Part shown: in pieces, positions 1 to 64,000 of the stretch | Layout: each line of letters begins with the position of its first letter | Numbering within the stretch: position 1 is the stretch's first letter | Origin: Stutzerimonas frequens | GTDB lineage: Bacteria; Pseudomonadota; Gammaproteobacteria; Pseudomonadales; Pseudomonadaceae | Reading direction: 5' to 3' | Assembly (NCBI RefSeq): GCF_024448335.1 | Contig: NZ_JAMOHM010000001.1 | Span: forward strand, 310,001-374,000 | Length of the DNA: 64,000 nt | Notes under the pieces: generated by a model | Database searches by the model: none | Told to the model about the DNA's origin: nothing | The model's input: only the letters and a program-made list of their open reading frames with translations | Program-made: the position numbers and the translations under genes

Positions 1-126
1 GCCGGCCAGGCCGCGAGCACAGCAAGCAGTAGTTCCAGCGATACGCTGACGCCCGCTGCGAACCCACCCGCTCCTGGCACCGAGACCGCTCAGCCCCTTC
101 GCTCCGACAGACCATCCGAACCATGA
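1..126 (+). CDS. tatB: Sec-independent translocase subunit TatB, C-terminal end (partial)
   Basis: Only the last 41 codons are in the window, read in frame from base 1 to the TGA at 124-126. The residues are low-complexity and rich in Ala, Ser, Pro and Thr, ending in SDRPSEP, as expected for the variable cytoplasmic tail of TatB. The identification rests on position: the stop overlaps the tatC ATG (ATGA), the normal tatABC arrangement. TatB is the membrane subunit that, with TatC, binds twin-arginine signal peptides. The conserved N-terminal helix is upstream of the window, so the call is by context. Confidence 0.75.
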
Positions 127-926
127 GCAAGCCTTCCATCGACGACCAGGAAATGCCGCTGGTCGCGCACCTGACCGAGCTGCGCAAGCGCCTGCTGCGT
201 TGCGTGGTCGCCATCGCCCTGCTCTTCGCCGGGCTGTTCTACTTCTCGCAACAGATCTACGCGCTGGTCGCCGCGCCGCTGCGGGCCTATCTGCCCGAAG
301 GCGCGACGATGATCGCCACCGGCGTCGCCTCGCCGTTCCTGACGCCGTTCAAGCTGACCCTGATGGTCGCGCTGTTCCTCTCCATGCCGATCATCCTGCA
401 TCAGATCTGGGGTTTCATCGCCCCCGGTCTGTACAAGCACGAGAAGCGCATCGCCGTGCCGCTGCTGGTGTCGAGCATCTTCCTGTTCTACGCCGGCATG
501 GCCTTCGCCTATTTCGTCGTGTTCCCGATCATGTTCGGCTTCTTCGCCAGCGTGACGCCTGAGGGCGTGTCGATGATGACCGACATCGGCCAGTACCTGG
601 ACTTCGTGCTCACCCTGTTCTTCGCCTTCGGCGTGGCCTTCGAGATTCCGGTGGCGACCTTCCTGCTGATTTGGGTCGGCATCGTCGATGTGGAAACCCT
701 GCGCAAGAGCCGCCCGTACGTGATCGTCGGCTGCTTCGCCATTGGCATGGTACTGACGCCACCGGATGTGTTTTCGCAGACCCTGCTGGCCGTGCCCATG
801 TGGCTGCTGTTCGAAGCCGGCGTGATTTGCGGCAGCATGGTCAAGAAGCGTGAGGAGCCCTTCCGCGGCGACGCCGAGGACGACGAAGCGGAAGCCAGCG
901 ACCAGCCGCCCGCGCCGCGCCCGTGA
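123..926 (+). CDS. tatC: Twin-arginine translocase core subunit TatC
   Basis: Encodes 267 residues, the usual TatC size. TatC is the polytopic inner-membrane receptor that exports folded proteins carrying twin-arginine signals. Six hydrophobic segments are visible at roughly residues 26-46, 75-100, 113-140, 159-187, 198-213 and 219-236. The N-terminus has the typical [15 protein letters not shown] cytoplasmic motif that contributes to signal-peptide binding. The C-terminal tail is acidic (residues about 245-267). It overlaps tatB by 4 bp upstream and rsmE by 4 bp downstream, so the three are probably translationally coupled. A likely client in this window is the aldo/keto reductase at 33836-34753. 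Confidence 0.97.
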
Positions 927-1630
927 ACCTGTTGCTGCTCGAACCGGCCGACTTCATCGCCGGTGACCGGGTCCTGCTGCGCGACCGCCGCCTGACCCAC
1001 ATGCGCGAGGTACATCGTGCCGAGGCTGGCGAGCACCTGAAGGTTGGCCTGGTTGGCGGCAATATCGGCAGCGGCCAGTTGCTGCGCCTGGACGCCACCG
1101 AGGCCGAGCTGCAGGTGAGCTTCGATCAACCACCGCCGGCCAAGCTGCCGGTGACCCTGCTGCTGGCGCTGCCACGACCCAAGATGCTGCGCCGGGTGCT
1201 GCAGACCGTCGCCGCCATGGGCGTGCCAAAACTGGTCGTGCTCAACAGCTACCGAGTGGAAAAGAGCTTCTGGCAGACGCCCTTCCTCGAACCGTCCGCC
1301 ATTCGCGAGCAGCTGATCCTCGGCCTCGAACAGGCGCGCGATACCGTGCTGCCCGAGGTCGTCATCGAAAAGCGTTTCAAGCCTTTCGTCGAAGACCGCC
1401 TGCCGCAGCTGGCGGTAGGCACCTGCGGCCTGGTCGGCCACCCTGGTGATTTCCCGCCCTGCCCTCGCGCGCTCAGCGAGCCAGTCATCCTGGCGATCGG
1501 TCCGGAAGGCGGCTGGATTCCCTACGAGGTGGACAAGCTCGCCGCCGCCGGCCTGCAGCCGGTGCAGCTGGGTGATCGCATCCTGCGTGTGGAAACGGCG
1601 GTCGCCGCATTGCTGGCACGGCTGTTCTGA
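923..1630 (+). CDS. rsmE: 16S rRNA (uracil-1498-N3)-methyltransferase RsmE
   Basis: A 235-residue SPOUT-class methyltransferase that methylates N3 of U1498 in 16S rRNA using S-adenosylmethionine. The C-terminal knot shows the family motifs GPEGGW (about residue 193) and [11 protein letters not shown] (about 217-227), which form the cofactor site. The N-terminal part resembles the PUA-like RNA-binding domain (RLTHMREV). Start is GTG at 923, overlapping the tatC stop; tatC-rsmE adjacency is usual in pseudomonads. Cytoplasmic housekeeping gene with no oddities. Confidence 0.95.
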
Positions 1631-1795
1631 CCCTGGGATCGTTTCGATCGAAAGCGACCGGTGCCAGCTGCACGCCGATGAACGTAACGCACCCACCCGG
1701 TACGAGGGAGTCAGAGATTGGGACTGCTCACGCCTCGGCGCGCCTGCGCCGCGGCCTCGACATTCCAACGAATCCCTAAAAGAGCCGTTCTTGCC

Positions 1796-2215
1796 ATGCG
1801 ACCACTGACCATCGACATGCACCGTCTGGAATATGCTCTGGACGGACGCGACATCGCCGAGTACTACCTGGATCTGGAAAGCGGCGAAATTCGCGCGATC
1901 TTTCCCGGTGATCCTCCTCCCGGGGCCATGGAGAAGTATGACGTCAAGGAGGACCGCTACCTGCACATCGAACCACTGGATCTCGCGCAATCGATCGCCA
2001 TGCGTGAGGCCTTCCTGTTCACCCAGCACGATCCCATCGCCCATGCGGTGCTCAGCAATGCGCTCAAGGGGCGCAAGCCGCTACGCACCTTCGATTTCAA
2101 GCTGGAGGACTTCCCCGACGTCAGGGAGGCCTGGCTGCGCTACCAGACCGTACAGCTACGCGAATACGCTATTACCTGGTTGCGCGACAACGATCTGGAA
2201 CCGATGCGCCACTGA
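1796..2215 (+). CDS. UPF0158 family protein
   Basis: Encodes 139 residues from the ATG at 1796 (MRPLTIDMHRLEYALDG). An upstream in-frame start at 1718 would add 26 residues of Arg/Ala-rich sequence that does not resemble the family. The protein is small, acidic and soluble, with no signal peptide and recurring EYYLDLESGEI and FKLEDFPDVREAWLRYQ patterns typical of UPF0158. The function of this family is not established. It converges on dtd with only 3 bp between stop codons. Confidence 0.8.
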   Translation: MRPLTIDMHRLEYALDGRDIAEYYLDLESGEIRAIFPGDPPPGAMEKYDVKEDRYLHIEPLDLAQSIAMREAFLFTQHDPIAHAVLSNALKGRKPLRTFDFKLEDFPDVREAWLRYQTVQLREYAITWLRDNDLEPMRH

Positions 2216-2218
2216 AGC

Positions 2219-2656
2219 TCAGCTTTCGAGGAGAAAGGTCACCGGGCCGTCGTTGACCAGATGTACCTGCATCTCCGCACCGAAGCGCCCACAGGCAACC
2301 AGGGGATGCTGGTCGCGCGCCTGCGCCAGCAGATAGTCGTACAGCGCCTCGCCTTGCGCAGGTGGCGCCGCGCTGGAAAAACTCGGGCGCAGGCCGCTGC
2401 GGGTGTCGGCGGCCAAGGTGAACTGCGAAACCAGCAGCAGGCCGCCGCCGATGTCCTTCAGCGACCGGTTCATCTTGCCCTGCTCGTCGCTGAACACCCG
2501 GTAGTTGAGCAGCTTGTGCAGCAGCTTGTCGGCGCGCGCCTGATCGTCTTCACGCTCGACACCGACCAGCACCAGCAAACCCTGATCGATGGCGCCGACC
2601 ACCTCGCCAGCCACCTCGACCCGCGCCTGGCGAACGCGCTGGATCAGCCCCTTCAT
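2219..2656 (-). CDS. dtd: D-aminoacyl-tRNA deacylase
   Basis: A 145-residue protein that hydrolyses D-aminoacyl-tRNA (and mischarged Gly-tRNA-Ala), protecting translation from D-amino acids. Family hallmarks are the N-terminal [15 protein letters not shown] strand, the [17 protein letters not shown] segment near residues 77-93, and the cross-subunit Gly-cisPro motif GPVTFLL at 137-143. Length matches the family. Its ATG overlaps the stop of pip by 4 bp, so the two are probably co-transcribed. Confidence 0.96.
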
Positions 2657-3627
2657 TCGGCATCCGCCGGCGGCAGGTCGAGCAGGCGGTGGGCGATCTC
2701 ACCGGTGGCACGGACCAGCGCATCGGTGATACCGACTTCCGCCGCCGAGTGCCCGGCATCGCGGATGATCTGCAGCTCGCTGTTGGGCCAGGCCTGGTGC
2801 AGTGCCCAGGCGTTGTCCAGCGGGCAGATCGCATCGTAGCGGCCATGCACGATGATGCCTGGCAGGTGGGCGATCTTCGGCATGTCGCGTAGCAGCTGAT
2901 CAGGTTCAAGGAAGGCGTGGTTGACGAAGTAATGGCACTCGATGCGCGCCATCGACAGTGCCCGGTGCGGATCGGCGAAGCGCTCGACGACGTTGGGGTT
3001 GGGTCGCAGTGTCGCCGTGCGGCCTTCCCAGCATGACCAGGCCTTGGCCGCATGCATCTGGGCGATCTGGTCGCTGCCGGTGAGCCGGCGGTAGAACGCC
3101 TGCATCAGATCGTCGCGCTCCTCGGGCGGAATCGGCGCGAGGAAATCCTGCCAGTAATCAGGGAACAACCGGCTGGCGCCTTCCTGATAGAACCAGGACA
3201 GGTCATCGGGCCGGCAGAGGAAGATGCCACGCAGGATCAGCGCGTGCACGTGTTCGGGGAAGGCCTGGGCGTAGGCCAGCGACAGCGTCGAGCCCCAGGA
3301 GCCACCGAACAGCACCCACTTGTCGATACCCAGATGCTCGCGGATGCGCTGAATGTCGGCGATCAGGTGCGCGGTGGTGTTGTTCTCCAGGCTGGCATGC
3401 GGTGTCGAGCGACCACAACCGCGTTGGTCGAAGGTGATGATGCGGTACAGGGTCGGATCGAAGAAGCGCCGGCTGATGGCGTCGCAACCACCGCCGGGGC
3501 CGCCGTGGACGAACAGCACCGGCAGGCCGTCCGGCGATCCACTCTCGTCGACATAGAGCACATGCGGTTCTTCCACCGCCAGCTCGTGCCGGGCGTAGGG
3601 TTTGATCTCCGGATACAAGGGCTGCAT
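2653..3627 (-). CDS. pip: Proline iminopeptidase
   Basis: A 324-residue alpha/beta hydrolase (peptidase S33) removing N-terminal proline from peptides. Visible are the oxyanion motif HGGPGGG (residues 41-47), the DQRGCGRS segment (68-74), the nucleophile elbow GGSWGS with Ser110, and late Asp (GRYDAICP) and His (AGHSA) completing the triad. I chose the ATG at 3627 because it has an AGGAGT ribosome site and gives [11 protein letters not shown], the usual family start; the frame stays open 13 codons further upstream. Probable operon with dtd. Confidence 0.95.
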
Positions 3628-3705
3628 GGCACACTCCTGATCTGCGGCGGGCCGGCCGGCCCGCATGACGTTTGCGGCATCATAGCGAGGTTCGGGGAGT
3701 TGAGC

Positions 3706-4131
3706 ATGTCAGCATGGAAAATAGCGGCGCTGGCGGTACTGCTGGCACTTGTCGGCTGCGGACGGGACGATCCGCAGGCGGCGCTGCAGCGCGCGGCAGA
3801 ACAGCTGCAGACGAGCCTGGAGAGCAAGCAGACCGGGGAGCTGATGGCGCTGCTGCACGCCGATTTCCAGGCCCAGCGACAGTACGATCAGGAATGGGCG
3901 CGGCGCACGGCAACGCTGATGTTCCTGCGCCACCGCAACGTCCGGGTGATCGCCCTGAGCCAGCGCAGCTGGGTCGATGCGACTTACCCGGACCGCGGCT
4001 ATACCGAGGCGCAGGTCGCGCTGACCGGCGCCGAGGCGCTGTTGCCGCAGCAGGCCGGGCACTATCAGGTCAGACTGGAATGGCGACAGGAGAACGGCAA
4101 CTGGCAGCTGGCGCGCCTGCAATGGCAGTGA
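3706..4131 (+). CDS. Small putative lipoprotein of unknown function
   Basis: Encodes 141 residues starting at the ATG at 3706, with GGGGAG upstream. The N-terminus is a lipoprotein signal (MSAWKIAALAVLLALVGCG) with lipobox LVGC and lipidated Cys18. The rest (about 120 residues) looks like a small alpha+beta domain with a tryptophan-rich end (RLEWRQENGNWQLARLQWQ), similar in style to NTF2-like periplasmic domains, though I cannot assign it. It faces divergently from pip, with about 80 bp between the starts. Confidence 0.75.
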   Translation: MSAWKIAALAVLLALVGCGRDDPQAALQRAAEQLQTSLESKQTGELMALLHADFQAQRQYDQEWARRTATLMFLRHRNVRVIALSQRSWVDATYPDRGYTEAQVALTGAEALLPQQAGHYQVRLEWRQENGNWQLARLQWQ

Positions 4132-4152
4132 GCGGCGCCGAGCGCTGAACGC

Positions 4153-4689
4153 TCATCGCCGCCAGATCAACTCGGAGGTGTCGTAGCCCCTGCGTTCGGC
4201 CTCGCTGAGCAGGCGCTCCCGCGTCGCCTGGTCGACCTCGGCGTCGCGCGCAAGCAGCCAGAGGTACTTGCGGTCGGGGCTGCCGACCAGCGCGGTGTTG
4301 TAGCCCTCGTCGAGGTAGAGCACCCAGTAGTGTCCCTTGGTCAGATCGGGGAACAGCCGGCTGAACCAGTTATCGAAGCGCACCCATAGTCGATCGGTGC
4401 GCCCTGCCTCCTGCGGTACCGCCTCACCCTTTGCTTCCTGCCATTCGCCATCTTCCGTCTCGCAGCGATTGGTCACCGCGACATGACCGTCGTCCTTCAA
4501 TTGGTAGTGCGCTTCGGAGCGCAGGCAGTCACGCTGAAAGAACATCGGCAGGCGTGCTAGCTCGTACCAGGTGCCCTGGTAGCGCTCGAGATTCACCTCG
4601 CCCACGGTTTCCGGCGGCCGTTCACGCCCGCCTCCCACGCAGCCACTCAACAGCATCATCAAGCACAGCAGGGCGACACTTGCACGCAT
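4153..4689 (-). CDS. blc: Bacterial lipocalin, Blc-like lipoprotein
   Basis: A 178-residue outer-membrane-type lipocalin. The signal ends in lipobox LLSGC (Cys17), followed by the lipocalin signature NLERYQGTWYELARLP (Gly39-x-Trp41) and the later NWFSRLFPDLTKGHYWVL strand region. Family members bind fatty acids or lysophospholipids in the outer membrane. Start is placed at 4689 because GGAG lies just upstream; an ATG seven codons earlier is possible but would put extra residues before the signal. The small lipoprotein at 4717-4971 lies immediately upstream on the same strand. Confidence 0.92.
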   Translation of the reverse strand: MRASVALLCLMMLLSGCVGGGRERPPETVGEVNLERYQGTWYELARLPMFFQRDCLRSEAHYQLKDDGHVAVTNRCETEDGEWQEAKGEAVPQEAGRTDRLWVRFDNWFSRLFPDLTKGHYWVLYLDEGYNTALVGSPDRKYLWLLARDAEVDQATRERLLSEAERRGYDTSELIWRR

Positions 4690-4716
4690 CGGATATCTCC
4701 AGGGTTGCATCAGCGG

Positions 4717-4971
4717 TTATTGCAGCCCCTTGCCGGAAAACATCATCACCTTGTCGCCGGCGAACTGGACGCTGATGAAGCGGTTCTTCTCACCCCAGGT
4801 ACAGCTGGACATGCCCAGCGCGCCGGCGCATTCCGAAGGCTTGCCGAGCAGCTTCTCCACCTCCACCCGCTCCATGCCGGGCTTGAGCTTGGCGAAGTTC
4901 TCCTGGGTGATCGGGCTGCAGGCGGCCAGCAGAGCCGTGCAGACAATCAGCAATGGGGTACGCAATGACAT
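4717..4971 (-). CDS. Small lipoprotein, DUF3862 / SmpA-BamE-like fold
   Basis: Encodes 84 residues from an ATG at 4971 with a clear AAGGAG ribosome site. The lipobox LLAAC gives lipidated Cys18. The mature part (NFAKLKPGMERVEVEKLLGKP) has the GMxxxEVxxLLGxP pattern shared by DUF3862 and SmpA/BamE-type periplasmic domains. A pair of cysteines (PSECAGALGMSSCTWG) could form a disulfide in the periplasm. It precedes the lipocalin gene by 27 bp and is probably co-transcribed. Function unknown. Confidence 0.82.
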   Translation of the reverse strand: MSLRTPLLIVCTALLAACSPITQENFAKLKPGMERVEVEKLLGKPSECAGALGMSSCTWGEKNRFISVQFAGDKVMMFSGKGLQ

Positions 4972-5043
4972 ATCGAGCTCCTTGCTTCTTTTTAAGTTCA
5001 GCATTGCCGAGCGAGGTTTCTGCAGCGCTACGACGGCGGCACG

Positions 5044-5646
5044 CTAGAACGACGAACCCGGCTGCTGCAGGAATGATCGTTCGGCGTCGCTGCTGCGACG
5101 TCCGAGAATGGCGTTGCGATGCGGGAAGCGGCCGAAGCGGGAGATGACGTCCCGATGGCGCTCGGCATAGTCGAGAAAGCCGGCGAACAGCACCTGCTCG
5201 TGCTCGGCAGCGATGTCGCGCAGGGCCGTGAAGTGCGCCACAGCCAGATCCTGCACCGCCAGGTTCTCCGCGTGTTCCAGCACCAGATAGATGAATACCC
5301 GCTGGATCGGCGAGAGCAGCATGTCGCCGCCATGGGCCAAACCATCGCGGACCAACTGCTGTGCGCGCTCATCGCCGGCGAAGGCCCGCGGGGTGTCGCG
5401 GTGGATCATGCGTGGCAGCTGGTCGAGCAGCAGTACCAAGGCCAGCCAGCCCTCGGGCAGTTCGGCCCAGTCCTCCAGCTCTCCGTTCAGCGCCTGTTCG
5501 ACCAGTGCACCGAAGCGTTCGCGGGCCTCGGCATCCTGCTCTGGACGGTAACCGAACCAGAGGCGCTGCTTTTCAGCCGCGATCTCGCTTGCGCTGGTGC
5601 CCTGGCCGAACCACCAGTGGAGCAAGTCCTGCCAGGGCGCCTGCAC
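5044..5646 (-). CDS. DUF924 family protein
   Basis: Encodes 200 residues from a GTG start at 5646 (MQAPWQDLLHWWFG). Recognisable DUF924 features are the WFG start, the RLWFGYRPEQD segment, LVLLLDQLPRMIHRDTPRAFAGD, and the helical repeat with HAENLAVQDLAV. The all-helical fold resembles tetratricopeptide repeats; the molecular role is not established. It follows fbp with only 3 bp between the fbp stop and this start, so it is the second gene of an fbp operon. Confidence 0.88.
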   Translation of the reverse strand: MQAPWQDLLHWWFGQGTSASEIAAEKQRLWFGYRPEQDAEARERFGALVEQALNGELEDWAELPEGWLALVLLLDQLPRMIHRDTPRAFAGDERAQQLVRDGLAHGGDMLLSPIQRVFIYLVLEHAENLAVQDLAVAHFTALRDIAAEHEQVLFAGFLDYAERHRDVISRFGRFPHRNAILGRRSSDAERSFLQQPGSSF

Positions 5647-5649
5647 CGG

Positions 5650-6660
5650 TCAGCCCTGGTGGTAGCCGGTGACGCGCTCGACTTCTTCCTTCGAGCCGAG
5701 GAACACCGGCACGCGCTGGTGCAGGGAATCCGGCTGAATCTCGAGGATGCGCTGGGAACCGGTGGTGGCGGCACCGCCGGCCTGTTCGATGATCATCGAC
5801 ATCGGGTTGGCCTCGTACATCAGGCGCAACTTGCCAGCCTTGTCCGGCTCGCGGGCGTCGCGCGGGTACATGAAGATGCCGCCACGGGTGAGGATACGGT
5901 GCACGTCGGCGACCATCGAGGCGATCCAGCGCATGTTGTAGTTCTTGCCCAGCGGGCCTTCCTTGCCGGCCAGCAGCTCGCTGACGTAGCGCTTGACCGG
6001 TTCTTCCCAGTGGCGCTGGTTGGACATGTTGATGGCGAACTCGGCGGTGCTCTGCGGCACGCTGAGGTTCTCATGGGTGAGCACGAAGCTGCCCAGCTCG
6101 CGGTCGAGGGTAAAGCCCATGACGCCATGGCCGAGGGTCAGCACCAGCATGGTCTGTGGACCGTAGATGGCGTAACCGGCGGCGACCTGTTTGGTGCCCG
6201 GCTGCAGGAAGGCTTCCTCGCCGAGAGCGTCGTTCTGGCTGAAGCAGGCATCCGGGCAGCGCAGCACGGAGAATATGGTGCCTACCGAGACGTTCACGTC
6301 GATGTTGCTGGAACCGTCCAGCGGGTCGAAGACCAGCAGATAGGCGCCCTTCGGGTACTTGCCGGGAATCTGGTAGGCGTTATCCATTTCCTCGGACGCC
6401 ATGCCGGCCAGGTGGCCGCCCCACTCATTGGCTTCCAGCAGGATTTCGTTGGAGAGCACATCGAGCTTCTTCTGCACTTCGCCCTGCACGTTCTCGCTAC
6501 CGGCACTGCCTAGTACGCCGCCCAGCGCGCCCTTGGAGACCTGATGGCTGATCGCCTTGCACGCACGCGCCACGACCTCGATGAGAAAGCGCAGATCCGC
6601 CGGGGTGTTGTTGCTGCGAGTCTGCTCGATGAGGAAGCGACTGAGGGTTACGCGTGACAT
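5650..6660 (-). CDS. fbp: Fructose-1,6-bisphosphatase, class I
   Basis: A 336-residue class I FBPase that dephosphorylates fructose 1,6-bisphosphate in gluconeogenesis, matching the gluconeogenic pckA elsewhere in the window. The metal-binding motif [18 protein letters not shown] is present at about residues 115-132, and the substrate-site region [21 protein letters not shown] is intact. Length is normal. A GGAGT ribosome site precedes the ATG at 6660. Downstream and nearly abutting is the DUF924 gene. Confidence 0.97.
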
Positions 6661-6842
6661 GGAAATGACTCCGGAGGAAGGATAAACCCGCGCAGTTTAG
6701 CAGGCCGTAGGAAAACTAACTCCCCTCAGACCGGTTCGCCCCCCGCAGAGTTCAGCGCAGCGGCGAGCAGATTGCCAGCACGAGCGCAACGCCCCGCAGG
6801 TTCCGGCTGCCCGCCAGCGAAAAAGCGCCGGCGGGCCTGCCG

Positions 6843-9293
6843 TCACATCACTTTCCAGATTTCCAGGGCGTACTCGCGGATGGTGCGATCGGACGAGAAC
6901 CAGCCCGTGCGCGCGGTATTGAGCACCGAGGAACGCCACCAGCGGGCCGGATCGCGCCAGCGCTCCTCGACCTCCAGCTGGGCCTGCCAGTAGGCCTCGA
7001 AATCGGCGCAGACCATAAAGGTATCGTGCCAGCTGATGCCATCAACAAGGCCGGTATAGCGCCCGGCGTCACCCGGCGAGAAGGCACCGCCGCGAATGGC
7101 CGAAAGCACCTCGGCCAGCCGCGGCGAAGCGGCGATGATGGCTTCGGCGTTGTATTCGTTGGCCTGCTTGCGCGCATTCACCTCCTGCGCGGTGAGCCCG
7201 AAGATGAACATGTGCTCCAGGCCGATCTGCTCGCTCATCTCCACGTTGGCGCCGTCGAGGGTGCCGATGGTCAGCGCACCGTTGAGGGCAAACTTCATGT
7301 TGCTGGTGCCGGAAGCCTCGAGCCCGGCGGTGGAAATCTGCTCGGACAGGTCCGCCGCGGGAATGATGTCCTCGGCCAGGCTGACGTTGTAATTGGGCAG
7401 GAACACCACCTTGAGCAGCCCGCGCACGGTCGGGTCGGCGTTGATGGTGTTGGCGATGTCGTTGGTCAGCTTGATGATCAGCTTGGCCTGGTGATAGCTG
7501 GCGGCCGCCTTGCCGGCGAAGATCTTCACCCGCGGCACCCAGTTGCCGCCCGGATCGGAGCGAATGGCCTGGTACAGCGCCACGGTGTGCAGCAGGTTGA
7601 GCAGCTGGCGCTTGTACTCGTGGATGCGTTTGACATGCACGTCGAACAGCGCGTTCGGATCGACACTGATGCCCAGCCGTTCCTGGATCACGTTGGCCAG
7701 ATGGCGCTTGTTGGCCAGCCGTTGTTCGGCGAAGCGCTGGCGGAAGGCCGCCTGTTCGGCATAGGGCTCGAGCTGGCGCAGACGGGTTTCCGGCTCGTCG
7801 AGGACTTCCTCACCGAGATGCTCCACCAGCAACTGGGTCAGCTGCGGATTGGCCTGATAGAGCCAGCGGCGGAAGGTGATGCCATTGGTCTTGCTGTTGA
7901 TCCGCTGCGGATAGAGGCGATGCAGGTCGGTGAACACGGTCTTGCGCATCAGCTGCGTATGCAGACCGGACACGCCGTTGGTGCTGTGCGAACCGAGGAA
8001 GGCCAGGTTGCCCATGCGCACCCGCCGGCCGTGCTCCTCCTCGATCAGCGACACCGAGCGCAGCAGCTCGGCGTCGTGGATGCCGCGCTCGCGCAGGTTG
8101 TCCAGGTGGTAGGCATTGATCAGATAGATGATCTGCATATGCCGTGGCAGTAGGCGCTCCATCAGCCCCACCGGCCAGGTCTCCAAGGCCTCGGGCAGCA
8201 GGGTGTGGTTGGTGTAGGACAGGGTGGCGGTGGTCAGCCGCCAGGCATGCCGCCATTCGTAGCTGTGCACATCGACCAGCAGCCGCATCAGCTCGGCCAC
8301 GGCAATCGCCGGATGGGTGTCGTTGAGCTGGATCGAGGTGTAGTCGGGCAGGCTATCCAGCGAGCCGCGCTGCTTGAGATGGCGGCGCAGCAGATCCTGC
8401 AGCGAGGCGGCGACGAAGAAGTACTCCTGGCGCAGACGCAGCTCCTGACCGGCCTCGGTGCTATCGGCCGGATAGAGCACCCGCGAGATGCTCTCGGCGC
8501 GGGCCTCTTCCGCCGCGGCGCCGATGTGGTCACCAGCATTGAAGCGCGCCAGGTGGAAGTCCGCTTCCGGCCGCGCGCGCCACAGGCGCAGCGTATTCAC
8601 CCCGGCACCGCGCCAGCCGACGATGGGCGTGTCGTAGGCGATCGCCCGCACGCCCTCGGCCCAGTGCCAGAAATGCTGGACCTCGCCCTGCTCGTTGGTG
8701 GTCGCCGTGACGCTGCCGCCGAAGCCGATCAGGTACTTGACCTCTGAGCGCTCGAACTCCCAGGGATTGCCGAAATCCAGCCAGGTCTCGGTTTGCTCGT
8801 GCTGCCAGCCGTCGACGATCGCCTGGCGAAACAGGCCGTGGTCATAGCGAATGCCATAGCCGTGGGAGACCACACCAAGGGTCGCCATGCTCTCCATGAA
8901 ACAGGCCGCGAGCCGCCCGAGGCCGCCGTTGCCGAGCGCCGCGTCCGGCTCCAGCAGACGGATGCGATCGATGTCCACATCCAGCCCGGCCAGCGCCTCG
9001 CGCGCCACATCGAACAGGCCCAGGTTGCTCAGGCTGTCGACCAGCAGACGACCGATCAGGAACTCGAGCGAAAGGTAGTAGACCCGCTTCTGCCCGCCGG
9101 TATAGGCCTCGCGCGTGCAGTCCATCCAGCGATCGATGGTGCTGTCGCGGGTGGCAAGGGCGACCGCATGGAACCAGTCATAGTCGGAAGCGTTCTCCGG
9201 ATCCTTGCCCACCGAGTAGGTGAGCTTGCGCAAAACCCGCTCACGAAAAGCGGCGACTTCTTCGGCGGTGACAGTGGCTGATTCCTGCGTCAT
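6843..9293 (-). CDS. glgP: Glycogen / maltodextrin phosphorylase
   Basis: An 816-residue GT35 phosphorylase that releases glucose 1-phosphate from alpha-1,4-glucans. The pyridoxal-phosphate-binding region is seen in EASGTSNMKFALNGALTIG, and the N-terminal LGNGGLGRLAACFMESMATL and the EYKRQLLNLL segment are also characteristic. I take the ATG at 9293 (MTQESATVTAEEVAAF), with GAGG upstream; 20 codons further upstream are open but unlike the family. A solitary glg gene here: no glgA, glgB or glgC is nearby. Confidence 0.96.
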   Translation of the reverse strand: MTQESATVTAEEVAAFRERVLRKLTYSVGKDPENASDYDWFHAVALATRDSTIDRWMDCTREAYTGGQKRVYYLSLEFLIGRLLVDSLSNLGLFDVAREALAGLDVDIDRIRLLEPDAALGNGGLGRLAACFMESMATLGVVSHGYGIRYDHGLFRQAIVDGWQHEQTETWLDFGNPWEFERSEVKYLIGFGGSVTATTNEQGEVQHFWHWAEGVRAIAYDTPIVGWRGAGVNTLRLWRARPEADFHLARFNAGDHIGAAAEEARAESISRVLYPADSTEAGQELRLRQEYFFVAASLQDLLRRHLKQRGSLDSLPDYTSIQLNDTHPAIAVAELMRLLVDVHSYEWRHAWRLTTATLSYTNHTLLPEALETWPVGLMERLLPRHMQIIYLINAYHLDNLRERGIHDAELLRSVSLIEEEHGRRVRMGNLAFLGSHSTNGVSGLHTQLMRKTVFTDLHRLYPQRINSKTNGITFRRWLYQANPQLTQLLVEHLGEEVLDEPETRLRQLEPYAEQAAFRQRFAEQRLANKRHLANVIQERLGISVDPNALFDVHVKRIHEYKRQLLNLLHTVALYQAIRSDPGGNWVPRVKIFAGKAAASYHQAKLIIKLTNDIANTINADPTVRGLLKVVFLPNYNVSLAEDIIPAADLSEQISTAGLEASGTSNMKFALNGALTIGTLDGANVEMSEQIGLEHMFIFGLTAQEVNARKQANEYNAEAIIAASPRLAEVLSAIRGGAFSPGDAGRYTGLVDGISWHDTFMVCADFEAYWQAQLEVEERWRDPARWWRSSVLNTARTGWFSSDRTIREYALEIWKVM

Positions 9294-9460
9294 GGACAGA
9301 CCTCGGTTAGCGAAGACACACAAGAGGGACTCACGGCAGCCGCGCCCGTTCACCTCTGATTCGGCGTTTCCGAAAAGGGTTACAGGTTTCCTTTACATCT
9401 GCGCTACCGCCTGTCCGGTGGCCAGCGCCGGAAGGCACTGGTAATTGGCGCGCGAGCCGT

Positions 9461-9466
9461 TATGAT
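9461..9466 (+). promoter_or_regulatory. Candidate -10 element for the YkgJ-type gene
   Basis: TATGAT matches the sigma-70 -10 consensus at 5 of 6 positions and lies 32 bp before the GTG at 9498. No good -35 is visible at the usual spacing, so support is limited. If real, transcription would start around 9473, which excludes the ATG at 9462 as the start codon and favours the GTG. Confidence 0.35.
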
Positions 9467-9497
9467 CCGCGCGCCCAACCGCACCGAAAGACCTCCC

Positions 9498-9899
9498 GTG
9501 AAGACAAGACTGATCGCCTCCGCCGACCCGGAACGCCTGGAAACCTGGGTGCGCTACAGCGCCGGCCTGTGCCGCGACTGCCATGCGACCTGCTGCACCC
9601 TGCCGGTGGAGGTGCGCATCGATGACCTGATCCGCCTGGAGCTGGTGGATGCCTTCGAGCGCGACGAGCCGGCGAAGAACATCGCCAAGCGTCTGAGCAA
9701 GGCCGGCATCGTCGAGCACTTCAACCACAAGCACGAGATCTTCACGCTGACGCGCCTGACCAATGGCGACTGCCTCTACCTGGACCGCAAGACACGTCTT
9801 TGCACGGTCTATGCCAAGCGTCCGGATACCTGCCGCAACCACCCGCGCATCGGACCGCGCCCCGGTTACTGCGCCTATCGCAGCAAGACCAACGGCTAG
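9498..9899 (+). CDS. YkgJ-family cysteine cluster protein
   Basis: Encodes 133 residues from a GTG at 9498; an in-frame ATG at 9462 would add 12 residues but overlaps a plausible -10 box. Eight cysteines in the family pattern (CRDCHATCC, NGDCLYLD, RLCTVYAKRPDTCRNHP, GYCAY) suggest a bound metal or iron-sulfur cluster, as proposed for the YkgJ / UPF0153 family. It is a cytoplasmic protein of unknown biochemical role. It faces divergently from glgP. Confidence 0.85.
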   Translation: MKTRLIASADPERLETWVRYSAGLCRDCHATCCTLPVEVRIDDLIRLELVDAFERDEPAKNIAKRLSKAGIVEHFNHKHEIFTLTRLTNGDCLYLDRKTRLCTVYAKRPDTCRNHPRIGPRPGYCAYRSKTNG

Positions 9900-10080
9900 C
9901 GGCGCACCAGCGAACGTCACCGTCAACCGCCACGGCACCGGCCCGGGGCACGCGCAGGGCCAGGAGCGCAGCGGATCTGGCGGCCCCGGCCTGATGCCTG
10001 AACGGACTGGCCAAAGCGTGACTCAGGAGTCATGCTTGGCGTCTGTCTGTATCTTCGCAACGTTTAGGAATCTACCCGGC

Positions 10081-10533
10081 ATGAGCCGCGATAGCCGCTA
10101 CCTGGAAGCCATCCTCCATCACGACATTCCGCTGACCCGCTCGCTGGGGCTGCGTGTCGAGCGCTGGGAAAACCACGAGCTGCGCCTGCAGGTGCCGCTG
10201 CAGCCGAACATCAATCACAAGAGCAGCATGTTCGGCGGCAGCCTCTACTGCGCTGCCGTGCTGGCGGGCTGGGGTTGGCTGCATCTGCGCCTGCGCGAAG
10301 CCGGTATCGAGGACGGGCACATCGTCATCCACGAAGGCAAGATCGAATACCCCCTGCCGGTGGTCGACGACGCCATGGCCATCTGCTCGGCACCGAGCCC
10401 CGAGGCCTGGGAGCGTTTCGAGGCGATCTATCGTCGGCGCGGGCGCTCGCGCCTGGAGCTGCACAGCCGCATCCTCGCCGCCGACGGTCGCGATGCCGTG
10501 CGCTTCACCGGGCAGTTCGTACTGCACAAGTGA
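10081..10533 (+). CDS. YiiD C-terminal-type thioesterase (hotdog fold)
   Basis: Encodes 150 residues from the ATG at 10081. The pattern LGLRVERWENHELRLQVPLQPNINHKSSMFGGS matches the putative thioesterase domain that forms the C-terminal half of E. coli YiiD, here as a stand-alone protein. The HKSSMFGGS stretch occupies the active-site helix of the hotdog fold. The substrate is unknown. It is followed by the convergent cysQ-nudE pair. Confidence 0.82.
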   Translation: MSRDSRYLEAILHHDIPLTRSLGLRVERWENHELRLQVPLQPNINHKSSMFGGSLYCAAVLAGWGWLHLRLREAGIEDGHIVIHEGKIEYPLPVVDDAMAICSAPSPEAWERFEAIYRRRGRSRLELHSRILAADGRDAVRFTGQFVLHK

Positions 10534-10592
10534 TCGGCTGCGCCAGGGCGGCGCAGCATATACCCTGTCGATCGCGCGCCCGGCTCGCGCGA

Positions 10593-11411
10593 TCAGTCGC
10601 GGCCGGCCAGCTCGATCAGCATCTCGCGCCAGTCGACGCCGACCGGCAGTGCCAGGAACGACGGATTCAGATAGCTTTCCCGCGCCTCGTAGCGCAACGG
10701 CGCACCTCCCACCTCCAGCACTTCGCCACCGGCGCCTTCCAGCACGCCCTGTGCCGCTGCGGTGTCCCATTGCGAGGTTGGCGCCAGCCTTGGATAGCAA
10801 TCGGCCGAGCCTTCGGCGAGCAGGCAGAACTTCAGCGAGCTGCCGACATTGGCCAACGCCAGCTCCCCGAAGCGCTCGCGCATGCTGTTCAGCAGCTGCT
10901 CCTGCGCCGGGCTGCTGTGCCGCCGACTGGCGACGACGGTGAAGGCTCCCGCGGGGTGCTGGCGCACGCGCAAGGGCTGCGCCGCGCCATCGGCCTCACT
11001 GCGCCAGGCGCCGAAATCCTTGCCGCCGTAGTAGCAGCGCCCGGATGCCGGAATGCCGACCACGCCGAAGCGCACCTCGCCCTGTTCGATCAGCGCCACA
11101 TTGACGGTGAATTCCGCGCTGCCGGCGATGAACTCCTTGGTGCCGTCCAGCGGGTCGACCAGCCACCAGCGCGTCCAGCCGGCACGCTCGGCCAGGGGCA
11201 CCTCGCAGTCCTCCTCGGAAAGCACCGGGATGCTGCCGTCGAGCGCCTTGAGGCCATCGAGCAACACATGATGTGCAGCCATGTCCGCCGCCGTCACTGG
11301 TGACTGGTCGGCCTTGGCCTGCACCTCCAGCTCGCTGCGCCAGTGCGGCAGGATCACCTCACCGGCCTGGCGCACCAGATCGATCACCGTCGAAAGATAA
11401 GGATGACTCAT
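10593..11411 (-). CDS. cysQ: 3'(2'),5'-bisphosphate nucleotidase CysQ
   Basis: A 272-residue member of the inositol monophosphatase-like metal-dependent phosphatases that hydrolyses 3'-phosphoadenosine 5'-phosphate, the by-product of sulfate assimilation. Metal-site motifs are present: SEEDCEVPL (about residue 72), DPLDGTKEFI (about 91) and WDTAAAQGVLEGAGG (about 212). The ATG overlaps the stop of nudE by 4 bp, giving the nudE-cysQ operon common in pseudomonads. Confidence 0.95.
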   Translation of the reverse strand: MSHPYLSTVIDLVRQAGEVILPHWRSELEVQAKADQSPVTAADMAAHHVLLDGLKALDGSIPVLSEEDCEVPLAERAGWTRWWLVDPLDGTKEFIAGSAEFTVNVALIEQGEVRFGVVGIPASGRCYYGGKDFGAWRSEADGAAQPLRVRQHPAGAFTVVASRRHSSPAQEQLLNSMRERFGELALANVGSSLKFCLLAEGSADCYPRLAPTSQWDTAAAQGVLEGAGGEVLEVGGAPLRYEARESYLNPSFLALPVGVDWREMLIELAGRD

Positions 11412-11974
11412 TGGCCGAACTCCCCGCGCTGGGTCAGCAGATCACGCGCCAGATAGAGCGCCGCCAGTGCGCGGCCTTCGCTGAACTGTGGATGCTGTAC
11501 CAGGCTGGACAGCTCGTGCAGGCTGACCTTGTCGAGCCGCATCGGCTCCGGTTCGTCGCCTGGCAGCCGCTCTGGATAGAGATCGCGGGCCAGCACGACC
11601 TGGATCTTCTGGCTCATGTAGCCGGGTGACAGCGACAGTTCGGTGAGCAGCTCCAGGCGCCGGGCGCCGAAGCCGGCCTCCTCCTTCAGCTCGCGGTTGG
11701 CCGCCTCCAGCACGTCCTCGCCCGGCTCGATCAGCCCCTTGGGCAGCGACAGCTCGTAGCGGTCGGTCCCGCCGCAATACTCTTCGACCAGCAGCGCGTT
11801 CTCGGCGTCGGCCAGCGCCACGATCATCACCGCGCCGTAGCCGCTGCCCTTTCCGACAAGGCGCTCGTAGGTACGCTCCACGCCGTTGGAAAAGCGCAAT
11901 TGCAATTCCTCGACGCGGAACAGGCGGCTGCTGGCAACGATTTCACGAGCTAGCACGGTGGGTTTCTGGCGCAT
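11408..11974 (-). CDS. nudE: ADP compounds hydrolase NudE
   Basis: A 188-residue Nudix hydrolase cleaving ADP-ribose, NADH and Ap3A-type substrates. The complete Nudix box (G-x5-E-x7-REUxEExGU) reads GLIEPGEDVLEAANRELKEE followed by AGF. The start at 11974 (MRQKPTVLAREIVASSRLF) fits the NudE family and lies downstream of an AGGAG-type site; the frame is open for 58 more codons upstream but that region overlaps the divergent yrfG leader. It is translationally coupled to cysQ. Confidence 0.94.
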   Translation of the reverse strand: MRQKPTVLAREIVASSRLFRVEELQLRFSNGVERTYERLVGKGSGYGAVMIVALADAENALLVEEYCGGTDRYELSLPKGLIEPGEDVLEAANRELKEEAGFGARRLELLTELSLSPGYMSQKIQVVLARDLYPERLPGDEPEPMRLDKVSLHELSSLVQHPQFSEGRALAALYLARDLLTQRGEFGQ

Positions 11975-12089
11975 GGGAAACTCCTGGAAACGCGAGCGGC
12001 TATCATAACCCGTGTTCCCGCGCTGGCCGCGAATGCTTTGCGACCAGCTGAACGCCCTGTTCATCCCCTTCGCCGACCCGAGCCCGCCC

Positions 12090-12770
12090 ATGACCGCCAC
12101 CCTGCCCTGGCCCGACATCGACACCGTCCTGCTCGACATGGACGGCACCCTGCTGGATCTTCACTTCGACAATCACTTCTGGCTCGAGCTCTTGCCGCAA
12201 CGCTACGCCGAGCTGCACGGCATCAGCCGCGCCATGGCCGAGCTGGAGCTGGCGCCGCTGTTCAACGAACACGTCGGCAAGCTCACCTGGTATTGCCTGG
12301 ATTACTGGTCGCGCGAGCTGAACCTGCCGATCCGCGAGATGAAGCGCGAGATCGCCGAGCTGATCGCCCTCCGGCCCAGCGCCGACGAGTTTCTCGCCGC
12401 ACTGCGCCAAGCCGGCAAGCGCGTGGTGCTGATCACCAACGCCCACCGCGACTCGTTGTCGCTGAAGCTGGAAAAAATCGAACTGGCGCCCTGGTTCGAC
12501 CGCCTGATCAGCTCCCACGACTATGGCTACCCGAAAGAGGAAGCGCAGTTCTGGTATGCGCTGCGCCAGGATCTGGAGTTCGACCCGTCCCGTGCCCTGT
12601 TCATCGACGATAGCCTGCCAATCTTGCGCAGTGCCCGGCGTTTCGGCATCGCCCATCTGCTCGCGGTGCGCGAGCCGGACAGCCGCCGCGCGCCGAAGGA
12701 CACCGAGGAGTTCGCCGCCGTCGAGGATTATCGCGACCTGGCAAGCAGCCTGACCGGCCCCCTGGCGTGA
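12090..12770 (+). CDS. yrfG: GMP/IMP nucleotidase YrfG, HAD superfamily
   Basis: A 226-residue HAD-family hydrolase. Motif I DMDGTLLDLHFDN (about residue 16), motif II LITNAH, the conserved Lys in YPKEEAQFW and motif IV IDDSLPIL are all in place. E. coli YrfG dephosphorylates GMP and IMP. I place the start at the ATG at 12090 (MTATLPWPDIDTVLLDMDG); 26 upstream codons are open but look non-conserved. It is divergent from nudE-cysQ, an arrangement I recall from other pseudomonads. Confidence 0.93.
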   Translation: MTATLPWPDIDTVLLDMDGTLLDLHFDNHFWLELLPQRYAELHGISRAMAELELAPLFNEHVGKLTWYCLDYWSRELNLPIREMKREIAELIALRPSADEFLAALRQAGKRVVLITNAHRDSLSLKLEKIELAPWFDRLISSHDYGYPKEEAQFWYALRQDLEFDPSRALFIDDSLPILRSARRFGIAHLLAVREPDSRRAPKDTEEFAAVEDYRDLASSLTGPLA

Positions 12771-12872
12771 CGGCTGGCTCTGCCGTGGGCCAGCCAGAAG
12801 CCTTACACTACGCAACAATTGCCGCCGGCAGAACCGACTCAGGATGAGTTAGGGCCGAGCAACATCGAAACA

Positions 12873-12904
12873 GCGAACGCCGGTCGTCGAGACCCGGCGT
12901 TCGC
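12873..12904. other. Strong stem-loop between yrfG and the hybrid kinase gene
   Basis: A perfect 11-bp inverted repeat, GCGAACGCCGG at 12873-12883 and CCGGCGTTCGC at 12894-12904, encloses a 10-base loop. There is no run of T on either side, so it is not a classical Rho-independent terminator. It could end yrfG transcription, sit in the 5' leader of the kinase gene (start 12940), or bind a regulator. Confidence 0.55.
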
Positions 12905-12939
12905 GGTTCAAAAGCCACGGATGATCGATAGGAAGTGAC

Positions 12940-15501
12940 ATGGCAGCAGTAGGCGCCGAGTTCTGGCCCCACAGTCAAAGCGAGATGAGCGAGCGCATTC
13001 GCCGGCATGCCTGGAAAGAAAGCGTGCTCGGCCCGCTCGATAGCTGGCCGCAGACGCTGCGGTTGCTTCTCGACACCATCCTCGAAGCGCCGCTGCCCAT
13101 GTGCATCCTCTGGGGCGACCAGGCGCTGCAGTTGTACAACGACGCCCATGCCCGGCTTATCGGCGACCGCCACCCGGCCGAACTGGGCATGCCGGCCTGC
13201 CGGCGCTGGGGCGCGACCTGGGAGCTGCTCGCCCCGGCATGCGACAGAGCCCGTCGCGGCGAGCCGCGAACGCTGCGCAACCAGCAGCTGGCGGTCGAGC
13301 GCGACGGCCAGCGGGTCGAGGCCTGGTTCGACCTGGCACTGAGCCCGATACGCAACCAGCCGCACGGCATTGGCGGATTGCTGCTGTGCCTGAGCGAAAC
13401 CAGCGAACGCGTGCGCACCGAAACTCGGCTATCGCAGACCGCCCTGCACTACAAGCTCAGTGCCGAAGTACACCGGATCAGCGAGCACCGCCTGCAGCTG
13501 GCGCTGGAGGCCAGTGACCTGGTCGGGATCTGGGATTGGGACATCCGTAGCGGTGGCATTCCGGACCATGCCGAGCTGCTGCGCATTGCGCCGGTCGAGC
13601 GCTCGGGACCGACCGGGCTGCGCCATCAGGCATTCTTCGAGCACGTTCATCCGGACGACATACCGCGCCTGCAGGCCGCGCTGTCGCGATGTATCGACGG
13701 CCGCGAAGAGCTCGAGGTGCGCTATCGCCTGCGCAGCCCCGACGGCACCGTGCGCTGGGCCCTCGCGCGCGGTCGTCGGCATTGCGACGAGCACGGCCAA
13801 CCGCAGCGCTTTCCCGGCGCGGTAATGGACATCAGCCGCCAGCAGGCCAGCGAGGATGCACTGCGCCAGAGCGAAGCCGAGCTGAAGAAGATCACCGATG
13901 CCCTGCCGGTGCTGATCGGCTATGTCGATAACAACGAGTGCTTCCGCTTCAACAATCGCTACTACAAGGACTGGTTCGGCCATTCGACCGAATGGCTGCG
14001 GGGCAAGTCCGTTCGCGAAGTGCTCGGTGAGCAGGGCTATGCCGCGCGACGTGACTATATCGGGGCCGCGCTGGCCGGCCAGGAAGTGGTATTCGAAGCC
14101 TACAGTCCGCATCGCGACGGGCAGCCGCGACGTATGCTGGTGCACTATCTGCCGCGTCGAGACAGCCAGGGCAAGGTGCTAGGTTTTTTCGTCATGGCGC
14201 TGGATGTCACCGAACGATGGCGCGCCGAGCAGGCCCTGCGCGAACTGAACGAGACTCTGGAAAGCCGCATTCAGGAGCGCACCCAGGCGCTGGCCGAAGT
14301 CTATGAGCGGTTGCTCAAGGAAATGGCCAGCCGCGAACAGGCTCAGGAAGCGCTGCGTCAGGCGCAGAAGATGGAAGCGGTCGGCCAGCTGACCGGCGGC
14401 ATCGCCCACGACTTCAATAACATGCTGACCGGGATCATCGGCGGCCTCGACCTGATCCAGCGCTATATCCAGTCCGGCCGCCATGATGAAACCCAGCGCT
14501 TCATCGACGCCGCGGTGACCTCGGCCAACCGCGCCGCGGCACTGACCCATCGTCTGCTGGCCTTCGCGCGTCGGCAGCCGCTGAATCTCAAGTGCGTCGA
14601 ACTCAACCAGCTGATCGAGTCGATGCACGATCTGCTGAGCCGCACCCTGGGCAGCCATATCCGCATCAGCAACCAGCTGCAAGCCGGTCTGTGGCCGGTC
14701 TCGAGCGACGAGAACCAGCTGGAGAGCGCGCTGCTCAACCTGGTCATCAACGCTCGCGACGCGATGCCCGACGGCGGCTCCCTGCTGCTCGAGACGCGCA
14801 ACGTCGAGCTTCGACAGCAGAGCGAGGTAGGTGAACTGGCGCCGGGACGCTACGTCATCCTGAGCCTGACCGACAGCGGCTGCGGCATGAGCGCCAAGGT
14901 CCTGGCCAGCGTCTTCGAGCCTTTCTTCACCACCAAGCCGATCGGCCAGGGCACCGGGCTGGGCCTGTCCATGGTCTACGGCTTCACCCGCCAGGCAGGC
15001 GGGCACGTTCAGATCGCCAGCGAACCGGGCAAGGGAACCCAGGTGAGCCTCTATCTGCCGGTCTTCGACAGCCAGCCCGAGGCGATACCGCTGACCAGCG
15101 AGGTGCATGGCCCGCTGCGCGCCCGGCAGGGCGAGACGGTACTGGTGGTCGAAGACGATCCCGCCGTGCGTCTGCTGGTTCTCGACGTGTTGCAGATGCT
15201 CGGCTACCAGGCCCTGGAAGCGGCGGATGGCAACGCCGCGGTGCGCATCCTGGAAAACACGCCCGACATCGACCTGCTGGTGACCGATGTCGGCCTGCCG
15301 GGAATGAACGGGCGCCAGCTGGCGGATATCGCACGGCAGCAACGCGCCGGCCTGCCGGTCCTGTTCATGACCGGTTATGCCAGGCAGGCGGCCAGTTCGG
15401 ACTTCCTCGAACCGGGAATGGACATGATCAGCAAGCCCTTCAACCTGGACGCGCTGGCCAAGCGCGTGCGCGACATGCTGGCGAAGGCCGACCAACGGTG
15501 A
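12940..15501 (+). CDS. PAS-domain hybrid sensor histidine kinase with C-terminal receiver
   Basis: An 853-residue cytoplasmic protein with no transmembrane segment. An N-terminal PAS-like region (1-150) is followed by two more PAS domains (about 170-300 and 310-435), a coiled coil (about 440-475), a HisKA domain with phospho-acceptor His490 in [10 protein letters not shown], a HATPase domain (N box [17 protein letters not shown] box [11 protein letters not shown]), and a receiver with phospho-acceptor Asp783 ([11 protein letters not shown]). AGGAAG precedes the ATG. No partner response regulator or HPt gene is adjacent. Its kinase core is a close paralogue of the hybrid kinase at 26759-28708. 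Confidence 0.93.
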
Positions 15502-15613
15502 ATCGTCTTCGGCCGGGCGGGGTCATAACCCTACCGGCTGCCGGCAACCTGATCGGCGCTCGCAGCGCAGTTGCCCGACCCCGGCCCTGAAACCGACCCT
15601 TACGAGCCTGCCG

Positions 15614-16459
15614 ATGAACGCGCCTTCCCGTCTGCCCGCCGGTATCGCAACGGCTACGCCAACGCCCAGCGGTGCCAGCCAGCGCTATCACTATCAGCCG
15701 ATCGACGAGGCCGAACGGTGCGATGTCGACCTCGCCGAGGAATGCGCGCTGGCGATCGCCTATAACGGGCTCAATCAGGCGGTGATGATGATTTCTCCGG
15801 CGGACCTCGAGGATTTCGTCGTCGGCTTCAGCCTGGCGAACGGCATCGTCGAGTCGCCGAACGACATCTACGACATTCATCTGCACGGCCAGGGCAGCGC
15901 CCGGCGGGCGGAAGTCGAGATATCCAGCCGCAGCTTCTGGCAACTCAAGCGACAGCGCCGCCAGCTCCCCGGCAACAGCAGTTGCGGCCTGTGTGGCGTC
16001 GAAGCGCTGGAACAGGCCCTGCCGCAGCTGCCGATCATGCCTCCAGCGGCGCTGCCGCCGGCACACTGGCTGCACGACCTGCGCGAGCGCATCTCCGCTT
16101 ATCAACCGCTGGGACGCGGCTGCGGCGCGGTACATGCGGCCCTGTTCATGGACAACCAGGGGACGATACGTCTGGGGCGTGAAGATATCGGTCGGCACAA
16201 CGCGCTGGACAAGCTGATCGGTGCCATGGCGCGCGAAGGATTGGAAGCTGCCGGCGGCCTGGCTATCGTCACCAGTCGCTGCAGCCTGGAGCTGGTGCAC
16301 AAGGTTCAGCGCGCAGGCATCCCGACCCTGGTCAGCCTGTCCTCCCCCACTGGTCTCGCGACACGCTGGGCGCAGCGACACAACCTGAACCTGATTCATC
16401 TGCCGCATCGCAGCCCGCCGCGCGTCTACAGCCCGGCGGCAAGCGCCGCCCGCGATTGA
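15614..16459 (+). CDS. fdhD: Formate dehydrogenase accessory sulfurtransferase FdhD
   Basis: Encodes 281 residues. FdhD transfers sulfur from IscS to the molybdenum cofactor, which formate dehydrogenases need for activity. The essential cysteine pair is in NSSCGLCGVEAL (about residue 120), and RGCGAVHAALF and GREDIGRHNALDKLIG are typical family segments. No formate dehydrogenase structural genes are in the window, so the client enzymes lie elsewhere. The ribosome site before the ATG is weak. Confidence 0.95.
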   Translation: MNAPSRLPAGIATATPTPSGASQRYHYQPIDEAERCDVDLAEECALAIAYNGLNQAVMMISPADLEDFVVGFSLANGIVESPNDIYDIHLHGQGSARRAEVEISSRSFWQLKRQRRQLPGNSSCGLCGVEALEQALPQLPIMPPAALPPAHWLHDLRERISAYQPLGRGCGAVHAALFMDNQGTIRLGREDIGRHNALDKLIGAMAREGLEAAGGLAIVTSRCSLELVHKVQRAGIPTLVSLSSPTGLATRWAQRHNLNLIHLPHRSPPRVYSPAASAARD

Positions 16460-16630
16460 GTTGCGGACGCCGCACAAGCGGCACAAGACCCCCGCCCGCA
16501 AAGCAAGTTCCGACCGTAAATCAAAGAGTTAGCAAACAGGAACTGCTTCACGCATTTCATCGGAAAGCCCTTGCCGGAAGCGAAGCGGCACGTGAGGATC
16601 GCGGCGCAATTCCACATACGGGATCACACC

Positions 16631-17092
16631 ATGAAGTACGCCTCGATTTTCCTGTTGTCCACCAGCCTGCTCAGCGCAGCCGCCTTTGCCGGCAGCAACA
16701 CCGAAGCCGCCGTTGGCGGTGCCCTCGGTGGCGCGCTCGGTTCCGTGGTGGGTGAGCATCTGGGTGGCTCGACTGGCGCGACCATCGGCGCTGGCGTCGG
16801 CGGTGCGGCAGGTGGCATGGTCGGCGCCGACAAGCGCAGCCGCACCGAAGCGGCCATCGGCGGTGGCCTTGGTGCGGCCGGCGGCAACGTCATCGGCCAG
16901 CAGGTCGGCGGCAGCACCGGCGGTCTGATCGGTGCAGCCGTCGGCGGCGGTGCCGGCGGCGCGATCGGCAACGCCTACGGCGACGATGATGACGACCGCT
17001 ACCGAGGTGATCGCCGTTACCGCGACCGCCACTACTATGGCCCGCCCGGCAAGGCCAAGGGGCATTACAAGCATCGTCACAAACACCATTGA
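16631..17092 (+). CDS. Glycine-zipper exported protein (YMGG-like)
   Basis: A 153-residue protein with a cleavable signal peptide (MKYASIFLLSTSLLSAAAFA, 1-20). Residues 26-115 are repeated glycine zippers such as GGALGGALGSVVGEHLGG and GGLGAAGGNVIGQQVGG, in which a Gly every fourth residue allows tight helix packing in membranes. The tail is first Asp-rich (DDDDD), then basic and His/Tyr-rich (about 120-153). The function is unknown; relatives are envelope proteins. A strong terminator follows. Confidence 0.85.
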   Translation: MKYASIFLLSTSLLSAAAFAGSNTEAAVGGALGGALGSVVGEHLGGSTGATIGAGVGGAAGGMVGADKRSRTEAAIGGGLGAAGGNVIGQQVGGSTGGLIGAAVGGGAGGAIGNAYGDDDDDRYRGDRRYRDRHYYGPPGKAKGHYKHRHKHH

Positions 17093-17129
17093 TGCCTGAG
17101 CAGGTCGCCGGCCTGCTGCAGCATCCCTC

Positions 17130-17169
17130 GAGAACGCCCGGATTCGCCCTGCCGAGTCCGGGCGTTCTC
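17130..17169. terminator. Hairpin terminator between convergent genes
   Basis: A perfect 13-bp inverted repeat (GAGAACGCCCGGA at 17130-17142 and TCCGGGCGTTCTC at 17157-17169) with a 14-base loop lies between the stops of the glycine-zipper gene and the convergent thioesterase gene. On the plus strand it is followed by GTTTCTC, a short U-rich tail. It may stop transcription from both sides. Confidence 0.7.
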
Positions 17170-17196
17170 GTTTCTCTGGCTAAATGAATCCAGCCG

Positions 17197-17628
17197 CTAC
17201 GCCAGAGCCTCCAGCGCCGCACGCAGGCGCGGCGGGATCGCCGTCGGCCGGTTGCTTGCCCGCTCGACGAAGACATGCACGAAGCGGCCCGCCGCGCTGG
17301 CCTCCTGCTCGCCCTCGCGGAAAATCGCCAGCTCGTACTGCACCGACGAGTTGCCCAGCTTGGCCACCCGCAGGCCCACCTCGATCAGGTCCGGATAGGC
17401 GATCGAGGCGAAGTAGTCGCAAGCCGAACTGACCACGAAGCCGACGATGTCGCCATCCTGGATATCCAGCCCGCCCTGCTGGATCAGGTAGTTGTTCACC
17501 GCCGTGTCGAAAAACCCGTAATAGACGACGTTGTTCACATGACCGTAGATGTCATTGTCGTGCCAGCGCGTGGTGATGGGCTGAAAGTGCTTGTAGTCGC
17601 GGCGCAGGTGTTTGGGTTGCTCGGGCAT
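17197..17628 (-). CDS. Acyl-CoA thioesterase, 4-hydroxybenzoyl-CoA type hotdog
   Basis: Encodes 143 residues from the ATG at 17628 (MPEQPKHLRRDYKHFQPI). The signature RWHDNDIYGHVNNVVYYGFFDTAVNNYL (split across about residues 20-47) is the 4HBT / YbgC-type active-site region with the catalytic Asp. Enzymes of this type hydrolyse short or medium acyl-CoAs. It lies just downstream of the iron-dependent alcohol dehydrogenase on the same strand (38 bp gap) and may be co-transcribed. The natural substrate is unknown. Confidence 0.88.
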   Translation of the reverse strand: MPEQPKHLRRDYKHFQPITTRWHDNDIYGHVNNVVYYGFFDTAVNNYLIQQGGLDIQDGDIVGFVVSSACDYFASIAYPDLIEVGLRVAKLGNSSVQYELAIFREGEQEASAAGRFVHVFVERASNRPTAIPPRLRAALEALA

Positions 17629-17666
17629 GGTCGTTCTCGCGGTACGCAATGAAGAGGAAGACTGGC

Positions 17667-18830
17667 TCAGTAGGCGGCCTGATAGATCGCCAGCGCATCG
17701 GCCTCGCTGACCTCGCGCGGATTGTTGACCAGTAGCCGCTGCTGCAGCATCGCCTCCTTCGCCAGCTGCGGCAGCATCTCTTCCGGCACGCCGGCGTCGC
17801 GCAGGCGGGTCGGCAGGCCGACGCGGGCGCTCATCTGCTCGAACTCCGCGATCAGCTGCTCGGCGTAGGTGGACGGATCATCCGTGCGCAGGCGCTCGCC
17901 GAGAATGATCGGTGCCAGTTCGCCGTAGTGCGTGGCCGCCGCGCTGACGTTGAAACGCAGCACCTGCGGCAGTACCAGGGCGTTGGACAGGCCGTGGGGA
18001 ATGTGGAAATTGCCTCCCAGCGGATAGGCCAGCGCGTGCACGGCGGCGACCGGCGCATTGGCGAACGCCTGTCCGGCCAGGCAGGCGCCCAGCAGCATGG
18101 CCTGGCGTGCCTCGCGGTTGCTGCCGTTGTGCACCGCCTCGTCCAGATTGGCCGCCAAGAGGCGCAGCGCCTCGCGGGCCAACAGGTCGGACATGGGGTT
18201 CTTCTTCAGCGCGCTGGTGTAGGCCTCGATGGCATGCACCATGGCGTCGATGCCGGTGGCCGCGGTCACCGCCGGCGGCAGGCCGAGGGTGAGATCGGCG
18301 TCGAGCAATGCCAGGTCCGGCAGCAGCAGGGGCGAGACCACGCCCATCTTGGTCGTCTCACCGGTGGTGATGATGGCGATCTGCGTGACTTCGGAGCCGG
18401 TACCCGCCGTTGTCGGCACCTGAATCAGTGGCAGGCGCCGGCCCTTGGCGTTGCCGACACCGTAGATGTCCTGCAGCGATTGCGCGCAATCAGGATGGGC
18501 CAACAGCGCAACCAGCTTGGCCACGTCCATGGAGCTGCCGCCGCCGAAGCCGATGATCAGAGCGGCACTGCACGCTTTCGCCTGCTCGACTGCAGCCATC
18601 ACGATGTTTTCTGGCGGATCGGCGACGACCTGATCGTAAACGGCGACCTTCAACCCTTCCGTCTCGAAGCCCGGCAGGACCTCGTTGAGCAGGCCAAAAC
18701 GGGTGATGCCGGGGTCGGTCACCACCAGCACCGAGCGCGCTCCACGTTCCTTGCAGAGGCTGGCCAGCCGGCGCGACGAGCCGGGCTCGCAGATCAATTG
18801 AGCGGTTGTGGCAAAGCTGAACGGATGCAT
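17667..18830 (-). CDS. Iron-containing alcohol dehydrogenase
   Basis: A 387-residue group III (Fe-dependent) NAD(P)+ alcohol dehydrogenase. Cofactor and metal motifs include GGGSSMDVAK (about residues 94-103), PTTAGTGSEVT, the metal ligand region HAIEAYTSALKK, and HALAYPLGGNFHIPHG. A perfect AGGAGG lies before the ATG at 18830, which I prefer over an earlier in-frame start. The substrate cannot be read from sequence. It is separated from the upstream acyl-CoA dehydrogenase operon by a 141-bp repeat element. Confidence 0.93.
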   Translation of the reverse strand: MHPFSFATTAQLICEPGSSRRLASLCKERGARSVLVVTDPGITRFGLLNEVLPGFETEGLKVAVYDQVVADPPENIVMAAVEQAKACSAALIIGFGGGSSMDVAKLVALLAHPDCAQSLQDIYGVGNAKGRRLPLIQVPTTAGTGSEVTQIAIITTGETTKMGVVSPLLLPDLALLDADLTLGLPPAVTAATGIDAMVHAIEAYTSALKKNPMSDLLAREALRLLAANLDEAVHNGSNREARQAMLLGACLAGQAFANAPVAAVHALAYPLGGNFHIPHGLSNALVLPQVLRFNVSAAATHYGELAPIILGERLRTDDPSTYAEQLIAEFEQMSARVGLPTRLRDAGVPEEMLPQLAKEAMLQQRLLVNNPREVSEADALAIYQAAY

Positions 18831-18880
18831 GCTGCCTCCTGATTGTCTTGATGCGGCGTTGAGAGAGCAGCAAATCAAAA

Positions 18881-19021
18881 GCCCCCTCACCCCAAGCCTC
18901 TCCCGGAGGGAGAGGGGGTAGTTCTGTGTAGTAGCCCAACACCGCGCGGCCTACCGTCATTCGATCAACGCCCTCTCTTTTCGGGGAGAGGGCTGGGCCG
19001 CCCGGCGTAGGGGCGAGGGGC
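18881..19021. repeat. 141-bp intergenic inverted-repeat element
   Basis: The ends form an imperfect inverted repeat (GCCCCCTCACCCC at the left, GGGGCGAGGGGC at the right). Inside are two further hairpins, CTCTCCC-ggag-GGAGAG on the left and CCCTCTC-ttttcgg-GGAGAGGG on the right. Composition and structure differ from the surrounding coding DNA and resemble dispersed 'CCCTC-ACCCC / GGGGAGAGGG' palindromic elements seen between genes in gammaproteobacteria. No open reading frame or obvious target-site duplication is visible. Confidence 0.65.
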
Positions 19022-19049
19022 AGCGGGTTAGCTCGATCGCCACTTCTCG

Positions 19050-20840
19050 TTAAAACGCAAAATCCGCCTCCGGCAACGCCATCAGACAATCCGCGCCACC
19101 CTGAATGGCTTCCCGATGCGCACTGGCACGCGGCAGTACACGGCGCAGATAGAAATCCGCACTGGCCAGCTTGGCCTGATAGAACGCCTCCTCGCCGGCG
19201 CCCTGCTCCAGCGCATCCTGCGAGCGCGCCGCAGCCTGCAGCCAGAGGCCGGCCAACAAGACATAGGCGGAGTAATGCAGGAAATCCACCGACACCGCGC
19301 CGATCTCCTGGGGATCGCGACCGGTGGCGGCGATGATCTCGGCCGTCAGCTCGCGCCATTCGCCGATGCGTGCCTGCACCCTGCTGGCCAGTTCGTGCAG
19401 CGCCGGGCGATCGATCTGCCGGTCGCAAATCTCGCTGAATTCCGCCTGTAGCGCCGACAGTTCCGCGCCGCCGTCACCGAGCAGCTTGCGGCGGATGAAA
19501 TCCAGCGCCTGAATGCCGTTGGTGCCTTCGTAGAGCTGGGTGATGCGGCTGTCGCGCATCAGCTGTTCCATGCCCCATTCGCGGATATAGCCGTGGCCGC
19601 CGTAGACCTGCACGCCGAGGCTCGCCACCTCCTGGCCCATGTCGGTGAAGAACGCCTTGACGATGGGGATCAGCAGCGCCGCACGCTTGCTTGCGGCCTT
19701 GCGGTAGCTCGGCTCGAGATGGCCGTGCTCGAGGTCCAGCTGCCGGGCGCAGTAGGCCGCCAGCATGCGGCTGCCTTCGACCAGCGTCTTTTGCGTCAGC
19801 AGCATGCGGCGCACGTCGGGGTGCACGATGATCGGGTCGGCTGGCTTGTCCGGATGCTGCGCGCCTGCCAGTCCGCGCGATTGCAGGCGCTCGCGGGCAT
19901 AGGCCAGCGAGCCCTGATAAGCCTGTTCGGCAATGCCAAGTCCCTGCAAGCCGACCTGGAACCGCGCGTCGTTCATCATGGTGAACATGCAGGCCAGTCC
20001 CTGATTGGGCTCACCGACGATCCAGCCGGTGGCGCCATCGAAGTTCATCACGCAGGTCGCCGCGCCCTTGATGCCCATCTTGTGCTCGATGGCGCCGCAG
20101 CTCAGCGCGTTGCGCTCGCCCGGCGTGCCATCGGCATTGGCGATGAACTTGGGCACCAAGAGCAGGCTGATGCCTTTCACCCCGGCCGGCGCATCCGGCA
20201 GGCGCGCCAGCACCAGATGCACGATGTTCTCGCTCATGTCGTGCTCACCGCCGGAGATGAAGATCTTGCTGCCGCTGACCTTGTAGCTGCCGTCCGCCTG
20301 CGGCTCGGCGCGGGTGCGCAGCAGGGCGAGGTCGGTGCCGGCCTGCGGCTCGGTCAGGCACATGGTGCCGCTCCAACTGCCGCTGACCAGCTTCTCCAGA
20401 TAGGCATTCTTCAGTTCATCGCTGCCGTGCTTGTACAGCGCCAGCACCGCGCCCTCGGTCAGGCCGGAATAGATGCGAAAGGACAGCGACGCGCCCATCA
20501 GCATCTCGTGGAAGTTGCAGGCCACCAACTGCGGGAAGCCCTGGCCGCCGTACTCGGTCGGCCCGGTCATGCTCGCCCAGCCGTTGTCGACGTACTGCTT
20601 GTAGGCCTCGACGAAGCCCTGCGGCGTGCGCACTTCACCGTTTTCCAGGGTCACGCCTTCTTCGTCGCTGTTGCGATTGAGCGGCGCGATCTCGCCGCCG
20701 GTGTAGCGCGCAGCTTCTTCCAGCACACCGTCGATCAGCTCGCGGTCCAGGCCGTTGCCGAGCAATTCGCAATGGCCGGTGGCGTCGAACAGCTCGTGCA
20801 GCACGAAGCGCATGTCACGCAGGGGGGCCTTGTATTCCAT
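19050..20840 (-). CDS. Acyl-CoA dehydrogenase
   Basis: A 596-residue FAD-dependent acyl-CoA dehydrogenase performing the first step of beta-oxidation. FAD and substrate regions MCLTEPQAGTDL (about 165) and KIFISGGEHDM, and the segment QLYEGTNGIQALDFIRRK carrying the catalytic-type Glu, are present. An extra C-terminal domain of about 130 residues gives the longer length seen in this subgroup. The ATG at 20840 has AGGAGG seven bases upstream; a TTG two codons earlier is too close to that site. It starts 2 bp after the stop of the 3-hydroxyacyl-CoA dehydrogenase gene, so the two form an operon. Confidence 0.94.
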   Translation of the reverse strand: MEYKAPLRDMRFVLHELFDATGHCELLGNGLDRELIDGVLEEAARYTGGEIAPLNRNSDEEGVTLENGEVRTPQGFVEAYKQYVDNGWASMTGPTEYGGQGFPQLVACNFHEMLMGASLSFRIYSGLTEGAVLALYKHGSDELKNAYLEKLVSGSWSGTMCLTEPQAGTDLALLRTRAEPQADGSYKVSGSKIFISGGEHDMSENIVHLVLARLPDAPAGVKGISLLLVPKFIANADGTPGERNALSCGAIEHKMGIKGAATCVMNFDGATGWIVGEPNQGLACMFTMMNDARFQVGLQGLGIAEQAYQGSLAYARERLQSRGLAGAQHPDKPADPIIVHPDVRRMLLTQKTLVEGSRMLAAYCARQLDLEHGHLEPSYRKAASKRAALLIPIVKAFFTDMGQEVASLGVQVYGGHGYIREWGMEQLMRDSRITQLYEGTNGIQALDFIRRKLLGDGGAELSALQAEFSEICDRQIDRPALHELASRVQARIGEWRELTAEIIAATGRDPQEIGAVSVDFLHYSAYVLLAGLWLQAAARSQDALEQGAGEEAFYQAKLASADFYLRRVLPRASAHREAIQGGADCLMALPEADFAF

Positions 20841-20842
20841 GC

Positions 20843-22081
20843 TCAAGCCTCCTTCTTGTAGTCGGCGAAGCGGCCGCCGAGTGTGGCCAGGCTGTCGATC
20901 AGTCCGGCCGGCTGCCAGTGCTCGCCGTGGCGCTCGGCCAACGCGTTGAGGCGCTCACGAATGGCCGGCAGACCCTGACGGTCGGCCCAGGTCATCGGCC
21001 CGCCGACTTCGGCCGGGAAGCCGTAACCGTAGAGGTAGACGGTGTCGATATCGGCGCTGGACTCGGCCATGCCTTCCTCGAGAATCTTGGCGCCCTCATT
21101 GACCAGCGCCAGCAGGCAGCGCTCGAGGATTTCCTCCGGGCCGATCTCGCGGCGCTCATAGCCGAGGCGCTCGGACTCGCGCTGCACCAGGGCGTCCACT
21201 TCCGGGTCGTGCTCGGCCTGGCGGCTGCCCTCGGCGTAGCGGTAGTAGCCCATGCGCGACTTCTGGCCGAAGCGGCCCAGTTCGCAGAGACGGTTATCCA
21301 CCTGCACCTCGGCCTCGTCCTGGCCCTTGCCGGCCAGCTCGCGGGCGCGCCATTCCAGGTCGATACCCACCACGTCATACATGCGGAACGGCCCCATGGC
21401 GAAGCCGAAGCCCTGCAGCGCGGCGTCCACCTGATGGGGATAGGCGCCTTCGAGCAGCATCATCCGCGCCTCGCGCACGTAGGTGGCGAGCATGCGGTTG
21501 CCGATGAAGCCCGGGCAGTTGCCGGCGATCACGCTGACCTTGCCCATGCGCTTGCCGAGGGCCGTGGCAGCCTCGAGCACTGCTGGCGCCGTCTTCGCGC
21601 CGCGGACGATTTCCAACAGCTTCATGATGTGCGCCGGGCTGAAGAAGTGCAGGCCTACCACCTGCTCCGGGCGCTTGGTGACAGCAGCGATGGCATCGAT
21701 ATCCAGCGCCGAGGTGTTGCTGGCGAGGATGCCGGCCGCCTTCACGATGCCGTCCAGCTCGCGGAAGATCTTCTGCTTGAGTTCGAGGTTCTCGTAGACC
21801 GCCTCGATCACCAGGTCCACGTCGGCCAGCGCCGGGTAATCCGCCGCCTTGGCGATGCGGGCCCGGCGCGCCGCCGCTTCGGCCTCGTCGATCCGCCCCT
21901 GACGCACGTTGTGTGCGTAGGTGTCGGCCACCACGCCCAGCGCCTGCTCGAGCATCTCGGGATTGTTGTCCAGCCACAGCACCTGCACACCGGCATTGGC
22001 CAGGCTCATGACGATGCCGCGGCCCATGGTGCCCGCGCCGATCACGGCGGCGGTCTGGATATCGAAGCGGGGTTGGCTCAT
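20843..22081 (-). CDS. 3-hydroxyacyl-CoA dehydrogenase
   Basis: A 412-residue NAD-dependent enzyme oxidising 3-hydroxyacyl-CoA. The Rossmann motif is VIGAGTMGRGI (about residues 12-22), the central PEQVVGLHFFSPAHIMKLLEIV segment is split around the active-site His, and the C-terminal repeat contains YGYGFPAEVGGPMTWAD. It corresponds to the dehydrogenase half of FadB without the enoyl-CoA hydratase domain, so hydratase activity must come from another protein. It is first gene of the operon with the acyl-CoA dehydrogenase and divergent from a LysR gene. Confidence 0.94.
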   Translation of the reverse strand: MSQPRFDIQTAAVIGAGTMGRGIVMSLANAGVQVLWLDNNPEMLEQALGVVADTYAHNVRQGRIDEAEAAARRARIAKAADYPALADVDLVIEAVYENLELKQKIFRELDGIVKAAGILASNTSALDIDAIAAVTKRPEQVVGLHFFSPAHIMKLLEIVRGAKTAPAVLEAATALGKRMGKVSVIAGNCPGFIGNRMLATYVREARMMLLEGAYPHQVDAALQGFGFAMGPFRMYDVVGIDLEWRARELAGKGQDEAEVQVDNRLCELGRFGQKSRMGYYRYAEGSRQAEHDPEVDALVQRESERLGYERREIGPEEILERCLLALVNEGAKILEEGMAESSADIDTVYLYGYGFPAEVGGPMTWADRQGLPAIRERLNALAERHGEHWQPAGLIDSLATLGGRFADYKKEA

Positions 22082-22164
22082 GTGAACGGTCCTCGTCGCA
22101 GGCTGGAAAAAGTGGAGACCAACCATAGACGAAGACGCTACTATTTTTGAAATTTAGTCTTGTG

Positions 22165-23082
22165 ATGTTTCGGATTCACCAAGTGAATATCTACAACTTC
22201 GACCTCAACCTGCTTCGCGTGCTGGACGCCCTGCTGCGTGAGCGCAACGTCTCGCGTGCCGCCGAGCGCCTGTCCCTCAGCCAGCCGGCGGTCAGCAACG
22301 CTCTGGCCCGCTTGCGCGAACTGCTCGACGACCCGCTGCTGGTGCGCGTCGGCCGGGCCATGCAACCGACGCCGCGAGCCCTGGCGCTGGAGGCGCCTAT
22401 CCGTCATGCGCTGCAGCAGATCGAACACAGCCTGATCGCCGGCGAAGCCTTCGATCCGGCGTGCAGCCAGCAGCGTTTTCGCATCGCCGTGACCGATTAT
22501 GTGGAGCTGATCTGCATGCCGGCGCTGATGCGGCGCCTGGCCGAGCGGGCGCCGGGCATTCGGCTGGCGATCCAGCACCTGACACCCAGCCTGCCCACCG
22601 AGGCGCTGGACAATGGCGAAGTCGACCTGGTGCTGGGACGCTTCCTCGACGTGCCATCGCGCTTCCATGTGCGCCATTGGGCCAGCGAAACGCTGCAGGT
22701 GGCGGTGCGCCGCGGCCATCCACTGGTGACGGACGGCCTCGACCTGCAAGCCTTCCTGGGCCTGCGCCATCTCTGGGTGCATGGCGGTCAGACCCGCGGC
22801 ATGGTCGATCAGTGGCTGGAGGGCCAAGGCCTAGCCCGCGAGGTCGTCTACACCACGCCGAACTACCTGCAAGCCGCCCATATCGTCGCCAGCAGCGACC
22901 TCGCGGCGGTGCTGCCGACGCAGCTGGCCCGCCATTTCGCCGACCTGCTGCCGCTGCGACTGTTCGACCTGCCGTTCGAGCTCGGCCCCTTCGAGCTGGA
23001 CATCGTCAGCGTGGCGCAACGGCAGAATGATGCGGCGCTGCAATGGCTGATCGAACAGATCGACGGCGTAGCGCCAGGCTAA
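22165..23082 (+). CDS. LysR-family transcriptional regulator
   Basis: Encodes about 305 residues. The N-terminal winged helix-turn-helix reads FDLNLLRVLDALLRERNVSRAAERLS, then QPAVSNALARLRELLDDPLLVRVGR, and a LysR substrate-binding domain follows. The start is uncertain: TTG 22147, ATG 22165 or GTG 22183 are in frame, and I chose the ATG. It is divergently transcribed from the hydroxyacyl-CoA / acyl-CoA dehydrogenase operon across 83 bp, the usual layout for a LysR regulator controlling the neighbouring operon. The inducer is unknown, plausibly an acyl-CoA or fatty acid. Confidence 0.93.
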   Translation: MFRIHQVNIYNFDLNLLRVLDALLRERNVSRAAERLSLSQPAVSNALARLRELLDDPLLVRVGRAMQPTPRALALEAPIRHALQQIEHSLIAGEAFDPACSQQRFRIAVTDYVELICMPALMRRLAERAPGIRLAIQHLTPSLPTEALDNGEVDLVLGRFLDVPSRFHVRHWASETLQVAVRRGHPLVTDGLDLQAFLGLRHLWVHGGQTRGMVDQWLEGQGLAREVVYTTPNYLQAAHIVASSDLAAVLPTQLARHFADLLPLRLFDLPFELGPFELDIVSVAQRQNDAALQWLIEQIDGVAPG

Positions 23083-23279
23083 GCGGCGAATCACGCGCGA
23101 CGATTCGTGCACCCCTGTCCTATGCCTATTTGCTAGTATTCCCCAGCGTTTTCGTCGGGTTTCCACCCCAAACGCAGATGACTGAGCCGCGTTCGCGGAA
23201 CATCGCCGCACAGCGGACATCTATTCCTGTTACGCGCCATGGTGAACATGGACGACCAAGCAAATCTGGAGCTACACCT

Positions 23280-24128
23280 ATGGCGGCCCTGCTGCAACGT
23301 ACCCTGGACACCATCACCCGCAACCAAGCCGAGCTGCTGAGCAGCTGGAAATCCGATCTGCAGAGCCTTGGCGGCTACCACAACGTCAAGCCGGAAGAGC
23401 TGACCCAGCAGACCATCGACCTGATCCGCCAACTCATCAGCGCAACGGCGGACGGCTCTGCCGACGTCAACGGCCCGACCTGGGACGGCATGCGCCTTTA
23501 TCTGGAAAAGCTGTCGCGCAGCCGTGCGCTGCTGGGAATGGATTCGCAGCAGACCGCCGGCTTCCTCTTCGCCATCAAGCGTCCGCTGATGACCCTGCTG
23601 CAGAGCGAATATGCCAATGAACCGGCGGTGTTCGCCGAGCAACTGTGGGCCGTGTCCGAGCTGATCGACAGCCTGGGTCTATACACCGTGCGCACCTTCC
23701 AGAAATCCCGCGAAGAGGTGATCAAGCGCCAGCAGGAAGAGCTGCTGGAGCTGTCGACCCCGGTGGTCAAGCTGTGGGACGGCGTACTTGCCCTGCCGAT
23801 GATCGGCACCCTCGACTCACAGCGCACACAGGTCGTGATGGAATCGCTGCTGCAACGCATCGTCGACACCGGTTCGGAAATCGCCATCATCGACATCACC
23901 GGCGTGCCCACCGTCGACACCCTCGTCGCCCAGCACCTGCTGAAGACGGTCACCGCCATCCGTCTGATGGGCGCCGACTGCATCATCAGCGGCGTACGTC
24001 CGCAGATCGCGCAGACCATCGTCCACCTCGGGCTCGACCTGCAGGGCATCGTCACCAAGGCCAGCCTGGCCGACGCCCTCGCCCTGGCCCTGCGCCGCTC
24101 CGGTCTCACCGTCACCAGGACTGCCTGA
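23280..24128 (+). CDS. rsbR: Stressosome scaffold protein RsbR (RsbRD-type N-terminus + STAS)
   Basis: A 282-residue protein: an all-helical N-terminal sensory domain (about 1-150, RsbRD-like) and a C-terminal STAS domain (about 160-275). In the STAS domain DITGVPTVDTLVAQHLL and ISGVRPQIAQTIVHLGLDL match the RsbR family. Thr211/Thr214 and Thr246 fall where the RsbT-phosphorylated threonines of Bacillus RsbR are expected. RsbR and RsbS build the large cytoplasmic stressosome that holds RsbT until stress. The ATG at 23280 has GGAG upstream. First gene of a six-gene operon with overlapping junctions. The 197 bp before it contain no other gene. Confidence 0.93.
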   Translation: MAALLQRTLDTITRNQAELLSSWKSDLQSLGGYHNVKPEELTQQTIDLIRQLISATADGSADVNGPTWDGMRLYLEKLSRSRALLGMDSQQTAGFLFAIKRPLMTLLQSEYANEPAVFAEQLWAVSELIDSLGLYTVRTFQKSREEVIKRQQEELLELSTPVVKLWDGVLALPMIGTLDSQRTQVVMESLLQRIVDTGSEIAIIDITGVPTVDTLVAQHLLKTVTAIRLMGADCIISGVRPQIAQTIVHLGLDLQGIVTKASLADALALALRRSGLTVTRTA

Positions 24129-24490
24129 TGGACCGAATCCCTATTTTGCGGATGGGCGAGTTCCTGCTCGTCACCATCCAGGTCGACATGCATGACCAGC
24201 TGGCCCTGACCCTGCAGGACGACCTGGCCGAGCGCATCAGCGCAACTTCGGCAAAGGCCGTGCTGATCGACATCTCCGCGCTGGACATGGTCGACTCCTT
24301 CATCGGCCGCATGATCGCCAATATCTCCGGCCTGTCGCGAATCATGGATGCCGAAACCGTGGTGGTGGGCATGCAGCCCGCCGTGGCCATCACCCTGGTC
24401 GAGCTTGGTCTCGAACTGCCCGGCGTGAGCACCGCCCTGAATGTCGAGCGTGGCATGCAGTTGCTGCGCGCCCGCGTGGCTGCGCAATGA
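24128..24490 (+). CDS. rsbS: Stressosome STAS protein RsbS
   Basis: A 120-residue single STAS-domain protein. The sequence IDISALDMVDSFIGRMIANISGL contains Ser57 in the DSFI motif, the residue phosphorylated by RsbT in Bacillus RsbS. It starts 1 bp inside the rsbR stop (TGATG), so translation is coupled. In the stressosome RsbS co-assembles with RsbR and anchors RsbT; phosphorylation releases RsbT. Confidence 0.94.
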   Translation: MDRIPILRMGEFLLVTIQVDMHDQLALTLQDDLAERISATSAKAVLIDISALDMVDSFIGRMIANISGLSRIMDAETVVVGMQPAVAITLVELGLELPGVSTALNVERGMQLLRARVAAQ

Positions 24491-24891
24491 TCGTGCGCAG
24501 CAGCGGCAGCCAGCCGGTGCGCCTCGAACAGGATGTCGTGCTGGCCCGGCAGACCGTGCGCAAGCTGACCCAGGAATGTGCCATGCGCCTGATCGACCAG
24601 ACCAAGCTGGTCACTGCGGTCAGCGAGCTGGCGCGCAACACCGTGGTCTACGGCGGCGGTGGCGACATGGACTGGCAGCTGATCGAGGACGGCACGCGGG
24701 TCGGCGTGCGCCTGACCTTCCGCGACGAAGGGCCGGGCATCGCCGACATCAAGCTGGCCATGACCGACGGCTGGACGTCCGGCAGCGGACTCGGCCTGGG
24801 GCTGACCGGCGCCAAGCGGCTGGTGGACGAGTTCGAACTCGACAGCACGGTCGGCGTGGGCACCCGAATCACCATCACGCGGTGGACATGA
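24487..24891 (+). CDS. rsbT: Serine/threonine switch kinase RsbT
   Basis: A 134-residue GHKL-type protein kinase. The N box VSELARNTVVYGGGG (about 43-57), DEGPGIADI and the glycine lid GSGLGLGLTGAKRLVDEF are intact, so it should be active. In Bacillus it phosphorylates RsbS and RsbR and then activates the phosphatase RsbU. No RsbU, RsbV, RsbW or sigma-B homologue is nearby, so its output here must be different. It overlaps rsbS by 4 bp and the next gene by 4 bp. Confidence 0.94.
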   Translation: MIVRSSGSQPVRLEQDVVLARQTVRKLTQECAMRLIDQTKLVTAVSELARNTVVYGGGGDMDWQLIEDGTRVGVRLTFRDEGPGIADIKLAMTDGWTSGSGLGLGLTGAKRLVDEFELDSTVGVGTRITITRWT

Positions 24892-25898
24892 ACGTTCCGG
24901 GCAGCGTCACTCAGGTCCTGCTGATCGAAGACAACAGCCAGATCGGCCATGCCCGTCGGGTCGCCCAGCGGCTGGCCGAACAGCAGGGCTTCGATGTCAC
25001 CGATGCAGGACGCGTCGCCTTGCTCGCGACCGAACTGGCTAGCAACCTGCTCAAGCACGCCGGACGCGGCGAACTGCACCTGCGCGTAATTCCTGGACGA
25101 GAGGGGCGCGGCGTCGAAATCATCGCGGTCGACCGCGGACCGGGCTTCGACCTCGATCAATGCCTGACCGACGGCTTTTCCACCCGCGGCACCCAGGGCA
25201 TCGGACTCGGCGCGCTGGCGCGTCAGGCCCAGGTGTTCGACGCCTACTCCAATGCCCGCGGCTCGGTGGTGCTGGCGCAGCTGTTTCCTCGCGGCGTGCA
25301 GCCGCCGCTATGGCGCTACGGCGTCAGCCAGCATCCCTACCCAGGTGAACAGGTTTGCGGCGACACCTGGCAGCTGGCCTTCGATGGGCAGCGTTGCAGT
25401 GCCCTGGTCATCGACGGCATCGGCCATGGCGAGCTTGCCCGTCAGGCCGCCCAAGCAGGCGCCGCGGCGTTTGCAGAAGCCCCGATGGACTCCCCCTTCG
25501 CCCTGTTCAGCAACATGCACCAGGCAATGAACGGCACTCGTGGCGGCGCCGCAGCCATCGCTCATTTTGACGGCGAGCGGCAGACGCTGAATTTCGCCGG
25601 GGTTGGCAATATCGGCGCCAGCCTGATCGGTAGCGGGGGCTCGCGTGGCCTGGCCTCGCACCCAGGCATCGTCGGTGTGCGCTTTCGCAAGGCGCACGTC
25701 TTCGACTACCCGTTGGGCGAGGCGCGACTACTGGTGCTCTTCAGCGATGGTCTGCAAACCCGCTGGAATCTGCGCGACTATCCAGGGCTGGTTCATCGAC
25801 ACCCAGCCATCATCGCCGCACTGCTGCATCGGGACTTCTGTCGCGGTCGCGACGACGTGACCGTGCTGGCACTCAATCTGGAGGCTCCTCGTGGCTGA
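24888..25898 (+). CDS. ATPase / SpoIIE-type phosphatase fusion, RsbX-like
   Basis: A 336-residue two-domain protein. Residues about 1-135 form a GHKL ATPase like RsbT/RsbW (LATELASNLLKHAG, DRGPGFD, GTQGIGLGALAR). Residues about 145-336 form a PP2C-like SpoIIE phosphatase (GDTW, VIDGIGHGELARQAA, FSDGLQTRWN, GRDDVTVLAL) with metal-binding aspartates present. By position it corresponds to RsbX, which dephosphorylates RsbR/RsbS and resets the stressosome. The fused kinase-like domain suggests it may act on both sides of the switch; this is inference. Confidence 0.9.
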   Translation: MNVPGSVTQVLLIEDNSQIGHARRVAQRLAEQQGFDVTDAGRVALLATELASNLLKHAGRGELHLRVIPGREGRGVEIIAVDRGPGFDLDQCLTDGFSTRGTQGIGLGALARQAQVFDAYSNARGSVVLAQLFPRGVQPPLWRYGVSQHPYPGEQVCGDTWQLAFDGQRCSALVIDGIGHGELARQAAQAGAAAFAEAPMDSPFALFSNMHQAMNGTRGGAAAIAHFDGERQTLNFAGVGNIGASLIGSGGSRGLASHPGIVGVRFRKAHVFDYPLGEARLLVLFSDGLQTRWNLRDYPGLVHRHPAIIAALLHRDFCRGRDDVTVLALNLEAPRG

Positions 25899-26769
25899 TC
25901 CGACATCCCCCGGGTCCGGGTTCGGCGACGCCGGCCTCATCGAGCAGCTGCGCCGCGATAACGACTCGCTGCGCGCCGAGCTCGAAGAAACCAATCAAGG
26001 TGTCCTGGCGCTGTATGCCGAGCTGGACACCCAGGCCGAGCAACTACGCCAGGCCTCGGACCTGAAAAGCCGCTTTCTGTCGTACATGAGTCACGAGTTC
26101 CGCACGCCGCTGGGCTCGATTCTCAGCATCACACGCCTGCTCAGCGACGAACTGGACGGCCCGTTAAGCCCGGAACAGCACAAGCAGGTACGTTTCGTCA
26201 GCTCGGCGGCCAATGAGCTGAGCGAGATGGTCGATGACCTGCTCGATCTGGCGAAGATCGAAGCAGGCCGTGTCAGCATTTCCCCGGCCTGGTTCGACAT
26301 GCTCGACCTGTTCTCCGCGCTGCGCGGCATGTTCCGGCCGATCGTCGAAGGCTCTCAGGTGGATCTCATCTTCGAAGAGCCGCAGGGGCTGCCGCGCTTC
26401 TACACCGACGACAAAAAGCTCGCGCAGATCCTGCGCAACTTCATTTCCAACGCGCTGAAGTTCACCCCGCACGGCGAGGTTCGGGTCTCGGCACGGATGG
26501 AAAATCCGCAGCAGGTACGGTTCGCCGTTACCGATACCGGCATCGGCATCGCCGCCGAGCTGCATGATCGCCTGTTCGAGGACTTCTCCCAGGTCGATTC
26601 GCCGCTGCAGAAGCGCCTGCGTGGCACGGGTCTGGGGCTTGCCCTGTGCAAGCGCTTCGCCGCCTTGCTCGGCGGGCGGGTCGGGCTGGAGAGCGAACCG
26701 GGCAAGGGCTCGGAGTTCTATGTGATCATCCCGTTCAGCATCGAGGCGGAGGGAAGCGATGGAGCGTGA
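25891..26769 (+). CDS. Cytoplasmic sensor histidine kinase of the stressosome operon
   Basis: A 292-residue kinase from a GTG start, overlapping the previous gene by 8 bp. An N-terminal coiled coil (about 12-55) leads straight into HisKA with His68 in SYMSHEFRTPLGS, then a HATPase domain (LRNFISNALKFTPHGEVRV, DTGIGI, GTGLGLALCKRFA). There is no transmembrane or sensory domain, so it presumably receives its signal from a protein partner such as the stressosome. The 11-bp overlap with the next gene implies coupled synthesis with the hybrid kinase, whose receivers are its likely targets. Confidence 0.93.
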   Translation: MADPTSPGSGFGDAGLIEQLRRDNDSLRAELEETNQGVLALYAELDTQAEQLRQASDLKSRFLSYMSHEFRTPLGSILSITRLLSDELDGPLSPEQHKQVRFVSSAANELSEMVDDLLDLAKIEAGRVSISPAWFDMLDLFSALRGMFRPIVEGSQVDLIFEEPQGLPRFYTDDKKLAQILRNFISNALKFTPHGEVRVSARMENPQQVRFAVTDTGIGIAAELHDRLFEDFSQVDSPLQKRLRGTGLGLALCKRFAALLGGRVGLESEPGKGSEFYVIIPFSIEAEGSDGA

Positions 26770-28708
26770 AAGCCGCCTGTTGATCGTCGATGACAACGCC
26801 ACTACGCGTTACGCGATGCGTCGGGTCCTGGAGCGCCACGGCTATCAGGTGCTGGAGGCCGGCACCGGTAGCGAAGGGCTGGCGCTGCTCGCCAGCGCCA
26901 TGCCGGATGCCTTGGTGCTCGATGTCAACCTGCCGGACATCAGCGGTTTCGACATCGCGCGTCAGCTGCGCGCCGATCCGAATACCGCACTGCTGCCGCT
27001 GATTCACGTGTCCGCGGCATCCATCGAGACCGGCGACATCATCACCGGTCTCGACGCCGGCGGCGACGCCTACCTGATCCACCCGGTCGACCCCGACGTG
27101 CTGCTGGCGACGCTGCGCACCCTGCTGCGGGTACGCGATACCGAGCGCGCGCTGCGTGACAGCGAGGCGCGCTTTCGCGAGATATTCATTCACGTCGCGG
27201 CGCCCATCGCGGTACTCGACGCCCAGCTGCAGCTGCACGAGTGCAATCACGCATTCGAACTGCTGATCGGCGGCGCCAGCCCGGCTTCGCCTCTGTTGCA
27301 AAGCGTCACCGCCGGGCAGGAGGCGATTCTCGCCGAGCTGCGCACGCATCTGCAGGCCGGCGAACGCTGGCATACACCACTGCAAATGCAGGTCAACGGC
27401 GAGACCCGCGAGACCGAGTGGCAGATCTCGCCGTACCGCGCACAGGGGCTGGGCCTGGTGTTCGTCGAGGACGTCACCGAGCAGCGTCACCGTGAACGCG
27501 CCCAGCGGCAGGAGATCGCGACCACCACCAGTCAGCTGGCCCATGAGGTGGCCGAGCGCGCGCGTACCGAAGAGCAGCTGCTGCAGGCACAGAAGATGGA
27601 TGCCCTGGGCAAGCTGACCGGTGGCATCGCCCATGACTTCAACAACCTGCTCACCGGCATCATCACCGGCATCGAGCTGATGAAACAGCGGATCATCGAA
27701 GGCCGCGGCGACAGCGTGCTGCGCTTCGCCGACGCCGCACTGAGTTCGGCGCGCAGTGCCGCGTCGCTGACCAATCGCCTGCTGGCGTTTGCCCGCAAGC
27801 AGCCGCTGGACGCCCGCGCGCTGGACATCAACGAGCGCATCCGCTCGCTGGAGGATTTGTTGCGGCGCACCATCGGCGAGCGCATCACCCTGAGCTTCGA
27901 CTTCACCGACGGGCCGGCCGTGGCGCGGGTGGATGTCAGCCAGTTCGAGAGCGCGCTGCTCAACCTAGTGATCAATGCCCGCGACGCCCTGCCCGAAGGC
28001 GGCCACATCGGCATCCGGACCTTTTCCACCGACGCTAGCCAGCACCCTGAGCTGGCCGCCGGCCGTTACATCGGCCTGTGCGTCAGCGACGATGGCACGG
28101 GCATCGACCCCGCCGTGCTGGACAAGGTGTTCGACCCCTTTTTCACCACCAAACCCCAAGGCCGCGGTACCGGTCTGGGGCTGTCGAGCATCTATGGTTT
28201 CACCCTGCAGTCGGGCGGCGACGCGCACATTCGCAGCACCCTGGGCGTCGGTACGGACGTGACGCTGCTGCTGCCGGCCGCCGACGGCGAAACGAGTCTG
28301 GCACCCAGCGCGGCGCCGGATGATTCGGCGCGTCTGGCCGGCCATGAGCACGTGCTGGTGGTGGAAGACATGCCCAGCGTGCGCATGCTGATCGCCGAGA
28401 CCCTCATCGAGGCGGGTTATCGCTGTAGCCAGGCCGGCGATGTGGAAACCGCCCAGGCACTGCTGGAGGCCGATCCGTCCATCGACCTGCTGCTGACCGA
28501 CGTTGGCCTGCCGCGCCTGTCCGGGCAGCAGCTGGCCGAATGGGCGCGGCGCTCGCGGCCAACGCTACCGGTGGTGCTGATGACCGGTTATGCGGAAAAA
28601 GCATCCAGTCGCGAGGGATTCGTCGATGAACGCATGGAGCTGGTACTCAAGCCGTTCAAAGCCGCGGACCTGCTGGTCAAGATCCGCGGCCTGCTCGACG
28701 AGGCCTGA
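26759..28708 (+). CDS. Hybrid histidine kinase, REC-PAS-HisKA-HATPase-REC
   Basis: A 649-residue protein. The N-terminal receiver (about 5-120) has phospho-acceptor Asp55 in LVLDVNLPDISG; a PAS domain follows (about 135-250); HisKA carries His292 in [13 protein letters not shown]; the HATPase shows [16 protein letters not shown] and GTGLGLSSIYG; a C-terminal receiver has Asp581 in LLTDVGLPRLSG. All catalytic and acceptor residues look intact. Last gene of the stressosome operon. There is no DNA-binding or GGDEF output, so a further acceptor is needed, and none is adjacent. Confidence 0.93.
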   Translation: MERESRLLIVDDNATTRYAMRRVLERHGYQVLEAGTGSEGLALLASAMPDALVLDVNLPDISGFDIARQLRADPNTALLPLIHVSAASIETGDIITGLDAGGDAYLIHPVDPDVLLATLRTLLRVRDTERALRDSEARFREIFIHVAAPIAVLDAQLQLHECNHAFELLIGGASPASPLLQSVTAGQEAILAELRTHLQAGERWHTPLQMQVNGETRETEWQISPYRAQGLGLVFVEDVTEQRHRERAQRQEIATTTSQLAHEVAERARTEEQLLQAQKMDALGKLTGGIAHDFNNLLTGIITGIELMKQRIIEGRGDSVLRFADAALSSARSAASLTNRLLAFARKQPLDARALDINERIRSLEDLLRRTIGERITLSFDFTDGPAVARVDVSQFESALLNLVINARDALPEGGHIGIRTFSTDASQHPELAAGRYIGLCVSDDGTGIDPAVLDKVFDPFFTTKPQGRGTGLGLSSIYGFTLQSGGDAHIRSTLGVGTDVTLLLPAADGETSLAPSAAPDDSARLAGHEHVLVVEDMPSVRMLIAETLIEAGYRCSQAGDVETAQALLEADPSIDLLLTDVGLPRLSGQQLAEWARRSRPTLPVVLMTGYAEKASSREGFVDERMELVLKPFKAADLLVKIRGLLDEA

Positions 28709-28781
28709 TGTTGTCAAGCGCCATCCCGAGCCGCTGAAAAAGCACCACGCTGCGGCTGAGGACGGATTTTGCGCAGGCAAC

Positions 28782-28807
28782 AAAAAACCCGCCGTAGCGG
28801 GTTTTTT
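28782..28807. terminator. Bidirectional Rho-independent terminator
   Basis: Symmetric hairpin AAAAAACCCGC - CGTA - GCGGGTTTTTT. On the minus strand it ends the first Rsm-like sRNA with a run of U; on the plus strand it has T6 as well and lies 74 bp after the stressosome operon, so it probably ends both. Confidence 0.85.
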
Positions 28808-28890
28808 CTGACCATTCCGAATCCTTCCGGTTGCCGTCCTGGCGATGGTCGATCCTCCTTGATCCTGAGCGCGTCCTGCGCTTCAGAGAC
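28782..28890 (-). ncRNA. Rsm-like (RsmX/Y/Z family) regulatory sRNA, copy 1
   Basis: Minus-strand transcript of about 109 nt, read from about 28890 to the terminator at 28782-28807. It contains eight GGA motifs (CAGGACG, CAGGATC, AAGGAGG, AGGATCG, CAGGACGG, CGGAAGG, AGGATTC, CGGAATG). One lies in the loop of a perfect 5-bp hairpin AGCGC-AGGAC-GCGCT, the preferred RsmA/CsrA target. A -10-like TAATCT lies at 28897-28902 and a GacA-box-like site at 28946-28963. In pseudomonads such sRNAs titrate RsmA under GacS/GacA control. Ends are estimated. Confidence 0.8.
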
Positions 28891-28945
28891 GGGCAAAGAT
28901 TAAGCTGCGCCGTGGCGCAGACAAAGCGCCAATGGCTGAGCTGCG

Positions 28946-28963
28946 TGTAAGCCTTTCGCTACG
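28946..28963 (-). promoter_or_regulatory. GacA-box-like upstream site, copy 1
   Basis: TGTAAGCCTTTCGCTACG: the left half-site equals the GacA consensus half TGTAAG exactly, and the right half matches CTTACA at 3 of 6 positions with the consensus 6-base spacing. It is centred about 65 bp upstream of the inferred sRNA start, the same spacing as in copy 2. Confidence 0.6.
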
Positions 28964-29003
28964 GCGAGCGCTGCAGTCGATGCAGTCGAAGCAGCACGGA
29001 AAA

Positions 29004-29111
29004 GCAAAAACCCGCCGAGGCGGGTTTTTCTGACCGTTCCGAATTCCCTTCGAGTGCCGTCCTGGCGATGGTCGATCTTCCTGATCCTGAGCGCTTCCTG
29101 CGCTTCAGAGT
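29004..29111 (-). ncRNA. Rsm-like (RsmX/Y/Z family) regulatory sRNA, copy 2
   Basis: Minus-strand transcript of about 108 nt ending in the terminator at 29006-29029. Six GGA motifs are present, with plus-strand TCC at 29038, 29045, 29060, 29079, 29085 and 29096. The 5' hairpin AGCGC-AGGAA-GCGCT is extended by CTG/CAG around a bulged A and presents AGGA in its loop, the classic RsmA/CsrA-binding element. -10-like TAATCT at 29118-29123, GacA-box-like site at 29168-29185. The remaining bases to the next gene (29190-29339) show only a short GCCCGC/GCGGGT palindrome without a U tail. Confidence 0.8.
29006..29029 (-). terminator. Rho-independent terminator of sRNA copy 2
   Basis: Hairpin AAAAACCCGC - CGAG - GCGGGTTTTT, giving a GC stem followed by a U run on the minus strand, directly after the GGA-rich region. 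Confidence 0.85.
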
Positions 29112-29167
29112 GGGTGTAGATTAATTACATGCCGTGATCGGCAAAAGGGTCGAACGCCGCAGCCTCT

Positions 29168-29185
29168 TGTAAGCCTTTTGCTATA
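29168..29185 (-). promoter_or_regulatory. GacA-box-like upstream site, copy 2
   Basis: TGTAAGCCTTTTGCTATA: left half-site TGTAAG exact, right half 3 of 6 against CTTACA, 6-base spacer. Centred about 66 bp upstream of the inferred start of sRNA copy 2. Confidence 0.6.
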
Positions 29186-29339
29186 GCGGTAGAAAGCGGA
29201 GAACTTTCAGACCCCAGCCGCGCCTCGCAGTCGCCCTGCAAGGCCCGGCATAGAGCCCGCCATAGCGGGTGACGCAGCGGATCGACGATGCATCGTGGCG
29301 ACGAGCTGCAGCACACGCAACACGTCGCCAGCAGCCGTA

Positions 29340-30551
29340 TTAGTCCCTGGTCAGGTCAACCAGCGGCTGGTCACGGATTTCAGTTTCGCGACCAGCCTGT
29401 ACCGCTTCGATCCGTTTGCGCGCGGCGTCGACCGCGGCGCTATCGGCCAGCAGCTCGTAGGTCACGCGAAAATGCTTCTGCTCGCCCGGCTCGATCTTCG
29501 GCACCAGCCCCAACGGCCGTTGATAGCGGCGGTTGTAGGAAAAGCTGGTACCCGGCTCGAGGCCGGTCACGTATCCCTGCTGCTCGGTATCGGTGTTCTT
29601 CCACAGCGAGAACACCGGCAGCTCGGCGGTATTGAAGCCGACACTCACGCCGAGGTTGCCGGCGCGGTTGTGCAGCATGGTCAGGGTCCTGCCCTGTTCG
29701 TCCGCATAGGGCACCACGTTGAACACCGTCTCGTCGTAGTCCCTGGTCGGACCACGGTAGCGCTGCCAGTCGCCCAGCTCCTTCGCCGCGCGGGGGTTGA
29801 ACGGTGAGACCTGCTTGACCGGCGCCACGAAGCGCGCGCCCTCCTCCAGCAGCGGCGTGCCGAAATTGGTGTGGTACAGCACCTGGTATTCCTTGGCGTA
29901 GTCGCCCTGATTGGTCAGCGTGTCGTGCAGCGAGAATCCGCTGCGGCCGGGCTCGGTGCTGAGCTCGGTGAGGATGGCGAAGTCGAGTTTCTTGAAGGCC
30001 TTCTCCTGCAGCTCGCCACGCAGGCGAATGGCATAGGGCGGCTTCTCGTCGATCTGCAGCACCACCCGCGAAGCCGGAATGTTCGCCGCACGACCATGCA
30101 GCGTGAGCAGTTCGCCATTGTCCTCGCCGGGGTGGCCGACCCACTCGAAGCCGCAGCGGGTGACCAGTTCGTTGAAACCTTCGAGCCAGCCCAGACCGCC
30201 GCGCCCGTTGAGCTCGATAAAGGCCGGGTTGACCACTTCATCCACCGGCGAATCCCAGCCCAGGCGGACCTCGCCGGCCACCGCTTCCAGCACGTTCATG
30301 CCGCGTGTGGGCACAACGGTCATGCGCATGCTGCCGTTGTCGATCTCGATCAGGTTGACGCCTTCCTGCCGCCCGCCATGCAAGGTACGCATGCTGACCG
30401 AGAATGGCTTCGGCGCGTCGATGCCCAGCTCTTCGCTGGTGATGCGCCAGTTCTTCGCCGGTTTGTCGTGGTCGATCAGCACCTGTTCCCAGGCCATGGC
30501 AGGAGTGGCCAGGCAGATGCCCAGGCCGAGGAGAAGCTGCAAACGGGTCAT
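29340..30551 (-). CDS. Exported DUF4432 aldose 1-epimerase-like protein
   Basis: A 403-residue protein with a Sec signal peptide (MTRLQLLLGLGICLATPAMA, 1-20), so it acts in the periplasm. The body matches the DUF4432 branch of the galactose-mutarotase fold: VVPTRGMNVLEA, HGRAANIPA, YHTNFGTPLLEEG and GLEPGTSFSYNRR. Such proteins bind or isomerise sugars, but the substrate is unknown. An AAGGGAA ribosome site precedes the ATG. A perfect 18-bp palindrome typical of LacI-family operators lies 38 bp upstream, implying sugar-responsive repression. Confidence 0.87.
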   Translation of the reverse strand: MTRLQLLLGLGICLATPAMAWEQVLIDHDKPAKNWRITSEELGIDAPKPFSVSMRTLHGGRQEGVNLIEIDNGSMRMTVVPTRGMNVLEAVAGEVRLGWDSPVDEVVNPAFIELNGRGGLGWLEGFNELVTRCGFEWVGHPGEDNGELLTLHGRAANIPASRVVLQIDEKPPYAIRLRGELQEKAFKKLDFAILTELSTEPGRSGFSLHDTLTNQGDYAKEYQVLYHTNFGTPLLEEGARFVAPVKQVSPFNPRAAKELGDWQRYRGPTRDYDETVFNVVPYADEQGRTLTMLHNRAGNLGVSVGFNTAELPVFSLWKNTDTEQQGYVTGLEPGTSFSYNRRYQRPLGLVPKIEPGEQKHFRVTYELLADSAAVDAARKRIEAVQAGRETEIRDQPLVDLTRD

Positions 30552-30588
30552 GGGGGTTCCCTTTGTAGTTATGACTCCTGCTCAAGGT

Positions 30589-30606
30589 AGATGAAACGTT
30601 TCATCT
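30589..30606. promoter_or_regulatory. LacI/GalR-type operator palindrome
   Basis: AGATGAAACGTTTCATCT is a perfect 18-bp palindrome with a central CG and the GAAACGTTTC core typical of LacI/GalR-family operators. It lies 38-55 bp upstream of the start codon of the exported aldose-epimerase-like gene. No LacI-family gene is in the window, so the regulator acts in trans. Confidence 0.7.
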
Positions 30607-30678
30607 GGCAAGCCAAAGCGGTTGCCGAATGACCGAAGGCAGGTGGAACACGCGCGGAAGGTGTGATCGGAGCAGGCT

Positions 30679-31239
30679 TTAGCCTTTGCTGTAGCGACTC
30701 GGCTGCCAATAGCCGGTGAGCAGCGGCAGCGCGGGACCACGCCAGCCGCGCTGACGAAGTTGCCGGGCGATCAGCGCATTCATGATCTTGTGTCCCATCA
30801 GCAGCACGCTTTCATTGGCCTCGGCCAGCTCGATCAAACGCTCTGCCGCTGCGCTGGCACGCCTGGTGGACTCGCCGATGTGCTCGGTATGGCTGGCAAA
30901 GCCGAGAAACCAGGCGGTGCGAAACACCAGGCGCCAGAAGCGCGACGGCAACAGCGGCAGCCCCCAGTCCGGATAAGGCAGGTGCGCCTCGGCGAACAGC
31001 GGATCGGGCCGTTCACAGCAGTCGCACTCCAGATGCGAGCGCGATTCGATGCAACGCTGCAAGGAGCTGCAGACCACGATGCCAACCGAGCCTGCCAGCG
31101 CGACCAGACTGTCCGGGCGTTCGGCGGCGACGACCTCCGCCGCGTTGTAGCGCTCGACCCAGGTCTTCATGCCGACCGGTGTGCTCCAGCGCGCTGCACC
31201 GTGATCGGGTCTACCGTGCCGCACGAGGATGATCTGCAT
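30679..31239 (-). CDS. Histidine phosphatase family protein
   Basis: Encodes 186 residues beginning MQIILVRHGRPDHGA, with the phospho-acceptor His in LVRHG at about residue 8, the second-shell Arg in SSLQRCIES, the Glu in FAEAHLPYPDWG and the late His in LLMGHKIMNAL. It is a cytoplasmic 2H-phosphatase-type fold lacking a signal peptide; the substrate is not evident. An upstream in-frame extension of 38 codons is open but Pro/Ala-rich and unlike the family. It is downstream of the HPF-like gene on the same strand with a 110-bp gap. Confidence 0.85.
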   Translation of the reverse strand: MQIILVRHGRPDHGAARWSTPVGMKTWVERYNAAEVVAAERPDSLVALAGSVGIVVCSSLQRCIESRSHLECDCCERPDPLFAEAHLPYPDWGLPLLPSRFWRLVFRTAWFLGFASHTEHIGESTRRASAAAERLIELAEANESVLLMGHKIMNALIARQLRQRGWRGPALPLLTGYWQPSRYSKG

Positions 31240-31349
31240 CTGACTACCGGATACACGGGGCCGGCCGCCAAGGCGCAGGGCGGCAGCAGGGGGATAGAAT
31301 GAGAATGAAGCTGGTGGAAACGCCCCGGCGCGCAGCCGGGGCGACAGGA

Positions 31350-31772
31350 TCACTTGTCGAGCTCGTCCTGCTTTTCCAGGAACTCCTCTTCGAGCATCGC
31401 ATCCTTGACGGCCTGTGGTGACTCGTCACGCAGGGGGTCATTCAATTCACCGCCAGACAGGACCCGACTGTCCAGCTTGCCCATCAGATGCTCGAGCGCA
31501 TGGTGCATCTTCTCGGCGGCACCATCGACCGCCAGCTGCATCGACTCGGCCTTGTGCGTTACGGAAACCGCCTGATGGCCTTTCGGCCGCGCCTCGATCT
31601 GGCAGCGCTTGTCGTCGGCGCCGGCCTTCTGCGCGTTCTCGTCGCTGATATGCACCTCGATGCGGGTGAGGAAATCGTCAAACCGTTCCAGGCGATCCTC
31701 CACGGTCGTGCCGACCCACTCGTGCAGCTCTACGCTGCCGGGAATGTGGTTGCTATTGACCTGAACATGCAT
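31350..31772 (-). CDS. HPF/RaiA-family ribosome-associated protein
   Basis: Encodes 140 residues from the ATG at 31772. Residues 1-100 match the S30AE ribosome hibernation domain (MHVQVNSNHIPGS, EWVGTTVEDRLERFDDFLTRIEVHI, basic region KRCQIEARPKGHQAVSV). A C-terminal acidic helix (EEEFLEKQDELDK) follows in place of the long-HPF dimerisation domain. Such proteins bind the 30S subunit and stabilise idle ribosomes under stress. It lies outside an rpoN-hpf cluster and may be an accessory paralogue. Expression is likely stress or stationary-phase linked, by inference from the family. Confidence 0.87.
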   Translation of the reverse strand: MHVQVNSNHIPGSVELHEWVGTTVEDRLERFDDFLTRIEVHISDENAQKAGADDKRCQIEARPKGHQAVSVTHKAESMQLAVDGAAEKMHHALEHLMGKLDSRVLSGGELNDPLRDESPQAVKDAMLEEEFLEKQDELDK

Positions 31773-31898
31773 ACGACTGCTCCTGATAATTGACGGGTCT
31801 ACGAAGATTCGAGGGGCCGGTCTCTTCGAAGGTTCAGGTGCTTCGTCCGGTTGCGAGCTCAAGTGGGTCGGCTGGCTGCTGGCTACGATGTGCTTCAG

Positions 31899-32474
31899 TC
31901 ATTCCTGCATCAGCTCGCGGTAGCGCTGCTGGTATTGATCGTATGGAAGGTTCTCGCGCATAAGCAGCTCGAGCTGATGCTGACGATAGGCTTCTTCGCT
32001 CAGCGGTGCGTCGAGCATTTTCTCTGCAACGGCCCCGAGACCATGGGCGCCGTTGGGAAAGAGTTGATCGGTCAGTTCGGCGATCTTGTCCTCGGCACTG
32101 ATGAACTTGTCTGGCCGGCCGCCGCCCCAGCGAGCGTCATACTCCGCCTGGCCAACCTGGCGACCGTTCTCGTAGACGCGAATATCGGCATAGCTCATAT
32201 AAAGCAGCAGATCCCAGCGCCAGGTTCCTGTATAGGTCGTGGCGAGAGCGCAACGAGAGGGGCTACTGCCTGCGGCGAGCTGGCGAGTCTTGAAACCCTT
32301 GTCTCGAAGCAGTTGTTGATAGGTGGTGTTGAAGCCGGAGCGCAGCCCGACAGCAGGTATCGTGCAGATCTCGGGCGAGAGCTCAGCCGAAAGGCTGGCG
32401 GGGGTTACGGTCTGCTTGATACTGCAGCCGGTCATGAAGAGCGTGGCGAGAAGTACGGGCAGCGCTGTGCGCAT
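31899..32474 (-). CDS. Putative lipoprotein (Sbal_3080-like)
   Basis: A 191-residue protein with lipoprotein signal MRTALPVLLATLFMTGCS (lipobox FMTGC, Cys17). The mature part has a segment of conserved look, YTGTWRWDLLLYMSYADIRVYENGRQVG (split around residues 83-110), that recalls the Sbal_3080 family of bacterial lipoproteins of unknown function. It is 40 bp downstream of the nucleotide-transporter-like gene on the same strand and may belong to its operon. Its GC content looks slightly lower than the neighbours. Confidence 0.72.
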   Translation of the reverse strand: MRTALPVLLATLFMTGCSIKQTVTPASLSAELSPEICTIPAVGLRSGFNTTYQQLLRDKGFKTRQLAAGSSPSRCALATTYTGTWRWDLLLYMSYADIRVYENGRQVGQAEYDARWGGGRPDKFISAEDKIAELTDQLFPNGAHGLGAVAEKMLDAPLSEEAYRQHQLELLMRENLPYDQYQQRYRELMQE

Positions 32475-32514
32475 GTTGACGTCCTTGTCCGGATAGAAAG
32501 ACGGCATTGTGCCA

Positions 32515-33825
32515 TCACAACGTCGATCTAGTCGCTTCCTTCCCCTGATCCGCACGGTCAGCCCGACCACCGAGCAGCCAACCCAGCACACCCCAGACAA
32601 CCGCACACATCGCGCCCACCAGCCCCACCAGCCAGGCGCCCTGACCGAGGCTGTCGAGCAGGCTCTTGGCCCAGCCGCTCAGGGCATCGCCGCCGCGATA
32701 GACCACGGTATCGATGAAGTTCTTCGCCTTGTACTTGCTCTCGGCATCCAGCGGCGCGAAGAGCATCTCGCGGCCCGGGCGGACGAAGGCGTATTCGCCG
32801 ACGCGGCGGACGATCATCACAGCGGCCAGCACGGCAAAGGTCGGCGCCAGCGCCAGGCCGATGAACCCGAGGCAGACCAGCGCCGGCACCGCTGCCAGCA
32901 GAATCCGCACGCCGAGCCGCTGCGCGATGCGCCCTGTGATGAACAGCTGCGACAGCAAGGCACCCGCCTGCACCACGAAATCGATCGCACCGAACACCCG
33001 TACCTGCTCGGCACGATCCGGAAACAGCTCGGCGACCAGCCGTGCCTGTTCGAAGTAGAGAAAGGTGCTGGCGGTCGTCAGCAGCAGCACGAACGCCGCG
33101 ATGCCGAGCAGATAGCCCGAGCCCAGCACCCGCGTCAGGCCACTGAATGGATTGCCCGCTACCGGTCGCCGTGGACTTTCGGCGTGTTCGGCTCCGGGCC
33201 GGCCGGCACCCATATCCTCGCGCCAGACCATCAGGTAGTGCTTGAGCACAACCGCGGCGACCAAGAGCAGCGCCGCCAGCAGCATCAGCCCGAACTGACC
33301 GAGCACGCCAACCAACAGTGCGCTCGTCGCCGGGCCGACAAGTCCGCCGACGCTGGCACCCGCGGCGATGAAGGCGAACAGCCGGCGCGCCTGAGGCGCA
33401 TCGAACACATCGGCCATCAGGCTCCAGGCCACCGAGACCACGAACAGGTTGTAGACCGAGATCCACACGTAGAACACTCGCGCCAGCCAGACGCTGTCAC
33501 GCAGCGCGAAGAACAGCGCGGCAAACAGCAGCAGGTTGACGCAGAAGAAGCCGTACACCCAATCGATGTAATGGACGCGCGCCACCCGCGAGTTGAGCCA
33601 GGCGAACAGTGGCACCGCCACCAGCATGGCGATGAAGGTCGCGGTGAACAGCCACTGCAGGTTCTCGACGCCGCCCTGGATGCCCATGGACTCGCGGATC
33701 GGGCGCAGCATGAAATAGCCGGCGAACAGGCAAAAGAACAGGCCGAAGCCGGCCAGCGCCGCGCGGAGTTCGCCGGGGCGGGCATTGATCAGCGCGGCGA
33801 GGCGCGCAGCCGGAGCGACGGGCAT
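32515..33825 (-). CDS. NTP/NDP exchange-type transporter, MFS-like
   Basis: A 436-residue integral membrane protein with about 12 hydrophobic segments. The early motif FAGYFMLRPIRESMGIQGG and late segment RPGREMLFAPLDAESKYKAKNFIDTVVYRGGDALSGW resemble the family related to the ATP:ADP antiporters of plastids and intracellular bacteria. Free-living proteobacterial members have no settled substrate, so nucleotide exchange is only family-based. It starts 10 bp after the stop of the aldo/keto reductase gene, suggesting an operon. Confidence 0.83.
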   Translation of the reverse strand: MPVAPAARLAALINARPGELRAALAGFGLFFCLFAGYFMLRPIRESMGIQGGVENLQWLFTATFIAMLVAVPLFAWLNSRVARVHYIDWVYGFFCVNLLLFAALFFALRDSVWLARVFYVWISVYNLFVVSVAWSLMADVFDAPQARRLFAFIAAGASVGGLVGPATSALLVGVLGQFGLMLLAALLLVAAVVLKHYLMVWREDMGAGRPGAEHAESPRRPVAGNPFSGLTRVLGSGYLLGIAAFVLLLTTASTFLYFEQARLVAELFPDRAEQVRVFGAIDFVVQAGALLSQLFITGRIAQRLGVRILLAAVPALVCLGFIGLALAPTFAVLAAVMIVRRVGEYAFVRPGREMLFAPLDAESKYKAKNFIDTVVYRGGDALSGWAKSLLDSLGQGAWLVGLVGAMCAVVWGVLGWLLGGRADRADQGKEATRSTL

Positions 33826-33835
33826 TTGGCCCGGC

Positions 33836-34753
33836 TCAGCGGAAGGCGTCGACGATCATCTGCCGCTGTCGCGCATCGGGCAGACGGCCCTGGCCGGCAA
33901 GCAGGTTGTCGGCCATGTAGCGCGGGTTAGAAGTCGCCGGTATGACCGCGGTCACCGCCGGCTCGGCGAGGATGAACTTGAGCAGCAGCTGCGCCCAGGA
34001 GCTGGCGTCGATCTCCGCGGCCCAGTCCGGCAGCGGCTTGCCCTTGACCCTGGACAGCAGGTTGCCACGGGTAAACGGCCGGTTGATCAGCGTGGCGATG
34101 CCGTGGTCGGCGCAGTACGGCAGCAGCTGCTTCTCGGCGTTGCGCTCGCCCACCGAATAGTTGAACTGCACGAAGTCCACCTGCTCCTGCTTCAGGGTGT
34201 CCAGCAGGCGATCGTGGGCCGATTCCAGATAGTGCGTCACGCCGATGTAGCGCACCCGCCCCTCCTGCTTGAGTTCACGCAGCAGGCCGAGCTGGGTGCG
34301 GGTGTCCTGCAGGTTGTGCACCTGGATCAGGTCGATGACCTCGGTCTGCAGGGCCCCGAAGCTCGCCTCGATCTGCGCCAGGCCGCGCTCGCGGCCGGTC
34401 GAAGACACCTTGCTGGCGAGAAACACCTGGCCGCGCTGGCCCAGGCGCTCGACCAGCTCACCGACGACGCGCTCGGCATTGCCATAGCTCGGCGCGGTGT
34501 CGATCACCGAGCCACCACCCTCGACCAGCACCCGCAGCACCTCGAGCAGGCGGTCCATGCGCGGATCGTCAAGGCTGACATTGTGCGTGATCGAGGTGCC
34601 GAGGCCGATCACGGGCAGCATCTCGCCGGTGGAAGGAATCTCGCGTCGACGCAGCCCCGCGGCTGCCCGCACCAGCGACGGTAGCAGCGGACCGAGCGCC
34701 AGCAGCGCTGCGGCCACTGCTGAACGTTGGATGATCTGGCGGCGCGTCAGCAT
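33836..34753 (-). CDS. Tat-exported aldo/keto reductase
   Basis: A 305-residue aldo/keto reductase. The N-terminus MLTRRQIIQRSAVAAALLALG is a twin-arginine signal (RR followed by a hydrophobic stretch ending near LVRAAAG), so export through TatABC is predicted. The reductase domain has catalytic Asp and Tyr in DTAPSYGNAE, Lys in LASKV and a His in IQVHNL. Most family members are cytosolic and use NADPH, so a periplasmic location is odd; a tightly bound cofactor would explain Tat use. Likely operon with the transporter gene downstream. Confidence 0.87.
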   Translation of the reverse strand: MLTRRQIIQRSAVAAALLALGPLLPSLVRAAAGLRRREIPSTGEMLPVIGLGTSITHNVSLDDPRMDRLLEVLRVLVEGGGSVIDTAPSYGNAERVVGELVERLGQRGQVFLASKVSSTGRERGLAQIEASFGALQTEVIDLIQVHNLQDTRTQLGLLRELKQEGRVRYIGVTHYLESAHDRLLDTLKQEQVDFVQFNYSVGERNAEKQLLPYCADHGIATLINRPFTRGNLLSRVKGKPLPDWAAEIDASSWAQLLLKFILAEPAVTAVIPATSNPRYMADNLLAGQGRLPDARQRQMIVDAFR

Positions 34754-34975
34754 GGGCGGAGTCTCCGATCAGTTGCGGTATCGACCTCTGAGTATGGTCG
34801 AGCCATCCCGCGATACCGGTCCGGCGACGTACGGAGCTTTTCCTGATGTTTCAGAGCGACGCGAAGCGTACGGAAGCGATGCCACAGTAGTGGCGATACG
34901 CCTCCATTTGCGCTTTACTGCGCCGCTTCCGATGCCTGCTGCGTTGACGGCGGGCTGATAACTGTCGAGACGAGC

Positions 34976-35170
34976 ATGTCCTGCAACATACCCCAGTCGC
35001 GCCAGCCGAGCCCAGACGGCAAGCCACCTGCCGCGTCGCGCCCGCCCCGCGCACGCTCCCGGCTGAGCAGCCTCTGCTATGCCGCCGGACTGCTGCTGGT
35101 GTTCATCCTCAGCCTGCTTTTGCTGCCGAACGACAGCGGTCTGGGTCGGCTGCTTTGGGGCTCGCTGTAA
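34976..35170 (+). CDS. Small hypothetical membrane protein
   Basis: A 64-residue frame with a basic, Pro/Arg-rich N-terminal half and one C-terminal hydrophobic stretch (about 34-51, CYAAGLLLVFILSLLLLPN). The GAGACGAG before the ATG is a passable ribosome site, and third-position GC is high as in real genes here. It converges on the chemoreceptor gene with a 17-bp gap. No family recognised. The 222 bp upstream (34754-34975) hold nothing else that I can see. Confidence 0.45.
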   Translation: MSCNIPQSRQPSPDGKPPAASRPPRARSRLSSLCYAAGLLLVFILSLLLLPNDSGLGRLLWGSL

Positions 35171-35187
35171 CGGCAGCGCGCCCGGCC

Positions 35188-36822
35188 TCAGGTGCGGAAA
35201 CGGCCAACCAGTTCCGCCAGCGTCTTCGACAGCCCGGACAGCTTTTGACTGGCGAGCATGCTCTGCGAGGAGTAAGTGGCCGCCTCGTTGGACAGGTCAC
35301 GGATATCTGTGATGTTGCGAGCGATTTCCTCGGTGACGCAGCTCTGCTCCTCGCACGCGGTGGCGATCTGGGCGGCCATATCGTTGATGCGCTGCACCGA
35401 CACGGAGGTTTCCGCCAGCACCTGATCGACACCGGATGCCCGCTCGACACTGTCTCGCGCCTTGTCACTGCCGGTCTGCATGGCCTGTACGGCCTTGCCG
35501 ACGCCACTCTGCAGGCGCTCGATGCGCGCCTGGATATCCTTGGTCGAATCCTGCGTGCGCGCGGCCAGTGCCCTTACCTCGTCGGCCACCACGGCGAAAC
35601 CACGGCCCTGCTCACCGGCGCGCGCCGCCTCGATGGCGGCGTTGAGCGCGAGGAGATTGGTCTGCTCGGCGATGCCGCGAATCACTTCGAGCACCGCGCC
35701 GATGCTGGCGGTTTCCTCGGCCAGCGCACCGATGGTCTGCGATGCGCCTTCGACCTCCCCGGCCAGCTGACGGATCGACTGGATGGTGCTGCTGACGACC
35801 GACGCGCCCTGGCGTGACTGGGTTTCCGCCGCACGCGCGGCGTCCGATGCATTCTGCGCATTGAGCGCAACTTCGTGCACCGCCGCGCTCATCTCGGTCG
35901 CCGCGGTGGTCACCTGATCGACCGCGGCGTGTTCGCTGCTGATCAACTGATCGTTGGTTTCAGCCATCGCCGCCATGCCACGCGCGGCTGTCTCGACCTC
36001 AGCGGTAACCCGTCCGACCTCGGCGATCAGCGGCTGCAGCTTGTCGAGAAAGCGGTTGAAGGCATTGCCGAGCTGGCCCAGCTCGTCAGCCGAATGCACC
36101 TCCAGGCGAGCACGCAGGTCGCCATCGCCATCGGCGATCTGCTTCAGCCGATCGAGCAAACGGCGCATCGGGCGCAACACCACCAGCGGCAGACCGAGGA
36201 TGAGCAGTGCGCAGCCCAGCAGGCCGATGATCAGCACCACGGTCTGCTGACTGGATGTGGCGGCGCCCTCGGCGATCGCCGCCGCGCCCTCGGCCTCGGC
36301 GGCTGCGCCTTCGAGTTCACCGAGTTTGTCGATGGCATCGCGCATGGCATCGAAGCGCGCCTCACTGTCACCGAAGCTCAGCGCGCTGGCGGCCTGAGGA
36401 TCGAGATCGACCTGCTCGATGACCCGCTGCGATACCGCGGACCATTGCTGAAAGCCGCCATTGAATTGCTCGACCAGCGCCAGTGCCTCGGCGCCCGGTT
36501 GCATGGCTGCGTACTTCTGCACACGGTCGTAGGCCTGCCTGAGGTTTTCCGCATGGCTGGCCTTGAGTGCCTGCACATGCTCGCCAGCATCGCTGTCGAG
36601 CAGGCTACGCTCGGCGACGAAGGCCTGATACAGGTCGCGATCGGCATTGAGCAGCAGACCGATGGCCGGCAGATGGCGTGTGGCCAAGACCTCACTGGAG
36701 CCGGTGACGCGCTCGATGCCGCGCATCCCGAAAATGCCCATCAGCACCAGCAACAGGGCCAGCGCCGCAATGGGCAAGGTGATCTTCCAGCGGAATCCGA
36801 GATCGGTGAACAGGCGGGGCAT
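35188..36822 (-). CDS. Methyl-accepting chemotaxis protein, transmembrane
   Basis: A 544-residue classical chemoreceptor: TM1 about 13-33, a helical periplasmic ligand domain about 34-195, TM2 about 196-217, HAMP to about 270, then the cytoplasmic signalling domain with the conserved tip [20 protein letters not shown]. Just before TM2 is an Ala/Glu/Gly repeat ([18 protein letters not shown]). The ligand is unknown. A GCCGATA motif upstream suggests flagellar sigma factor control. It is divergent from the FIST chemoreceptor. Confidence 0.94.
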
Positions 36823-36851
36823 GGCGTCGCTCCTCGAGAGGCTTTCCTTGC

Positions 36852-36858
36852 TATCGGC
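36852..36858 (-). promoter_or_regulatory. Candidate sigma-28 (FliA) -10 element of the chemoreceptor gene
   Basis: GCCGATA, matching the FliA -10 core, lies 30 bp upstream of the ATG at 36822. No convincing -35 half (TAAA- or TCAAG-like) is seen at the right distance, so this rests on the -10 and on the gene being a chemoreceptor. Confidence 0.38.
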
Positions 36859-37000
36859 TACAACAACTGCGGCAACAGGCCACCGGTCGACAATCGCACA
36901 GCCGCGCGCGACTTCCTTTGCGCCATATCAAGGGCAATCGCCGCGCCACCCACTACTTCCGGATGAAGACCATGGTTGCATGGCGATCTTCGATCTGGCG

Positions 37001-37008
37001 GCCGATAA
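37001..37008 (+). promoter_or_regulatory. Candidate sigma-28 (FliA) -10 element of the FIST chemoreceptor gene
   Basis: GCCGATAA is a full match to the FliA -10, 142 bp upstream of the ATG at 37151. The -35 region is not recognisable. A leader of about 135 nt would result. Confidence 0.35.
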
Positions 37009-37150
37009 CGTGGCTGACGGTGACGGCGCCGAACGGGCATCAGCTCGCGGCCCGGGCGTCGATAACAAAAAAGTAGCCTCTGATCGACGGCTGATCAGTG
37101 CGGGAGCGGCCGAGTTTCCCGCTTCCTGTCCCCAAGCGCGAGTAACGCCC

Positions 37151-39168
37151 ATGATTTCGCTCTCCCGATTCAAGCCAGGCCATACGCAATCCACCGGCAC
37201 GGCGAGCCTGCTCTGCCCGGCTCAGCAGCTCTCACAGCAGCTCGCCGCCCTGCGCTTCAACCCGACCTACATCGCCGGCTTCGTCTCGCCGCATGTGGAT
37301 CTGGACGAAGTCGCCAGGCAGGTAGCGCAGCGCTTTCCGCAGGCGACGATCAGCCTGTGCACCACTGCGGGCGAGCTGTCCAGCGAGGGGCAGCGGCTTT
37401 ACTGTGCCACCGGTGCGCAGTGGGATCGGGTGGTGTTGCAGCTGTTCGACGCCAGCGTCATCGCCGCCGCCGAGATCGTCCGCGTACCGCTGGAGTGCGA
37501 GGACATCCGCGGCGGGGGTCAGCGGCTGTCGATGGGCGAGCGCATCGCACGCCTCACGGCGTCGATCAAGCGCGTGCAGGTGTCGATGAAGATCGATTAC
37601 CGCGACACCCTGGCGAATATCTTCTTCGACGGCCTCTCCGCTTCGGAATCCTTCTTCATGGAGGCCCTGTACGAGTCCGGGCGCTTTCCCTGCCTGTTCG
37701 TCGGTGGCTCGGCGGGCGGCAAGCTGGATTTCCAGCGCACCCAACTCCACGACGGCCAGCGCAGCTACCAGAACCATGCGCTGATCGTCTTCCTCAAGTG
37801 CGCCCGCGACGTCCGCTTCGGCGTCTTCAAGAGCCAGAACTTCGAGCCCACGCCGCTCAGCCTGAGCGTACTCAGCGCCTCCCTGGAGGATCGCTACATC
37901 AGCCAGGTGGTCGACGCTCGCGGCAACATCCGCAGCATGGTCCAGGCGCTCTGTGAGGCGCTCAAATGCGCGCCGCAGGAGTTGGAGCAACGGCTCTCGG
38001 ACTACTCCTTCGCCATCCGCGTCGGCGAGGAAGTGTTTGTCCGCTCGATCTCGCAGATCGACTTCGTCAACGAGCGCGTGCATCTGTTCTGCGACGTAGC
38101 GCCCGGCGAAGAGCTGATCATGGTCAAGCGCACGCCGCTGGCCGAAACCACCCGCCGCGATTATCAGCAGTTCATGCGCAACAAACCCGGCAAGCCGATC
38201 GTGGGCATCCTCAACGACTGCATCCTGCGCCGGCTGAACAACGAACGAGCGCTCGGCAGCATGGACCCGGTGTTCGATGACGTGCCGGTGGCCGGTTATT
38301 CGACCTTCGGCGAGATCCTCGGCCTCAATCTCAACCAGACACTGACGGCGGTGTTCTTCTTCCGCACCAACGGCAAGGACGAGTTCCACGACGAGTACAC
38401 CGACAACTTCATCGCCTACCACGGTGAATTCAAGGCGTTCTTCCTGCGGCGGCAGATCAAGAAACTCACCGGCCTGAGCCAGGTGGTGGTCAAGCAGATC
38501 GAGCAGTTCAAGCGCCAGGACTACAGTAGTGCGGTGGACATCAACGGTCTGGACGAGCATATCCGGCCGGTGTTCCGCGGCCTCGCCGACCTCGGTCAGG
38601 TGCTCTCGCAGGCCGACGAGGAACGCCGCTCGATGTCCGAACAGCTGAGTCAGTGCGCCACTGAACTGCACGGGTCGATGGACGACCTGACCCTGAACAT
38701 CAACCAGCAGGGCACCGTCATCGAACAGGCCGGCAGCTCGGTCAAGCAGATGGTTCACCAGGCCGACGAGGTGGTCAGCAGCGCCCGCGACCTGGCACAG
38801 TCCAGCCAGCGCATCCAGTCGGTGGTGCAGACCATCCAGCAGATCGCCGGGCAGACCAACCTGCTGGCGCTCAATGCGGCGATCGAGGCGGCGCGCGCCG
38901 GCGACATGGGCCGCGGTTTCGCAGTGGTGGCCGACGAGGTGCGCAAGCTGGCCGAGATCACCGGCAAGAACGCCGAAGAGATCGGTACCGACATCGACCG
39001 CCTGGCCAGCGAGATTCGCGCGGTGGCGCAGCATATCGAGACGCAATCGGCCGGTGTCGGCTCGCTGACCGGGCTGCTCGATGCGCTGGAGAACTCGAGC
39101 AACCTCACCGCTGGCACCTCACGCCAGACCAAGGGCGTCGCCGACCGGCTGATCGGCCTGACCGCCCG

Positions 39169-39172
<4 letters not shown>
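37151..39172 (+). CDS. Soluble FIST-domain methyl-accepting chemotaxis protein
   Basis: A 673-residue cytoplasmic chemoreceptor with no transmembrane segment. Residues about 30-230 match FIST_N ([43 protein letters not shown]) and about 235-375 FIST_C. A linker leads to the signalling domain (about 430-673) with the standard tip [24 protein letters not shown] domains are proposed to bind small metabolites such as amino acids. Start at the ATG at 37151 ([15 protein letters not shown]); upstream frame is open but unlike the family. The stop overlaps the recQ-like stop (convergent). Confidence 0.92.
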
Positions 39173-41094
<1,922 letters not shown>

Positions 41095-41293
41095 GCTGAG
41101 TCACTCCCTTGACTGGAGGCCGGAGGGTAGCAAAAGGAGGGAGACGGTACTGCAAAGCGGCTGACATGTGCGTCCGGTCGTCGGAGCGCGTGGCCATCAG
41201 CCCAGCGATGGCCCTGGGCGGGCCGGATGAGGCTTCGAGGAGGGCAAAGCGGGCCCAGCGGAAGGGCGCATTGCGCGCCCTTCGCCAGAAGAC

Positions 41294-41896
41294 TCAGAAG
41301 CGATCGCGGATGACCACCTCATCGAACGGCAACTTGCCGACGCGCGGCTTGGGCTCGGCGGCGCGCTTGCCCACCGCGACCATCAGCGCGATGACATGGT
41401 TGTCCGGCAGGTTGATCAGCTTGCCGACCGCATCGAAATCGAAGCCATCCATGGGGCAGGAATCCAGGCCCTTGGCCCGTGCCGCGAGCATCAGCGTCTG
41501 CGCCATCAGGCCGCAGCTGCGCATGGCCTCGTCACGCTGGACCTGCGGCTTGCCACGGTAGTAGGCATCGATGGCACCGGCCATGTAGTCCTGCACCTCA
41601 CTCGGTGCACCGTCCCAGACGCGACGGACATTCTTTTCCCAGCTGTCGACTTGCGCGCAGACCACCACCAGCATCGAGGCATCGGTCATCTGCGCCTGAT
41701 TCCAGCCCACCTCGCGGATCTGCGCGCGCAACGCCGGGTCGCTGACCTCGACGAAGCGCACATGCTGTAGATTGAAGGCAGAGGGCGCCAGCAGTGCCAG
41801 TTGCAGCAGCTCGTCCTTTTCCTCACGGCTCAGCTGAAAGCTCGGGTCGTACGCCTTGACGGCGCGACGGGTGCGGATGGCTTCTTCGGTATTCAT
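41294..41896 (-). CDS. Nitroreductase family protein
   Basis: A 200-residue FMN-dependent nitroreductase. The N-terminal EAIRTRRAVKAYDPSF provides the FMN-phosphate arginines, SAFNLQHVRFVEV is the active-site loop, and GLDSCPMDGFDFDAVGKLI and IALMVAVGKRA are family segments. Physiological substrates are unknown; NAD(P)H reduces FMN. The 165 bp upstream to the pckA stop contain the pckA terminator (42021-42043) and no other gene. Confidence 0.92.
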   Translation of the reverse strand: MNTEEAIRTRRAVKAYDPSFQLSREEKDELLQLALLAPSAFNLQHVRFVEVSDPALRAQIREVGWNQAQMTDASMLVVVCAQVDSWEKNVRRVWDGAPSEVQDYMAGAIDAYYRGKPQVQRDEAMRSCGLMAQTLMLAARAKGLDSCPMDGFDFDAVGKLINLPDNHVIALMVAVGKRAAEPKPRVGKLPFDEVVIRDRF

Positions 41897-42020
41897 GGCG
41901 CGCGGTTCCTCGTAATGAACAGTGGCGCCATGCTAAGGGCGTCGACCAATCGAATCCATGCGTCTTGACCGATAAGAATCATCGACGCCTTTGATCTAAC
42001 TCACCGCCCGGCTCAAACGA

Positions 42021-42043
42021 AAAAGCCGCCCGGAGGCGGCTTT
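42021..42043 (-). terminator. Rho-independent terminator of pckA
   Basis: AAAGCCGCC - CGGA - GGCGGCTTT forms a 9-bp stem 20 bp after the pckA stop; on the minus strand the stem is followed by a U-rich TTTTTCG. Confidence 0.85.
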
Positions 42044-42062
42044 CGATCACGCGGCAGGCAGC

Positions 42063-43607
42063 TTAGAGCTGCGGACCGGCGTTGCGGATGGCGTCGGAAA
42101 CATCGAACTTCTTGAAGTTCTCGATGAACTTGCCAGCCAGTTCCTTCGCGGCCTGGTCGTAGGCACTCTTGTCGGCCCAGGTGTTGCGCGGGTTCAGCAG
42201 CTGGGTATCGACACCGGCAACGGCCTTCGGCACGTCCAGGTTGATGATCGGCAGGTGCTCGGTCTCGGCACCTACCAGTGCACCGCTCTGGATTGCCGCG
42301 ATCACCGCACGGGTGGTCGGGATGTTGAAGCGCTTGCCGACACCGTAGCCACCACCGGTCCAGCCGGTGTTGACCAGGTAGACCTTGGAGCCAAAGCCGT
42401 TGATGCGCTTGATCAGCAGTTCGGCGTACTCGCCAGCCGGGCGCGGGAAGAACGGTGCACCGAAGCAGGTGGAGAAGGTCGACTTGATGCCGCTGCCCGA
42501 ACCCATTTCGGTGGAACCGACCAGCGCGGTGTAGCCGGACAGGAAGTGGTAGGCAGCCTGCTCGTTGTTCAGGATCGACACGGGCGGCAGTACGCCGGTC
42601 AGGTCGCAGGTCAGGAAGATCACCGCGTTCGGCTCGCCACCGAGATTCTTCTCGGAACGCTTCTCGACATGCTGCAGCGGGTAGGCGGCGCGGCTGTTCT
42701 GGGTCAGGCTGGCGTCTGCGTAGTCCGGCAGGCGGGTGCGCTCGTCGAGGACCACGTTCTCCAGTACAGCGCCGAACTTGATGGCCTTCCAGATCACCGG
42801 CTCGTTCTTCTCGGACAGGTCGATGCACTTGGCGTAGCAGCCACCCTCGATGTTGAACACGCGACCAACGCCCCAACCGTGCTCGTCATCACCGATCAGG
42901 TAACGGCTCTCGTCGGCCGATAGGGTGGTCTTGCCGGTGCCGGACAGACCGAAGAACAGGGTGGTGTCGCCGTCTTCGCCAATGTTGGCGGCGCAGTGCA
43001 TCGGCAGCACGTCGACGTCCGGCAGCAGGAAGTTCTGCACGGAGAACATGGCCTTCTTCATCTCACCGGCGTACTGCATGCCAGCGATCAGGACCTTTTT
43101 CTCGGCGAAGTTGATGATCACGCAGCCGTCGGAATTGGTGCCGTCACGCTCGGGTACGCACTGGAAGAAAGGTGCGTTGAGGATGCGCCATTCGCTCAGA
43201 CCGGCCTGGTTGAACTGCTCGGGAGTGATGAACAGGCAACGGCCGAACAGGTTGTGCCAGGCGGTTTCGGTGGTCATCTTGACCGGCAGGTAGTGCTCGG
43301 GATCGGCACCGACATGGACATGGGAAACGAAGCTGTCACGCTCGCCGAGGTAGGCTTCGACGCGGTTCCACAACGCCTCGAAGTTGCCGGCCGGGAACGG
43401 ACGGTTGATCGGGCCCCAGGCGATCTTCTGCTGGGTGCTCGGCTCTTCGACGATGAAGCGGTCAGCCGGAGAACGACCCGTGCGGTGCCCGGTCTTCACC
43501 ACCAGAGAGCCATTGGCGGACAGTTCGCCCTCTCCGCGCTTGACGGCTTCTTCAATCAGTTGAGCGGTGCTGATGTCGGTGTACACGGCGTTGGTGGCTT
43601 GCGTCAT
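42063..43607 (-). CDS. pckA: Phosphoenolpyruvate carboxykinase (ATP)
   Basis: A 514-residue ATP-dependent PEP carboxykinase converting oxaloacetate to PEP, the first committed step of gluconeogenesis. The P-loop is [11 protein letters not shown] (about 233-243), with the PPCK signature [21 protein letters not shown] region and [15 protein letters not shown]. The start ATG at 43607 ([13 protein letters not shown]) is the usual one; a 47-codon upstream extension is open but not conserved. Monocistronic, with its own terminator. The 217 bp upstream to hslO contain a CATAAT -10-like site at 43692-43697 (minus) without a good -35. Confidence 0.97.
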
Positions 43608-43824
43608 GAGTGTTCCCGTCGGCCCTGGGCCGATTCCTCCATGCTGTTGTAGCCCGCCGAACAGCGAACTACATCGAAAAAAGTGCGCGCGATTATGCCA
43701 GATAATGCGCCGCGCTGGGTATGAGGCCGTGATGGCCAAATAGTTCACTGTCGGCGCGAGGCCGCCGGCATCAACGGGCAGCCCCGCGGAACCTTGATGC
43801 AGACGCGTTGCGCGTCAGGCCGAT

Positions 43825-44712
43825 TCAGTGGCGGGTATCAGACGGCGCCTCGCTGCCGCCGCCGGCGAACAACTGGGCCACGTCCGCGGCGTCGTAGGTG
43901 TATTTCTCGTTGCAGAACTGACAATCGATGCTGACCGTCCCACCCTGCTCAGCCACCAGTTGCAGGGCGTCTTCCTCGCCCAGGCTGACCAGAGCACGGG
44001 CGGAGCGCTCGCGTGAGCAGCTGCAGCGGAAGCGGATCGGCAGCGCATCGAACAGGCGCAGCTGCTCCTGGTGGTAAAGCCGATGCAGCAGCGTCTCGCT
44101 GTCCAGCCCCAGTAGCTCCTCGGCGGTCAGCGTGTCGGCCAGAGTGAGCAGGTGCTCCCAGCTGGCGTCACGCTCCTCCGGATCCTTGAGCCGATCGGCC
44201 GGCAGCTGCTGCAGCAGCAGACCGCAGGCGCGACGACTGTCAGCATTGAGCCAGAAACGCGTCGGCAGCTGCTCGGAGGCGGCGAAATAGTCGGTCAGGC
44301 AGGCTGCCAGGTTGACCCCCTCCAGCCCGACGATGCCTTGATAACGCTGGCCGTTGGCCGGGTCGATGGTGATCGCCAGCATGCCTTCGGGCATCAGCTC
44401 GCCCAGCGTTGCACCTGGCTGAATCTGCTCGGCGTGATAGCGGGCGATGCCACGCACTTCGCGCGCGCTGGAACACTCGACCATCAACAGCGGCACGGCA
44501 CCGTTGGAGCGGGCCTGGAGGATCAGCAGCCCGTCGAACTTGAGCGTGCCGACCAGCAACGCGGCCGCCGCCAGCAGCTCGCCGAGCAATTGGGCCACAG
44601 GTTCTGGATAGGCGTGCTTGGCGAGCACGTGCTGGTAGCTTTCCTCGAGCGTGGCGATCTCGCCGCGAACATCGGAATCATCGAAGAGAAAACGCTGGGT
44701 TTGATCGGGCAT
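43825..44712 (-). CDS. hslO: Redox-regulated chaperone Hsp33
   Basis: A 295-residue Hsp33. The four zinc-binding redox cysteines are present near the C-terminus as RFRCSCSRE and [10 protein letters not shown]; oxidation releases zinc and activates the holdase that protects proteins during oxidative and heat stress. The start ATG at 44712 ([18 protein letters not shown]) is the conserved one; 17 upstream codons are open. Neighbour of hslR (Hsp15), as in many gammaproteobacteria. Confidence 0.96.
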
Positions 44713-44907
44713 AGCCGGAAAGCTCGCAGGTACGGCGGAGGAGGCGGGCAATTTTAGGCGCAAATCCGGCCCTTACCAAGGGCGGGCGCCAGACGGAGTT
44801 CCGGACAGCCGCAAGCTGAACGCGGGCTGAACGGCTCGCAGGTAGTCAGGACAGGCGTAACGGCAGGCCCTAGCATCGCGCGCCATCGCAACTCCAGGGA
44901 AGACCCC

Positions 44908-45699
44908 ATGCCCATGACCACGCCCCAGGCGCGCTGGCGCCCGCTGCCTTTGTTCATCACCCACCTGCTCGCCGGCCTGTTGCTGCTCAGCTGGCTCTGG
45001 CCCACCAGCCGCCCGCTCTGGAATGCCATCGACCAGGCGACCTTCCAGCTACTCAACGGCTCGCTGGGCCAGCAGGCCTGGTGGGACTGGCTGTGGGCAC
45101 TGGCCAGCATTCGCGTGTTCGACATCCTCGTCGGCGCCCTGCTGCTGACTCTGCTGATCCGCCGCGACTGGCTGTTCGCGCAGCACCAGCTGCGCCCGGC
45201 GCTGTTCACTTTCGTCGCGCTGCTGCTGGTGCTATTGGTGATTCGCGTGCTGGTGACCAAGCTGGCCGGGCACTTCGGCTGGCAACACGCCAGTCCCTCG
45301 CTCGAAATCGCTGGCGCCTATCATCTGAGCGACCACTTCCCGCTGCTCGAGCAAATGTTCGAACTCAAGGATCGTTCCAGCCGCAGCTTCCCCGGCGATC
45401 ACGCCTCGGTGCTGCTGATCTGGGGACTGTTCATGGCGCTGTTCGCCCGCGGCGGCCGCCTGGCACTGGTGCTCGGCATCACCTTGCTGTTCATGCTGCC
45501 GCGGTTGGTCGCTGGCGCCCATTGGCTCAGCGATGACTTCGTCGGAGGGCTGCTGATCGCTTTGCTGGCCATCGGCTGGGGCTATTGCACACCACTGGGC
45601 GCGCATATCGCTGCACTGTTGCAGTGGCTAGCTCGTGCGCCCATGCAGCTGGCCACCAGGCTGCCGCTGCTGCGCCAGCTGGCCGTGCTGCGCGGCTAG
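44908..45699 (+). CDS. PAP2-family membrane phosphatase
   Basis: A 263-residue integral membrane phosphatase with about five or six hydrophobic segments. The three acid-phosphatase motifs are seen as KDRSSRSFPGD (C1), FPGDHAS (C2, with His) and RLVAGAHWLSDDFVG (C3 with catalytic His and Asp). Such enzymes remove phosphate from lipid diphosphates or lipid A at the periplasmic face; which one is not evident. A GGGAAGA site precedes the ATG. It sits between hslO and hslR and is convergent with hslR (4-bp overlap). Confidence 0.88.
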   Translation: MPMTTPQARWRPLPLFITHLLAGLLLLSWLWPTSRPLWNAIDQATFQLLNGSLGQQAWWDWLWALASIRVFDILVGALLLTLLIRRDWLFAQHQLRPALFTFVALLLVLLVIRVLVTKLAGHFGWQHASPSLEIAGAYHLSDHFPLLEQMFELKDRSSRSFPGDHASVLLIWGLFMALFARGGRLALVLGITLLFMLPRLVAGAHWLSDDFVGGLLIALLAIGWGYCTPLGAHIAALLQWLARAPMQLATRLPLLRQLAVLRG

Positions 45700-46094
45700 T
45701 CGGGCTTGAAGTCACGCAGCAGCTGGATCTGCCGACGCTGCTTCTTGCTCGGCCGGCCGTCGGTCTGCATGCCGAGGGCACCTGCCTTGCGCTGGGCTGC
45801 CGCTTCCTCGCGAGCAGCCAGGCTCTGCGGCGTCTCGTCATAGAGCGTCTGCGCCTCGGGTGCGCCGCGGCGCACCGCCGATAGCGCGCGGATAACCACC
45901 GTACGCGTGTCGAAGCCAACGCGAATCACCAGTTCATCGCCCACCTTCGGTTCCTTGCTCGGCTTGCAACGCTCGCCGCGACAGTGCACCTTGCCTCCTT
46001 CGATGGCCGCCTTGGCCAACGCGCGAGTCTTGAAGAAGCGCGCGGCCCACAGCCACTTGTCCAGGCGCACCTTGTCGTCGTCTTTTTCAGCCAT
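45696..46094 (-). CDS. hslR: Ribosome-associated heat shock protein Hsp15
   Basis: A 132-residue S4-domain RNA-binding protein. The S4 motif is VRLDKWLWAARFFKTRALAKAAIEGG (split at about residue 9-34), followed by KPSKEPKVGDELVIR and a basic tail (SKKQRRQIQLLRDFK). Hsp15 binds free 50S subunits carrying nascent chains after translation aborts at high temperature. Convergent with the PAP2 gene. Confidence 0.94.
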   Translation of the reverse strand: MAEKDDDKVRLDKWLWAARFFKTRALAKAAIEGGKVHCRGERCKPSKEPKVGDELVIRVGFDTRTVVIRALSAVRRGAPEAQTLYDETPQSLAAREEAAAQRKAGALGMQTDGRPSKKQRRQIQLLRDFKPD

Positions 46095-46195
46095 CGTCCA
46101 GCTCTAACTCCTACACATCGTTCTAGGGTGTTACAGACGGATGCAGTTGTCATGCACCCCAACTAGAATGCCGCCAAATTCTTCGGACACGCCCA

Positions 46196-46663
46196 TTGAA
46201 GAGACTCGACCCCCACACCGTGATCGGACTGCGTGAATGGATCGCCCTGCCGGATCTCGGCGTGGTGGGCCTGCGTGCCAAGGTCGATACCGGGGCCAGC
46301 ACCTCGGCGCTGCACGCCACCGACATCAGCGAATTCGAACGCGATGGGCAGCGCTGGGTTCGCTTCACCGCGCACCTGGGCACGCTGGTGCAGCGACGCC
46401 ATCGCTGCGAGGCGCCACTGGTCACCCGCAAGCTGATCAAGAGCTCCAACGGCCAGGTGCAGACGCGTTACGTGGTGCGCACCCTGCTCGCGTTGGGCAG
46501 CCACGTCTGGCCGGTGGAGTTCACCCTGACCTGCCGCAAGACCATGCGCTACCGCCTGCTGCTCGGCTCCAAGGCACTGGTCGACGGTCAATGGCTGATC
46601 GATCCGTCGCGAACCTATATCCAGGACAAACCCCAGATCCTCACTTCTTCCGGTGCTCAATGA
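46196..46663 (+). CDS. rimB: RimB-type retropepsin-like protease
   Basis: A 155-residue member of the family annotated 'ATP-dependent zinc protease'. The motif [13 protein letters not shown] (Asp31-Thr-Gly-Ala) is the active-site signature of retropepsin-type aspartic proteases. The start is TTG at 46196, giving [15 protein letters not shown]; no ATG is available in this region. It overlaps rimK by 4 bp. In Pseudomonas, RimB is described as a protease acting on poly-glutamylated S6 made by RimK, so the pair tunes ribosomal protein S6 modification. Confidence 0.88.
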
Positions 46664-47565
46664 AAATCGCCGTGCTGTCGCGCAATCCGCGTCTTTATTC
46701 CACCCGTCGTCTGGTCGAAGCCGGCGAGCAGCGTGGCCATGAAGTGGTGGTGATCGATACGCTGCGCGCGTACATGAACATCGCCAGCCACAAGCCGCAG
46801 ATCCACTACCGCGGCAAGCCGCTGGAGGGCTTCGACGCGGTGATCCCGCGCATCGGCGCCTCGGTGACCTTTTATGGCTGCGCCGTGCTGCGCCAGTTCG
46901 AGATGCAGGGGGTGTTCCCGCTCAACGAGTCGGTGGCCATCGCCCGCTCGCGCGACAAGCTGCGCGCCCTGCAGCTGCTCTCACGTCGCGGCGTCGGCCT
47001 GCCGGTAACAGGCTTCGCCCACTCGCCGGACGACATCCCCGATCTGATCCAGATGGTCAATGGCGCCCCGCTGGTGATCAAGGTGCTGGAAGGCACCCAG
47101 GGCATCGGCGTGGTGCTCTGCGAAACCGAGAAGGCGGCCGAATCGGTGATCGAGGCCTTCATGGGGCTCAAGCAGGACATCATGGTGCAGGAGTACATCA
47201 AGGAAGCCGGCGGCGCCGATATCCGCTGCTTCGTGGTCGGCGACAAGGTCATCGCCGCGATGAAGCGCCAGGCCAAGCCTGGGGAATTCCGCTCCAACCT
47301 GCACCGCGGTGGCTCCGCCAGCCTGATCAAGATCACCCCGGAAGAGCGCATGACCGCCATCCGCGCCGCCAAGGTGATGGGCCTAAACGTCGCCGGTGTC
47401 GATATCCTGCGCTCCAACCATGGCCCGCTGGTGATGGAGGTGAACTCCTCGCCGGGCCTGGCCGGTATCGAGGAAACCACCGGCAAGGACGTCGCCGGGC
47501 TGATCATTCAGTACTTGGAAAAGAACGGCGGCCCGCACCTGACCCGCACCAAGGGCAAGGGCTGA
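46660..47565 (+). CDS. rimK: Ribosomal protein S6 glutamate ligase RimK
   Basis: A 301-residue ATP-grasp ligase adding glutamates to the C-terminus of ribosomal protein S6. N-terminal [21 protein letters not shown], the [20 protein letters not shown] substrate segment, ATP-binding [15 protein letters not shown], and metal-site residues in [22 protein letters not shown] are all present. Translationally coupled to rimB by a 4-bp overlap. In pseudomonads RimK activity responds to c-di-GMP signalling and alters the proteome; that link is from literature knowledge, not seen here. Confidence 0.96.
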
Positions 47566-47587
47566 TCCGTCCACGCTGCGAGCCGGC

Positions 47588-48919
47588 TTATTCGGCCGGC
47601 TTGCCCTGCACCGCGTCGCGCGGCAACAACAGCCCCAAGGGTAGGCTGACGCGTGCCTCCAGACCACCACCCTCGCGATTGCGCAGCTCGACGATGCCAC
47701 CGTGCTGCGAGGCGATACGCTTGACGATGGCCAGGCCCAGCCCGGCGCCCTGCCCACCACGGGCGCGATCGCCGCGGATGAAGGGGTTGAACAGGCCTTC
47801 CAGCTCGGCCGGATCAATTCCCGGCCCGCGGTCGAGCACGCTGAGCACCACATAGGGCGCATGCTGGTCGCCGGAGACATACGCCGCCACCTCGACCCCG
47901 TCACCGCCATAACGCAGCGCATTCTCGATCAGGTTGACCAAGAGCCGCTTGACCGACACCCGACGCAGGGCGAACGGCGGCATCGGCTCGACGCACAGAC
48001 GCACGATCTCCTGCTGCTGGTTGTAGGGCGCCACCACTTCGCGGATCAGCTCGCCGAGGTCGGTGGTCTCCACCGGCTCGTCGCTGCCGTCGCGGACGAA
48101 GGCGAGGAACTGATCGAGGATCGCATTCATGTCCTCGACATCACGAATCATGTCGTCGGTCAGCTCGTCATCGCTGCTCATCAGCTCCAGCGACAGGCGC
48201 AGGCGCGTCAATGGCGTGCGCAGATCATGGGACACCCCCGCCAGCATCAGCTCGCGCTCGCGACCGGCCTGCTCGACGTCTTCGGCCATCTGGTTGAAGG
48301 CGCGGTAGACCTCGGTCATCTCGCTCGGCGTGTCGCTGATCGGCAGGCGGACGCGCCGGCCCTTGCCGATCTGCCGCGCGGCGAAGACCAGCCGCTTGAG
48401 CGGCAGGTTGAGCTGACTGACGAATATCCAGGCCGCGCCGGTGGACAGCAGGCCGATGCCCAGGAACCAGCCGAGCACGCTCCAGATGCGCTGGCCACGC
48501 AGCGGATAGGCATAGAGCGGCACCTGCACCCAGTCCGGCCCCAGATTCGGCGCGCGCACCCAGATCGCCGTGGACGGCTGGATGCGCACGCGCACCTCGG
48601 TGTCGTCGCCCAGTTCGTCGCGCATCTGGCGCTGGAAGATCTCGGTGTAGGGCCAGTGATACTCGCTGCGCGGCACGTTCTGCTCGGCCACCAGCTGCAG
48701 GCCGGCGGCACGACCGATACGGTCGCGGTCTTCGAGATCGGCGGCCCAGTAGGCACGCAGCGTCAGTGCCGCGCCGTGGCTGTACTGGCGGTCCACCAGC
48801 ACGTCCTCGTTGGTCATCAGATAGACCAGCGTCAGGACCTTGGAGAACAGCACCACGATCAGCACCATCCACAGGGTGCGGGCGAAGAAGCTTTGCGGGA
48901 ACCAGAGCGGAGTCTTCAT
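47588..48919 (-). CDS. amgS: Envelope-stress sensor kinase AmgS / EnvZ-like
   Basis: A 443-residue membrane histidine kinase: TM1 about 14-36, periplasmic domain about 37-155, TM2 about 156-178, HAMP to about 235, HisKA with LAGVSHDLRTPLTRLRLSLE (His about 246), and a HATPase domain with NLIENALRYGG, DRGPGIDP and GAGLGLAIVKRI. Start at ATG 48919 (MKTPLWFPQSFFARTL). Together with the upstream amgR it forms an OmpR/EnvZ-like system, linked in P. aeruginosa to aminoglycoside tolerance and membrane-protein stress. Confidence 0.92.
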   Translation of the reverse strand: MKTPLWFPQSFFARTLWMVLIVVLFSKVLTLVYLMTNEDVLVDRQYSHGAALTLRAYWAADLEDRDRIGRAAGLQLVAEQNVPRSEYHWPYTEIFQRQMRDELGDDTEVRVRIQPSTAIWVRAPNLGPDWVQVPLYAYPLRGQRIWSVLGWFLGIGLLSTGAAWIFVSQLNLPLKRLVFAARQIGKGRRVRLPISDTPSEMTEVYRAFNQMAEDVEQAGRERELMLAGVSHDLRTPLTRLRLSLELMSSDDELTDDMIRDVEDMNAILDQFLAFVRDGSDEPVETTDLGELIREVVAPYNQQQEIVRLCVEPMPPFALRRVSVKRLLVNLIENALRYGGDGVEVAAYVSGDQHAPYVVLSVLDRGPGIDPAELEGLFNPFIRGDRARGGQGAGLGLAIVKRIASQHGGIVELRNREGGGLEARVSLPLGLLLPRDAVQGKPAE

Positions 48920-48995
48920 GAAAAAGCGGCGGCACGCCCGGGACGGCAGGCCGCGAGCCTGACACGCTCGCAGCCTGAAACAGGCCGCAGCCGAC

Positions 48996-49730
48996 TCACT
49001 TGTTGCCGTCCGGCACGAATACGTAACCCACACCCCAGACGGTTTGAATGTAGCGCGGTTTGGACGGGTCCGGCTCGATCAGCCGACGCAGGCGGGAGAT
49101 CTGCACGTCGATGGAGCGCTCCAGCGCATCCCACTCGCGGCCGCGGGCGAGGTTCATCAGCTTGTCCCGGGTCAGCGGCTCGCGAGCATGCTGGACCAGC
49201 GCCTTGAGCACGGCGAACTCACCGGTCGTGAGCATGTGCACTTCGTTGCCCTTCTTCAGCTCACGGGTCGCCAGCGACAGCTCGTACTCGCCGAAGGTGA
49301 CGGTCTCGTCCTCGCTGGCCGGGGCGCCCGGCACCTGCGGCGCCTGCCGGCGCAGCACCGCACGGATGCGCGCGAGCAGCTCGCGAGGGTTGAACGGCTT
49401 GGCCAGGTAGTCGTCGGCGCCCTGCTCCAGGCCCTGGATGCGGCTGGCCTCGTCGCCCTTGGCGGTGAGCATGATGATCGGAATCTGGTTGTTGCCCTCG
49501 CGCAGCCGGCGGCACGCGGAAAGCCCGTCCTCGCCCGGCATCATCAGATCGAGCACCACCAGCTGGAACAGCTCGCGGCTGAGCAAACGGTCCATCTGCT
49601 CGGTGTTTTCCACGGTACGGACGCGGTAGCCCTGCTCGTCGAGAAAACGCTCGAGCAGACGTCGCAGACGGGCATCGTCATCGACGATGAGGATTTTTTC
49701 GCCTTCGCTGGCTGGCGCAGTGCTGCTCAT
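48996..49730 (-). CDS. amgR: Response regulator AmgR / OmpR-like
   Basis: A 244-residue OmpR-family regulator: receiver domain (about 12-125) with Asp in LVVLDLMMPGEDG and Lys in YLAKPFNPREL, and a C-terminal winged helix (about 140-240) with LTTGEFAVLKALVQHAREPLTRDKL (split in two) and RYIQTVWGVGYVF. It precedes amgS by 76 bp on the same strand. The synteny with tex, gshA and argA matches the amgRS locus. Confidence 0.93.
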   Translation of the reverse strand: MSSTAPASEGEKILIVDDDARLRRLLERFLDEQGYRVRTVENTEQMDRLLSRELFQLVVLDLMMPGEDGLSACRRLREGNNQIPIIMLTAKGDEASRIQGLEQGADDYLAKPFNPRELLARIRAVLRRQAPQVPGAPASEDETVTFGEYELSLATRELKKGNEVHMLTTGEFAVLKALVQHAREPLTRDKLMNLARGREWDALERSIDVQISRLRRLIEPDPSKPRYIQTVWGVGYVFVPDGNK

Positions 49731-49869
49731 GGAAACTCCCAGATGGTCGACGGCGCATTATTGCGCAGTGTGGATCGGCCCTACTGACAGCCATTGTTAG
49801 CAGATTTTTCGCCCAGCGGCAGTCACCACGCGCAAACCGTCATGCCGCACGCCATGTGCCGGGATTAGC

Positions 49870-49900
49870 TTGAGGCCGATCGCCGCACTTCCCCTATAAT
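49870..49900 (+). promoter_or_regulatory. Probable sigma-70 promoter of tex
   Basis: A perfect TATAAT (49895-49900) is preceded by TTGAGG (49870-49875, 4 of 6) at 19-bp spacing. Transcription would begin near 49907, giving a leader of about 48 nt before the tex ATG at 49955. Confidence 0.55.
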
Positions 49901-49954
49901 CGCCGGCTTTCGCGCAGGCCCGACCTGCATGCCTCGACTGACCCAGGTAGGTTC

Positions 49955-52267
49955 ATGGACAGCATCAATTCCCGTATCGCCAACGAGCTGGGCGTACGCC
50001 CGCAACAGGTCGCCGCCGCCGTGGCGCTGCTCGACGAAGGCTCCACCGTTCCCTTCATCGCCCGTTACCGCAAGGAAGTCACCGGCAGCCTCGACGATAC
50101 CCAGCTGCGTAACCTGGAAGAGCGCCTGCGCTACCTGCGCGAGCTGGACGAGCGACGCGTCTCGATCCTCGCCAGCATCGAGGAACAGGGCAAGCTGACC
50201 CCCGAGCTCAAGCGCGAGATCGACCTCGCCGACACCAAGACCCGCCTCGAAGACCTCTACCTGCCCTACAAGCAGAAGCGCCGCACCAAGGGCCAGATCG
50301 CCCTGGAAGCCGGTCTCGGCGAGTTGGCCGATGCGCTGTTCGGCAATCCCGAGTTGAATCCTGAAAGCGAAGCCACCCGTTTTATCGACGCTGAGAAGGG
50401 CTTCGCCGATGTGAAGGCCGTGCTCGAAGGCGCCAAGTACATCCTCATGGAGCGCTTCGCCGAGGACGCCGACCTGCTGGCCAAGCTGCGGGACTTCCTC
50501 AAGCACAACGCCACCCTCAGTGCCCGCGTCGTACCGGGCAAGGAAACCGAAGGCGCCAAGTTCAGCGACTACTTCGAACACGACGAGGTGCTGAAGAACA
50601 CCCCTTCGCACCGCGCGCTGGCGATCTTCCGCGGGCGCAACGAGGGCATCCTCAGCGTCAGCCTCAAGGTCGGCGACGAGACCCCGGGCAGCATGCACCC
50701 CGGCGAAGGCATGATCGGCGAGCGCTTCGGCATCGCCAACCGCGGCCGCGCCGCCGACAAGTGGCTGGCCGAGGTGGTGCGCTGGACCTGGAAGGTCAAG
50801 CTCTACACCAGCCTGGAAACCGACCTGCTCGGCGAGCTGCGCGACAAGGCCGAGGACGAGGCGATCTCGGTGTTCGCCCGTAACCTGCATGACCTGCTGC
50901 TGGCTGCGCCGGCCGGCCCGCGCGCGACCCTGGCGCTGGACCCGGGCCTGCGCACCGGCTGCAAGGTCGCGGTGGTCGACGCCACCGGCAAGCTGCTGGA
51001 AACCGCCACCGTCTACCCGCACGCACCGCGCAACGACTGGGACGGCACCCTGGCGATCCTCGCCAAGCTGTGCGCCAAGCATGCAGTGGACCTGATCGCC
51101 ATCGGCAACGGCACCGCCAGCCGCGAGTCGGACAAGCTGGCCGGCGAGCTGATCAAGAAAGTGCCCGGTCTCAAGCTGACCAAGATCATGGTCAGCGAAG
51201 CCGGCGCCTCTGTGTATTCGGCCTCGGAACTGGCGGCCAAGGAATTCCCCGACCTGGACGTCTCCCTGCGCGGCGCCGTCTCTATCGCGCGCCGCCTGCA
51301 GGATCCGCTGGCCGAGCTGGTGAAGATCGACCCGAAATCCATCGGCGTCGGCCAGTATCAGCACGACGTGTCCCAGCTCAAACTGGCGCGCTCGCTGGAT
51401 GCCGTGGTCGAGGACTGCGTGAACGCCGTCGGCGTCGACGTCAACACCGCTTCCGCCGCGCTGCTGGCACGCATCTCCGGCCTCAACGCGACGCTGGCGC
51501 AGAACATCGTGCAGTTCCGCGATGCCAACGGTGCGTTCAAGTCCCGCAGCGAGCTGAAAAAGGTCCCGCGGCTGGGCGAGAAGACCTTCGAACAGGCCGC
51601 CGGCTTTCTCCGCGTGATGAACGGCGACAACCCGCTGGACGCCTCGGCGGTGCACCCGGAAACCTATCCGCTGGTCAAGCGCATCGCCGCCGACACCGGT
51701 CGCGATATCCGCTCGCTGATCGGCGACTCGGCGTTTCTCAAGCGCCTGGACCCCAAGCAGTTCACCGACGAGACCTTCGGCCTGCCGACCGTCACCGACA
51801 TCCTCAGCGAACTGGACAAGCCGGGTCGCGACCCGCGCCCCGAGTTCAAGACCGCTGAATTCCAGGACGGCGTGGAGAAGCTCAGCGATCTGGAGCCGGG
51901 CATGGTGCTCGAAGGCGTGGTGACCAACGTGACCAATTTCGGTGCCTTCGTCGACATCGGCGTGCACCAGGACGGTCTGGTGCACATCAGCGCGCTGTCG
52001 GAGAAGTTCGTCAAGGATCCCTACGAGGTGGTCAAGGCCGGCGACATCGTCAAGGTCAAGGTCATGGAAGTGGACATCCCGCGCAACCGCGTCGGCCTGT
52101 CCATGCGCATGAGCGACACGCCCGGCGAGAAGACCGACGGCCCGCGCGGCGGCAAGCCACGCGGCAACGCCCCGCGTAGCGAGCGTCATGCCAGGGAAGA
52201 CAAGCCGGCACCGGCCAATGCCGCCATGGCCGCGCTGTTCGCCAACGCCAAACAGCTGAGGAAGTAG
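49955..52267 (+). CDS. tex: RNA-binding transcriptional accessory protein Tex
   Basis: A 770-residue Tex protein. It has the helical N-terminal region with [16 protein letters not shown], the YqgF-like nuclease fold ([16 protein letters not shown]), tandem helix-hairpin-helix segments ([19 protein letters not shown] and onward), and a C-terminal S1 RNA-binding domain (about 640-715, [21 protein letters not shown]). The tail is Arg/Gly/Pro-rich and basic. Tex is conserved and affects transcription and toxin expression in several bacteria. The PaaI-type gene follows after 2 bp. Confidence 0.96.
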
Positions 52268-52269
52268 GC

Positions 52270-52659
52270 ATGAGCATTCAAGTCGAGGCGGTGGGTAACT
52301 CCAGCGCCTTCGGCCGTCTGCTCGGTCTGGAGATTCACCAGGTCGGCAATGGCGAGGCCGTGCTCGGCCTGTCCATGCACGACGGCCTCCGCAATCTGCA
52401 CGGCAAGCTGCATGGCGGCGCGCTGTTTTCGCTGATCGACACCGCCATGGGCCAGGCCAGCCACAGCCTGGGCGATGGCTCGCCGAACAGCGTCACGCTC
52501 GAATGCAAGGTCAACTACATCCGCCCGGTGACCGATGGCGAGCTGCGTTGTCGCGCCTGGGTGGTGCACGGTGGCCGGCGGACCCAGGTGCTGGAAGCCG
52601 AGGTCCATCAGGGCGACAAGCTGATCGCCAAGGCCCAGGCGACCTTCGCCTGCCTCTAA
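52270..52659 (+). CDS. PaaI-family acyl-CoA thioesterase
   Basis: A 129-residue hotdog-fold thioesterase. The signature LHGGALFSLIDTAMGQASHS (about 48-67) carries the catalytic Asp, and SVTLECKVNYIRPVTDGELRC is the paired strand region. It starts 2 bp after the tex stop, so the two are probably co-transcribed. The acyl-CoA substrate is unknown. Confidence 0.92.
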   Translation: MSIQVEAVGNSSAFGRLLGLEIHQVGNGEAVLGLSMHDGLRNLHGKLHGGALFSLIDTAMGQASHSLGDGSPNSVTLECKVNYIRPVTDGELRCRAWVVHGGRRTQVLEAEVHQGDKLIAKAQATFACL

Positions 52660-52785
52660 CGGCCTGTGCCGCCAGCCGCTTGCGGAGTCGGCACGCCTGG
52701 CCTGTGGTCGAAGCAACGCTGCCTCTTGTGAAGCGGCGTTTCCATCCCCATATTGGGGCGACTGTCGCGTGAAGGAATCCACAAG

Positions 52786-54363
52786 TTGAGCGCTCTTCTC
52801 ACCCACCGCCTGGCATTGCTGGCCGAGGCTCCCCACCTGCCGCTGCTCAACCAATGCCTGCACGGAATCGAGCGCGAATGCCTGCGCGTCGATGCCCACG
52901 GCCATCTGGCCATGACGCCGCACCCCATTGCGCTGGGCTCGGCGCTGACCCACCCGCAGATCACCACCGATTATTCCGAGGCGCTGCTGGAGTTCATCAC
53001 CGGCACCGACCAGGACCCTCGCAATACCCTGGCCGAGCTCGAAGCGATCCATCGCTTCACCTACGCCAAGCTCGGTGATGAATACCTGTGGAGCCCGTCC
53101 ATGCCCTGTCCGCTGCCGAGCGAAGCGGACATCCCCATCGCCGAATACGGCAGTTCCAACATCGGCCGGCTCAAGCATGTCTATCGCCAGGGCCTGGCGC
53201 TGCGCTACGGCAAGACCATGCAGTGCATCGCCGGCATCCACTACAACTTCTCGCTGCCCGAGGCGCTGTGGCCGGTACTGCAGGCCGATGATGGCGATAC
53301 CCGCTCGGTCCAGGACTACCGCTCCGCGCGCTACATCGGGCTGATCCGCAACTTCCGCCGCTACAGCTGGCTGCTGATGTATCTGTTCGGTGCCTCGCCG
53401 GCGCTGGACGCCGGCTTCCTGCGCGGGCGCCCGCATCAGCTCGAAGCGCTCGACGCCGACACCCTGTACCTGCCCTACGCCACCAGCCTGCGCATGAGCG
53501 ATCTGGGCTATCAGAACAACGCCCAGGCCGGCCTCACCCCCTGCTACGACGACCTGTCGAGTTATACCGAGAGCCTGTTCCGCGCAGTTTCCACGCCGTA
53601 TACCCCCTACGAGGCGATGGGCATCAAGGACGCCGCCGGCAACTGGCAGCAGCTCAACACCAACGTGCTGCAGATCGAGAACGAGTACTACTCGAACATC
53701 CGCCCCAAGCGCGTCACCGCCACCGGCGAGCGCCCGCTGCAGGCCCTGCGCGCCCGCGGCATTCAGTACATCGAAGTGCGCTGCCTGGACATCAACCCGT
53801 TCCTGCCGCTGGGCATCGACCTCGCCGAATCACGCTTCCTCGACGCCTTCCTGCTGTTCTGCGCGCTGGCCGACAGCCCTTGCCTGGCCGATGGCGAGTG
53901 CGGCGCGGCCACCGACAACTTCCTCAAGGTGGTCAAGGAGGGGCGACGCCCCGGGTTGCAACTGCAGCGCTGCGGCGAGGCCGTGCCGCTCGGCGAGTGG
54001 GCCGGGCAGCTGCTCGACGAGATCGCCGAAGTCGCCGCCCTGCTCGACCGCAGCCATGGCGACAGCCGGCATGCCGAGGCACTGGCCGAACAGCGCGCCA
54101 AGGTCGCCGACAGCAGCCTGACGCCCTCGGCGCGCGTGCTCGAGCAGTTGCGCACGAATGGCGAGAGTTTCAGCCAGTTCGCCATGCGCCAGACGCTTGC
54201 CCATGCCGACTACTTCCGCAGCCAGGCGCCAAGCACCGATGAATTGCAGCAGTTCGAAACGGCGGCGCGGCAGTCGCTGGAGCGCCAGGCAGCGATAGAA
54301 GCCGCCGACACGCTGGACTTCGACAGCTTCGTCGCCGATTACCAGCGCAGCCTAAGCCTCTAA
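52786..54363 (+). CDS. gshA: Glutamate-cysteine ligase
   Basis: A 525-residue gamma-glutamylcysteine synthetase (proteobacterial class) that makes the first intermediate of glutathione in an ATP-dependent step. Typical segments are [13 protein letters not shown] (about 25-37), [14 protein letters not shown], the [14 protein letters not shown] active-site strand and [11 protein letters not shown]. The start is most likely the TTG at 52786 with AAGGA upstream, giving [16 protein letters not shown]. It follows the thioesterase gene by 126 bp and converges on argA across a hairpin. Confidence 0.95.
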
Positions 54364-54368
54364 GCAAA

Positions 54369-54390
54369 CTGGCGGGTCTGCGCCCGCCAG
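54369..54390. terminator. Hairpin between convergent gshA and argA
   Basis: CTGGCGGG - tctgcg - CCCGCCAG forms a perfect 8-bp stem located between the two stop codons. There is no T run, so efficiency as an intrinsic terminator is doubtful. Confidence 0.45.
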
Positions 54391-54396
54391 CAGGCT

Positions 54397-55695
54397 TCAG
54401 AGCGGCTTTTCGAAAATCTTCGAATTTCGCTGGAAGTTGTACAGCGAGGCCCGCGCGGCCGGCAGACGATCGACGCTGATGGGCTCGAAGCCACGCTCCT
54501 GGAACCAGTGCGCGGTACGCGTGGTGAGCACGATCAGCTTCTTCAACCCCAGCGCCCGGGCACGTTCCTCGATGCGTTCGAGCAACTCGTCGCCGCGCCC
54601 GCCATGACGGTACTCCGGATTGACCGCCAGGCAGGCCAGCTCGCCGGCATCCGAGTCGGCGATCGGATAGAGCGCCGCACAGGCGATGATCAACCCGTCG
54701 CGCTCGACGATGCTGAACTGCTCGACCTCGCGTTCCAGCACCTCGCGTGAGCGCCGCACCAGAATGCCCTGCTCCTCCAGCGGCGTGATCAGGTCGATCA
54801 GCCCGCCAACATCCTCGATGGTCGCCTCGCGCAGTTGCTCGAACTGCTCCTGGGTCACCAGCGTGCCCGCACCGTCGCGGGTGAACAGTTCGTTGAGCAG
54901 CGCACCGTCGTCGACATAGCTGACCACGTGGCTGCGCCGCACGCCGCCGCGGCAGGCCTGCGCCGCCGCATCCAGCAGTTCGGCCTGGTACTGGCTGCCG
55001 AGGCGCTCGACATAGGCCGGGATCTGCTGCGGACGCAGCTCACGCACCAGCTTGCCGCTTTCGTCGAGCAGGCCGGTCTCGGCGCCGTAGAGCACCAGTT
55101 TGTCGGCCTGCAGATCGATGGCCGCGCGGGTGGCGACGTCCTCGCAGGCCAGGTTGAAGATTTCCCCGGTGGGCGAATAGCCCAGCGGCGAGAGCAGCAC
55201 GATGGTGCGCTCGTCCAGCAGCCGGCCGATGCCCTTGCGATCGATGCGCCGCACCTCGCCGGTGTGGTGCAGGTCGACGCCGTCGAGCACGCCGATCGGC
55301 CTTGCGGTGACGAAGTTGCCGCTGGCCACCCGCAGGCGCGCGCCCTGCATCGGCGAGGCGGCCTTGTCCATGGACAGCCGTGCCTCCAGGGCAATGCGCA
55401 GCTGGCCGACCGCATCGATCACGCACTCCATGGTCGGACCATCGGTGACGCGCAGGTCGCGATGGAAACGCGGCGTGATACCGCGCGCCGCCAGCCGCGC
55501 CTCGATCTGCGGACGCGAACCGAACACCAGCACCAGGCGCACGCCAAGGCTGTGCAGCAGCACCAGGTCGTGGACGATATTGGCGAAGTTGGCATGTTCC
55601 ACGCCGTCGCCCGGCAGCATGACGACGAAGGTGCGGTCACGGTGCGAGTTGATGTAGGGCGAGGAATCGCGGAGCCAGGTGACGTAGTCGTGCAT
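54397..55695 (-). CDS. argA: Amino-acid N-acetyltransferase (N-acetylglutamate synthase)
   Basis: A 432-residue classical NAGS: an amino acid kinase-like domain (about 20-280; VVMLPGDGVEHANFANIVHDL split by residue 45, and LLSPLGYSPTGEIFNLACEDVA) joined to a C-terminal GNAT acetyltransferase domain (about 290-432; LACLAVNPEYRHGGRGDELLERI). It acetylates glutamate with acetyl-CoA in the first step of arginine synthesis and is normally feedback-inhibited by arginine through the kinase-like domain. argE is 43 bp downstream of the argE stop-to-start junction on the same strand, making an argE-argA pair. Confidence 0.96.
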   Translation of the reverse strand: MHDYVTWLRDSSPYINSHRDRTFVVMLPGDGVEHANFANIVHDLVLLHSLGVRLVLVFGSRPQIEARLAARGITPRFHRDLRVTDGPTMECVIDAVGQLRIALEARLSMDKAASPMQGARLRVASGNFVTARPIGVLDGVDLHHTGEVRRIDRKGIGRLLDERTIVLLSPLGYSPTGEIFNLACEDVATRAAIDLQADKLVLYGAETGLLDESGKLVRELRPQQIPAYVERLGSQYQAELLDAAAQACRGGVRRSHVVSYVDDGALLNELFTRDGAGTLVTQEQFEQLREATIEDVGGLIDLITPLEEQGILVRRSREVLEREVEQFSIVERDGLIIACAALYPIADSDAGELACLAVNPEYRHGGRGDELLERIEERARALGLKKLIVLTTRTAHWFQERGFEPISVDRLPAARASLYNFQRNSKIFEKPL

Positions 55696-55738
55696 GAATG
55701 AGCCTTCGTGGCGGTCCTTTCGGTTGGGGCGGGGTGGA

Positions 55739-56890
55739 TCAGGCCTGCGGCTGCAGGCAGTAGTGCTCGATCATCCGACGCAGCAGCTGCACGGTCGGTT
55801 CGATGCGCTCGAGCTGCAGGTACTCGTCGGGCTGGTGCGCGCAGGCGATGTCACCGGGGCCGAGCACCAGGGTCTCGCAGCCGAGCTGCTGAAGATAAGG
55901 CGCTTCGGTGGCAAACGCCACCGCCTCGGCGCGGTGCCCGGTGAGGCGCTCGGCCAGGCGCACCAGCTCGCTTTCGGCCGGCTGCTCGAAGGGCGGCACC
56001 GCCGGAAACAGCGGCGCCAGGTCGATCTTCACCTGGTGCTGCTCGGCCAGCGGCTGCAGGCGCTGGCGAATGATCCCGCGCAGCTGCTGCGGGTCCATGC
56101 CCGGCAGCGGGCGCAGGTCGAATTCCAGCGCGCATTGCCCGCAGATGCGGTTGGGGTTGTCGCCGCCGTGGATACAGCCGAAGTTGAGCGTCGGCTTGGG
56201 CACGTCGAACAGCGGATTGTCGTACTCGGCCTGCCACTGCCGACGCAGCGTCATCATCTCGCCGATTACGCCGTGCATGGCTTCCAGTGCGCTGTGGCCG
56301 TAGGCGGGGTTGGAGGAATGCCCGCTCTGCCCGAGGATGTCGATGCGCTCCATCATGATGCCCTTGTGCAGACGCACCGGCCGCAGCCCCGTGGGTTCGC
56401 CGATCAGCGCCGCGCGGCCGAGCGGCTGACCGGCTGCGGCCAGGGCGCGGGCACCGGACATCGAGCTCTCTTCGTCGCAGGTGGCAAGGATCAGCAGCGG
56501 ACGACGAAATGGCTGCTCCAGCAAAGGCCGCACCGCCTCGATGATCAGCGCGAAGAAGCCCTTCATGTCGCAACTGCCGAGCCCGTACCAGCGGTCATCG
56601 GCCTCACGAAGGCGCAGCGGATCGGCCGTCCACAGTTCACCATCGAACGGCACGGTGTCGCTGTGTCCGGCCAGCACCAGGCCACCGGGGCCGCTGCCAT
56701 AGCTGGCCAGCAGGTTGAATTTGCCGGGCGCAATCTCCGGCATCTCGCAGGCAAAGCCCAGCTCGCCGAGCCAGGCGGCCAGCAGCTCGATCACCGGACG
56801 GTTGCTCTGATCCCAGCCAGGCTGCGTGCAACTGACGGAGGGTGCGGCAATGAGCGCGGCGAACTGCTCCTTGAGCGAAGGAATGGGCAC
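55739..56890 (-). CDS. argE: Acetylornithine deacetylase
   Basis: A 383-residue M20-family zinc hydrolase that releases ornithine from N-acetylornithine. Metal-site motifs GHSDTVPFDGELWTADPL (about 80), GSCDMKGF and CDEESSMSGARAL are present, and a late His lies in GDIACAHQPDEYL. The GTG at 56890 is chosen because GGGAGG sits just upstream and the length then matches the family; no suitable ATG exists. It lies upstream of argA on the same strand (43 bp between), so both arginine genes may be co-transcribed. Confidence 0.94.
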   Translation of the reverse strand: MPIPSLKEQFAALIAAPSVSCTQPGWDQSNRPVIELLAAWLGELGFACEMPEIAPGKFNLLASYGSGPGGLVLAGHSDTVPFDGELWTADPLRLREADDRWYGLGSCDMKGFFALIIEAVRPLLEQPFRRPLLILATCDEESSMSGARALAAAGQPLGRAALIGEPTGLRPVRLHKGIMMERIDILGQSGHSSNPAYGHSALEAMHGVIGEMMTLRRQWQAEYDNPLFDVPKPTLNFGCIHGGDNPNRICGQCALEFDLRPLPGMDPQQLRGIIRQRLQPLAEQHQVKIDLAPLFPAVPPFEQPAESELVRLAERLTGHRAEAVAFATEAPYLQQLGCETLVLGPGDIACAHQPDEYLQLERIEPTVQLLRRMIEHYCLQPQA

Positions 56891-56962
56891 CGGTGACCTC
56901 CCGTGATGCGATCGGAACGAAGGTGCAGTGAAGCACGAAACGCGCGACGGCGGGACCCGCAA

Positions 56963-56990
56963 ACGAAAACGCCCCGCCGAGGCGGGGCGT
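56963..56990 (-). terminator. Rho-independent terminator after the pit operon
   Basis: ACGCCCCGC - CGAG - GCGGGGCGT gives a strong 9-bp GC stem; on the minus strand it is followed by TTTTCGTTT. It lies 18 bp after the stop of the Pit transporter gene and separates it from argE. Confidence 0.85.
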
Positions 56991-57008
56991 CGATCGCGTC
57001 GGCTCGAC

Positions 57009-58274
57009 TCAGGTGAAGATGAACTTGAGCACGGTGAAAAAGACGATCGCGAGGAAGGCACCGGCCGGCAGGGTGATCAGCCAGGACATGAAGATCGAAC
57101 CGACCACGCCCAGGTTCAGCGCACCGATACCGCGGGCGATACCGATGCCAAGCACGGCACCCACCAACGTATGGGTGGTGGAAACCGGCAGGCCGATGGC
57201 CGAGGCGCCGACCACGGTGGTCGCGGTGGCCAGTTCGGCGGCGAAGCCGCGGCTCGGGGTCAGCTCGGTGATTTCCTTGCCAATGGTGGCGATCACCTTG
57301 TAACCGTAGGTGGCCAGACCGATGACGATACCGAGCGCGCCCAGCAGCAGCACCCAGCCCGGCACCGCGGACTTGGCGGCGACGTCGGCAGCACCACCGG
57401 ACTCGATCACACCGACGATGGCGGCCAGCGGACCGACGGCGTTGGCCACGTCGTTGGCGCCGTGGGCGAAGGCCATCGAACAGGCGGTAAAGATCATCAG
57501 CACGGCGAAGACCTTCTCCACGCTGGCGAAGTGGAAGGTCTTGTCCGCCTCCACGTCCAGCTTGATACGGCTGAGCAGCGCCACGCCGAGCAGCGCCACC
57601 AAGAGACCGATGCCGAAGGCGATGACCACGCCCTGTTGGCTGCTCAGGTGCAAGCCAACATGCTTGAGGCCTTTGGTCACCGTCATCAAGGCGACCATGA
57701 AGCCGGTCAGGAACATGTACAGCGGGACGAAGCGTTTGGCGTTCTCGAAGGGATGATCGGTGTTGATGATCAGTTTCTGCACGCTCATGAACAGGCCGAA
57801 GGCCACGATCCCTGAAAGCATTGGCGTGACCACCCAGCTGGCGACGATCGGCCCGATAGCCTCCCAGTGCACCGCATCGGTGGACACGCCGACGGCCGCG
57901 AAGCCGATGACCGCGCCGATGATCGAATGCGTCGTGGAGACCGGCCAGCCCTTCATCGTCGCGATCATCAGCCAGGTACCGGCCGCCAGCAGCGCCGACA
58001 TCATGCCCAGCACCATCAGATCGGGCGGGATGACCTCGGCATCGACGATGCCGTTCTTGATCGTCTCGGTAACCTCGCCACCGGCCAGGTAGGCGCCGCA
58101 GAACTCGAAGATCATCGCCACGATGATCGCCTGCTTGATGGTCAGTGCACGGGATCCGACCGAAGTGCCCATGGCGTTGGCCACATCGTTGGCGCCGACG
58201 CCCCAGGCCATGAAGAAACCGAATGCGCAGGCGAGAATCAGGAGTACGAAGCCGTAATCCGCAATAAGAGACAT
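57009..58274 (-). CDS. pitA: Low-affinity inorganic phosphate transporter, Pit family
   Basis: A 421-residue membrane protein with about ten hydrophobic segments and the duplicated Pit signature: GANDVANAMGTSVGSRAL near the N-terminus and GANDVANAVGPLAAIVG in the second half, each with a following VSTTH motif (PVSTTHSIIGAV, PVSTTHTLVGAV). These transport metal-phosphate in symport with protons. It lies 41 bp downstream of the PhoU-like gene and is followed by a strong terminator, so the two form an operon. Confidence 0.95.
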   Translation of the reverse strand: MSLIADYGFVLLILACAFGFFMAWGVGANDVANAMGTSVGSRALTIKQAIIVAMIFEFCGAYLAGGEVTETIKNGIVDAEVIPPDLMVLGMMSALLAAGTWLMIATMKGWPVSTTHSIIGAVIGFAAVGVSTDAVHWEAIGPIVASWVVTPMLSGIVAFGLFMSVQKLIINTDHPFENAKRFVPLYMFLTGFMVALMTVTKGLKHVGLHLSSQQGVVIAFGIGLLVALLGVALLSRIKLDVEADKTFHFASVEKVFAVLMIFTACSMAFAHGANDVANAVGPLAAIVGVIESGGAADVAAKSAVPGWVLLLGALGIVIGLATYGYKVIATIGKEITELTPSRGFAAELATATTVVGASAIGLPVSTTHTLVGAVLGIGIARGIGALNLGVVGSIFMSWLITLPAGAFLAIVFFTVLKFIFT

Positions 58275-58315
58275 AAGGAAAACTACCTGTTGAACCCAGA
58301 AAGGACGCTGGCGCC

Positions 58316-58993
58316 TCAGCGCGCCAGCAATTGTTCCAGACGGTTGCCGACGCGCTCGGCGCGGTCGGCTACATCACCGATCCATTCGATGATCTTGTAG
58401 AGGAAGATCACGTCGACTGCTGGCAGGTCCTTTTCCAGATGAAACAGTGCACGGCGTACCGTGATCTGCATGCGGTCGGTTTCGCGCTCGATCTCCTCGA
58501 GCTCCTCGACCATCTTTTCGACGAGTGTGGCTTCACGGCCGCTGAAGCCGGTTTCCAGCAGCGAATCCAGTTCCTTCAGCGCCTTCAGCGCCTGGGCGCT
58601 GGCGTCGACGCTGCGCTGCACGTAGGCCAGCATCTGCGGCTGCAGCGCCTGCGGGATGGTCATGCAGCGGCCCAGCATCAGACCGGCGATGTCCTTGGCG
58701 CGGTTGGCGATCTTGTCCTGTACACTCAGCAGGTCCAGCAGGTCGGAGCGCGGCACCGGCAGGAACAGGCTCTTGGGCAGGTGCTGGCGTACGCTCTTCT
58801 TCAGTTTGTCGGCCTCGTTCTCCAGCTGCGCCATCTGCTGCTGGATCTGCTCGACCTTTTCCCAGTCTTCGGCCATCACCGCCTGGAACAGCGGCACCAG
58901 GTTCGCTGCACATTCATGCGACTTGGCCATATGCTGCTGCATCGGGCCGATTGGCGAACGTCCGAACAAGCTGACGAAAGGATTGACTGGCAT
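58316..58993 (-). CDS. TIGR00153 / DUF47 PhoU-like protein
   Basis: A 225-residue all-helical protein of the PhoU-like DUF47 family. MPVNPFVSLFGRSPIGPMQQH begins the protein, followed by HECAANLVPLFQAV, QLENEADKLKKSVRQHLPKSLF and LYKIIEWIGDVADRAERVGNRLEQLL, which carry acidic E/DxxxD metal-site patterns. Members are encoded with Pit transporters and are thought to modulate phosphate uptake. First gene of the operon with pitA. Confidence 0.93.
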   Translation of the reverse strand: MPVNPFVSLFGRSPIGPMQQHMAKSHECAANLVPLFQAVMAEDWEKVEQIQQQMAQLENEADKLKKSVRQHLPKSLFLPVPRSDLLDLLSVQDKIANRAKDIAGLMLGRCMTIPQALQPQMLAYVQRSVDASAQALKALKELDSLLETGFSGREATLVEKMVEELEEIERETDRMQITVRRALFHLEKDLPAVDVIFLYKIIEWIGDVADRAERVGNRLEQLLAR

Positions 58994-59106
58994 AGGGTAT
59001 GGCCCCGGCTTGAAAGAGGCGGCAAGTATACGGACAGGCCATCACGCCTGCTACCGTGCGTCATCAGACTGCAACATCAACACATCATAGGCACCCAGTC
59101 GGCACC

Positions 59107-60471
59107 ATGCAGAAAGAAACCGAAATCAAGCTACGCGCCAGCCGCGAAACCCTGCTCGCCCTGCGCGAACATCCGCTGCTGAAAAAGCGCAACAAGAGTG
59201 GCTGGTCGCGCCATGAATTGTTCAACCAGTATTACGACACCCCGGACCGCGCACTCGCTCAGGCCCGGGTCGCGTTGCGCCTGCGCCGCGACGGCGAGCA
59301 ATTCATCCAGACCCTGAAAAGCCGCGGCCAGAGCGTCGCCGGTCTGTCCGAACGCAACGAGTGGGACTGGTACCTGGACAAGGCCAAGCTTGACGTGAAG
59401 AAGCTCGGCGACGACTGCTGGCCGGCCAGCCTCGCCGAACTCGACAAGAAGACCCTCAAGCCGATCTTCACCACAGACTTCGTTCGCGAGAAAGCCGAGA
59501 TCGCCTGGGGCCGTGGCAAGACCAGGGTCGTCATCGAGGCCGCGCTGGATCTGGGACAGGTCAAGGCCGGCAAGCAGTCCGAGGAGATCTGCGAGCTGGA
59601 ACTGGAACTGCGCCAGGGCGAACCCGAAGCGCTGCTGGAACTGGCCGCCGAACTGGCCGCCGATCTGCCGCTGATGCCCTGCGACATCAGCAAGGCCGAG
59701 CGCGGCTACCGCCTGTACGACGCCGATGGCTACAGCCTGCAGCTGCCAGCCCCGGAGCTGACGCCCGGCATGGCGCTGGACGATGCCATCGTCGCCCTCG
59801 GCTGGCAGTTGCTCGGCAACAGCCAGCGCCTGGCCGAGCAGTACCGCTTCAATGGCCGCTGGAAGCTACTGGGCGAGTGGCTACATCAGCTCATCGAACT
59901 GCGTGCCCTGCTCGGCAGCCTCGGCCAGGCCGCCCCGCGTGCCAGCAGCCGAGAACTGCGCGAACTGCTCGATATGCTGATCCAGGACTGGCGCCCACGG
60001 GTCGAAGCCGGTCAGGACGATGAAGGGGGGCGCAAGGCCGCGCCGGCGCAGTTCACCGACGAGCTGGGCCGGACCCGCTGGGGCCTGCTGTCGCTGAAAG
60101 CCTCGCTGTGGCTGCTGCAACGCCGCTGGACCCAAGGCCGCAACGCCCGTGGCGATCGCCAGGGTGCTGCCGAGCTGGGCAAATGGCTGCCGCACCTGCT
60201 GGCCGAAGAAGCCAAGGCTCTGCAATTGCTACGCTACCAGCAGCAACCCGAAGACCTGACCGAGCAGAGCCCGCGCATGGAGCGAATGCTGGTCTGGCTG
60301 CACCTGGCCCGCGGCGTGCTGGAGCTGCCGGAAACCGACCGTCTCTACGGCGAACTGGCCAAGCTCCACGAAATGGCCCGTCAGGCGCTGGACGAAGCAG
60401 CGCGCGAGCAACGCGTCGAGCAGGCCCATCGGGTCTGGACGCTCAAGGCCTGGAAGCTGCTGGAAAAATAA
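59107..60471 (+). CDS. CYTH-CHAD inorganic triphosphatase, YgiF-like
   Basis: A 454-residue two-domain protein. The N-terminal CYTH domain (about 1-200) opens with the signature ETEIKLR and has the basic and acidic tunnel residues (YDTPDRALAQARVALRLRRDG, CELELELRQGE). The C-terminal CHAD domain (about 220-454) is helical and rich in conserved His/Arg. E. coli YgiF hydrolyses inorganic tripolyphosphate, and CHAD domains bind polyphosphate. Start at ATG 59107 (MQKETEIKLRASRETL), since the ExExK motif should be near the N-terminus. Divergent from the pit operon, a suggestive phosphate/polyphosphate setting. Confidence 0.92.
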   Translation: MQKETEIKLRASRETLLALREHPLLKKRNKSGWSRHELFNQYYDTPDRALAQARVALRLRRDGEQFIQTLKSRGQSVAGLSERNEWDWYLDKAKLDVKKLGDDCWPASLAELDKKTLKPIFTTDFVREKAEIAWGRGKTRVVIEAALDLGQVKAGKQSEEICELELELRQGEPEALLELAAELAADLPLMPCDISKAERGYRLYDADGYSLQLPAPELTPGMALDDAIVALGWQLLGNSQRLAEQYRFNGRWKLLGEWLHQLIELRALLGSLGQAAPRASSRELRELLDMLIQDWRPRVEAGQDDEGGRKAAPAQFTDELGRTRWGLLSLKASLWLLQRRWTQGRNARGDRQGAAELGKWLPHLLAEEAKALQLLRYQQQPEDLTEQSPRMERMLVWLHLARGVLELPETDRLYGELAKLHEMARQALDEAAREQRVEQAHRVWTLKAWKLLEK

Positions 60472-60491
60472 CGGCATCAACGCTGCGCAAA

Positions 60492-60528
60492 GTTGAACCC
60501 CGGCAGCAGACAGCGTCGGGGGTTTAAC
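60492..60528 (+). terminator. Possible terminator after the CYTH-CHAD gene
   Basis: GTTGAACCCC and GGGGGTTTAAC form an imperfect stem around a 15-base loop shortly after the stop codon; a T6 run occurs downstream at 60539-60545 rather than directly at the stem, so support is moderate. Confidence 0.4.
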
Positions 60529-60569
60529 GGCAAGCTTGGTTTTTTGCGCCGCCACGTCGAAGGAACTCC

Positions 60570-62354
60570 ATGTCCGTGCTGAACTCGCCCACTCAGGACC
60601 GCCCTCTCGATCTAGCCGACCTGTTGCGCGAGCTGGTTGCCCAGGGGCGGGTCGCCCAGGACAGCGCCGAGCAATGCCTGACGGTGCGCCGCAGCGCGGT
60701 GGCCAACCAGCAGCATCCGCTGGAATTTCTCGCCGCTCAGCAGCTCGACGATCTGCGCCGGCCGGGTAAGAAGCTCGACCTGGAGACGCTGACCGTCTGG
60801 CTCGCCGAGCACGCCGGCCAGCCGTACCTGCGCATCGACCCACTGAAGATCGACGTCGCCGCCATCACCCCGCTGATGTCATACGCCTTCGCCCAGCGCC
60901 ACAGCATTCTTGCCGTAGCGGTGGACGCCAGCGCCGTGACCATCGCCAGCAGCCAGCCGTTCGTACACGGTTGGGAAGCCAACCTGACCCACGTGCTCAA
61001 GCGCCCGATCAAGCGCGTGGTGGCCAACCCGGCGGACATCCAGCGCTTCACCGTGGAGTTCTACCGCCTGGCCAAGTCGGTCAGCGGCGCCAGTGGCAGC
61101 GAGCAGAAGATCAGCGGCGTCGGCAACTTCGAGCAGCTGCTCAACCTCGGTGCCAGCGACCAGGAACCGGACGCCAACGACTCGCACATCGTCAACATCG
61201 TCGACTGGCTGTTCCAGTACGCCTTCCAGCAGCGCGCCAGCGACATCCACATCGAGCCGCGCCGCGATCAGGGCACGGTGCGTTTTCGGATCGACGGTGT
61301 GCTGCACAACGTCTATCAGTTCCCGCCGCAGGTGGCGATGGCGGTGGTCAGCCGGCTCAAGACGCTGGGGCGGATGAACGTCGCGGAAAAGCGCAAACCG
61401 CAGGACGGCCGGGTCAAGACCAAGACGCCGGACGGCGGCGAAGTGGAGCTGCGCCTGTCGACCCTGCCGACCGCCTTCGGCGAGAAGATGGTGATGCGCA
61501 TCTTCGATCCCGAGGTGCTGCTCAAGGGCTTCGACCAATTGGGTTTTTCCGCCGACGACCTGCGCCGCTGGCAGAGCATGACGGGCCAGCCCAACGGCAT
61601 CATCCTGGTCACCGGGCCGACCGGTTCGGGCAAGACCACCACGCTCTACACCACGCTCAAGCAGCTGGCGACGCCGGAAGTGAACGTCTGCACCATCGAA
61701 GACCCGATCGAGATGATCGAGGGTGCCTTCAACCAGATGCAGGTGCAGCACAACATCGACCTGACCTTCGCCAGCGGCGTACGCGCGCTGATGCGCCAGG
61801 ACCCAGACATCATCATGGTCGGCGAGATCCGTGATCTGGAAACCGCGGAGATGGCCATCCAGGCCGCGCTGACCGGCCACCTGGTGCTCTCCACGCTGCA
61901 TACCAACGACGCGCCCAGTGCCATCACCCGCCTGCTGGAGCTGGGCGTGCCGCACTACCTGCTCAAGGCCACGCTGCTTGGCGTGATGGCCCAGCGTCTG
62001 GTGCGCACGCTGTGCCCGCATTGCAAGGCGCCGGTGCAGCTGGATGCCGATGACTGGAGCGCGCTGACCCGGCCCTGGAATGCCCCGCTACCGACCACCG
62101 CGCAACGGGCGGTCGGTTGCCTGGAATGTCGCGATACAGGCTTCCGCGGCCGGGCTGGGGTTTACGAGATCATGCTGCTGAACGATGCGATCAAACCGCT
62201 GATCACCGCCGACACCGATATCGTTGCCCTGCGCCGCCAGGCCTTCAAGGACGGCATGCGCAGCCTGCGCCTGTCTGGCGCACAGAAGATCGCCGCCGGG
62301 CTGACGACCATGGAAGAAGTGCTGCGGGTAACGCCGCAGAGCGAGCAGAAATAG
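60570..62354 (+). CDS. GspE/PulE-family secretion ATPase (orphan)
   Basis: A 594-residue type II secretion / type IV pilus-like ATPase: N-terminal GspE_N region (about 30-165), Walker A TGPTGSGKTTTLY (about 349-361), Asp box, Walker B DPDIIMVGEIRDLETAEMA, His box HLVLSTLHTNDA, and a zinc-binding tetracysteine LCPHCKAP...GCLECRDTGF. No gspF, pilin or secretin genes are adjacent, so it is an orphan that may serve pilus or secretion machinery elsewhere. Confidence 0.93.
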   Translation: MSVLNSPTQDRPLDLADLLRELVAQGRVAQDSAEQCLTVRRSAVANQQHPLEFLAAQQLDDLRRPGKKLDLETLTVWLAEHAGQPYLRIDPLKIDVAAITPLMSYAFAQRHSILAVAVDASAVTIASSQPFVHGWEANLTHVLKRPIKRVVANPADIQRFTVEFYRLAKSVSGASGSEQKISGVGNFEQLLNLGASDQEPDANDSHIVNIVDWLFQYAFQQRASDIHIEPRRDQGTVRFRIDGVLHNVYQFPPQVAMAVVSRLKTLGRMNVAEKRKPQDGRVKTKTPDGGEVELRLSTLPTAFGEKMVMRIFDPEVLLKGFDQLGFSADDLRRWQSMTGQPNGIILVTGPTGSGKTTTLYTTLKQLATPEVNVCTIEDPIEMIEGAFNQMQVQHNIDLTFASGVRALMRQDPDIIMVGEIRDLETAEMAIQAALTGHLVLSTLHTNDAPSAITRLLELGVPHYLLKATLLGVMAQRLVRTLCPHCKAPVQLDADDWSALTRPWNAPLPTTAQRAVGCLECRDTGFRGRAGVYEIMLLNDAIKPLITADTDIVALRRQAFKDGMRSLRLSGAQKIAAGLTTMEEVLRVTPQSEQK

Positions 62355-62373
62355 CCGGCGGCTCGAGGCGTTC

Positions 62374-62445
62374 GTAGGGTGGATGTCGCTTTTTACATCC
62401 ACCGCGACTCCGTCCGGTGGATCGGTGAAGCGTGGTCCACCCTGC
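62374..62445. repeat. REP-like palindromic element
   Basis: A hairpin GGTGGATGT - CGCTTTTT - ACATCCACC (62378-62403) is followed by a second GGTGGA ... TCCACC pair (62416-62441). The outer ends (GTAGGGTGGA and TCCACCCTGC) are also inverted repeats. The element lies just after the GspE-like gene. The repeated GGTGGA/TCCACC core suggests a dispersed extragenic element; genome-wide copies need to be checked. Confidence 0.55.
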
Positions 62446-62548
62446 ACCAGCTGGGGCAGCGGCCTGGCCGCGAATAGCTCGCGCCCAATCAGCATCAGCG
62501 GCCGAAACCACCGATGGGCCTGCCTTACACCTGAGGCTGAACGACGAT

Positions 62549-63262
62549 TCAGCCATCCGCCCTTGCAGCGAGAATGCTCGCCACCTGATTGGGCTTGCAG
62601 TTGAGGTAGGCCGAGGACTGCAGCCACTGCTGGTCCGGGTACCAGGAAAACATGAACTGGCCGCCCTTGAGACTATCGACCACCATCCGTGCCACCTCCG
62701 GCCGAACCGCCGGGCAGCCCTGGCTGCGGCCGATGCGACCCTGGGTGGCGATCCAGGACGGATTCACGTAGGCGGCCGGGTGAATGACGATAGCGCGTTC
62801 ACGGGCGCGATCATTGATACCTGGTTCCAGGCCGTCCATGCGCAGCGAGTAGCCGTGCTTGCCACTGTAGCTCTCGGCAGTGCGGAACAGGCCGATGCTG
62901 GACTGGTGGCTGCCGACCTTGTTGGAGAAGCGGGTGGCATGGTTGTCGCCAGATTTCTGCCCATGCGCGACCAGATCCTCGAGCAGCAACCGCTCCTGCT
63001 CCAGGTCGAAGATCCACAGCCGCTTTTCGCTCGACGGTCGCGAGAAGTCGATCACCGCCAGGCGCTGGGCCGCAGCGGCACCATTGTTCACGGCGCACTG
63101 CATGGCCGCGACCGCATGAGTCAGGACCTGCCGGTCCAGCTTGGGGGCCAGCCGGGCCAGGCTGTCGACCATCGGCTGATAGGTGGCGGTGGCCGCCCAG
63201 ACAGGCACAGCGAAAACGAAAAGACCCGCCGCCAGGCAGGCACGTCGAAGAATGGACATCAT
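62549..63262 (-). CDS. Murein L,D-transpeptidase-type exported protein (YkuD_2)
   Basis: A 237-residue protein with signal peptide MMSILRRACLAAGLFVFAVPVWA. The mature part matches the 'murein L,D-transpeptidase catalytic domain' family: RLWIFDLEQERLLLEDLVAHG, SSIGLFRTAESYSGKHGYSLRM, and the catalytic-type GRSQGCPAVRPEVA with the nucleophilic Cys. Such enzymes are thought to cross-link or modify peptidoglycan through meso-diaminopimelate. I start at ATG 63262; one codon later is equally possible. It is divergent from another L,D-transpeptidase-type gene. Confidence 0.88.
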   Translation of the reverse strand: MMSILRRACLAAGLFVFAVPVWAATATYQPMVDSLARLAPKLDRQVLTHAVAAMQCAVNNGAAAAQRLAVIDFSRPSSEKRLWIFDLEQERLLLEDLVAHGQKSGDNHATRFSNKVGSHQSSIGLFRTAESYSGKHGYSLRMDGLEPGINDRARERAIVIHPAAYVNPSWIATQGRIGRSQGCPAVRPEVARMVVDSLKGGQFMFSWYPDQQWLQSSAYLNCKPNQVASILAARADG

Positions 63263-63486
63263 GAACGACAAACCTCATCGGCCACGGCCTGACGACTTCC
63301 TGTCTGGCCGGTGCCTCATGCCCGCGGCACATTGCAGCAGCGGAGCAATTAAGCCGGGCGGGACGAACGAGCCCCAACTTCCCGGCACGATATGTTCTTA
63401 TGGACCGGACGGCTGAACAGCGAAGCCGGCGCCGTGGCCCCACGGGGCGCAGTCTAGCAGCCACCGCAACGGCTTGGAGCGAGACC

Positions 63487-64000
63487 TTGGTTAAAAAATG
63501 TGCATCCCGTCTGACCCTGTGGCTATGCCTGGCCCCCTGGCTGGCCGTTGCCGCTCCGTCCGCTGCCGCGCAGACACCCGTGTCCGCCGCCTTGCAAGGG
63601 CTGCCGCACGGCTGCCCGACGCTGCCGGCGGAGCTGCCTGACGGCGCCCTGCAACGCCTCCGGCAGTTCTACCAGGCAACCGGCGAGCGCCCGGTCTGGA
63701 CGTCCTACCCCATGCTCGACGAACTGCTGCGCCAGCTTGCGATGCTGGCCGATGACGGCCTCGATCCGGCGCAGTACCAACCCGAGCGGGTCCGCCATGA
63801 ACTGCAGCGCAGCAGCACCGATCCATGGGCTCGCGAATGCGCCGACATCCTGGCCAGCCATGCCTACCTCGAAGCGCTGCAGCATCTATCGCATGGTCGC
63901 CTGCTTCAGGCCAAGGTCGAACCCCTCTGGCGCAGCCCGCAGCTGCCCGAGCGCGATGATGGCGAACGGTTGCTGCAGATCGCTGTGCAGGGCTTGGCCG
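63487..64000 (+). CDS. L,D-transpeptidase family protein, YcbB-like (partial)
   Basis: The N-terminal 171 residues of a longer protein cut by the window edge. TTG at 63487 with GGAG upstream gives a signal peptide (MVKKCASRLTLWLCLAPWLAVAA) followed by QFYQATGERPVWTS and LAMLADDGLDPAQYQ, the scaffold-domain pattern of YcbB/LdtD-type L,D-transpeptidases that make 3-3 peptidoglycan cross-links. The catalytic domain would lie beyond the window, so activity cannot be judged. No in-frame ATG fits better. Confidence 0.78.
   Translation, partial: MVKKCASRLTLWLCLAPWLAVAAPSAAAQTPVSAALQGLPHGCPTLPAELPDGALQRLRQFYQATGERPVWTSYPMLDELLRQLAMLADDGLDPAQYQPERVRHELQRSSTDPWARECADILASHAYLEALQHLSHGRLLQAKVEPLWRSPQLPERDDGERLLQIAVQGLA

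Follow-up and report, generated by a model that had tools for sequence, protein, structure and literature searches.

In the Rsm family, GacA activates the genes of small RNAs, and these RNAs titrate RsmA. Tandem pairs of rsmX genes of this family are tabulated for Pseudomonas brassicacearum NFM421, P. fluorescens F113, P. stutzeri A1501 (printed as "A150") and three P. syringae strains (Table 1 of PMC7911923; Lalaouna et al. 2021). According to that paper, a northern blot and a lacZ fusion show rsmX-2 of P. brassicacearum to depend on GacA; its RNA is absent from a gacA mutant, and its overexpression restores the gacA-mutant phenotypes (PMC7911923). RsmY and RsmZ (RF00195 and RF00166) resemble rsmX in being GGA-rich RsmA decoys under GacA control, and form separate families. 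For P. stutzeri A1501, Kd values of 55 and 320 nM are given for the binding of RsmA by RsmY and RsmZ, respectively, and the rsmY rsmZ double mutant equals the gacA mutant for biofilm, which led the authors to infer that biofilm formation involves no other Rsm RNAs (PMC8249394). An rsmX/Y/Z network in A1501 is also mentioned in PMC12459779.

This study concerns two minus-strand units in a 64,000-nucleotide stretch of Stutzerimonas frequens DNA, which as a whole is referred to as the window. The initial annotation regarded a tandem pair of Rsm-like RNAs beside a stressosome operon as undescribed. Tandem rsmX genes are already in print, P. stutzeri A1501 included (PMC7911923, Table 1); the observation itself is correct, and the pair is an ordinary, already described arrangement. 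In a literature search outside which most subscription papers lay, no paper was found that joins rsmX with the stressosome or rsmX with Stutzerimonas, and the adjacency itself may be unremarked in print. The rsmX-1/rsmX-2 genes of P. brassicacearum NFM421 stand in tandem as they do here, with a nearly identical upstream activating sequence (UAS) in both copies, and carry 6 and 6 GGA motifs as against 6 and 8 in the window (PMC7911923). The rsmX-3/rsmX-4 genes of P. syringae are likewise in tandem, in a species with five rsmX-like genes as against two here (PMC7911923).

Identity, promoters and RNA bodies of the two units

Both units matched the Rfam rsmX model RF02144 over its full length (positions 1-114 of 114) and above its curated cut-off of 56 bits (Table 1), with E values in the 64-kb window of 3.1e-16 for rsmX-2 and 1.6e-13 for rsmX-1. 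At E 0.001, these two units were the only rsmX matches in the whole 4.38-Mb genome. The RsmY model scored them at 42.5 and 39.7 bits, under its cut-off of 57, and neither was among the matches of the RsmZ model in the genome search. The covariance search thus bore out the RsmX/Y/Z-type architecture that the initial annotation had proposed, and specified it as rsmX. The proposed pair of minus-strand units was likewise confirmed, with lengths set by the model match; the RNAs start at about 28891 and 29113, that is, 222 bp apart. The RNA parts are 87% identical, and the 92-bp promoter parts 59%. By their sequence, the units classify as paralogous rsmX genes of Stutzerimonas.

Table 1. Coordinates of the rsmX pair, its control elements and the neighbouring operon in the window
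Feature	Position	Strand	Basis
rsmX-1 (upstream copy)	29005..29113	-	109 nt, 6 GGA; Rfam RF02144, 81.8 bits
rsmX-2 (downstream copy)	28782..28891	-	110 nt, 8 GGA; Rfam RF02144, 93.7 bits
GacA-type UAS of rsmX-1, TATAGCAAAAGGCTTACA	29168..29185	-	16/18 to the UAS in PMC7911923
GacA-type UAS of rsmX-2, CGTAGCGAAAGGCTTACA	28946..28963	-	15/18 to the UAS in PMC7911923
Putative -10 element TAATCT of rsmX-1	29118..29123	-	position before the RNA
Putative -10 element TAATCT of rsmX-2	28897..28902	-	position before the RNA
Intrinsic terminator of rsmX-1	29006..29029	-	terminator scan: 10 pairs, T tail
Terminator of rsmX-2	28782..28807	-	sequence and predicted fold
Stressosome-type operon	23043..28708	+	Pfam RsbRD_N, STAS, HATPase_c, SpoIIE, HisKA, Response_reg

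The GacA-box-like sites that had been noted upstream of both units were confirmed. The half-site TGTAAG (plus strand; CTTACA on the sRNA strand) is present at both copies, at 28946-28951 and 29168-29173. The full palindrome TGTAAG-N6-CTTACA, which we take to be the GacA-type consensus, is degenerate in its distal half, with 9 of 12 positions matching at each rsmX copy. Because two other places in the window also score 9/12, the palindrome score was dropped as evidence, and the published UAS, an 18-bp sequence printed for P. brassicacearum (PMC7911923), was used instead. In both copies the proximal half of this UAS is exact and the distal half degenerate; the next best match in the window reaches 13/18. 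Genome-wide, the UAS pattern TATAGCRAAAGGCTTACA occurs with up to two mismatches at three places, namely both rsmX promoters and a site 59 bases upstream of the RsmY match; rsmX-1 carries the only exact match of the genome and rsmX-2 two mismatches. Two more places appear at three mismatches, and the reversed control pattern gave 3 matches in all. Among 81 same-genus copies (79 from other genomes plus the two of the window), 79 have a UAS of at least 13/18 that begins 70-74 bp before the RNA start, a level reached by 33 of 5000 random 120-bp windows; the exceptions are a copy in genome G014 (11/18) and the middle one of three copies in genome G022 (9/18). The previously suggested -10 element TAATCT was found before both RNAs, and lies within the last 16 bases 5' of the RNA in 74 of the 81 copies. 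A sigma-70 scan returned no promoter at either rsmX copy, a result that is compatible with an activator-dependent promoter, yet lends no support to one.

The remaining parts named in the initial annotation, the GGA motifs, the 5' hairpins with an AGGA loop and the terminators, were all located. In 5000 base-composition shuffles, the eight GGA of rsmX-2 were reached by 2 and the six of rsmX-1 by 121, so that the latter count alone is weak evidence. Several GGA lie in loops of the predicted fold in both rsmX-1 and rsmX-2, and the 5' hairpins read AGCGC-AGGAC-GCGCT and AGCGC-AGGAA-GCGCT. Four GGA motifs are invariant across an alignment of 63 copies; the other four in rsmX-2 of the window are retained in 5, 18, 55 and 32 copies. 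RNAalifold predicted 30 pairs, four of them with two-sided changes that keep the pair, and covariation contributes little to the energy (-1.14 of -34.53 kcal/mol). The terminator scan of a 1-kb stretch yielded three sites of the kind found at rsmX-1, compared with 1.1 expected from shuffles; the rsmX-2 terminator was not among the sites listed. Given its A-stem-T symmetry, the rsmX-2 terminator could also end the convergent hybrid-kinase operon. Elsewhere in the window, at 16433-16731 on the minus strand, there is a match to the Pseudomonas sRNA P34 (RF02405) of 60.6 bits against a cut-off of 44.

Distribution and descent of rsmX in the genus

Among 56 same-genus genomes, rsmX was matched at E 0.001 in 49 and over the cut-off in 46, in a search whose stricter filters lose weak matches. 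A laxer re-search of eight genomes (the seven matchless ones and G024, which has a weak match) gave none over the cut-off; its matches at E up to 1 are uninformative, because 7 of 14 control genomes also match. In 10 of the 56 genomes no rsmX exceeds the cut-off, so that the gene is not indispensable. At least two rsmX stand at one locus in 30 of the 56, the genome of the window included, with the starts of neighbouring copies from 222 bp (window) up to about 2.7 kb apart. The surroundings are partly shared: 35 of 48 examined rsmX loci contain a LysR-type gene plus one or more of three further genes that lie near the pair in the window (histidine-phosphatase-like, HPF and MFS). Between neighbouring copies, an opposite-strand cold-shock protein gene (for example, L042:7276-7560) occupies 22 of 32 gaps, the window's own being counted; it is absent from the short gaps of the window, G029 and G011, and from some longer ones.

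A tree was built of the 81 copies with their promoters; it is unrooted, and the sequences are short and the bootstrap unsettled. In this tree, a single set (29 rows, support 97/95) unites 28 of the 30 downstream copies, rsmX-2 of the window among them, with one middle copy. In G002 and G013, the downstream copy groups with the upstream copy of its own locus (100/91), a sign of a separate duplication. Judged from the tree, the tandem duplication is shared by descent among most downstream copies of the genus and was then kept. That much of the genus retains the pair in the form of two distinct paralogues suggests some function.

One alternative is that one copy is an unexpressed, decaying duplicate, most likely rsmX-2 with its diverged promoter. 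The branch of rsmX-2 in the tree of 81 copies is long (0.37), and among the promoters of the other copies compared, none is more than 72% similar to its own of 92 bp. However, its UAS still matches at 15 of 18 positions and its -10 element is intact; downstream copies of other genomes match its RNA body at up to 96% identity, the four invariant GGA are all retained in it, and of the two units it scores higher with the covariance model. Moreover, of the 46 genomes in which rsmX exceeds the cut-off, 30 keep at least two copies at one locus. Decay of one copy is thus considered unlikely, and two functional paralogues remain the preferred reading. Gene conversion of rsmX-2 was also considered and rejected; when promoter and RNA parts were compared separately, a downstream-type RNA body joined to a promoter without a close match gave no clear mosaic.

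Variants of the arrangement occur in other genomes. G011 (L043, 7001-7564) has three rsmX in a row, with starts 227-228 bp apart, and its first and third copies are 99% identical in the RNA part. The middle copy of G022 (L054:9339-9448) is a third rsmX of 63 bits on a very long branch, without a UAS, and is possibly a decaying duplicate. In another genus of the family, rsmX arrays with a spacing of about 228 bp were observed, comprising five copies in G131 (C2:98627-99657), five in G117 (C1:1082522-1083551) and four in tandem in G163 (C1:2734674-2735470). In the same genus, G138, G145 and G157 have 8, 10 and 10 rsmX-like matches, respectively, which are mostly dispersed and in many cases below the cut-off.

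The neighbouring stressosome-type operon

The genes next to the pair encode an RsbR-like protein with RsbRD_N and STAS domains, an RsbS-like STAS protein, an RsbT-like ATPase, a protein combining an ATPase with a SpoIIE phosphatase, a histidine kinase and a hybrid kinase with two receiver domains; their close order suggests a single operon. The layout resembles the RsbRSTX and two-component locus of Vibrio vulnificus as described in PMC10014275. The stressosome-type cluster is common in Pseudomonas, with a conserved gene order, and adjoins rsmX in only part of Stutzerimonas.

The adjacency reported in the initial annotation is real, as the Pfam domains of the operon indicate; its standing as a notable biological arrangement was not supported by relatives. 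RsbS was found at E 1e-20 in 44 of the 56 same-genus genomes (in four of the 44 at only 66-68% identity), but the operon adjoins rsmX in 16, that is, at 15 of the 48 examined loci and in the window. Half of the 30 tandem rsmX pairs (15) have the operon nearby, and 15 lack it within flanks of about 7 kb; in 13 of the latter, RsbS lies at a distance of 0.7 Mb or more or on a different contig, and in two none was matched. In G047, the operon adjoins a single rsmX. Among 80 named hybrid-kinase loci, rsmX was detected in one, that of S. chloritidismutans AW-1, with a profile built from this genus that divergent copies may escape and with several loci cut by contig ends; RsbR, RsbS and RsbT stand beside the hybrid kinase in 79 of the 80. 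The hybrid kinase is 90% identical in S. chloritidismutans, 92% in S. stutzeri BAL361 and 61-66% in the other 78 loci, values that assign the window to Stutzerimonas.

Stressosome and rsmX are both parts of stress or stationary-phase signalling. The pair and the operon might therefore be read as one module, in which rsmX expression responds to stressosome output, or the operon is released from RsmA repression by RsmX, and their position as convergent neighbours here and in 15 other genomes of the genus would agree with this. However, the operon is on the plus strand and the rsmX units on the minus strand, so that the two converge and share no promoter, and the conserved linkage between rsmX and RsbRST that would mark a stressosome-coupled regulatory RNA was not found. 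Synteny in the three sets of genomes and loci described above led to the rejection of stressosome coupling as the main reading, and a common module is judged highly improbable. Because RsbS is present in 44 of 56 genomes but the operon lies beside rsmX in 16, and rsmX was detected at one of 80 hybrid-kinase loci, the juxtaposition looks incidental, an accident of lineage. The operon is most likely unrelated in function to the rsmX pair. It is also very doubtful that the adjacency gave rise to a working link among the S. stutzeri-like members of the genus, with the stressosome (kinase and hybrid kinase) and Gac/Rsm sharing control and the diverged rsmX-2 promoter taking a new input. This case indicates that relatives should be checked before a functional link is read into a striking neighbour.

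Proposed action and comparison with P. stutzeri A1501

The weakest alternative, a chance GGA-rich and terminator-bearing intergenic sequence without RNA genes, draws on the only mildly unusual GGA count of rsmX-1, but it is refuted by the two full-length RF02144 matches and by the conservation of rsmX in same-genus genomes, and its probability is negligible. Other parts of the Gac/Rsm system are present in the genome: one RsmY match (82.9 bits, RF00195) and one RsmZ match (94.7 bits, RF00166) over their cut-offs, one CsrA-family match (Pfam) and one GacA-family match over the curated cut-off. A second CsrA protein of the RsmN type is reported for the P. stutzeri branch (PMC7366521), and such a protein could be missed by the Pfam model.

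By analogy with relatives, phosphorylated GacA would switch on each rsmX from its own UAS, giving a transcript of about 110 nt that would stop at its own terminator. The GGA motifs, several of them in hairpin loops, would then bind and titrate RsmA, and RsmA-repressed mRNAs would be freed. The evidence in hand comprises family membership, the UAS, the conserved GGA core, the structure, and the RsmY, RsmZ, CsrA-family and GacA-family genes of the genome. Relatives suggest that the two genes of the window are transcribed, depend on GacA and bind RsmA, and the pair likely acts in the usual way, as GacA-activated RsmA decoys.

In sum, the locus is very probably a functional pair of paralogous rsmX genes, maintained after a tandem duplication, with an unrelated stressosome operon as its neighbour. 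The closest described counterpart is in A1501, where the biofilm model of PMC8249394 is built on RsmY and RsmZ and omits the rsmX pair printed for that strain. Given the phenotype of the A1501 double mutant, the contribution of the rsmX pair to biofilm may be small, or its expression weak. A1501 belongs to the same species group as the strain studied here and, like it, has two tandem rsmX, of 109 and 107 nt (PMC7911923, Table 1). According to the values of that table, the two A1501 genes start 239 bp apart by the printed coordinates and are 81.5% identical, as against 222 bp and 87% in the window.
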